Shown: in pieces, positions 1-34,561 of the stretch
Position numbering within the stretch: the first letter of the stretch is position 1
Layout: each line of letters starts with the position of its first letter
Origin: Asaia bogorensis
Lineage (GTDB): Bacteria; Pseudomonadota; Alphaproteobacteria; Reyranellales; Reyranellaceae
Direction of reading: 5' to 3'
DNA length: 34,561 nucleotides
Assembly (NCBI GenBank): GCA_945905835.1
Contig: CAMDQJ010000041.1
Location: 1 to 34,561, forward strand
Notes under the pieces: model-generated
Told to the model about the DNA's origin: nothing
The model's database searches: none
What the model saw: only the letters and a program-made list of their open reading frames with translations
Translations under genes and position numbers: made by a program

Positions 1-93
1 CGAGATCAATCCCCACTCCGCATCCGTCAGATCGCTTGCGTAGCGCAAGGCCTCGCACCGATACTGCAGGCGGGTGGTTTCAGTCCAAGCCAT
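1..93 (-). CDS. IS5-family-like transposase, N-terminal fragment (runs off window)
   Basis: Reading the minus strand from the ATG at 93-91 gives 31 codons beginning MAWTETTRLQYRCEALRYAS and continuing to a DLTDAEW motif. This opening is characteristic of IS5-family DDE transposases common in Alphaproteobacteria. A strong GGAGGTG ribosome-binding site lies a few bases upstream of the ATG. The catalytic DDE residues would lie outside the window, so activity cannot be judged. The family is recognised from the N-terminal pattern only; the subgroup is not assigned. Confidence 0.75.
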   Translation of the reverse strand, partial: MAWTETTRLQYRCEALRYASDLTDAEWGLIS

Positions 94-163
94 CGTCACC
101 TCCATTGAGCTTCGCAACCCAACGGAATAACAGCCGATTGAAATCACCCAACTTCTTTTTCAG
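1..163 (-). mobile_element. End of an IS5-family-like insertion sequence (partial)
   Basis: The left edge of the window holds the 5' end of a transposase gene on the minus strand plus its short upstream region, up to where the neighbouring membrane-protein frame stops at 164. The outer end is not precisely defined because the other terminal repeat lies outside the window. The abrupt end of the neighbouring gene suggests insertion into it (inference). Confidence 0.5.
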
Positions 164-1151
164 TCAGCCTCTGAGATAGATGCGCGCCACTTCAAGCGGG
201 TCTTCCATGACCCGATCGATATAGAGCTTCCAGACGATGCGAAAATATTCCGGGGAGCAATAGATCACGTCGGGCGCGATCGCCTTCACAACCGCGGCGC
301 CGTAAAGGTCGTCGTAGAGAATGCCAAAGCGGTTCGGCACGACGCCGAGGCCGATGTAGAGCGTGTGGGAGATCCCGTGGGTTTGTATGTGCTGCGCGGG
401 CTGCATGTCGAACGACATGTCGCGGGCCATCACGGCCCATTTCGGCGCCGTCGAGGCGACCACGACGAGCAGTGCCGCCACTATCGGCCATGCCAGGCGC
501 TGCCCGGCTCGCCAGCGTCGCGATCGTGCCGAGGCTGATAAAGAGCGCCATCATGCCGATCGGTTCGCGAACCAGGGCCGCGATCGCCAGCGACACGAGG
601 CCCGCTGCAAAGCAGGCATGTCCGCCGCGCGCCGATAACCATTCCTTCTCCCGCGCCACCAGCGCCATCGGCAGGACGGCTGCCATGCTGGCAACGCCTA
701 TGCAGCCCCAATGCGGCGAGGCTCCCGTGAAACCCAGATAGATGACCGGTCCCGGCGCGAGCAGCACGATCGACGTCACGTAGGCGCGGATGGCGAACAG
801 AAAACTCGCCAGAAAGACCAGACCAAAAGTGTTGAGCGCAATGTTGAGGTGGACGACGTCGACCAGCACCAGCTTGCGCGCGCTGATCTTCGCCCACAGC
901 CCGAGCAGCAAGGCATGCCCCGGATCGTCGGCCCGGGCGACCTCCGAAATCGGCACCAGCTTGCCGTTGTCGCAAATCGCCAGCCATGCCCCGGTCAGCT
1001 GGGTGCATTCCGCGCTTCGCAGCCACGCGTAGGTGGCCTCCCAGTCTTCCGACCGCTGCATCGTCCTGAAGCGGTCGGAATCCGCCAGGATGGTCCGGAA
1101 TTGCCCCTGTCCAAGCGCGATTACGAGAAAGAGAAAGGCCAGCCAGCGCAA
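164..1151 (-). pseudogene. Hypothetical multi-pass membrane protein, frameshifted and probably 3'-truncated
   Basis: The first part (1151 down to about 510) begins with a hydrophobic helix at a TTG start four bases after the gmk stop, and contains several further hydrophobic segments. Around 495-515 the hydrophobic reading moves to another frame: the original frame turns into arginine-rich nonsense, while the new one continues with a membrane helix (PIVAALLVVVAS) and a sensible soluble tail ending IYLRG. One base gained or lost near AGCCGGGCAGCG restores a single protein of about 328 residues. The tail stops just before the IS fragment, suggesting loss of the true C-terminus. The family is not recognised; the layout resembles large polytopic glycosyltransferase-like proteins, but no motif supports that. 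Confidence 0.6.
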
Positions 1152-1155
1152 CGGT

Positions 1156-1806
1156 TCAACGTCCTTCGCGCAACGCCTTCACAAATCCCGACAGACCGAA
1201 CTGGCGCTCACGCTTCAGGCGCTCGGCGGTGAGGATCGATTTCAGCTGGGTCAGACTTTCGCCGATGTTGCGATTGATCACGACGTAGTCGTACTCCGCC
1301 CAGTGGCTCATCTCGTCGGCCGCCTTGCTCCTGCGCCGGGCCACGACGTCCGGCGGATCCTGGGCGCGCGTGATCAGCCGGCGCTCCAGTTCGCGGGTCG
1401 ACGGCGGCAGGATGAAGACCGTCACCAAGTCGTCGCGCGCCTTCTCCTTGAGCTGCTGCGTGCCCTGCCAGTCGATGTCGAACAGCATGTCGCGGCCGCC
1501 GGTCAGCGCCGCCTCGACCGGCGGGCGCGGCGTGCCGTAGTAGTGATCGAACACCCGCGCATGTTCCAGGAACTCGGCCCGCTCGATCATGCCGCGAAAG
1601 GTCGGCGTGTCGATGAACTTGTAATCGACGCCATCCTTCTCGCCGGGACGCTTTTCGCGGGTCGTGCAGGACACGCTGAGCTGGATATGTGCATCGTTCT
1701 CGAGCAGCAGCCGCGACAACGTCGTCTTGCCGGCGCCGGAAGGCGACGACAGCACCAGCATCAGGCCGCGGCGCTGGATGGTCGGGGCCTCGGCTTCATT
1801 CGACAT
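1156..1806 (-). CDS. gmk: Guanylate kinase
   Basis: Cytosolic enzyme that phosphorylates GMP to GDP with ATP, essential for GTP and dGTP supply. The 216-residue product has the P-loop SSPSGAGKTT at residues 20-29 (Lys27) and the GMP-binding elements of the family, including SCTTREKRPGEKDG and DIDWQG. Length fits the family (about 200-220). It overlaps the end of the yicC-like gene by 11 bases, the common yicC-gmk arrangement in Alphaproteobacteria, so the pair is probably co-transcribed. Start ATG is supported by the M-S-N-E opening at the normal distance from the P-loop. Confidence 0.97.
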   Translation of the reverse strand: MSNEAEAPTIQRRGLMLVLSSPSGAGKTTLSRLLLENDAHIQLSVSCTTREKRPGEKDGVDYKFIDTPTFRGMIERAEFLEHARVFDHYYGTPRPPVEAALTGGRDMLFDIDWQGTQQLKEKARDDLVTVFILPPSTRELERRLITRAQDPPDVVARRRSKAADEMSHWAEYDYVVINRNIGESLTQLKSILTAERLKRERQFGLSGFVKALREGR

Positions 1807-2692
1807 TCTGTACCTGCTCGCGCATGCGCTCCACGGCGCCTTTGAGATCGATGCCGATGCGCGTCAGCTCGATGTCGGCCGACTTCGAGCACAGCGTGTT
1901 GGCCTCGCGGTTGAACTCCTGGCAGAGGAAATCGAATTTGCGGCCGATCGGGTTGTCGGCCCGCGCGTCGGCGAGCAGCCCGCGTGCCTGCGCGATGTGG
2001 GCAACCAGCCGGTCGAGCTCCTCGCGCACGTCGGCCTTGCCGACCAGCAGGGCGATCTCCTGGGCGAGCCGTTCCTCGGAAACCGGCGGGGCGCGACCCA
2101 GAAGCTCGGTCAGCTGGCTCTCGAAGCGACCCTTCGCCAGGCCGATCTGGCTGAGCGCCCGTTCGGCGGCCCGCTTGCAGAGCCCTTCGATCTCGCCGAT
2201 GTGGCCATCCAGTACCTTGGCCAGCGCCTTGCCCTCGGCGGCACGGGCGGCGACCAGCGATTTCAGTGCCTCCTCGAGTGTGGCCGTCAGCCCCTTGTCG
2301 AGCGCTGCCAGCGCCTCTTCGCCCTCCTCGCCTTCGTCTTCCTCCTCGATGACGCCGCGCACGCGCAACAGGCCGTCGGCCGCCGGCGGTGAGGCGTTGG
2401 TGGTCTTGCGCACCTCCTCGATCAAGGTACCGAGTTCGGCAAGAAGGGCGCGATTGATGCGCAACGGCTTGCTCTGGCGTTCGCTGGTGATGGTGAGGGT
2501 GAGAGAGACATTGCCGCGCTTGACGCGCTGGCCGACGGCCGTGCGGGCGGGATTTTCCAACCGGTCGAAGCCCTGGGGCACCCGGCAGCGGATCTCCAGA
2601 TTGCGGCCGTTGACGCTGCGCGCCTCCCACACCCAGCGCCGGCGCTCATCCGAACCTTGAGCTCGGGCGTATCCCGTCATGCTTGCGATCAA
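1796..2692 (-). CDS. yicC: YicC/YloC family endoribonuclease
   Basis: The 298-residue protein opens with MIASMTGYARA, the signature N-terminus of the YicC/YloC family, and ends with the conserved block containing KFDFLCQEFNREANTLCSKS. E. coli YicC is a metal-dependent endoribonuclease that influences small-RNA turnover; the exact role in Alphaproteobacteria is less certain. A central acidic, Glu-rich stretch (EEEDEGEEGEEA) lies around residues 116-127. It is the first gene of a minus-strand run with gmk (11-base overlap). It diverges from the SDR gene across an 82-base gap that must hold both promoters. Confidence 0.93.
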   Translation of the reverse strand: MIASMTGYARAQGSDERRRWVWEARSVNGRNLEIRCRVPQGFDRLENPARTAVGQRVKRGNVSLTLTITSERQSKPLRINRALLAELGTLIEEVRKTTNASPPAADGLLRVRGVIEEEDEGEEGEEALAALDKGLTATLEEALKSLVAARAAEGKALAKVLDGHIGEIEGLCKRAAERALSQIGLAKGRFESQLTELLGRAPPVSEERLAQEIALLVGKADVREELDRLVAHIAQARGLLADARADNPIGRKFDFLCQEFNREANTLCSKSADIELTRIGIDLKGAVERMREQVQNVE

Positions 2693-2774
2693 AAATCCAA
2701 CTCCATCGGCCGCCCTGTGGCACTCTAATGTCGAGATTCGACACGCACAACGCGAGGCGCCGGAAGGTTATCCC
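2693..2774. promoter_or_regulatory. Divergent intergenic region between yicC and the SDR gene
   Basis: This 82-base gap separates two divergently transcribed genes and must contain their start signals. It is AT-richer than the coding flanks near the yicC start. I found no pair of hexamers with good spacing on either strand, so no promoter is placed. A GGAAGG ribosome-binding site lies at its right end for the SDR gene. Confidence 0.4.
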
Positions 2775-3524
2775 ATGAAAAGCTTCACCAGCATCGTCAT
2801 TACCGGAGCGTCCAGCGGCATCGGCGAAGCGCTTGCCCTCGACTACGCTGCCCCCGGCGTCTCGCTGGCGCTGAGCGGTCGCGACGGCGCGCGCCTCGAC
2901 TCAGTAGCCAACGCCTGTCGGGCCAAGGGAGCGACGGTCGATGCCGGGCGGATCGATGTCGCCGACCGCGAGGCGCTCGCCAATTGGCTGGCAAAATTCG
3001 ACGACACTCACCCCGTCGACCTGGTGATCGCCAACGCCGGCCTGTCGATCGACAAGGACAATTCCTCACTCGACGATTTCTCGATCATCCGCAGGACGAT
3101 GGATGTCAATTTTGGCGGTGTACTCAACACCGTCGAGCCACTGCTTGGCCGCATGATAAAGCGGCGGCGCGGCCAGATCGGCCTGGTATCGTCGCTGGCG
3201 AGCTTCATCGGCCTGCCCTATTCGGCGTCGTACAACGCCAGCAAGGCCGCCGTCCGGGTGTGGGGCGAGAGCATTCGCTTCGTGCTCAAGAAGGACGGCA
3301 TCGGCGTCAGCGTCATCTGCCCAGGCTTCGTGGTCAGCCGCATGACGGCGCAGGCGCCCTTTCCCATGCCCTTCTTGATGAGCGCCGAGAAGGCCTCGGG
3401 AATCATCCGTAATGGTCTCTCCCGCAATAAGGCGCGCATCGCTTTCCCGGTAGGCACCAAGGGCGCGGTGTGGTTCGGCAGCGCCCTACCTGGCGGTTGG
3501 GCGCACCGGATGCTGGGTGGCTAG
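2775..3524 (+). CDS. Short-chain dehydrogenase/reductase (SDR)
   Basis: Cytosolic NAD(P)-dependent oxidoreductase of the classical SDR family, 249 residues. The cofactor motif TGASSGIG is at residues 10-17, the NAG motif at 87-89, the catalytic Ser near 139-140 and Tyr153-x3-Lys157 in the YNASK motif. The ATG at 2775 is preferred over an upstream in-frame ATG at 2679: it has GGAAGG at the right spacing and puts the Rossmann motif at the usual distance, whereas the upstream start would overlap yicC. No substrate can be assigned. The gene is convergent with the broken acyl-CoA dehydrogenase. Confidence 0.92.
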   Translation: MKSFTSIVITGASSGIGEALALDYAAPGVSLALSGRDGARLDSVANACRAKGATVDAGRIDVADREALANWLAKFDDTHPVDLVIANAGLSIDKDNSSLDDFSIIRRTMDVNFGGVLNTVEPLLGRMIKRRRGQIGLVSSLASFIGLPYSASYNASKAAVRVWGESIRFVLKKDGIGVSVICPGFVVSRMTAQAPFPMPFLMSAEKASGIIRNGLSRNKARIAFPVGTKGAVWFGSALPGGWAHRMLGG

Positions 3525-3564
3525 CGGGCGTCGGCAAGAATTAGGTCGGCGGCCTCGTGATTGA

Positions 3565-4758
3565 TCAGTCTTTCGGGCGGGTAATGTAGGGCGAGTTGGC
3601 GACAGTCCAGCGCGCCGGCGGTTCTTGGCGGAAAACCTGGCGTAGATGGACCTCATCCGGCCCGTCGGCGATGCGCAACAGGCGGGCCATGGCGAAGGCG
3701 CGATGGATCGGCGCGTCGTCGCTGCCGCCCATGGCGCCGAAGATCTGCAGCGCGCAGTCGGCGACGCGTTGGGCCATTTCGGGCACCGCGACCTTGGCCA
3801 TCGATACATCCCGCCACGCCGTCTCGTGGCCGACGAGATCCAGCCGCTCCGCCGTTCGCAACACCAGCAGGCGGGCCTGCTCGATATCGATGCGCGACCG
3901 TGCGATCGCTTGCTGGGTGGCATCATAATCGATCACGGCACGACCGAAGGCGCGACGCTCGGCCGCCCGCGCCATCATCAGCTCGACCAGAACCTCGCAT
4001 GTCCCGATGGCGCGCATGCAGTGATGCAGCCGTGCCGGCCCCAGACGCACCTGGGCCGCCGCGAAGCCCTCGCCCTCGCCGCCCAGCAGGTTCTCGACCG
4101 GAACGCGGACATTGCAGAAGTCGAGTTCGGCGATCGGCGCGATATCGTCTTCCCAACCCATGAAGCACAGTTCGCGCACGATCGTGAGGCCCGGCGTGTC
4201 CATCGGCACGATCACGCAGGAGTGCCGGCCGGTGCGCGCCGCCTCCGGGCGCGAGACGCCGATCACGAGGACGAAGGCGCAATCGGGATGCGCCGTGCCG
4301 GTGATGTACCATTTGCGGCCGTTGACCACCCACTGCCCATCGTCTCGGCGCAGCGTCGTGACGATATTCGTCGCATCGGACGAGGCCACGTCGGGTTAGG
4401 TCATGCCGAAGGCCGAGCGGACGCGTCCCTCCAGCAACGGTTTCAGCCAGTGCTCCTTCTGCGCAGGCGTGCCTGCGTACTGCAGCATGATCATATTGGG
4501 CACGTCGGGCGCCTGGCAGTTGAAGACCTCGGGCGCCCACGGCAGGCGCCCCATGATCTCGGCGAGCGGCGCGAAGTCGCGATTGCTCATGCGGTCGGGC
4601 AGCGCAAGATTCCACAGGCCGGCGGCGCGCGCCTTGCCCTGCAGCTCGCCGAGGAACGGCGCGGGCTCGCGGCGGCGTACGACATGCTCCACCCAATCGC
4701 GATGCCGCGGCATAATCTCCTTGTCGAAAAACTCCTGCAGCGCTGCCTTCGGGTCCAT
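3565..4758 (-). pseudogene. Acyl-CoA dehydrogenase with in-frame TAA nonsense codon
   Basis: Flavoenzyme family that introduces a 2,3-double bond into acyl-CoA thioesters. The reading frame is open for 397 sense codons except for one TAA at 4396-4398. The family motif normally reads F-(A/G)-M-T-E-P-D-V-A-S-S-D-A-T-N; here the Glu position is TAA, one base from GAA, and the frame continues unbroken on both sides. The 120-residue upstream piece holds the N-terminal helical domain; the 274-residue downstream piece holds the beta domain and C-terminal helices with a GPDEVH motif typical of ACAD10/11-like members. The start at 4758 follows the VWA stop by two bases. As written it would give a non-functional fragment. 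Confidence 0.9.
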
Positions 4759-4760
4759 CT

Positions 4761-5480
4761 TTATTTCAATTGATTGGTCAATAGCGCCGCGGCGCCGCCC
4801 TGCTTCTTGCCATAGTCGAGCAGGGCCTGGCGGCCGCCGGCGGCGTAGGCGGCAACCGCGCCCAGCAGGCGCTTGAGCTGCTCGGGGCTAGAGCGGTCGA
4901 ACTTGCAGTAGGCGCCACGCGTCAGCTTCGCGATCTGCGGGAACAGCCGCGATGCGGCGCGATCCTCGCCTTCGTGGAACACGAACACCGGCAGGCCGAG
5001 CAACCCGAGCTGACCGGCCTCGTGGCCGACGGCATCAACATCCTCCTCGCAGCAGTCGCCGACGAACACCACGGCGTCGAGGCGGCTTTCACGCCGTTGC
5101 TCGCCGGCATAACGCAGCATGCGGCCGATCTGCGTGCGGCCGGCGAGACAGCGCACCGAGCCCATAAGGCGGGCCAGCTCGCGGCCGTCCGACGTCCAAC
5201 GGCTGACCTTGAACTCGTCGAAGCCGCGATAGAAGGCGAGCCGCACGTCGAGGCCGCCGAGCGCATCGGCCGCCACGAACATTTCGCCTTGCAGAGAACA
5301 GGCATGATCCCATGTCGGCTCGCGGCTGGCCGTGGCATCCATGGCAAACAGCAGGCGGCCGCGGCTCTTGCCGCTGCGTGTCGTCGGCAACCGCCCGACT
5401 TCGCGCACGAATGCATCGACGGCATTGCCACCCGCCTTCGCACCTGCAGTAGACGGCACACCCTTGCGATCATCGGTCAT
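4761..5480 (-). CDS. VWA-like domain protein
   Basis: The protein (239 residues from the ATG at 5480) has a von Willebrand A-like fold: strand LLFAMD leads into the metal-site motif D48-A-T-A-S52, a variant of DxSxS, followed by alternating strands and helices (VRLAFYRG, AVVFVGDCCEE, PVFVFHEG). No signal peptide or membrane helix is visible, so it is probably cytosolic. The start at 5480 is preferred over a GTG at 5534 because GAGGGT lies just upstream. It stops two bases before the acyl-CoA dehydrogenase start, implying co-transcription. Function is unknown; such proteins often work with AAA+ partners, but none is adjacent. Confidence 0.8.
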   Translation of the reverse strand: MTDDRKGVPSTAGAKAGGNAVDAFVREVGRLPTTRSGKSRGRLLFAMDATASREPTWDHACSLQGEMFVAADALGGLDVRLAFYRGFDEFKVSRWTSDGRELARLMGSVRCLAGRTQIGRMLRYAGEQRRESRLDAVVFVGDCCEEDVDAVGHEAGQLGLLGLPVFVFHEGEDRAASRLFPQIAKLTRGAYCKFDRSSPEQLKRLLGAVAAYAAGGRQALLDYGKKQGGAAALLTNQLK

Positions 5481-5542
5481 GCTTTGACCCTCATCTGACT
5501 GTTCAATATGGTGCCGGCGGCGCCAGAACGCCACCGCAGGTC

Positions 5543-6802
5543 ATGTCCAGGTCAATTCCTTCTTTCTTCACTCTGGCGCTTCGCGTCTTCCTGCCGTTCG
5601 CTTTCGCCTATTTCCTCTCCTACATCTTCCGCGGCGTGAACGCCGTGATCTTCCCGTATCTCGAACGCGATCTCGGCATCACCGCAGGCGATCTCGGCCT
5701 GCTGACCTCGGCCTTCTTCCTGTTCTTCGCCGGCTGCCAGCCGGTCCTCGGGGTCATGCTCGATCGCTACGGCCCACGCCGTGTGCAGACCTTGCTTCTG
5801 GTGACAGCGGCGGCGGGCTCGGCGCTGTTCGGACTGTCGACCTCCCTGCCCGAGCTGATCGCGGCGCGCGTGCTGATCGGCCTCGGCTTCGCTGGAGGTC
5901 TGATGGCCGCCATCAAGGCGATCACGCTGTGGTTCCCGCCTGAGCGCTGGGGCTTGATCACCGGTCTTCACATGATGGCGGGCGGCGTTGGCTCGATGAC
6001 GGCGACGCTGCCTATACAATGGTCGCTCTCGATCATGACCTGGCAGGGCCTGTTCTTCTGGTTGGCGGGAACCTGCCTTCTGACGGGCATCTGGCTCTTC
6101 GCTACGGTGCCCGAGCGCGACATCCCAGGTGACAAGGGCACGCTGCGCGAGCAGTTCCGCATTACCGGCACCGTACTGACCGACGGGTTCTACTGGCGCA
6201 TCCAGCCGCTGCTCATGATCCAGCAACTCGCCTTCATCGGCTGTATTTCACTGTGGATCGGCCCGTGGCTGCGCGACGTCGGCGGTATCGCCGACACCGC
6301 GGCGCGCGCCGACATCCAGCTCTACACGACGGCGGTGATGACCGTGGGTTTCGCCGCATCGGGCGTCGTCGCCGGCTTGTTTGCCCGCTTCGGCATCGGC
6401 GGCTTCACCTCGGCCGGTATCATGAGCCTGCTGTTTGCGCTCGACTGCGGCTGGATCGCCTTCGCGCCGCCGGCCAATCCGCTGGTCCCGTGGCTGCTGT
6501 TCGGCTTCCTCGGCGCCTGTCCGATTCAATACCTGCCCGTCATGGTCTCGTCTTTCCCGCCGGCCTATGCCGGGCGCGTCACCACCAGCAGCAATCTCGT
6601 GGTCTTCACCGTGATCTTCGCCGGTCAGTGGGCGATCGGCAGGGTAGTCGACCTGTGGCCCCGCACTGCGACTGGTTACGCGGCAGACGGCTACACCTGG
6701 TCATTCGGCGCGCTATTCATCCTGCAACTGGCCGGACTGGTGTGGCTGGTGCTGTCGCGGGCGCGGCCGATGGCGGCGCGGGCTGCGGCGGCGGCAGGTT
6801 GA
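5543..6802 (+). CDS. MFS transporter
   Basis: An inner-membrane secondary transporter of 419 residues with about 12 hydrophobic helices. The loop after helix 2 reads GVMLDRYGPRRV, the conserved MFS loop (G-x3-D-R-x-G-R-R). There is a central cytoplasmic loop near residues 190-215 and a second six-helix half. The substrate cannot be assigned. It diverges from the VWA gene with a gap of about 60 bases. Its last 86 bases overlap, on the opposite strand, the 3' end of the MipZ-like gene, where MFS encodes an Ala-rich tail and MipZ a Pro/Ala-rich tail. Confidence 0.92.
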   Translation: MSRSIPSFFTLALRVFLPFAFAYFLSYIFRGVNAVIFPYLERDLGITAGDLGLLTSAFFLFFAGCQPVLGVMLDRYGPRRVQTLLLVTAAAGSALFGLSTSLPELIAARVLIGLGFAGGLMAAIKAITLWFPPERWGLITGLHMMAGGVGSMTATLPIQWSLSIMTWQGLFFWLAGTCLLTGIWLFATVPERDIPGDKGTLREQFRITGTVLTDGFYWRIQPLLMIQQLAFIGCISLWIGPWLRDVGGIADTAARADIQLYTTAVMTVGFAASGVVAGLFARFGIGGFTSAGIMSLLFALDCGWIAFAPPANPLVPWLLFGFLGACPIQYLPVMVSSFPPAYAGRVTTSSNLVVFTVIFAGQWAIGRVVDLWPRTATGYAADGYTWSFGALFILQLAGLVWLVLSRARPMAARAAAAAG

Positions 6803-7673
6803 GCGCCGCCACGAGGTCCCGCACTTCCTGACGCGCCGCGACATGGCTCAGGGTCAGCGACGGGCCCGTCCCCTTGCCATTGGCTGGCGACCGCTTGAGA
6901 TCGAGCAGTGCCAGCCCATTGAGGAAAAGTTCGCGATAAACCACACGCTCACTCAAGCCCGGTGCCACGCGGAAGCCGAATCCGATGCGCTTGGTCAAGG
7001 CATCGAGAACCGCGCCCATGTCGCGCTTGTTGCGTGCGGCGAGCGAGGACAGGCGATTGCGCGTCACGATCCAGTCGATCGGCCGGCCGCCCAGGATCGC
7101 GCGCGCCTGGCGCTGCTTCCACACCGCCTCCGCAAAGATCGAGGGCCGCAGGACCTTCAACGTGTCTGGGTCGACACGCGCCAAAAGATCGAGATCGACG
7201 AAACTGTCGTTGAGCGGCGTCAGCAGCGTGTCGGCCCAGGTGAGCGCCAGCCGCGACAGGTGCGTGTCGCTTCCCGGCGTGTCGACGATGACGAAGTCGG
7301 CAGCCAACAGCGCCGGTTCGAGCGCCACCTCGAAGCGCGCCTTTTCGTCGGCTTCCTCCGCTTCGCGGTCGGGCAAGGTGGAGACGCGCACCACCGCATG
7401 CACCGGCATCGGCAGCGCCACGCCGCTGCGCTTGGCATAGGCGGCGCGGTTCTCGAGATATCGACTCAGCGTGGCCTGGCGGGCGTCGAGATCGAGCGTG
7501 CCGACGCGCACGCCGTCGCTCATCAACGCCACGGCGATGTGCAGTGCCGTGGTCGATTTGCCCGACCCGCCCTTTTCGTTGGCGATCACCAGGACATGGG
7601 CGCGTCCGGCGATCCGTGGCGCCTGCGACTGGATGATGCTGGGATTAGCCAGCTGTTTGAAAGTGCCGCTCAA
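6717..7673 (-). CDS. mipZ: MipZ-like ParA-family ATPase (division-plane positioning)
   Basis: In Alphaproteobacteria MipZ forms gradients from the ParB-bound poles and inhibits FtsZ, placing the division site at midcell. The deviant Walker A motif NEKGGSGKST is at about residues 32-41, followed by TLDLDARQATLSRYLENR, which is characteristic of MipZ rather than chromosome-partition ParA; VDTPGSD is the second nucleotide-binding block. The TTG at 7673 is chosen because it starts just after the upstream oxidoreductase stop (7684). A GTG at 7736 would add 21 residues and overlap that gene by 53 bases. The Pro/Ala-rich C-terminal tail overlaps the convergent MFS gene. It may share a transcript with the upstream oxidoreductase. 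Confidence 0.85.
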   Translation of the reverse strand: MSGTFKQLANPSIIQSQAPRIAGRAHVLVIANEKGGSGKSTTALHIAVALMSDGVRVGTLDLDARQATLSRYLENRAAYAKRSGVALPMPVHAVVRVSTLPDREAEEADEKARFEVALEPALLAADFVIVDTPGSDTHLSRLALTWADTLLTPLNDSFVDLDLLARVDPDTLKVLRPSIFAEAVWKQRQARAILGGRPIDWIVTRNRLSSLAARNKRDMGAVLDALTKRIGFGFRVAPGLSERVVYRELFLNGLALLDLKRSPANGKGTGPSLTLSHVAARQEVRDLVAALNLPPPQPAPPSAAPATAPATPVRPVAG

Positions 7674-7683
7674 CCTGGACCGC

Positions 7684-9795
7684 TTACGCCAATTTGCGGA
7701 CCCAGACGGCGGTGTCGTGAAACACGGCGCCACCATGCGGCCAGCCGGGATCGGCCGACGTCACGGCATTGATGCCGATACCGGTCTCGAAGTTGCGATT
7801 GGGCCAGATGCCCTCGACGACGACGACGCCCCTCTGCTGACCGGCCTTGGGCTTGGCACGCACGATCGTTTTGCCGCGTTCGTTGCCGACTTCGACGCGA
7901 TCGCCCTCGACCACGCCCATGGTGGCGCAATCTTCGGGGTTGATCATCGCCGTCGGCCGCACTTCGCGTTTCTGCGAGCTCGGCGTCTCGGTGAACGTCG
8001 AATTGAGGAAGGTGCGCGCCGGTGCGGCGACCAGGCGAAACGGCTTTTCCGCCGTGGCGTTATCGATCACGTCGAAATGGTCGGGCAGTTTCGGCATGTC
8101 CTTGCCGCGCGGCCCATAGGTCGTCCAGTCGGGCTTGAAGCGGAACTTCTTGTCCGGCCAGGCGAAGCCATCGAGGAAGTGTGAGGTCTCGAAGCCCAGG
8201 TGATAATCCTGGCCACCCTTGCTCCAATTGGTCTCGGCATCCCACATGCCGGACTTCTTCAGCGTCTCGTCCATGATCTCCCACGGCGTCATGTCGAAGC
8301 CGCGATGCCTTGCGCCGAGCCGCTTGGCCAACTCGGAAATTACGTAGTGGTTCTCGCGTGTTTCGCCCGGCGCCTCGATGACGGCCTTCGTCACTTGGAA
8401 ATAAGTGTGCCCGCTCGCGGTGTAGAAATCGTCATGCTCGAGGAACATGGTTGCCGGCAGCACGATGTCGGCATAGGCCGCCGTCTCGGTCATGAACTGC
8501 TCGTGCACGCAGACGAACAGGTCGTCGCGCTTGAAGCCCTTGTGCACCAGCTCGAGCTCGGGGCAGACCATCGCTGGATTGGTGTTCTGGATCAGCATCG
8601 CCGTCACCGGCGGACCGCCCTTCAGCGCCTCGCGGTCGCCGGTCAGGATCGGCCCCAGCCGTGACTGGTCGAGATCGCGGATCGAGGTGTCGACTACGTC
8701 CAGACCTTCGATCAGCGTACGATTGAGCGGATACATGCCGGTGTGGCCGTAGAGCGCGCCGCCTCCCTTGTATTTCCACGCGCCGGTCACCGCCGGCAGG
8801 CACGTCACGGCGTGCATGTTGACCGCGCCGTTGCGGCTGCGGCTGAAACCGTGATGGCAGCGGATGAAGGCGGCCTTGCTCTGCCCGAATAGGCGCGCAA
8901 AGGCCACGATCTCGTCCGCCGGCAGGCCGGTGATCTTCGACGCCCACTCCGGGGTGCGCGTCGAGACATGGGCTGCCAACTCATCCGGCGCATCGGTGTA
9001 GCGGCGAAGATAATCCCAGTCGGCGTAGCCTTCTTTGAACAGCACATGCATGACGCCGACCGCCAGCGCGCCGTCTGTGCCCGGCCGCACCGCGAGATGC
9101 ATGTCGGCCTGCTCGGCGGTGCCGGTGCGATAGGGATCGACCACGACCAGCTTGGCGCCGCGCTTCTTGGCGCGCATGGCGTGGCTCATGACGTTGACCT
9201 GGGTGTTCACGGGATTGCCGCCCCAGATCACCACCAGATCGGAATGTTCGGCGATCTCGCGCATATCGGCGCCGCGCTTGGCGCCGGTGCCGACGATCCA
9301 GCCGGTATCGGAGAGCGTGACGCAAATGGTCGAGAAATAGCGCGAGTATTTCATCTCGTGCCGCAGCCGGTTGATGCCGTCGCGCTGCACGATGCCCATA
9401 GTGCCAGCGTAATAATACGGCCAAACCGTTTCCGCACCGTGCTGGCGTGCCTTGGCCTGGAACTGCTCGGCCACTGTATCGAGCGCGTCGCTCCACGAGG
9501 TCTCGGCAAACTGCTTGGAACCCTTGGGTCCGGTACGACGAAGCGGCTTCATCAGCCGGTCGGGGTGATGGATGCGTTCGGCGTAGCGCGCGACCTTCTC
9601 GCAGATCACACCCGCGGTGTAGTCGTTGCGCTGCGAGCCGCGCACGCGGCCGATCGTCCTGGCGTCTAGTCGCTCGACGTCCAGCGCACAGGTGCTGGTG
9701 CAGTCGTGCGGGCACACCGACGGAACGATGGTTACGCCGGAGTCTGGATTTTTGGCCCGCGCACCGGGTGCAAAGGCATGATCGTCAGGGGACAT
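7684..9795 (-). CDS. Molybdopterin-dependent oxidoreductase (DMSO-reductase superfamily), copy 1
   Basis: Mo/W-bis-MGD enzyme of 703 residues. The N-terminus carries a [4Fe-4S] ligand set C28-x3-C32-x3-C36-x28-C65. It is followed by the MGD-binding domains (WGGNPVNTQ, VVVDPYRTGTAEQADMHLAV, LIQNTNPAMVCPELE) and a C-terminal molydopterin-dinucleotide-binding beta barrel containing GVVEGDRVEVGNERG. No Tat signal is seen, so it is probably cytoplasmic. The substrate is unknown; the family includes formate dehydrogenases, acetylene hydratase and others. The ATG at 9795 is used; longer frames upstream are arginine-rich and overlap the divergent gene. A second related gene lies at 19272-21308. Confidence 0.92.
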   Translation of the reverse strand: MSPDDHAFAPGARAKNPDSGVTIVPSVCPHDCTSTCALDVERLDARTIGRVRGSQRNDYTAGVICEKVARYAERIHHPDRLMKPLRRTGPKGSKQFAETSWSDALDTVAEQFQAKARQHGAETVWPYYYAGTMGIVQRDGINRLRHEMKYSRYFSTICVTLSDTGWIVGTGAKRGADMREIAEHSDLVVIWGGNPVNTQVNVMSHAMRAKKRGAKLVVVDPYRTGTAEQADMHLAVRPGTDGALAVGVMHVLFKEGYADWDYLRRYTDAPDELAAHVSTRTPEWASKITGLPADEIVAFARLFGQSKAAFIRCHHGFSRSRNGAVNMHAVTCLPAVTGAWKYKGGGALYGHTGMYPLNRTLIEGLDVVDTSIRDLDQSRLGPILTGDREALKGGPPVTAMLIQNTNPAMVCPELELVHKGFKRDDLFVCVHEQFMTETAAYADIVLPATMFLEHDDFYTASGHTYFQVTKAVIEAPGETRENHYVISELAKRLGARHRGFDMTPWEIMDETLKKSGMWDAETNWSKGGQDYHLGFETSHFLDGFAWPDKKFRFKPDWTTYGPRGKDMPKLPDHFDVIDNATAEKPFRLVAAPARTFLNSTFTETPSSQKREVRPTAMINPEDCATMGVVEGDRVEVGNERGKTIVRAKPKAGQQRGVVVVEGIWPNRNFETGIGINAVTSADPGWPHGGAVFHDTAVWVRKLA

Positions 9796-9857
9796 GTGGA
9801 CGCTCCGCGGGAACTGCCTCAGCATACAGTGCGCCCCTCCCGCCCGGAAACGCCGTT

Positions 9858-11111
9858 TTGTCGCCAGCCTCGCCTGCTCCACCCGCCATTCGCCGCGCCG
9901 TCGATGCCGACGCGCCCGCCGTCGCGGCGCTGCTGTCGCGCGAGGCGCGGCCGGCCACCACCGAGGATCGCGCAACCTTCGTGATGGAGGCCGACGGCCG
10001 GCTGATTGGCGCGCTGGAGCTCGTCCAGACCGCCGATCATCTGGCGATCAATTGCATTGCCGTCGCGGCCGACATGCGAGGCCACGGTCACGGCAAGGTC
10101 CTTGTGGCCTTCGCCGAAGCCGCTGCGCGCGAGATCGAGGCCCGCGAGCTCAGCATCGGCCCGCGCGTCACGGCCAACGGCTTCTTCACCGCGCTCGGCT
10201 ACACCGGCGGCCGAAAGCGGGTCGCCGGCGGGTCGATTCAGCTCGCCCGCCAGCATCTCGAAGCCGTGGGCGTGCCCCTGCTGCGCGACGGCAGCGGAAC
10301 GCTCGGCCGGACCGTCTACTATCGCGCCGTCTGGACCGCGATAGCGATTATCGTCGGCGTGGGCAGCATTTCGCTCGCTGCCTTCGGGCGCGGGCAGCTG
10401 ACGATCGTGCATCTGGCCTTGCCGGCAATCCTTTGCCTGGCGGGTACGGCCTTCGCGTTCTGGCAGCTCGTGCTGGTGATCGTCGCGGCGCGGCGCGTTG
10501 ACCGCGCGGCCCGCTCCCTGCTGGCGATGGCGGCCGCGGTAGCCGCGATGTTGGCAATCGCCGACACGATCTACGACAAGGCGGTCCCCCAGCTCGCCGA
10601 GCTGTGGGCGATCTACCAGGGCGACGTCGAGAGGAACGACTTCGTCATGGTGGTGAGCCCCGACGGACGGGCGCTGCATTTCGAGGGATCGCTCGGGATC
10701 GGCACCGAGAAGGCCATGCAGCTGGTCCTCCGCGAGCATCCTGCCGTGCGTGAGGTTGTGCTGGCGGGCCCCGGCGGCCGGCTTGGCGCCGCCTACGAGG
10801 TATCCCACATGCTGCGCAGGCACCGCCTCGCCACGCGTGTCGACGGCGAATGCGCCTCGGCCTGCACGATCATGTTCCTGGGCGGCGTCGAGCGCCGCGT
10901 TTCGCCGGGCGCCGTTCTCGCCTTCCATCAGGCCGGTTTTCCCGGCATGAGCAAGGCCGACATGTACGACAGCAATCGGTATTTGACGCGCTTCCTGATC
11001 GTCCAGGCGGGCCTCACTTCGGCCTTCGCCAATCGCGTCGTCGACACACCGCCCGACACGGTGTGGGTGCCGACGCTCGACGAGTTGAAGGCCGGCCGAG
11101 TGGTGAAGTGA
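9858..11111 (+). CDS. GNAT acetyltransferase / membrane / ClpP-like protease-fold fusion
   Basis: A 417-residue protein with three parts. Residues 11-115 form a GNAT domain, with the acetyl-CoA loop RGHGHGK at 74-80 and a C-terminal NGFFTALGY motif. Residues 158-236 contain about three hydrophobic helices. Residues 262-417 match the COG3904-type ClpP/SppA-like fold: GPGGRLG, a serine in GECASACTIMFLGG (Ser334), a histidine in AFHQAG (His357), and a VWVPTLDELKAGRV end. Ser and His align with the ClpP catalytic pair by order (inference). The start is the TTG at 9858; no ATG or GTG fits and the ribosome-binding site is weak. It precedes an acyl-CoA synthetase by 11 bases with a good AGGAGA site. 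Confidence 0.75.
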   Translation: MSPASPAPPAIRRAVDADAPAVAALLSREARPATTEDRATFVMEADGRLIGALELVQTADHLAINCIAVAADMRGHGHGKVLVAFAEAAAREIEARELSIGPRVTANGFFTALGYTGGRKRVAGGSIQLARQHLEAVGVPLLRDGSGTLGRTVYYRAVWTAIAIIVGVGSISLAAFGRGQLTIVHLALPAILCLAGTAFAFWQLVLVIVAARRVDRAARSLLAMAAAVAAMLAIADTIYDKAVPQLAELWAIYQGDVERNDFVMVVSPDGRALHFEGSLGIGTEKAMQLVLREHPAVREVVLAGPGGRLGAAYEVSHMLRRHRLATRVDGECASACTIMFLGGVERRVSPGAVLAFHQAGFPGMSKADMYDSNRYLTRFLIVQAGLTSAFANRVVDTPPDTVWVPTLDELKAGRVVK

Positions 11112-11122
11112 CAGGAGACGGC

Positions 11123-12763
11123 ATGATCCCGCACGGCGTTCCCTACGAAGAAGCGATGAAGCAATTCCGCTGGCCCCGGCCCGACAAGTTCAACATCGGC
11201 CGGGCGGTCTGCGAGCGTCATCCGCCGGATGCGCTGGCGCTGATCGTCGAGAATGCCGACGGCGGCGTTCGCAACTGGACGTTCGGTCAATTGCTAACGG
11301 CGAGTTCGCGGCTGGCCAATGCGCTCGGCGAGCGCGGCGTCGGCAAGGGTGACCGTGTCGGCGTCTTCCTGTCGCAAGGCGCGGAACTTACGCTCTGCCA
11401 TCTCGCCTGCTACCGCATGGGCGCCATAGCGCTGCCACTGTTCAGCCTGTTCGGCGAAGAGGCACTGGAGTTCCGCCTCGCCAACGCCGAGGCCTCGGCC
11501 ATCGTCACCGACATCAGCCAGCTGCCCAAGCTGCTGGCCGTGCGCGACCGCCTGCCGCATCTCAAGACCGTCGTCGTGATCGGCGCCGGCGCGCACGGCG
11601 ACGACTTCCTTGATTGGGACCGCCTGCTCGCCGCCGCATCCGACCGCTTCGCCACGGTCGACACCGACGCCGAGGACCCGGCGCTCCTGATCTATACGTC
11701 CGGCACGACGGGGCAACCCAAAGGGGCGCTGCACGCGCATCGTATGATGCTGGGTTCGATCCCGCCGGTGGAGCAGTGGCTCAGCCACTGGCCGCGCGGC
11801 AACGAGGTCATGTGGACGCCGGCCGAATGGGCGTGGATCGCCGGGCTCTACGACGCTCTTTTTCCGGCCTGGTACTACGGCACGCCGGTGCTGGCGCATC
11901 GTTTCGCCAAGTTCGACCCGGAGCGCGCCTTCGCGCTGCTGGCCAAGCACCGCGTCGGCGTCGGGTTCATCCCGCCGACCGCGCTCAAGATGATGCGCCA
12001 GGTCGACAAGCCACGGCAGCGCTGGAATTACGATCTGCGCGCCGTCAGCACCGGCGGCGAGGCCATGGGCGAGGAGCTTCTGGCCTGGGGCCACGACACC
12101 TTCGGCACGACCATCTCGGAAGGCTACGGCCAGACCGAGATGAACCTGATGCTGCTCAATTCGCCGGACTGGTTCGAGGTTCGCCCCGGATCGTGCGGCC
12201 GCGCCTGCCCCGGCCGCCGCGTCGCCATCGTCGATGCCAACGGCGATCCGCTACCGGCCGGCCAGGAAGGCCAGATCGCGGGCTGGCGCTACGATCCCAT
12301 CGTCATGCTGGAATACTGGCGCAACGCCGAGGCGACCGAGCGCAAGTATGCCGGCGACTGGCTGCTGACCGGCGATCTCGGGCGGATGGACGAGGACGGC
12401 TATGTCTTCTTCAAGAGCCGCGACGACGACGTGATCACCTCGGGCGGCTATCGCATCGGCCCGGGCGAGATCGAGGAGTGCCTGATGAAGCATCCTGCCG
12501 TCGCCATGGTCGGCGTCGTCGGCATCCCGGACAAGGTGCGCACGGAGATCGTGAAGGCGTTCGTACAGCTCCGGCCGGCCGTGGCGGCGAGCGAAGCGCT
12601 GAAGGGCGAGCTGGCGCAGTACGTGAAGACGCGGCTCGCCGCCCACGAATATCCGCGCGAGGTCGAGTTCGTGTCGGAGTTGCCGTTGACCACGACGGGC
12701 AAGATCATGCGACGGGAGTTGCGCCGCCTCGACGCCGAGCGCCGAAGCGCGACGGGCGGCTAG
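11123..12763 (+). CDS. AMP-dependent acyl-CoA synthetase
   Basis: A 546-residue ANL-superfamily enzyme that activates a carboxylic acid as acyl-AMP and transfers it to CoA. Visible motifs are the P-loop IYTSGTTGQPKGALHAHR (A3), ISEGYGQTEMNL (A5), the hinge region with DGYVFFKSRDDDVITSGGYR (A7-A8), and TTTGKIMRRELR with the catalytic Lys (A10). The pattern resembles medium-chain or acetyl-CoA-synthetase-like members; the precise acid is unknown. The ATG at 11123 has AGGAGA upstream and lies 11 bases after the previous stop, so the two genes are probably an operon. Confidence 0.95.
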   Translation: MIPHGVPYEEAMKQFRWPRPDKFNIGRAVCERHPPDALALIVENADGGVRNWTFGQLLTASSRLANALGERGVGKGDRVGVFLSQGAELTLCHLACYRMGAIALPLFSLFGEEALEFRLANAEASAIVTDISQLPKLLAVRDRLPHLKTVVVIGAGAHGDDFLDWDRLLAAASDRFATVDTDAEDPALLIYTSGTTGQPKGALHAHRMMLGSIPPVEQWLSHWPRGNEVMWTPAEWAWIAGLYDALFPAWYYGTPVLAHRFAKFDPERAFALLAKHRVGVGFIPPTALKMMRQVDKPRQRWNYDLRAVSTGGEAMGEELLAWGHDTFGTTISEGYGQTEMNLMLLNSPDWFEVRPGSCGRACPGRRVAIVDANGDPLPAGQEGQIAGWRYDPIVMLEYWRNAEATERKYAGDWLLTGDLGRMDEDGYVFFKSRDDDVITSGGYRIGPGEIEECLMKHPAVAMVGVVGIPDKVRTEIVKAFVQLRPAVAASEALKGELAQYVKTRLAAHEYPREVEFVSELPLTTTGKIMRRELRRLDAERRSATGG

Positions 12764-12764
12764 G

Positions 12765-12863
12765 TCAGGTCGGCAGCGAGCCGAAGCGCGACAGCGAGCG
12801 CGGCAGGCGGCCCTGGAAGTCGATCACCGATTCACAGAGGCGTTCGAGGCGCGAGCGGTACAT
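12765..12863 (-). CDS. Short basic ORF, 32 residues, unknown function
   Basis: The product is Arg-rich (MYRSRLERLC...SLSRFGSLPT) and too short for family assignment. It has a GAGGAG ribosome-binding site eight bases before the ATG, and that site overlaps the native stop codon (12875-12877) of the upstream gene, an arrangement suggesting translational coupling. It is convergent with and almost touches the acyl-CoA synthetase gene. It could be a genuine small protein or a chance ORF. Confidence 0.45.
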   Translation of the reverse strand: MYRSRLERLCESVIDFQGRLPRSLSRFGSLPT

Positions 12864-12874
12864 GGCGATGCTCC

Positions 12875-13821
12875 TCAGTTTCCGCTGAGCTGGGTGATGC
12901 CCTTCGGCGTGCCGGGGGTCGTGCTGGTGAGATCGGTCGTGCGGCGCTTGGGCGTCACCTCGTCGGAGGCGGCCTGCTAGAGGTCGGTCTCGGCGGCCAT
13001 GCACTGCTCGACGCTGGTCACGCTGTTGCCGGCCAGGGCGAGCGGCATGTTGAGCACGCTCTTGTTGCGCAGCGGCTCGAGCACGACGCCCGACACCGTG
13101 GCGCCGGTGAGGAACTGCAGGTCGAGCTCGCGGCGGTTGATGGTGATGTCGAACACCAGCATCGGCGCCTCGCTGGTGCCGGCGATGCGCACATTGCGCA
13201 CGCGGTCGCCGAGCTCGGCCACGACCCCGGCCAGACCGCCGGCGACATTGACCGTGCGGCCGTTGACGATGACCTGGGCGCCGAACGGGCTCGCGGCATT
13301 AGCCTCGCCCGCCGCGCCGACCACGATAACGCGGTATTCGCCGTCTTCCGGGGCCTCAGTGCGGAACCGCTTCACCTCGGCGAGCGAATCGAAGCTGAGA
13401 TCGTCCTTGGTGGTGTTGGCGATCGGCTTGTCGCCGTCCTCGAGCCGCGGGTCGCCGGGGACCACGGGGCGATAGCCGGCGGCCGTGCGGGCGCCGACCG
13501 GCTGGAAATCGAAGCCAAGCGTGCCCTTGGGCGGCACGAAATTGGGATCGATGGCGACCGGCACGATGTTGGCGGCACAGGCCGTTCCGGCGGCCACCTG
13601 GACGGCCTGGCGCACGGTATTGCCGTCGCAGCCTCCCGGGGGGGGGGCTCAAGCGCTCGCGATAGGCCTCCAGCACGCCCTTGGTGCGCTCCACGACGGC
13701 CTGGCGGTCGCCGTCATGGCCGACGAACTTGCGGAAGTCCTGCTGCCAGCCCGGCACCCCGGCGGCCATCTGGCCAGCCACGCGCTGGATCTCGGCGCCT
13801 CCTGCCTGGGCATGAACCGGG
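12875..13821 (-). pseudogene. Secreted protein of unknown function with nonsense codon, frameshift and missing 5' end
   Basis: Three lesions are visible. The left boundary of the inserted block cuts the 5' end: the first residues read PVHAQAGGAEI, which looks like a signal-peptidase site (AQA), so little more than a signal peptide may be missing. A run of ten G at 13638-13647 shifts the frame; with nine, the protein reads through from ERLSPPP to GGCDGNTVRQAV. A TAG at 12977-12979 interrupts the 3' part, yet the same frame continues 33 codons to a TGA at 12875-12877 (ending GITQLSGN), from which the small downstream ORF is spaced. The middle contains beta-rich sequence (FDFQPVGARTAAGYRPV) reminiscent of carbohydrate-binding modules; that resemblance is weak. 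Confidence 0.6.
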
Positions 13822-13824
13822 GGG

Positions 13825-14137
13825 TTACTCGAGCCCAAGGGCGCCAAGATCGAGATCGCCCGCAACGGGCGTGAGGCGCTCGAGCACTTGCGCCAGCACC
13901 CCGGTATCGATCTCGTGCTGATGGACATCATGATGCCGGTGATGGATGGCCTGGAGGCGACTCGGGAGATCCGCAAGAAGCCCCAGTTTGCCAAGCTCCC
14001 GATCATCGCGCTCACGGCCAAGGCGATGATCGACGATCGGGAAAAATGCCTCGAAGCCGGTACGAACGGCTACATCGCCAAGCCGCTCCATGCCGACAAG
14101 CTCCTGTCCCTCGCCCGGGGTGTGGATCCGCAAGTGA
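13825..14137 (+). pseudogene. Receiver domain, C-terminal fragment of a hybrid sensor kinase
   Basis: The translation from 13825 (LLEPKGAKIEIARNG) onward is a typical receiver domain. It has the phosphorylation loop VLMDIMMPVMDG with the acceptor Asp, the conserved Thr/Ser-Ala segment ALTAKAM and the NGYIAKP lysine. The N-terminal acidic pair and everything upstream are lost at the block edge. Near the end, CCCGGGGTG holds one G too many: with three G the frame reads LARVWIRK and stops at a TGA that overlaps the CheR ATG (TGATG). As written, the receiver runs in frame into CheR. The parent was probably a hybrid histidine kinase (inference). Confidence 0.75.
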
Positions 14138-14955
14138 TGGACCGATCGGTCCGCGACATCGAGCTCGGACTCCTGCTCGACGCTATCTACCATACGTACT
14201 ACTATGATTTTCGAAGCTACTCGGAGGCACCGGTAAAGCGCCGTGTCACGACGGCACTCTTTCATTTCAGATGTGAAACGATCTCCAAGCTCCAGGAGCG
14301 CGTACTCCGCGAGCCGCACCTGTTCACCGAGTTGCTGCGCTTCCTCACCGTCCAGGTGAGCGAGATGTTCCGCGACCCGACGTATTACCGCGCGCTCAGG
14401 GAGACGGTGGTCCCTTATCTGAAGACGTATGCGTCGCTCAAGATCTGGGTCGCGGGATGCTCCACGGGAGAGGAGGCCTATTCGCTCGCGATCGTACTTT
14501 ACGAAGAGGGACTCCTCGACCGCACTTTGATCTACGCGACCGACATCAACCCGGAGAGCCTGCGCACCGCCGAAGAGGGGGTGTATGAGATCGAGCGCTT
14601 CACGAAGTTTACCGAAAGTTACCGGCTTACCGGCGGGCGTGCATCGCTTGGCGACTACTACTCGGCCGCCTATGGAGGAGCCGTGCTCGATCGCAGTTTG
14701 AAGAAGGCGATTGTGTTCTCCGACCATAGTCTCGCGACCGACAGTGTGTTCGCGGAGATGCACCTCGTATCGTGCCGCAACGTTCTCATCTACTTCGAGA
14801 AGGGACCCCAGGAACGCGCGCTCGGTTTGCTAAGAGATTCACTGTGCCACAGGGGTTTTCTCGGTCTCGGGCTCAAGGAGACGTTGCGATTCTCGCAGCA
14901 CGCGGCGGCGTTCGCCGAACTCGTACCGGACGCTCGCATCTACCAAAGGATCTAG
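14137..14955 (+). CDS. cheR: CheR-type chemoreceptor glutamate methyltransferase
   Basis: SAM-dependent O-methyltransferase of the CheR family, 272 residues from the ATG at 14137. It has the N-terminal helical domain (IELGLLLDAIY...YDFRSYS), the SAM-binding motif IWVAGCSTGEEAYSLA at about 103-118, the acidic ATDINPESL loop, and the VSCRNVLIYF motif. Classical CheR methylates chemoreceptors, but this short form, sitting with stand-alone CheB and kinase pieces, belongs to non-canonical chemosensory-like modules whose targets are unclear. In the sequence as written it is fused to the preceding receiver; I place the start at the ATG overlapping the presumed native stop. It ends immediately before cheB. 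Confidence 0.88.
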   Translation: MDRSVRDIELGLLLDAIYHTYYYDFRSYSEAPVKRRVTTALFHFRCETISKLQERVLREPHLFTELLRFLTVQVSEMFRDPTYYRALRETVVPYLKTYASLKIWVAGCSTGEEAYSLAIVLYEEGLLDRTLIYATDINPESLRTAEEGVYEIERFTKFTESYRLTGGRASLGDYYSAAYGGAVLDRSLKKAIVFSDHSLATDSVFAEMHLVSCRNVLIYFEKGPQERALGLLRDSLCHRGFLGLGLKETLRFSQHAAAFAELVPDARIYQRI

Positions 14956-15555
14956 ATGAGCGACATCGAAGCCATCGTGATCGGTGGGTCGGCGGGGGCG
15001 CTCGATGCGCTGCTCTCGATCGTGCCTGCGCTGCCCGAACAGGTGTCGTGCCCGATCGTCATCGTGCTTCACCTGCCGCCTACGCAGCCGAACTTCGTGC
15101 CGAAGATCCTGTCCCGGATCTGTGCGCGAGCCGTGCACGAAGCCGAGGACAAGGTGCCGCTCCGCGACCAAACGATCTACGTCGCGGCGCCGAACTATCA
15201 CCTCCTGATTGAACGGAATCGCTCACTGTCACTATCGATTGACGAACCCGTCCATTATTCCCGCCCGGCGATTGACGTGCTGTTCGAGTCGGCTGCCGAC
15301 GCCTACGGACCGGCGGTGGCCGGCCTCGTGCTCTCCGGCGCGAACCAGGATGGCGCGGAGGGGCTCTGCCAGATTCGGCAAGCCAGTGGTGTGGCGATCG
15401 TCCAAGCCCCGGCAACGGCGTCTTTTCCGATGATGCCCGAAACGGCCATGCGGCGCGTCGGACCCTCCGCCCATGTGGTCCGGCTCGTGGATCTCGGAGC
15501 CTTCCTCGCAAGGCTCGCCAGCGCCAAGATCCGCGATCAGGACTTGCTACGATGA
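14956..15555 (+). CDS. cheB: CheB-type methylesterase, catalytic domain only
   Basis: A 199-residue protein comprising only the CheB esterase domain. The catalytic triad is visible: Ser12 in GGSAGA, His39 in VLHLP and Asp132 in SGANQDGAEG. There is no receiver domain, so activity cannot be controlled by phosphorylation as in E. coli CheB. It would remove methyl groups from glutamates modified by CheR. The ATG directly follows the cheR stop (TAGATG), and its TGA overlaps the next start (ATGA), showing tight translational coupling. Confidence 0.92.
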   Translation: MSDIEAIVIGGSAGALDALLSIVPALPEQVSCPIVIVLHLPPTQPNFVPKILSRICARAVHEAEDKVPLRDQTIYVAAPNYHLLIERNRSLSLSIDEPVHYSRPAIDVLFESAADAYGPAVAGLVLSGANQDGAEGLCQIRQASGVAIVQAPATASFPMMPETAMRRVGPSAHVVRLVDLGAFLARLASAKIRDQDLLR

Positions 15556-16644
15556 CCTCCGAACCGGTCAAGCTTCTGCTCGTCGACGACACGAATGAGA
15601 ACCTGTTCGCGCTCGAGGCGATCATTCGCCGCAAGGGTCTCGAAGTGCTCGTGGCGAGATCGGGATCCGATGCCCTCGAGCTATTGCTCGTACACGACGT
15701 GTCTCTAGCGCTGCTTGACGTTCAGATGCCCGTGATGGACGGCTTCGCACTTGCCGAGTTGATGCGCGGGGTCGAGCGTGCCAAGCACGTGCCAATCATC
15801 TTCGTGACTGCCGGAGCCCGTGATCCGCAGCGCGTGTTCAAGGGCTACGAGTCCGGCGCCGTCGACTTCCTGTTCAAACCGATCGATCCACATATCCTGA
15901 AGAGCAAGACGGACGTGTTCTTCGATCTGGCGCAGCAGCGCCGGGAGGTCTCGCAGACGCTTCGCCTCAACCAGATTTTTTGCCGGCATCCTCGGACAAG
16001 ACCTGCGGAATCCGCTCGCAGCGATGATCACGGGCGCCGCGTGGCTCAAGCGACAGATCGACGACGAAGCTCAGCTGCGTACCTTGGGCGAGATGATGGC
16101 GGCCGGCCATCGCATGACCGAGATGATCGAGCAGCTCCTCGATCTGACCCGCGCCAGGCTCACCGGTGGGCTCGGCCTCTCGTACGCGAGCGAGCATCTC
16201 GATGTCGGGAAGCTCGTCCAGCGCGCCGTCGACGTGCTTCGCGCGACGAACCCGGACCGCGAGATCGTGATCGAATCCGCTGACGATTGCACGACGTGGG
16301 GCGATCCCGATCGGCTGCTGCAGCTGTTCTCCAATCTGGTCGGCAATGCGCTCCGCCACGGGACGCGAGGGACCGCCATCTCATTAAGCATCGCCGGCGG
16401 CGAACGCGAGATCGTGATCCGGGTTCGCAATGGAGGTGTCATCCCGCCCGAGCTATTGCCGGTGATCTTCGAACCGTTCCGTGGCCGAACCGACAGTCTC
16501 GGGCTCTTCATCTCGCAGCAGATCGCGACGGCACACGACGGCGCCATCGGAGTCGACTCGATCTCCACGGGCGGGACTGTCGTCTTCACCGTGCGCCTGC
16601 CGCGCCGGCGCGAGCACGTCGCGCAAATGAATACCGCCGAGTGA
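15552..16644 (+). pseudogene. Receiver-histidine kinase, frameshifted, with Gln at the phospho-histidine position
   Basis: The first 140 residues are a receiver domain: LLLVDDTNEN acidic pocket, ALLDVQMPVMDG acceptor Asp, FKPID lysine. At 15976-15981 a run of six T shifts the frame; with five T the protein continues QIFAGILGQDLRNPLAA, a HisKA dimerisation helix. It then has an N-box (LFSNLVGNALRHG) and a C-terminal ATPase half ending at 16644. The H-box normally reads G-H-D-L-R-N-P; here the His codon is CAA (Gln), one base from His. The G2 box is short (DSLGLFISQQIA). Even with the frame restored, autophosphorylation looks doubtful. About 363 residues intact. Confidence 0.82.
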
Positions 16645-16648
16645 CCCA

Positions 16649-16738
16649 ATGAATCTGCGCCCACTCGCCGCCATGGCGCTCGCTTTCGCCGTGATCTTGG
16701 CAGGTTCGTATCGCGCGTCAGCTCGCCGCGGCCGGTAA
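16649..16738 (+). pseudogene. Signal-peptide fragment of an exported protein, cut at block edge
   Basis: Five bases after the kinase stop an ATG opens MNLRPLAAMALAFAVILAGS, a typical export signal (basic n-region, hydrophobic core, LAGS resembling a lipobox without the Cys). Within about 20 further bases the frame crosses into sequence belonging to the 3' end of the ABC exporter gene and stops at 16736-16738. The remainder of the gene is missing, marking the right edge of the foreign block at roughly 16700-16720. Confidence 0.45.
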
Positions 16739-18508
16739 ATTGAACTGCAGATCGGCCAGGCGGGCATAGAGTCCGTCGCGCCGCACCAGGTCGGCATGGG
16801 GGCCAATATCGACCACCCGGCCATGGTCGAGAACGACGATGCGGTCGGCTTTCTGGACCGTGGCCAGCCGGTGGGCGATCATCAGCGTCGTGCGCTTGTG
16901 CATCAGCCGGTCGAGCGCCTGCTGGACGGCGAGTTCGCTCTCGGCGTCCAGCGCACTGGTCGCCTCGTCGAGCAGCAGCAGCACCGGATCGCAGAGCACG
17001 GCGCGGGCAATGGCGATGCGCTGGCGCTGGCCGCCCGACAGCCGCACGCCGCGGGTGCCGAGATGGGTGTCGAAGCCCTGCGGCAGGGCCTCGACGAAGC
17101 CCAGTGCCGAGGCGGTGTCGGCGGCGGCCCAGACCTCCGCATCGGAGGCGTCGGGCCGGCCGTAGCGGATATTGTCGGCCACCGTGGCGCTGAACAGCAC
17201 CGGCTCCTGCGGCACCAGCGCCGTCGCCCGGCGCAGATCGCGCAACGCCAACTCGCGGATGTCGATGCCGTCGAGCCGTATGGAACCCTGCTGCGGGTCG
17301 TAGAAGCGCAGCAGCAGCTGGAATACCGTGGTCTTGCCGGCGCCCGAGGGGCCGACGATCGCCACCGTCTCGCCGGCCGCGACGTCGAGTGTAAAACCGT
17401 CGAGCGCCAAGGCGTCGGGCCGCGCCGGATAACGGAACGACACGTCGCTGAAGCGCACCGCGCCCGTCACCGGCTGAGGCAACGCCACGGGATGCGCCGG
17501 CTCGGCAATGGTCGGCCGCTCGGCCAGAAGCTCGGCCAGCCGTTCGGCCGCACCGGCGGCACGCTGCAAATCGCCGATGGTCTCGCTGATCGCCCCGCCC
17601 GAGCCCGCCACCAGTACGGCATAGAAGATGAAGGCCGAGAGATCGCCGGCGCTGATGCGGCCGGTGATCACGTCGTGGCCCCCCATCCACAGCAAGAAGC
17701 CAACCGCCGAGAAGACGATGAAGATCACCGCCGTGGTCATGACGGCACGCCGCGAGATGCGCCGCCGCGCGGCCCTAAAAGCCCGCTCCGTCGCCATTCC
17801 AAAGGTCTCGGCCGCACGATCTTCCTGGGCGAAGGCCTGCACGGTGCGCACCGCGTCGAGCGTCTCGCCGCCTTCCGACACCATGTCGGCGACCCGAGCC
17901 TGGGCCTCGCGCGACAACAGCCGCACCCGGCGACCGAACAGGATGATCGGCGCCACCACCAGCGGCACGACGGCCAGCACGTGCAACGCGAGCTTGGGAT
18001 TGGTGATTACCAGCATGGCGATGCCGCCGATGCACATCAGCGCGTTGCGCAGCGCCACCGAGACCGACGAGCCGATCACCTGCTCGATCAACTGCGCGTC
18101 GGCCGAGATGCGGCTCATGACGTCGCCCGAGCGCTTGATCTCGAGCCATGCCGGCCCCAGCCGTACGACATGGGCGAACACATCCTTGCGCAGATTGCCG
18201 ACGACGCGCTCGCCGAGCCAGGACACCAGATAGAAGCGAGCGCCCGAGGCCACCGCGAGGACGGCGGCGACGGCGATCAGCGAGGCCAGCGCATAATCAA
18301 GGATGTCGGGCCGGCTCTGGGCGAAGCCGCGGTCGATCAGGGCGCGCAGACAGGCGCCGAAGGCCAGCACCGTGCCGGCCGCAACCAGCAGCGACAGCAG
18401 CGCCAGCGCCACCCGCCCGCGATACGGCCGCAGGTAGGGCGACAGCAGGCGCAGCGCGCCGAGGCCCGCCTTCTCGTTGCCGGTCCGCTCACTCACGGCG
18501 GCGACCAT
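16718..18508 (-). CDS. ABC exporter, fused membrane and ATPase domains (MsbA-like)
   Basis: A 596-residue half-transporter of the exporter type; two copies would make the functional dimer in the inner membrane. Residues about 20-310 hold six membrane helices. The ATPase domain follows with Walker A VGPSGAGKTT, the signature LSGGQRQRIAIARA, Walker B LLLLDEATSALD and the switch His in IAHRLAT. The substrate is not determinable; lipid and drug exporters share this layout. The stop (TGA at 16718-16720) lies at the block edge, so the last residues (FNLPAAAS) might be native or slightly altered. The start overlaps the cyaY stop by 16 bases, implying one transcript. Confidence 0.93.
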   Translation of the reverse strand: MVAAVSERTGNEKAGLGALRLLSPYLRPYRGRVALALLSLLVAAGTVLAFGACLRALIDRGFAQSRPDILDYALASLIAVAAVLAVASGARFYLVSWLGERVVGNLRKDVFAHVVRLGPAWLEIKRSGDVMSRISADAQLIEQVIGSSVSVALRNALMCIGGIAMLVITNPKLALHVLAVVPLVVAPIILFGRRVRLLSREAQARVADMVSEGGETLDAVRTVQAFAQEDRAAETFGMATERAFRAARRRISRRAVMTTAVIFIVFSAVGFLLWMGGHDVITGRISAGDLSAFIFYAVLVAGSGGAISETIGDLQRAAGAAERLAELLAERPTIAEPAHPVALPQPVTGAVRFSDVSFRYPARPDALALDGFTLDVAAGETVAIVGPSGAGKTTVFQLLLRFYDPQQGSIRLDGIDIRELALRDLRRATALVPQEPVLFSATVADNIRYGRPDASDAEVWAAADTASALGFVEALPQGFDTHLGTRGVRLSGGQRQRIAIARAVLCDPVLLLLDEATSALDAESELAVQQALDRLMHKRTTLMIAHRLATVQKADRIVVLDHGRVVDIGPHADLVRRDGLYARLADLQFNLPAAAS

Positions 18509-18792
18509 GCGAGCTTCACGTCGAGCTCTTCCGACAGGCTGGCCAGCAGATCGCCGCCGCCCCGCGTATCGAGCCAGGCCTTGCGGTCAGGGTCGTAGGC
18601 ATAGTGCCGCGCCCCGCTCTTGGGCGAGCTCACCCAAACCTGTCGCGTCGGCCCATGTTTGTTCACGATCCAGGTACCTTCATCGGCCTCGACGGTCAGG
18701 ATACCGGCCTGCAGCTCGGCATCGGCGCCGATGCCCTCCTCAAGGGCGGCCAGGAGGCTATCGGCGAGGGTTATGAAGGAGCTGTTGGTCAT
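18493..18792 (-). CDS. cyaY: Frataxin-like iron donor protein CyaY
   Basis: A 99-residue frataxin homologue that binds iron at an acidic surface and modulates Fe-S cluster assembly on IscU/IscS in the cytosol. The sheet sequence GTWIVNKHGPTRQVWVSSPKSG carries the hallmark V-N-K-x3-x-R/Q-x-W-x-S-S-P-x-S-G pattern (shown here in two parts: VNKHGPTRQVWVSSP and SG). N-terminal helix residues are acidic (LLAALEEGIGADAE). Length fits bacterial CyaY (about 100-110). It is first of a minus-strand pair with the ABC exporter and diverges from rpmE. Its likely promoter is listed separately. Confidence 0.92.
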   Translation of the reverse strand: MTNSSFITLADSLLAALEEGIGADAELQAGILTVEADEGTWIVNKHGPTRQVWVSSPKSGARHYAYDPDRKAWLDTRGGGDLLASLSEELDVKLAWSPP

Positions 18793-18816
18793 ATGGCGAT
18801 CATGAGGGGTGGGGCC

Positions 18817-18845
18817 GGTCTACAGGCCCCTTCCGGCCCGGACAA
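18817..18845 (-). promoter_or_regulatory. Predicted promoter of cyaY
   Basis: On the minus strand TTGTCC (18845-18840) and TAGACC (18822-18817) are separated by exactly 17 bases. The inferred transcription start is near 18810, about 18 bases before the cyaY ATG. The hexamers fit housekeeping-sigma promoters of GC-rich Alphaproteobacteria. Its -35 box is one arm of a 6-bp inverted repeat shared with the rpmE promoter. Confidence 0.5.
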
Positions 18846-18856
18846 CCGGCTTGTCC
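18840..18856. repeat. Inverted repeat forming both -35 boxes (GGACAA-ccggc-TTGTCC)
   Basis: A perfect 6-bp palindrome with a 5-base centre. Each arm is the -35 hexamer of one of two divergent promoters. It could be a simple consequence of promoter overlap or an operator for a dimeric regulator; no regulator is identified. Confidence 0.55.
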
Positions 18857-18879
18857 CCAGCCTTTCCGGCAGGTATACC
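18851..18879 (+). promoter_or_regulatory. Predicted promoter of rpmE
   Basis: TTGTCC (18851-18856) and TATACC (18874-18879) are 17 bases apart. The inferred transcription start is near 18886, giving a leader of about 50 nucleotides before rpmE. It is the mirror image of the cyaY promoter. Confidence 0.55.
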
Positions 18880-18936
18880 CGCGGCCCTAACGCGCTGGCC
18901 GCTCGGAAATCGGCCCTTTAAGCGCAGGAGAAGGTC

Positions 18937-19212
18937 ATGAAAGAGAAGATTCACCCCGACTATCACAAGATCACCGTGGTCATGACGGACGGCACGTCGT
19001 TCGAGACCAAGTCGACCTGGGGCAAGGAAGGCGCCAGCCTCCGCCTCGACATCGACCCCAAGACCCACGCGGCATGGACCGGCGTGCGCCAAAGCGTCGA
19101 TCGCGGCGGCCGCGTGCAGCGCTTCAAGGATCGTTTCGGCACCGGCGCGGGCACCAAGTCGTCGGGCGCCAAGCCCGCTACGGCGGCTAAGGACGCGGCC
19201 AAGAAGAAGTAA
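18937..19212 (+). CDS. rpmE: 50S ribosomal protein L31
   Basis: A 91-residue ribosomal protein with the diagnostic opening [19 protein letters not shown] and the conserved central STWGKEG. It lacks the Cys residues of zinc-binding L31 forms, as is usual for many Alphaproteobacteria. A lysine/alanine-rich C-terminal tail (ending AAKDAAKKK) extends beyond the core. AGGAGAAGG lies just upstream of the ATG. It is expressed from the divergent region shared with cyaY; no clear terminator was seen before the following oxidoreductase gene. Confidence 0.97.
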
Positions 19213-19271
19213 GGCCGGGCTTTTCCCAACGCTCTGTTAGACTGACCGCTGCAACCTTTCAGGAGTGCGGT

Positions 19272-21308
19272 TTGGCCAAGTCAGTTCGAGTCGTCTGCGC
19301 GCACGACTGCCCCGACATGTGTTCGCTCATCGCCCATGTCGACAACGGCAAGGTCGTGCGCATCCAGGGCGACCCCGACCACCCCTACACGGCCGGTTTC
19401 GCTTGCGGCAAGGTCAACCGCGACGCCGACCTCGTGAACTCACCCGAGCGCATCGCCACGCCGTTGAAGCGTGTCAGTCCCAAGGGCACGGGCCAGTTCA
19501 AGCCAATCACCTGGGACGACGCGCTCGACGAGATCGCCGCCAAGTGGAAGGGCATCATCAAGGAGAGCGGCCCGCTCGCGCTCCTCGGCTACGCCTACTC
19601 CGCCCATCAGGGCCTGATGAACCGCGGCCTGGTCAACGGGCTGTTCCATGCGCTGGGCAGCTCGCGCCTGCAGGCCGGCACGGTATGCGACACCTGCTGC
19701 GAGGAAGCGTGGAACTTCACGCTTGGCTCGACTGGAGGCGCCGATCCCGAGGACGTCGTGCACTCCGACCTGGTGATCTCGTGGGGCGCCGACCTTGCCG
19801 CCACCAACGTGCATTTCTACTCGCTGGTCGAGCACGCCAAGAAGGAGCGCGGTCTGCCGCTGGTCGTCATCGATCCGCGCCGCACGCGCAGCGCCAAGGC
19901 AGCCGACCTCTATCTGCCGATCAGGATCGGCACCGATGCCGCACTGGCGCTCGGCATCATGCACATCCTGGTGCGCGACAAGCTCGCCAACCGCGACTAC
20001 ATCGCCAAGCACACGCTCGGTTTTGACAAGGTCGAGCGCGACATCCTGCCGAAATTCCCGCCGAACAAGGTGGCCGAGATCACGGGTCTCGCCGTGGCCG
20101 ACATCGAGAAGGTCGCGGCGATGTACGGCAACGCCAAATCAGCGCTCATTCGTCTCGGCGAAGGCATGACACGGCTCGCGGCCGGCGGCCAGGCATTGCG
20201 CGCGGTGGCGCTGCTGCCGGGCGTCAGCGGGCACTACGCGGTGAAGGGCGGCGGATCGCTCTTGATGACGGCGGCGTCGTGCGACCTCAACTACGCCGCG
20301 GTGCGCCGGCCCTCGGGTCCGGCCGCGTCGCGCATGGTCAATCAGTTGCGGCTGGGCGAAGAGCTCCTCAACATGAAGGACCCGCCGATCCGCGCGCTCT
20401 TCATCTCGGCCAACAATCCGGCGGTGACCTGCCCCGAGGTCCAGAAGGTGCGCAAGGGCCTGGCGCGCGAGGACCTGTTCACCGTCGTGCACGATCCCTT
20501 CATGACCGACACCGCGAAGTACGCCGACATCGTGCTGCCGGCCGCGCTCTACCTCGAGACCGAGGACCTCTACCGCGCCTACGGCGCCTACTGGATGCAG
20601 TGGGGCCGCGCCGCCGCCAAACCGGCGGGCGAAGCGCGTTCCAACTTCGACGTGGCGCAGGCACTGGCCAAGCGCATGGGCCTCACCGACAAGATCTTCA
20701 CGCTGGCGCCGCAGGATGCGGCGAAAGAGCTGTTCAAGGGCTCGACCGGCCCCGCCTCCAAGGCCGATCCGCAAAAGCTGTTCGCGGGCGAGTCGATCTC
20801 CATCAAGCACGACTGGGACGGCCAACCGTTCAAGACGCCGTCGGGCAAGCTCGAGTTCTATTCCGAGATGCTCGGCAAGACCGGTGTGTCGCCGGTGCCC
20901 GATTGGGCGAGCGATCCGATCGACGAGGCGGAGGCGAAGAAGTGGCCGCTGAGACTCCTGACGGCGCCCGGCTACTTCCAGGCGCACACCGCCTACTCCG
21001 GCGTCGGCTTCCTGCGCGACCGCGAGGGCCAACCGTTCTGCATCCTGCATCCCGCCGACGCGGCCAAGCGCAACCTCACCGACGGCGCCGACGTGAAGCT
21101 GTTCAACGGCCGCGGCACGATCGGGCTCAAGCTCAAGGTCAGCGACGAGGTGCAGCCCGGCGTCGTGCTGGTGCCCGGCCAGCGGCCGAGCAGTGAGGCG
21201 GTCTCGGGCACGGTCAACATGCTGTGCAGCGATCGCTACACCGACATCGGCGAGGGTGCGACCTACCAGAGCACCTGGCTCGACGTCGGCGCGTGGCGCG
21301 CAGCGTAG
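19272..21308 (+). CDS. Molybdopterin-dependent oxidoreductase (DMSO-reductase superfamily), copy 2
   Basis: A 678-residue Mo/W-bis-MGD enzyme. The [4Fe-4S] ligands are C9-x3-C13-x3-C17-x27-C45 (CAHDCPDMC...GFACGK). MGD-binding blocks include ISWGADLAATNVH, VVIDPRRTRSAKAADLYLPI and FISANNPAVTCPE, with a C-terminal beta barrel (DGADVKLFNGRG). No Tat signal is present, so it is likely cytoplasmic. The TTG start at 19272 is supported by AGGAG nine bases upstream and by the motif starting immediately after. It shares the fold and motif order of copy 1 but differs widely in sequence, so the two probably act on different substrates. A dehydratase and aldolase follow. Confidence 0.92.
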   Translation: MAKSVRVVCAHDCPDMCSLIAHVDNGKVVRIQGDPDHPYTAGFACGKVNRDADLVNSPERIATPLKRVSPKGTGQFKPITWDDALDEIAAKWKGIIKESGPLALLGYAYSAHQGLMNRGLVNGLFHALGSSRLQAGTVCDTCCEEAWNFTLGSTGGADPEDVVHSDLVISWGADLAATNVHFYSLVEHAKKERGLPLVVIDPRRTRSAKAADLYLPIRIGTDAALALGIMHILVRDKLANRDYIAKHTLGFDKVERDILPKFPPNKVAEITGLAVADIEKVAAMYGNAKSALIRLGEGMTRLAAGGQALRAVALLPGVSGHYAVKGGGSLLMTAASCDLNYAAVRRPSGPAASRMVNQLRLGEELLNMKDPPIRALFISANNPAVTCPEVQKVRKGLAREDLFTVVHDPFMTDTAKYADIVLPAALYLETEDLYRAYGAYWMQWGRAAAKPAGEARSNFDVAQALAKRMGLTDKIFTLAPQDAAKELFKGSTGPASKADPQKLFAGESISIKHDWDGQPFKTPSGKLEFYSEMLGKTGVSPVPDWASDPIDEAEAKKWPLRLLTAPGYFQAHTAYSGVGFLRDREGQPFCILHPADAAKRNLTDGADVKLFNGRGTIGLKLKVSDEVQPGVVLVPGQRPSSEAVSGTVNMLCSDRYTDIGEGATYQSTWLDVGAWRAA

Positions 21309-21312
21309 TCCA

Positions 21313-21375
21313 CTGTCGTCCTGAGTCGCGCGGAGTAGCCGCCGCACTTAAGCGAAGGACCTCACGCCAGCCAAG
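21313..21375. repeat. Intergenic repeat-like element
   Basis: The gap between the oxidoreductase and dehydratase genes begins with GTCGTCCTGAGTCGCGCGGA and ends with AGCGAAGGACCTCACG, resembling a split copy of the GTCATCCTGAGCGAAGCGAAGGA-type intergenic repeat seen in many genomes. In addition CGGAGTAGCCG occurs twice, at 21331-21341 and 21411-21421, the second copy providing the ribosome-binding site of the dehydratase gene. Assignment is by resemblance only. Confidence 0.35.
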
Positions 21376-21421
21376 CGTAGACCTAACTGATTGATTTGGC
21401 GCGATAATATCGGAGTAGCCG

Positions 21422-23164
<1,743 letters not shown>

Positions 23165-23175
23165 GCGAGGCGGCC

Positions 23176-23892
23176 ATGGCCCTGAAACCCGCAACCCGCG
23201 ACAAGCTCAAGACCATCAGCACGGCGACGATCGCCACCGCCCTGTTCAAGCGCGGCTTTCGCAACCAGTTCATCCAGAACGTGCATCCGCTGTCGCCCGG
23301 CCAGGGGCCTATGGTCGGCGAGGCCTTCACGCTGCGCTACATGCCGGCGCGCGAGGACCTCAACCAGCTTGCAGTGTTCCGCGACCGCGGCCATCCCCAG
23401 CGCAAGGCGATCGAGGACTGCCCGCCCGGCCATGTCATGGTCATGGACAGCCGCAAGGACGCGCGCGCGGCCTCGGCCGGCTCGATCCTGGTGACGCGGC
23501 TGATGAAGCGCGGCGTTGCCGGCGTCGTGACCGACGGCGGCTTCCGCGACTCGGCCGAAATCGCGCGGCTCGGCTTCCCGGCCTATCACCAGCGGCCGAG
23601 CGCGCCGACCAACCTCACGCTGCACCAGGCGATCGACATCAACGTGCCGATCGGCTGCGGCGACGCACCGGTGTTTCCCGGCGACGTGATCGTGGGCGAC
23701 AACGACGTCGTCATCGTCATCCCGGCCACCATCGCCGACGAGATCGCCGGGGAGGCCTTCGAGATGACGGCCTTCGAGGATTTCGTCACAGAGCAGGTCG
23801 AGAGCGGCCAGGGCATCTACGGCCTCTATCCACCGACCCAGGAGCAGACGCTGATCGACTTCGCGGCCTGGCGGAAGATGAAGGGGCGCTAG
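23176..23892 (+). CDS. RraA-like protein / HMG-type aldolase family
   Basis: A 238-residue member of the RraA/4-hydroxy-4-methyl-2-oxoglutarate aldolase family. Key motifs are the GVAGVVTDGGFRDS loop, with the Arg-Asp pair that binds pyruvate and metal in the aldolases, and the PIGCGDAPVFPGDVIVGDNDG-like segment (here ending GDNDVVIV). Members cleave 4-hydroxy-2-oxo acids or act as oxaloacetate decarboxylases; E. coli RraA instead inhibits RNase E. Next to an IlvD-type dehydratase, an aldolase or accessory catabolic role is more likely than RNase control (inference). The ATG has GCGAGG upstream. The stop TAG shares the palindrome CTAG with the stop of the convergent MFS fragment. Confidence 0.88.
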   Translation: MALKPATRDKLKTISTATIATALFKRGFRNQFIQNVHPLSPGQGPMVGEAFTLRYMPAREDLNQLAVFRDRGHPQRKAIEDCPPGHVMVMDSRKDARAASAGSILVTRLMKRGVAGVVTDGGFRDSAEIARLGFPAYHQRPSAPTNLTLHQAIDINVPIGCGDAPVFPGDVIVGDNDVVIVIPATIADEIAGEAFEMTAFEDFVTEQVESGQGIYGLYPPTQEQTLIDFAAWRKMKGR

Positions 23893-24101
23893 GCCTTCCG
23901 CGTCAGCCGCAGCGCCGCCGCCGTTGCCAGAGCCGCGCCGCCGATGAAGCGCGCGGGCGTCCAGAAGGCGGCATTGGCGACACCTGCGCGCTCGAGGCCG
24001 CTTGCCAGGCCGGAGGCATTGGCCGCAAGGCCCGCAAGTGCGGAGCCGAGCGCAAAGCCCATCTGCTGCACCGTGATTCCGTTTCCAGCCAGGCCAACGG
24101 C
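23889..24101 (-). pseudogene. MFS transporter, C-terminal remnant
   Basis: The minus-strand frame reads AVGLAGNGITVQQMGFALGS, then an Ala/Gly-rich helix and a final helix (FIGGAALATAAALRL) ending TRKA. This is the typical last two-helix end of an MFS permease of the DHA2-like type. There is no upstream part: the frame meets truncated hsp20 coding sequence at about 24087-24101. The stop is intact and overlaps the RraA-like stop. Roughly 70 of about 400 residues survive, so the gene is non-functional here. Confidence 0.65.
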
Positions 24102-24459
24102 GCCAACGGCTACCCCCCGTACAACATCGAAAAGGCAGGCGAGAACGCCTACAAGATCGTGATGGCGGTTGCGGGCTTCGCCGATTCAGAGCTCAACGTG
24201 ACCCAGAAGGAGAACGAGCTCCTGGTCACCGGCCAGACGGCCGCGAACGGCCAGGACGACAAGCAGTTCCTCTATCGCGGCATCGCCGGTCGTAACTTCG
24301 ACCGCCGCTTCCAGCTCACCGACCATGTGAAGGTCGTAGGCGCGAAGCTGGCCAACGGCCTGCTGACGATCGAGCTGCAGCGCGAGATCCCGGAAGATGA
24401 AGAAGGCCCGCGCGATTCCGATCGCCGCCGAACCGGCTCAGGCCGCGATCACGCACTAA
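24087..24459 (+). pseudogene. Small heat-shock protein Hsp20 (IbpA-type), 5' truncated and frameshifted
   Basis: The alpha-crystallin domain of an IbpA-like holdase chaperone is evident: GYPPYNIEKAGENAYKIVMA opens it, ELNVTQKENELLVTGQ and FLYRGIAGRNFDRRFQLTDHV (shown in part) follow, with ANGLLTIELQREIPE ending it. The usual N-terminal 40 or so residues (MRTFDL-type start) are missing at the junction with the MFS remnant. Near 24394-24399 the frame breaks: a two-base loss or one-base gain turns the usual M-K-x-R-x-I-P-I tail into another frame. The native tail (MKKARAIPIAAE) ends at the TAA 24457-24459; as written the frame ends at 24464. A strong terminator follows. Confidence 0.8.
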
Positions 24460-24470
24460 GCTGAAACGAG

Positions 24471-24501
24471 AAGGCGCCGCGGCAACACGCGGCGCCTTTT
24501 T
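24471..24501. terminator. Rho-independent terminator (bidirectional)
   Basis: An 11-bp perfect stem AAGGCGCCGCG / CGCGGCGCCTT with loop GCAACA is followed on the plus strand by a T run (TTTTT). It lies 12 bases after the hsp20 stop and 7 bases beyond the stop of the minus-strand hydrolase gene at 24508. It could therefore end both convergent transcripts; the minus-strand side lacks a comparable T run, so it is stronger for hsp20. Confidence 0.9.
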
Positions 24502-24507
24502 CGTTGC

Positions 24508-25440
24508 CTACTTCGTCGCGTACTTGCCGGTGAGCTGGGGCGTGTGCGGGCCTTCCTTGCCCGCGTCCTTGTGCTGCAAGCGCGTGGTCCGCGCCCAGGT
24601 CCGCTTGTGCTCGTCCTTCACGTTGAAGTGGAGCGTGCCCACCTTCTCGATGGTGAGCTCGACCTTGTCGCCATCCATGAAGGAGTTCAGGCCGCGGTGA
24701 TTAGTGCCGGTGGCGACGACGTCGCCGGGCTCCAGCGTGTGGATCGAGCTCAGCCACTCGATGACGCGCGGGATCTGGTGCGCCATGTCGTCGGTGTTGA
24801 ACTTCTGCATGACGACGCCGTTGGTCTTGAGCTCGACGTTGAGCTTCTGCGGATTGGGAATTTCATCCGCCGTCACGAGGTAGGGGCCGAGCGGCGCGAA
24901 GGTCTCGCGCGACTTCATCTGGAAGAAGACGTTGCCCGGCGGCGGCAGGCCGCGGGCCGAGCCGTCGATGAAGCAGGTGTAGCCGAAGATGTACTTGAAG
25001 GCGTCGGCCTGGCTCACGTTCTTGGCACGCTTGCCGATGATCAGGGCAAGCTCCGCCTCGCCCTCGAAGATGCCGGCCGGCACGTCGGGCAGCACCATGG
25101 TGTCGCCATCGCCGATCAGCGCCGTCGCGGCCTTGTGGAAGGCGTTGATGGCGGGTTTTTCCTTGAGCGTGCCGTCTTCCATGTAGTTGACGGCCATGCA
25201 GTCGATGTTGCCCGGCCGCGGCACCGGCGGCCGCAGGCGCACGCTCGACAGCGGCACGCCCTTGCCGTCGGCGGCGGCCTTCTCGACCTTGGCCTTGCCG
25301 GCGTCCCAGTCGGCGATCAGGCCGACGATCAGGTCACGGCTGTCGCGATGGGGGATGTCCTTCATCGCATCGGTGATGTCGATCACCTGGTCACCCTTGA
25401 TGACGCCCAGGCGGAAATCGTTGAAATAGCAAAGCTTCAC
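24508..25440 (-). CDS. Fumarylacetoacetate hydrolase (FAH) family protein
   Basis: A 310-residue metal-dependent C-C hydrolase/decarboxylase-type enzyme. Metal ligands fit EGEAELALIIGK (Glu128 and Glu130) and FIDGSARG (Asp159), with the substrate-loop residues around QMKSRETFAPLGPYLVT and the C-terminal GDVVATGT motif. The family covers fumarylacetoacetase, 2-hydroxyhepta-diene-dioate isomerases, acylpyruvases and oxaloacetate decarboxylases. Last in the operon, after a ring-cleavage-type enzyme and a CMD protein, it probably acts on the ring-opened product (inference). The start ATG overlaps the CMD stop by four bases (ATGA). The terminator lies just past its stop. Confidence 0.93.
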   Translation of the reverse strand: MKLCYFNDFRLGVIKGDQVIDITDAMKDIPHRDSRDLIVGLIADWDAGKAKVEKAAADGKGVPLSSVRLRPPVPRPGNIDCMAVNYMEDGTLKEKPAINAFHKAATALIGDGDTMVLPDVPAGIFEGEAELALIIGKRAKNVSQADAFKYIFGYTCFIDGSARGLPPPGNVFFQMKSRETFAPLGPYLVTADEIPNPQKLNVELKTNGVVMQKFNTDDMAHQIPRVIEWLSSIHTLEPGDVVATGTNHRGLNSFMDGDKVELTIEKVGTLHFNVKDEHKRTWARTTRLQHKDAGKEGPHTPQLTGKYATK

Positions 25441-25766
25441 TTCTTGTCTCCCTCTTCGAGCACTTCCTTGGCGACGCCCGCCGCCGTCATGGCGGTCGGC
25501 CAGCCGGAATAGAACGCCATGTGCGTGATGATCTCGACGATCTCGTCCTTGGTGACGCCGTTGTCGATGGCGCGGGCGACATGGCCGCGCAGCTGCTCGC
25601 TGCGGTTCATGGCAACCAGCGACGCAACCGTGATCAGGCTGCGGTCACGCTTGGAGAGGCCCGGCCGCTCCCAGACGTCGCCATAGACGACCTTTTCGGT
25701 GAGGTCGATCAGCTTGGGCACGAACGATCGCACCTTGTCGCGCGCATTGGTGGGAGTCTTGGACAC
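25437..25766 (-). CDS. Carboxymuconolactone decarboxylase family protein
   Basis: A 109-residue all-helical CMD-family protein. The conserved blocks WERPGLSKRDRSLITVA, LRGHVARAIDNGVTKDEI and EIITHMAFYSGWPTA are present. The CxxC of AhpD-type peroxidase members is absent, pointing to the PcaC/4-carboxymuconolactone decarboxylase branch or an unknown lyase. It overlaps the FAH gene by four bases and follows the VOC gene by 15 bases, so it is within the operon. A GGAGAG ribosome-binding site precedes the ATG. Confidence 0.92.
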   Translation of the reverse strand: MSKTPTNARDKVRSFVPKLIDLTEKVVYGDVWERPGLSKRDRSLITVASLVAMNRSEQLRGHVARAIDNGVTKDEIVEIITHMAFYSGWPTAMTAAGVAKEVLEEGDKK

Positions 25767-25781
25767 TGTTCTCTCCTTGGT

Positions 25782-26729
25782 TCAGGGACTGGCGTGGCCG
25801 ATGAAGCGCTCGGGCGGGCGCTCGCCCCACTGCGACTGGAAGCCTTCCTCGGCACTCAAGAGGTTGCCGCCGTTGGCTGCGTTCAGGCGGTCGGTGTCGG
25901 CCCAGCGCTCGTGCATGCGGCCCCACGGATCGGACCAGTAGTCGTAGACCTGGCTGCCCAGCAGATGGCGGCCGATGCCCCACATGTGCTCGTACTTGCC
26001 GAGCTTCTTCAGGTATTCGTGGTCCTGGAAGATGGCGTCGATGTCGTGCGCCTCGTAGGAGACGTGGTTGAGCCCCGTCTTCTCGTTGTGCACGCAGAAC
26101 AGCACGTGATGGTCGACATAGTCCGCGCCGCGGTCGAGCCGGCTGAAGGCGCCGATGATGTTTTCCTTATCGCCGGCATAGACGTCGTCGGAACGCACCA
26201 TGCCCAGCGTCTCGCGGAACCAGGTCACCGTCTCCTTGACCTTGGGCGTGGCCAGCACGCCATGCCCGATGCGCTGGATCGGTGTCGGCGACTTGGAAAG
26301 CCGCATCAGCCGGCCGACGCGTCGTTCCGGTTCGCTGCCTGAATTGAGCGGATCGCGCTCGGTCTTGGCAACCGGCACCGACTGCATGCCGTGGATGACC
26401 TCGATCTGGTAGCCGTTGGGCTCGGTGAGCCGCACGCGCTTGCCGCCGCCCGGCTCGTTCAGCGTCTCGATGCCCGAGGCACCCGGCAGCTTGGCGATGC
26501 GCTTGAGGTCATCCTCGCTCGCCGCGTGATAGGCGAAGCCGATGAACTTGGTGCCGCCCTTGTGCACGGCGTGCAGGTGGTGATGCCCGTCGGTGCCGCG
26601 CATGTAGAGCGCGTCCGGCGTGCGCTCGGCCCGCACCAGGCCGAAATGGGTTAAAAACTCCTCCATCTCGTCGAGGTCGGGCGCCTCCATGCGCGGGAAG
26701 GCGAATTCGGCGACTTTGATCGCAACCAT
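25782..26729 (-). CDS. VOC-family protein, extradiol ring-cleavage dioxygenase-like
   Basis: A 315-residue protein of two glyoxalase/bleomycin-like (VOC) modules, as in type I extradiol dioxygenases. A 2-His-1-carboxylate iron site can be assigned: His156 (RIGHGVLA), His222 (GLNHVSYEA) and Glu274 (GRMHERW), with a YDYWSDPWGR segment between them. Such enzymes open catechol-type rings next to the hydroxyls. The ATG at 26729 is preferred over 26810 because AAGGAGA lies seven bases upstream and the longer frame would overlap the CoxL-like gene. The position beside CMD and FAH genes supports a ring-cleavage role (inference); the substrate is unknown. Confidence 0.88.
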   Translation of the reverse strand: MVAIKVAEFAFPRMEAPDLDEMEEFLTHFGLVRAERTPDALYMRGTDGHHHLHAVHKGGTKFIGFAYHAASEDDLKRIAKLPGASGIETLNEPGGGKRVRLTEPNGYQIEVIHGMQSVPVAKTERDPLNSGSEPERRVGRLMRLSKSPTPIQRIGHGVLATPKVKETVTWFRETLGMVRSDDVYAGDKENIIGAFSRLDRGADYVDHHVLFCVHNEKTGLNHVSYEAHDIDAIFQDHEYLKKLGKYEHMWGIGRHLLGSQVYDYWSDPWGRMHERWADTDRLNAANGGNLLSAEEGFQSQWGERPPERFIGHASP

Positions 26730-26779
26730 GATGCTCTCCTTACCTTGGTTCCATGATTCTTTGAACTTGTCGGGATGCC

Positions 26780-29110
26780 CTACTTTTTCGCCTGCTGGAT
26801 CGCCCGCCACACGTTCTGCGCGGTCGCTGGCATCAGCACATCGGAAACGCCGAGCGGTGCCAGTGCGTCCATGATGGCGTTCATCACCACCGGCATCGCG
26901 CCGACTGTACCCGCCTCGCCCGCGCCCTTGGCGCCGAGCGGGTTGTACTTGGTCGGCACAGGGTTACTTTTCACTTCCATGTTCGGGATCATCTGGGCGC
27001 GCGGCATGGCATAGTCGAGGAAGCTTGCCGTCAGCAGCTGGCCCGATTCGCGATCCCACACCACCTGCTCGCACAGGATCTGGCCGATGCCTTGCGCCAC
27101 ACCGCCGTGGATCTGGCCCTTGAGGCCCATCGGATTCATCACGGTGCCGACATCGTCGACCACGGCATATCGGTCGACCGTGACATCGCCTGTCTCGGGA
27201 TCGACCTCGAGCTCGCAGATGTGGCAGCCGTTGGGATAGGTGTCCTTCTCGCCGAGATAGGTCGCATTCTCGTAAAGCCCGCCCTCGAAGTTCTTGGGCA
27301 GCTTGGCGGGATTGAAGGCGGTCATAGCGACCTGCTTCATCGACACGCTCTTGTCGGTGCCAGCAACCTTGAAGGTACCGTCGGCGAACTGGATGTCCTG
27401 CTCGCCCGCCTCCAGCATGTGGCCGGCGATGCGCTTGCCCTTGGCGATCACCTTCTCCGCCGCGCCATAGAGTGCCGAGCCGCCCAGCACCGTGGAGCGC
27501 GAGCCGTTGGTGCCCATGCCGAAAGCCACACGGTCGGTGTCGCCGTCGATGTACTGCACGTCGCCCGGATCGATGCCGAGACGCTCGTTCAGGATCTGCT
27601 TGAACATGGTCTCGTGACCCTGGCCCTGGTTCTTGGTGCCCATGAGCAGCGCCACCGTGCCGCTGGGATTGAAGCGGATCTCGGCATATTCCGGCTGCGC
27701 CGTGCCGGCGGCCTGCTCGATGGCGTTGATGATACCGAGACCGCGCAGCCGGCCGCGCTTCTTCGATCTCTCCTTGCGCGCCTCGAAGCCCGCCACGTCC
27801 GCGAGCTTGATCGCCATGTCGAGGTTCTTCTCGAACTCGCCACAGTCGTAATAGGGGCCGACCGGGCTCTGATAGGGCAGCGCCGACTCGGGCAACATGT
27901 TCTTGCGTCGCAGCTCGACACGGTCGACACCCAGCTCGCGTGCGAGGTCGTCGACCAGCCGCTCGATGAGGTAGATCGCCTCGGGCCGTCCCGCGCCGCG
28001 ATAGGGCGCCGTCGGGTTGGTGTTGGAGAGGACGCCGACGACATTGATATAGGCCTTGGGGATCAGATAGACGCCCAGTACCGTGCCGATCATGCCGAAG
28101 GGTGACAGCAGGTTGCGGTCCGAGCCGACATAGGCGCCGATATTGGCGATCATGTTGAGCCGCAGCGCCGTGAACTTGTTGTCCTTGTCGAGCGCCAGCT
28201 CGATCTCGCCGATGTTGTCGCGGCCGTGCTCGTCGGCCATCACCGCTTCGCTGCGCTCGCAGCACCATTTCACCGGCCGCAGCAGCTTTCGCGCCGCCCA
28301 CAGGGTCAGGCGATGCTCGACATACTGCCAGCCCTTGGTGCCGAAGCCGCCGCCGACATCGCCCGCGATCACCCGCATCTTGCTCTCGGGCACCTTGAAG
28401 ACATTCTGTGCCAGCATGTTGCGCACGCGGTGGGGATACTGCACGTCGGCGTAGAGCGTCATGCGGTCTTCGCCCTGGTCGTAGACGCCGAGCGTGCCGC
28501 GCGGCTCCATGTACTGTGCATGCACGCGGCTGATGACGTAACGGCGCCTGATGGTTTTCGCCGCCTCGGCAAACGCGGCATCGGTCGCGGCCTTGTTGCC
28601 GCGCTCGACAAAGTTGGAGATGTTGTCCGGGCAGTCGTCCCACACCGCCGGTGCGCCAGGCTTCACGGTATCTTCCGTCGTCGTCACCGAGCGCAGCGTC
28701 TCGTAGTCGACCTCGACAAGCTCGGCGGCGTCCTTGGCCTGCTCGAGCGTGTCGGCCACCACCATCGTCACCGGATCGCCGACATAGCGCACGCGGTCGG
28801 AGACCAGCGCCGGGCGCTGCGGCGCGTACATCGGCTTACCGTCGGGCCGCTTCCTCGGCATGTTGGCCTTGGGCATGCCCAGGCCGTCAGCCGTGTAGTC
28901 GGCGCCGGTATAGACCGCGAGCACACCGGGTGCAGCGCGTGCAGCATCGACGTTGATCGACTTTATATTGGCGTGGGCGTGCGGCGAGCGCACCAGCACC
29001 ATGTAGGCCTGGCCTGGCAGGTTCACGTCGTTGATGTAATGGCCCTGGCCGCGCAGCAGCCGCGGATCCTCGAAACGCGTGACCGGCTGGCCAATTCCAT
29101 ACTTGCTCAT
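26780..29110 (-). CDS. Xanthine dehydrogenase-family Mo-hydroxylase large subunit (CoxL-like)
   Basis: A 776-residue molybdenum-cofactor subunit of the xanthine oxidase superfamily. It opens GQPVTRFEDPRLLRGQGHYI, typical of CoxL-like proteins. The active-site loop near residue 380 reads PYRGAGR: the form II signature, not the CSFR of form I CO dehydrogenase. Other signs are GGGFGTKG (cofactor binding) and the catalytic Glu in GAKGAGEAG near the C-terminus. The partners needed for electron transfer, a FAD subunit and a 2Fe-2S subunit, are not in this window. It probably hydroxylates a heteroaromatic or aldehyde substrate rather than CO (inference). It lies between the TctC-like and VOC genes in the operon. 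Confidence 0.93.
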   Translation of the reverse strand: MSKYGIGQPVTRFEDPRLLRGQGHYINDVNLPGQAYMVLVRSPHAHANIKSINVDAARAAPGVLAVYTGADYTADGLGMPKANMPRKRPDGKPMYAPQRPALVSDRVRYVGDPVTMVVADTLEQAKDAAELVEVDYETLRSVTTTEDTVKPGAPAVWDDCPDNISNFVERGNKAATDAAFAEAAKTIRRRYVISRVHAQYMEPRGTLGVYDQGEDRMTLYADVQYPHRVRNMLAQNVFKVPESKMRVIAGDVGGGFGTKGWQYVEHRLTLWAARKLLRPVKWCCERSEAVMADEHGRDNIGEIELALDKDNKFTALRLNMIANIGAYVGSDRNLLSPFGMIGTVLGVYLIPKAYINVVGVLSNTNPTAPYRGAGRPEAIYLIERLVDDLARELGVDRVELRRKNMLPESALPYQSPVGPYYDCGEFEKNLDMAIKLADVAGFEARKERSKKRGRLRGLGIINAIEQAAGTAQPEYAEIRFNPSGTVALLMGTKNQGQGHETMFKQILNERLGIDPGDVQYIDGDTDRVAFGMGTNGSRSTVLGGSALYGAAEKVIAKGKRIAGHMLEAGEQDIQFADGTFKVAGTDKSVSMKQVAMTAFNPAKLPKNFEGGLYENATYLGEKDTYPNGCHICELEVDPETGDVTVDRYAVVDDVGTVMNPMGLKGQIHGGVAQGIGQILCEQVVWDRESGQLLTASFLDYAMPRAQMIPNMEVKSNPVPTKYNPLGAKGAGEAGTVGAMPVVMNAIMDALAPLGVSDVLMPATAQNVWRAIQQAKK

Positions 29111-29143
29111 GACGCCCTCATCCTTGCGAAACTTTATAGAACT

Positions 29144-30106
29144 TTACGACTGGTTCACGACATGGGCGAGCGGTCGCCAGCGTGCGAGGTCGCTTTCGAC
29201 GCGGCTGCGGAATTCAGCCGGTGTGCTGACCCGGGTGTCGTTACCCAGCTCCTCAAGCTTGTCCTTGACGGCCGGCCGGGCCATCGCCTGCCGGAAGGCT
29301 TCATGCCAGCGGTCGCGGACGGCCGGTGGCAGACCGGCGGGCGCGGTGAAGCCAAGCCATGAGACGACGTCGTAGTCGGGCAGCAGGCGTTCGGCCACGG
29401 TCGGTATGTCGGGGAAGCCGGGGTGGCGCTCTTTCGAGGTGACGGCGAGAGCGCGGAGCTTGCTGGTCTTCAGCAGCGGCTGGGCATTGGAGAAGGTGAT
29501 GACCTGCATGTCGAGGCGGCCGCCGACAAGGTCGTTGTAAGGCGCGCCGATGCCGCCCTTGTAGGGCACATGGGTGATCCTGGCGCCTGTTTTGGACAGC
29601 AGCAGTTCCATGGCCATGTGCAGGGTCGAGCCGATGCCTGAGGTGCCGTAGGTGAGCTTGCCAGGCTCGCGCTTGGCCTCCTCGATATAGGCCTCGACGG
29701 TCTTGAAGCGCGAATCGGGAGCGACGGTGAAGACGAAGGGAAAGCGCGTGACGATCGCTATGAAGTCGAAGTCGCGCAGCAGGTCGTAGCTCAGCGTCTT
29801 GTCGGTCGCCGAGACCACGGCCTGGCCGCCTGTCATCAGGTAGAGGACGTTGCCGTCGGGCTTCATCTTCGCCACCTGGGTCGCCGCCAGCCGTTCGGCG
29901 GCGCCCGGCTTGGGTTCGATCACGATCTGAACGCCCATGATCTCGGTCAGCGACTGCGAGAGATGGCGCGCAATGGTGTCGGGATTGGAGCCGGCGTCGT
30001 AGCCGTGGATCAGCCGAACCGGGTTGGCCGGGAAGGCCTGCGCTCGCACGATCGAGGGCGCAGCGACCGCAGCTGCCGATGAGAGTAGAAGCGTCCTGCG
30101 TTTCAT
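29144..30106 (-). CDS. Tripartite tricarboxylate transporter substrate-binding protein (TctC/Bug family)
   Basis: A 320-residue periplasmic binding protein. An N-terminal signal (MKRRTLLLSSAAAVAAPSIV, then RAQA) has a double arginine that may make it Tat-type. The Bug fold motifs are present: PVRLIHGYDAGSNPDTIAR, YGTSGIGSTLHM, HVPYKGG and the C-terminal GFTAPAGLPPAVRDRW. These proteins bind small carboxylates, often aromatic. No TctA/TctB membrane subunits are adjacent, so it is an orphan binder, as is common in Bug-rich bacteria. Its start overlaps the GntR stop by four bases. Confidence 0.93.
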   Translation of the reverse strand: MKRRTLLLSSAAAVAAPSIVRAQAFPANPVRLIHGYDAGSNPDTIARHLSQSLTEIMGVQIVIEPKPGAAERLAATQVAKMKPDGNVLYLMTGGQAVVSATDKTLSYDLLRDFDFIAIVTRFPFVFTVAPDSRFKTVEAYIEEAKREPGKLTYGTSGIGSTLHMAMELLLSKTGARITHVPYKGGIGAPYNDLVGGRLDMQVITFSNAQPLLKTSKLRALAVTSKERHPGFPDIPTVAERLLPDYDVVSWLGFTAPAGLPPAVRDRWHEAFRQAMARPAVKDKLEELGNDTRVSTPAEFRSRVESDLARWRPLAHVVNQS

Positions 30107-30849
30107 GACCGTCTCCTTTTAAGACCTGCCGCCGGCGCCATCGTCAGGCCCGGCACTTCCGAGGCCGCCTGCTCCACCGTCGTGCGGATATGCTTTTCGA
30201 TCAGCCCGCAGGCAAGGTCGACATCACGTGCCAACACAGCGTCGCGCAGCTCGCGATGCTCGTTCCGCCGCCGCGAGCGGGCGTGGATCATGGTGAGCCA
30301 GTGGTAGCGCCGCGCCTGGTCGAACAGCTCGCCGCGAAAATGCAGCGACCACGGCGAGGTGCAGGTCGCGACCAGGGAATCGTGGAAGCGCTTGTGCCGC
30401 TTGCCCCATTCGCGTTTGACGCTGACCGGATCGTCCGGCTTGGGCGGCGCCAGCTTGTTGAGGAGAAAATAGGCGCTGACAATCTCGGCCTCCCAGGCAT
30501 CGGTGCCATGGCGGATGGCGTCGGCCAGCGCGCATGTCTCGAGATAGACGCGCAGCTCGGAGAGATCGAGGAAGTCGGCGAGCGAGATCGGCGCCACGGT
30601 GAAGCCGCGTCCCGCCTCGGTGCGCGCCAGTCCCTCCGACACCAGGTGCGACAGCGCTTCGCGCAGAGTGCCGATGCTGGTGTCGTAGCGCTGCCGCAAC
30701 TCGCCGAAGCGCAGGCGCTGGTCGGGCTTCAGCACGCAGCACAGGATGTCCTCGCGCATCTGGCGCAGGATGTCGAAGGTCGCCGCGTCCTCGCCGCTCA
30801 CGTCCTGTGGCGCGGTGGTCGGGGTCGGCATTTGCAGGATCTTGGCCAT
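30103..30849 (-). CDS. GntR-family transcriptional regulator (FCD domain)
   Basis: A 248-residue regulator with an N-terminal winged helix-turn-helix at about 25-92 (RFGELRQRYDTSIGTLREAL then GLARTEAGRGFTVAPI). It is followed by an all-helical FadR/FCD effector domain with the metal-binding residues D/H-x3-H patterns (KRFHDSLV, HRELRDAVLARD). Such regulators bind a carboxylate and release DNA. It sits inside the operon, between livF and the TctC-like gene, and likely controls it (inference). No operator can be pointed out, as the operon promoter lies outside the window. Confidence 0.92.
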   Translation of the reverse strand: MAKILQMPTPTTAPQDVSGEDAATFDILRQMREDILCCVLKPDQRLRFGELRQRYDTSIGTLREALSHLVSEGLARTEAGRGFTVAPISLADFLDLSELRVYLETCALADAIRHGTDAWEAEIVSAYFLLNKLAPPKPDDPVSVKREWGKRHKRFHDSLVATCTSPWSLHFRGELFDQARRYHWLTMIHARSRRRNEHRELRDAVLARDVDLACGLIEKHIRTTVEQAASEVPGLTMAPAAGLKRRRS

Positions 30850-30858
30850 GATCGGTCC

Positions 30859-31566
30859 TCACACGCCCAGATAGGCTTCGCGGATATGCGGTTGCTTCAA
30901 GAGGTCGGCCGGCAGGCCCGAGGCGACGATCCGCCCCTGCTCCAATACGTAGGCCCGGTCGGCGATGCCGAGCGCCTTGAGCACGTTCTGCTCGACCAGC
31001 AGCACGGCGGCGCCCTCGTCGCGCACGCGCTTGATGATCTCGAACATGTCGTCGACGATCGTCGGCGCCAGACCGAGCGACGGCTCGTCGAACAGCACGA
31101 TGCGCGGGCGCGCCATCAGGGCCCGTCCGATCGCCAGCATCTGCTGCTGGCCGCCCGACAGCTCGCCCGCCGGCTGGGAGCGCTTGTCGCGCAGGACCGG
31201 GAACAGACCGTAAATCCGCTCCAGAGATTGCGCGCGTGTTGCGCGCGCCGCCGGCAGATAGCAGCCGATCTCCAGATTCTCCTCAACCGACATCTTGGCA
31301 AACAGGCGGCGGCCTTCCGGCACCAGCGCAATACCGTGGCTGCAGTAATCGTGCGACCGCACGCCGATCATGTCGGCGCCATCGAAGCGCAGCCCACCCT
31401 GCCGGCAGCGCAGCATACCCGCAAGCGCGTTGACCAGCGTCGTCTTGCCGGCGCCGTTGGGGCCGATCACCGAAACAATCTCGCCGGCGTCGACGTCGAG
31501 CGAGACGTCCCACACTGCGGGAGCGTCGCCGTAGCCGATATGGAGGTTGCGCGCTTCAAGCAGCAT
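30859..31566 (-). CDS. livF: Branched-chain-type ABC importer ATPase LivF
   Basis: A 235-residue ATPase of the HAAT importer family. Walker A IGPNGAGKTT, the signature LSGGQQQMLAIGRA, Walker B IVLFDEPSLGLAP and the EQN motif after it are intact. The true start is the ATG at 31566 (MLLEARNLHIGYG), overlapping the livMG stop by 11 bases; the longer frame to 31635 is upstream overlap. It forms the nucleotide-binding pair with the LivG half of the upstream fusion. Substrates of such systems include amino acids, aromatic acids and amides. Confidence 0.94.
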   Translation of the reverse strand: MLLEARNLHIGYGDAPAVWDVSLDVDAGEIVSVIGPNGAGKTTLVNALAGMLRCRQGGLRFDGADMIGVRSHDYCSHGIALVPEGRRLFAKMSVEENLEIGCYLPAARATRAQSLERIYGLFPVLRDKRSQPAGELSGGQQQMLAIGRALMARPRIVLFDEPSLGLAPTIVDDMFEIIKRVRDEGAAVLLVEQNVLKALGIADRAYVLEQGRIVASGLPADLLKQPHIREAYLGV

Positions 31567-33304
31567 AGGCTTTGCCGAGATAGATGCTGACGACGCGCGG
31601 GTCGCGCATGACCTCGCGCGGCAGGCCGAGCGCAAACAGCTTGCCCTCGTTCAGCACGGCGATGCGGTCCGACAGCTCGACGACGGCCCGCATCAGGTGC
31701 TCGACGAACACGATGGTGGCGCCCTGGGCGCGGATGGCGCGCACCAGCCGGATGGCGTTGTCGACCTCGGAAGGATTGAGGCCCGACAAAACCTCGTCGA
31801 GCAGCAGCAGCTTGGGTTTTGCCGCGAGCGCGCGGGCCAGTTCGAGGAACTTGCGCTCGTGCAGGTTCAGCCCGGCGGGCAGGACGTCTTCCTTGCCGGC
31901 GAGACCGGTGAAGGCGATCCAGTGCCGCGCCTCGTCGCGGATCTCGGCCTGCTTGCACGAGGGGCCGCCGAAGGTTGCCGCCAGCGCAACGTTTTCGAGC
32001 ACGGTCATGTTCACGAACGGCCGCGGGATCTGGTAGGTGCGCGCCACGCCGCGACGGGCGATCTGGTTCGCCGGCAGGTTGCCGATCTGCAGGCCGTCGA
32101 CGGCGATGGTGCCGGCGGTCAGCGGATAGTGCCCGGATATGACGTTGATCAGGGTGGTCTTGCCCGAGCCGTTGGGTCCGACCAGCCCGAAGATCTCGCC
32201 CTCGCGCACGTCGAGGCTGACGCCCGCCAGCGCCTGCAGGCCGCCGAAGTGCTTGGCGACGTCGCGCACTTCCAGGATGTTGCGCTCCGACACCGGCCGA
32301 GCGGCAGTCACGACCGGCGCAATCTCGGCCATTGGCCGAGACGGCGCTGCAGGGCGCCAGCGCGCCAGCAGCTTCTTCACCGCCGGCACGACACCATCGG
32401 GCAGCCACAGGATGGAGAGAATGAGAATCACGCCAACGATAGCGCGGCCGACCATCGCCTCGCCGCCGCTGATGAAGGCATAGAGCAGCGAGGTGATGAA
32501 CGCCGCGCCGATCGCTGGGCCGAACCAGTGGCGCGAGCCGCCGAGCACGCTCATCAGCACGACATAGAGCGGCACCGTGAGGTCGAAGGTACCGGCCACC
32601 GTCAGGAAGCCGACATACATGGCATGGATGCCGCCGACGGCGCCGGCGATACCGGCCGACAGCGCGAAGGCGATCAGCTTGTAGCGGAAGGTCGGCACGC
32701 CCTTGGCCTCGGCCACGTCCTCGTCGTCGTGGATGGCATAGAGCCCCATGCCGAGCCGCGAATGAGCGACCCAGAACGCCGTCGCCAGGGTGCCCACGCA
32801 CATGATGAAGCCCAGCACGTAGATGGTGCCGGTCTGCGACTTCATGATGTGCGGCATCGGCACGGCGCTCATGAACACGCCGCCGCCGCCGTCGATCGGC
32901 GTGTTGAGGATGATGGTGGCGATTACGAAGGTGACGGCGAGTGTAAGCAGCGCGAACAGCTCGCCGCGCAGGCGGCGCAGACGAAAGACGATGGCACCGA
33001 TGCCGACGCCCAGAAGCGCCGCGAGGATGCCCGCCACCGGCACGGTCAGCAGGAACGGCACCTGGAACTTGGTCGTGAGCCCCGCCGTCGTATACATGCC
33101 GACGCCGAAGAACGCGGCATGGCCGAGGCTGAAATAGCCGGCGAAGCCGCTGAGCAGCGCCCAGCTGGTGGCCAGCGATACCCAGAAGAACACGAGATAG
33201 AAGAAGGAGTCGTAGAACGCCGGCAATCCAGCGCCGGGCAGCAGCGCGAAGACGCCGATGCCCAGTGCGGCGAAGAGCTTGGGGAGATCGCGGGAAGCGT
33301 TCAT
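31556..33304 (-). CDS. Fused LivM permease - LivG ATPase of the branched-chain-type importer
   Basis: One 582-residue protein combining permease and ATPase. Residues 1 to about 300 are LivM-like, with many membrane helices and the SLGHAAFFGVGMYT motif. After a linker at about 300-325 (Pro/Ala-rich), residues 330-582 form a LivG ATPase: Walker A GLVGPNGSGKTT, Walker B KLLLLDEVLSGLNP. The usual LSGGQ signature is replaced by LNLHERKFLELARALA, a variant found in some LivG branches. LivMG fusions occur in Rhizobiales. The start at 33304 overlaps the livH stop by four bases. The longer frame to 33976 is an antisense artefact of livH. Confidence 0.93.
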   Translation of the reverse strand: MNASRDLPKLFAALGIGVFALLPGAGLPAFYDSFFYLVFFWVSLATSWALLSGFAGYFSLGHAAFFGVGMYTTAGLTTKFQVPFLLTVPVAGILAALLGVGIGAIVFRLRRLRGELFALLTLAVTFVIATIILNTPIDGGGGVFMSAVPMPHIMKSQTGTIYVLGFIMCVGTLATAFWVAHSRLGMGLYAIHDDEDVAEAKGVPTFRYKLIAFALSAGIAGAVGGIHAMYVGFLTVAGTFDLTVPLYVVLMSVLGGSRHWFGPAIGAAFITSLLYAFISGGEAMVGRAIVGVILILSILWLPDGVVPAVKKLLARWRPAAPSRPMAEIAPVVTAARPVSERNILEVRDVAKHFGGLQALAGVSLDVREGEIFGLVGPNGSGKTTLINVISGHYPLTAGTIAVDGLQIGNLPANQIARRGVARTYQIPRPFVNMTVLENVALAATFGGPSCKQAEIRDEARHWIAFTGLAGKEDVLPAGLNLHERKFLELARALAAKPKLLLLDEVLSGLNPSEVDNAIRLVRAIRAQGATIVFVEHLMRAVVELSDRIAVLNEGKLFALGLPREVMRDPRVVSIYLGKAYAA

Positions 33305-34152
33305 AGCCAGTCCGGATCCCACAGCAGGATGGCGATCAGCACCGAGAAGGACACGACCGGCGCCCAGGCCGGACTCAGCACCGCCATGGCGATCGATTCG
33401 CTGGCGCCGATCAGCATGCCGGCGAACAGCGCGCCCAGTGGATTGCCGAGGCGGCCGATGATGACAACGGCAAAGACGACGCCCAGCCACGTCCAGATTT
33501 GCGCCGGGGCAAGCGTGGCGATCAGGGCGATGAAGGTGCCGGCGATGCCGGCGTAGGCCGCGCACACGCCCGACAGGAGATAGGCGAGCTGCTTGTGGTC
33601 GACACCGAAGGCCGCGGCGATGTCGGCGTCCTCGGTGCTGGCGCGCAGCGCCTTGCCGACATAGGTCTTGCGCAGCCACAGCCACGTTCCCCACGCCAGC
33701 ACGCCGGCCACGATGCACAGCACCAGCTCGAGCACCGGGATGTAGAACGCCCCCACCTTGAACGACATGGTCGAGTAATGCGTCTCGAAGCGGCGGTAGT
33801 CGGCGGTCCAGTAGATCTGGATGCCGGCTTCGAGGATGACGGCGAAGCTGAAAGTGATCAGCAGCGAGGCAAGCTCGTTCACCTTGAACTTGTCGAACAG
33901 CCAGTGCTGCAGCACGCCGATCGCGAACATCGCCGGTACGATCATCGCCGCCGACCACCACGGCTCGACATGCCACGTCGTGCCGAGCTCGTAGGTGATG
34001 TAGGCGGCGAGAAACGCGAGCGCAAAGTGGCTGAGATTGACCAGGCGCAGCAGTCCCCAGCTCAGGCTGAGGCCGAGCGCCAGCAAGCCATACATCCCGC
34101 CGGCCAGGACGCCGGAGATCAGCGCCTGGCCGAGGAGGTTCGCGCTGGGCAT
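33301..34152 (-). CDS. livH: Branched-chain-type ABC importer permease LivH
   Basis: A 283-residue inner-membrane permease with about eight hydrophobic helices. Family motifs are GGMYGLLALGLSLSWGLLRLVNLSHFA (shown here in two parts: GGMYGLLALGLSLSWG and LLRLVNLSHFA) and ALRASTEDADIAAAFGVD. It pairs with the LivM half of the downstream fusion (four-base ATGA overlap). It lies eight bases after the binding-protein stop, so it belongs to the same transcript. Confidence 0.95.
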   Translation of the reverse strand: MPSANLLGQALISGVLAGGMYGLLALGLSLSWGLLRLVNLSHFALAFLAAYITYELGTTWHVEPWWSAAMIVPAMFAIGVLQHWLFDKFKVNELASLLITFSFAVILEAGIQIYWTADYRRFETHYSTMSFKVGAFYIPVLELVLCIVAGVLAWGTWLWLRKTYVGKALRASTEDADIAAAFGVDHKQLAYLLSGVCAAYAGIAGTFIALIATLAPAQIWTWLGVVFAVVIIGRLGNPLGALFAGMLIGASESIAMAVLSPAWAPVVSFSVLIAILLWDPDWL

Positions 34153-34160
34153 CTAGGCTG

Positions 34161-34561
34161 TTACGAGGCGATCAGCTTGACCCCGGGTGCGGCGAATTCC
34201 TTCGGCCACACCACCTTCCATTCCTTGTTCTGGACCTGCTTGATCAGCTGGGCCGCGCCACCGTGGTTAAAAGGCCCGTCGAAGCGCATCTTGCCGTAGA
34301 TCGTGGTCACTGGATTTTTCTTGAGCCAGGCCGCGATCACCTTGTCGTCGAGGCTCTTGGCGCCGTTCACGCCCTGCTCGAGGATCTGCCATTCCGAGAT
34401 CATGCCGCAGGCCTGCGCGTCGATCGTCGTGTAGGGCAGGTTGGCCTTGGTGGCGCGCTCCTTGTAAAGCTCGGCGTAGCGCTTCATGCCGGGCCGACTC
34501 ATGAACGGCTCGTCGGGCTCGAGGAAGGTCGAGCACAGCGCATTGTTGCCGTCGGGTGACA
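34161..34561 (-). CDS. Branched-chain-type ABC importer substrate-binding protein, C-terminal part (5' end outside window)
   Basis: The minus-strand frame runs from the window edge to the stop at 34161 with no start needed. The visible C-terminal 130 or so residues (for example YAELYKERATKANLPYTTID, then FDGPFNHGGAAQ) match the periplasmic-binding-protein type I (LivK-like) family. It would deliver substrate to LivH/LivMG. It is the first gene of the operon seen here, followed by livH after eight bases. Confidence is limited only by the missing N-terminus. Confidence 0.85.
   Translation of the reverse strand, partial: SPDGNNALCSTFLEPDEPFMSRPGMKRYAELYKERATKANLPYTTIDAQACGMISEWQILEQGVNGAKSLDDKVIAAWLKKNPVTTIYGKMRFDGPFNHGGAAQLIKQVQNKEWKVVWPKEFAAPGVKLIAS

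Follow-up and report, generated by a model that had tools for sequence, protein, structure and literature searches.

The window analysed here, a stretch of DNA of 34,561 nucleotides, carries on its forward strand a gene (9858-11111; coding 9858-11108) that starts with TTG, ends at a TGA stop (11109-11111) and encodes a protein of 417 amino acids in three parts. The N-terminal part is a GNAT domain by prediction (residues ~10-135; 9885-10262), which matches PF00583, has GNAT structures among its best Foldseek matches, and contains an acetyl-CoA P-loop motif, RGHGHG (Arg74-Gly79; 10077-10094), found in the window's copy only among those compared. Three predicted membrane helices follow (residues 149-254; 10302-10619), with a positively charged loop at residues 211-222. 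The remainder of the protein is a domain of predicted ClpP fold (residues 265-417; 10650-11108), alignable with VIA-align to PDB entry 4ryf_A. Within it, Gly306-Gly307 (10773-10778) aligns with the PGG of the ClpP oxyanion loop, the serine of Cys332-Ala-Ser334-Ala-Cys336 (10851-10865) with the ClpP nucleophile, and His357 (10926-10928), part of an FHQ motif, with the catalytic histidine. Asp400-Thr401 (11055-11060) is aligned to the position of the ClpP catalytic acid, and Asp400 is the candidate third residue.

Two enzyme genes flank the fusion. A divergent molybdopterin oxidoreductase gene lies upstream (7684-9795, reverse strand; PF00384, 1.6e-42), and a gene for an AMP-forming acyl-CoA ligase lies downstream (11123-12763, forward strand; PF00501, 3.7e-74). 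The ATG of the ligase gene (11123) is 11 bases past the stop of the fusion, with AGGAG in the gap, and the ligase is likely to be in the same transcript. Its best NCBIfam match is the acetate--CoA ligase family PRK04319 (1.5e-127, below the cut-off of that family). On its other side, the oxidoreductase gene adjoins a gene for a ParA-like ATPase (6717-7736, reverse strand; NCBIfam 1.7e-17, below cut-off), which is kept at 67-78% identity in the loci shown. An overlapping opposite frame (6843-7772, forward strand) has no Pfam match and is probably not a gene.

A fusion gene in Reyranella

The initial annotation of this DNA had described one open frame joining the three parts and had proposed a search for full-length co-linear homologues. 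Such homologues exist. A protein search covered 101 genomes, and a profile search of the 65 genomes of the genus Reyranella found the full-length fusion in 45 of them, the window's own counted. These amount to 46 places, two of them in a single genome (G049). The two copies in that genome (L015 and L141) differ, and the assembly comprises ~430 contigs with 2% contamination, so that both a second copy and contamination are possible. After two relatives of the C-terminal part (L038 and L122) were removed from the full-length set of 47 sequences, 45 distinct fusions remained, and the 44 other than the window's are 42-50% identical to it. Carriers include Reyranella massiliensis 521 and R. aquatilis KCTC 52223, and the fusion sequences labelled Asaia, Rhizobium and Enhydrobacter are the same sequences as those of genomes placed in Reyranella. 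One further copy is cut by a contig end (G018), and another is split in two only by a run of X that corresponds to a scaffold gap of N (G019). Among 18 other genomes of the genus, seven have only a distant relative of the C-terminal part and 11 have no match at a threshold of 1e-15. Outside the genus, only the C-terminal part was matched in the 385 class and 398 phylum genomes sampled (E <= 1e-12). Within the genomes sampled, the three-part protein has so far been seen in Reyranella only, and other genera may yet prove to carry it.

The recurrence of the full-length arrangement in 45 of 65 genomes rules out chance or an error at the junction, and translation and relatives agree that the GNAT-derived domain, the helices and the ClpP-like domain form one real gene. 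The fallback explanation of the initial annotation, that a lost base had erased a stop between two genes, can be set aside almost with certainty, since relatives at 42-50% identity, mostly in the same place, have one uninterrupted frame without a stop at the junction, residues there such as Leu134, Glu135, Gly138, Pro140, Arg156 and Trp159 are invariant in 22 of 22 aligned sequences, and the break in G019 is a scaffold gap. A TGA was counted in five full-length rows. In the window's row it is the gene's own stop, and in the other four (G049, G042, G044 and G024) the protein search showed no stop, its match ending a few codons earlier.

The position of the gene is also largely conserved. Two of the 45 loci were not counted upstream and four were not counted downstream, their flanks being shorter than 800 bases. 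The divergent oxidoreductase gene lies less than 1 kb from the fusion in 38 of 43 testable loci, and a same-strand ligase gene lies within 300 bases in 36 of 41 and within 2 kb in 39 of 41. Spacing varies in a few cases: the ligase match starts ~1.0-1.4 kb after the fusion in L065, L066 and L081, and ~1.3 kb separates the oxidoreductase and the fusion in R. massiliensis (L069). The oxidoreductase and ligase genes are direct neighbours, without the fusion, in 11 genus-mates and in two outgroup genomes (G246 and G061). The gap between match ends at these empty sites is 105-116 bases in the genus and 160-217 bases in the outgroups, leaving no room for the fusion, so a stable pair has either gained the gene between its members or lost it. 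The two neighbours were not matched adjacent on one contig in the remaining seven of the 18 fusion-less genomes (G057, G010, G047, G007, G041, G051 and G027).

Presence and absence of the fusion require at least five changes on a tree of the oxidoreductase (39 rows with the fusion, 13 empty and three not counted). The flanking genes are ~80-92% identical to the window's where an ortholog was matched, in contrast to 42-50% for the fusion, which therefore evolves much faster than its surroundings. A diverged fusion between conserved flanks, together with the alternation of filled and empty sites, possibly marks a spot of repeated exchange. The protein is a new arrangement of known folds, conserved and seen in one genus only. 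Its combination of domains is described in none of the titles listed by searches of open-access literature, most subscription papers lying outside those searches.

The ClpP-fold domain and its membrane anchor

The C-terminal part is most likely a ClpP-fold hydrolase. The AlphaFold2 model of the whole protein has moderate confidence (pLDDT 72.9, pTM 0.44), and its residues 265-417 align with the Listeria ClpP1/2 entry 4ryf_A over 145 residues (Z 15.8, rmsd 2.6; VIA-align), the Z-score coming from a re-alignment of Foldseek's own matches. The assignment is fainter at the level of sequence. A sequence search of the PDB with the window's domain alone gave a single match, a diol dehydrase beta subunit (E 0.88), and no Clp protease, and the C-terminal half of the protein has no Pfam ClpP-type match (E up to 1). 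In NCBIfam, residues 299-360 weakly match a ClpP-related head maturation protease (0.0024). Among relatives, L122 reaches 19.0 bits with PF00574, below the gathering threshold of 20.2; CLP_protease matches three of the 16 members of one alignment (A3; best E 0.0006); and ten C-part relatives that were scanned have no Pfam family above cut-off over the ClpP-like part. A sequence profile built from the fusions and the C-part relatives, by contrast with the single domain, does reach Clp proteases of the PDB (best 4.4e-4), and in these alignments the oxyanion loop, nucleophile and catalytic His of ClpP are matched by the glycine pair, Ser and His, respectively.

The Ser, the His and the oxyanion glycines of the ClpP-like site are strictly conserved. 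Ser334 and His357 lie where the initial annotation had placed them, and both are invariant in the relatives compared, together with Gly306, Gly307, Cys332 and Cys336 (all 45 fusions and all 42 C-part relatives). Six of these 42 relatives (L086-L091) were found by a contig scan with patterns taken from this family, which cover part of the Ser motif, so that conservation is biased for those six; protein or profile searches yielded the remaining 36. The relatives are proteobacterial proteins with membrane segments and a ClpP-like part of the pattern CxSAC...GFH, for which we take COG3904, predicted periplasmic protein, a name that occurs in one paper of the literature searched, to be the label. 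They share the C-module with the fusion, including the Ser/His/Cys pattern in all 42, but were matched on that part only, and some carry GYF_2 (L038:835-2667 and L088:5200-7095) or Sel1 repeats (L044:436-2055), not GNAT, whose absence was scanned in a subset of the 42. Other N-terminal parts thus occur in this ClpP-like family, and an uncharacterised family of membrane ClpP-fold proteins, present in 30 of the 398 phylum genomes sampled with Reyranella counted, takes on different N-terminal domains.

Conservation of the third residue is looser. What we take to be the catalytic Asp of ClpP is aligned at position 401, two before the conserved Trp403. Position 400 is Asp in 38 and Glu in two of the 45 fusions, and position 401 is Glu in 18, Ser in 15, Asp in six, Thr in four and Ala in two. 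An acid is present at one or the other position in 43 of 45 fusions (the exceptions are L010 and L027) and in 27 of 42 C-part relatives. The Ser-His pair and oxyanion loop are therefore strict, whereas the acid is usual but not strict. The domain resembles ClpP (PF00574) in fold, PGG oxyanion loop and register of Ser and His, and 43 of 45 fusions have an acid at the ClpP position or next to it. It differs in being membrane-anchored, in its less strict acid, in the Cys-x-Ser-x-Cys arrangement at the nucleophile and in having no Pfam CLP_protease match. The proteases 1510-N and NfeD are likewise membrane-linked and of ClpP fold; 6m4b is in the Foldseek list, and relatives of the fusion have weak NfeD1b_N matches. 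These enzymes use Ser-Lys catalysis, whereas the fusion has an invariant His at the position of the ClpP His.

Peptidase activity through Ser334 and His357 is probable. A competing interpretation, to which we assign a minor but appreciable share of the probability, is that the domain is a pseudo-protease that binds, scaffolds or acts as another hydrolase while retaining the fold and the Ser/His pair. In its favour are the lack of an acid at positions 400 and 401 in 15 of 42 relatives and two of 45 fusions, the nature of the flanking genes, neither of which encodes an unfoldase, and the presence of crotonase-type families among the weak matches. However, none of the 87 sequences departs from Ser, His or either oxyanion glycine, and Clp proteins whose Asp is replaced by Asn are known; Listeria ClpP1 is presumably one, in agreement with the title of entry 4jcr, an N165D mutant.

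For the membrane anchor, hydropathy peaks and the long helices predicted in the AlphaFold2 model at residues 149-175, 183-213 and 217-254 fit three membrane segments. The net charge, counted as Lys/Arg minus Asp/Glu, is +2 ahead of helix 1 (140-158), +1 in the loop after it (176-184), +3 in the loop from helix 2 to helix 3 (211-222) and -3 past helix 3 (238-262). Under the positive-inside rule, these counts predict that the GNAT part lies inside and the ClpP part outside, which puts the two soluble parts on opposite sides of the membrane, one of the arrangements that the initial annotation had considered. An oxidising compartment could be compatible with the pair of cysteines flanking Ser334.

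The GNAT-derived domain and its P-loop

Residues 34-115 of the window's protein match PF00583 (Acetyltransf_1) above cut-off (E 3.3e-10). The best NCBIfam match of the domain is ArsN2 (NF040501), but at 33.9 bits it falls far below the family cut-off of 125, and the domain is not an ArsN2. The acetyl-CoA P-loop (R/Q-x-x-G-x-G/A) occurs in one of the 45 distinct fusions, the window's, and in none of the other 44; inspection by eye found none in the cut copy of G018 or the split copy of G019. Recognition by Pfam follows the same line. Only the window's copy has a Pfam GNAT match among the 22 fusions scanned (alignment A1, 22 of 45), and scanning of 24 P-loop-less N-domains (alignment A2, 24 of 44) gave three GNAT-family matches at E up to 5, the best at 0.052.

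The P-loop-less domains are nevertheless homologous to the window's GNAT domain (24 sequences; hhalign 99.8%, E 1e-28) and are predicted to keep its fold. A model built from the 24 (pLDDT 80.2, pTM 0.80) gave 960 Foldseek matches at E <= 10 (29 at E <= 0.001), and the 50 listed are all of acetyltransferase type, with TM-scores of 0.39-0.62 by query against the listed entries. Those of OrfE, RibT and 4crz/4cry we class as GNAT. Purifying selection is indicated in every part of the protein. Among near pairs picked by hand, all 15 have dN/dS below 1 in the GNAT-derived part (0.17-0.45), the membrane part (0.06-0.56) and the C-terminal part (0.05-0.43). A dN/dS below 1 in a domain without the cofactor loop indicates that it is maintained and is not decaying freely. 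Because the acetyl-CoA site is absent in nearly all relatives, the N-terminal part probably regulates or docks and does not acetylate.

How the window's copy came to differ may be read in two directions. It is simpler to suppose that the others lost the P-loop, because its regain in place, inside family-like sequence, would be unlikely. The window's genome does not form an early species branch on the oxidoreductase tree, which nests it near G052 (93/72). Given this nesting, loss in all others would need an old allele acquired by exchange at the locus, or several losses. In the tree of the fusion itself, the window's copy sits on a very long branch (~1.1 changes per site) in an unsure position. 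Holding it with the 14 rows of its species-tree clade, two of which (L003 and L009) have no oxidoreductase row and were added by hand, costs 6.8 log units (p-AU 0.051, borderline). Holding it with L010 (G052) alone costs 7.4 log units (p-AU 0.19, not rejected), and holding the 14 rows together without the window's copy costs 5.5 (p-AU 0.23). Long branches dominate the outgroup tree, and an old copy is not told from a fast one by identity to the 42 C-part relatives, which is 30.8% for the window's copy vs 29.8-34.0% for the others. On these trees, the window's copy may be either an early-diverging one with its P-loop retained or one that evolves rapidly.

Arrival of a fresh GNAT domain by domain swap or gene conversion was also considered and is not favoured, because the window's copy is distant from its 44 relatives throughout (identity 33-45% in the GNAT part, 41-51% in the membrane part and 47-57% in the C part) and the sequence on either side of the P-loop is family-like. 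A conversion tract, if very short, could still have been involved.

Proposed function and competing interpretations

Our preferred interpretation, which we hold with slightly more confidence than doubt, is that the protein is a ClpP-fold hydrolase anchored in the membrane and facing outward, with a GNAT-derived domain in the cytosol that serves in regulation or docking. The membrane module of the wider proteobacterial Cys-x-Ser-x-Cys and His family would have been joined to a GNAT domain in one lineage, and the fused gene would have entered the gap between the molybdopterin oxidoreductase and acyl-CoA ligase genes. Outside the membrane, the C-terminal hydrolase, probably a peptidase, would use Ser334 and His357. 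On the cytosolic side, the GNAT-derived domain would now regulate the hydrolase or dock a cytosolic partner, for which the product of the downstream ligase gene is a candidate. In the window's species the domain would have retained its acetyl-CoA-binding loop, and acetyl-CoA may still be sensed or used there; elsewhere among the species seen, the loop would have decayed while selection kept the fold. Proteolysis by this ClpP-fold family outside the cytosol has become a question that can be tested.

A GNAT fold in a non-catalytic role has a parallel in PanZ (YhhK) of Escherichia coli, an activator of PanD. Entries 2k5t (YhhK), 4crz and 4cry, of which we take the latter two to be PanZ complexes, are among the Foldseek matches of the P-loop-less domain, a similarity of fold only. 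PanZ differs from the fusion in being a separate, soluble CoA-binding protein without a membrane or ClpP part; a sequence link between the two was not seen, with no PanZ family among the family matches listed. The authors who studied it call the role of PanZ in the self-cleavage of PanD "not catalytic" (PMC3496974), so that there a GNAT fold acts on the processing of another protein.

Less favoured than a pseudo-protease, and on balance improbable, is the interpretation that the GNAT-derived domain binds and controls the downstream acyl-CoA ligase, as AcuA does with AcsA in Bacillus subtilis. The tight same-strand linkage of the two genes (11 bases in the window, at most 300 in 36 of 41 loci) and the acetate--CoA ligase family as the ligase's best NCBIfam match speak for it. 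AcuA is reported to form a complex with AcsA and, by binding, to abolish AcsA activity (PMC11255334), which indicates that a GNAT domain can act by binding. The interpretation rests on linkage, however; 11 genus-mates have the ligase without the fusion, 44 of 45 copies are without the acetyl-CoA loop, and the C-terminal domain is not tied to such a role.

The initial annotation had suggested that acetylation on one side of the membrane might be tied to proteolysis on the other or at the membrane. A live acetyltransferase coupled to a live protease is unlikely to be what the protein does in general. In favour of it, a canonical R-x-x-G-x-G loop and a GNAT score are found in the window's copy, Ser and His never vary at the ClpP site, and most fusions have an acid. 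However, with 44 of the 45 distinct sequences lacking the P-loop, and the best GNAT-family match of 24 such N-domains at E 0.052, coupled acetylation is not supported as the general function of the family, and the suggestion could hold at most for the window's own copy. For that copy, a more specific model can be framed as a speculative proposal that we consider unlikely to be correct as it stands: the protein would be a transmembrane metabolic switch in which the GNAT domain, by binding acetyl-CoA or acetylating a partner, gates the outer ClpP-fold peptidase, the relatives having been rewired to another cytosolic signal after CoA binding was lost. Whether GNAT folds are reused as non-catalytic regulators can now be tested on a natural series, in which one GNAT domain with an acetyl-CoA site and 44 without it occur inside one mostly syntenic gene.
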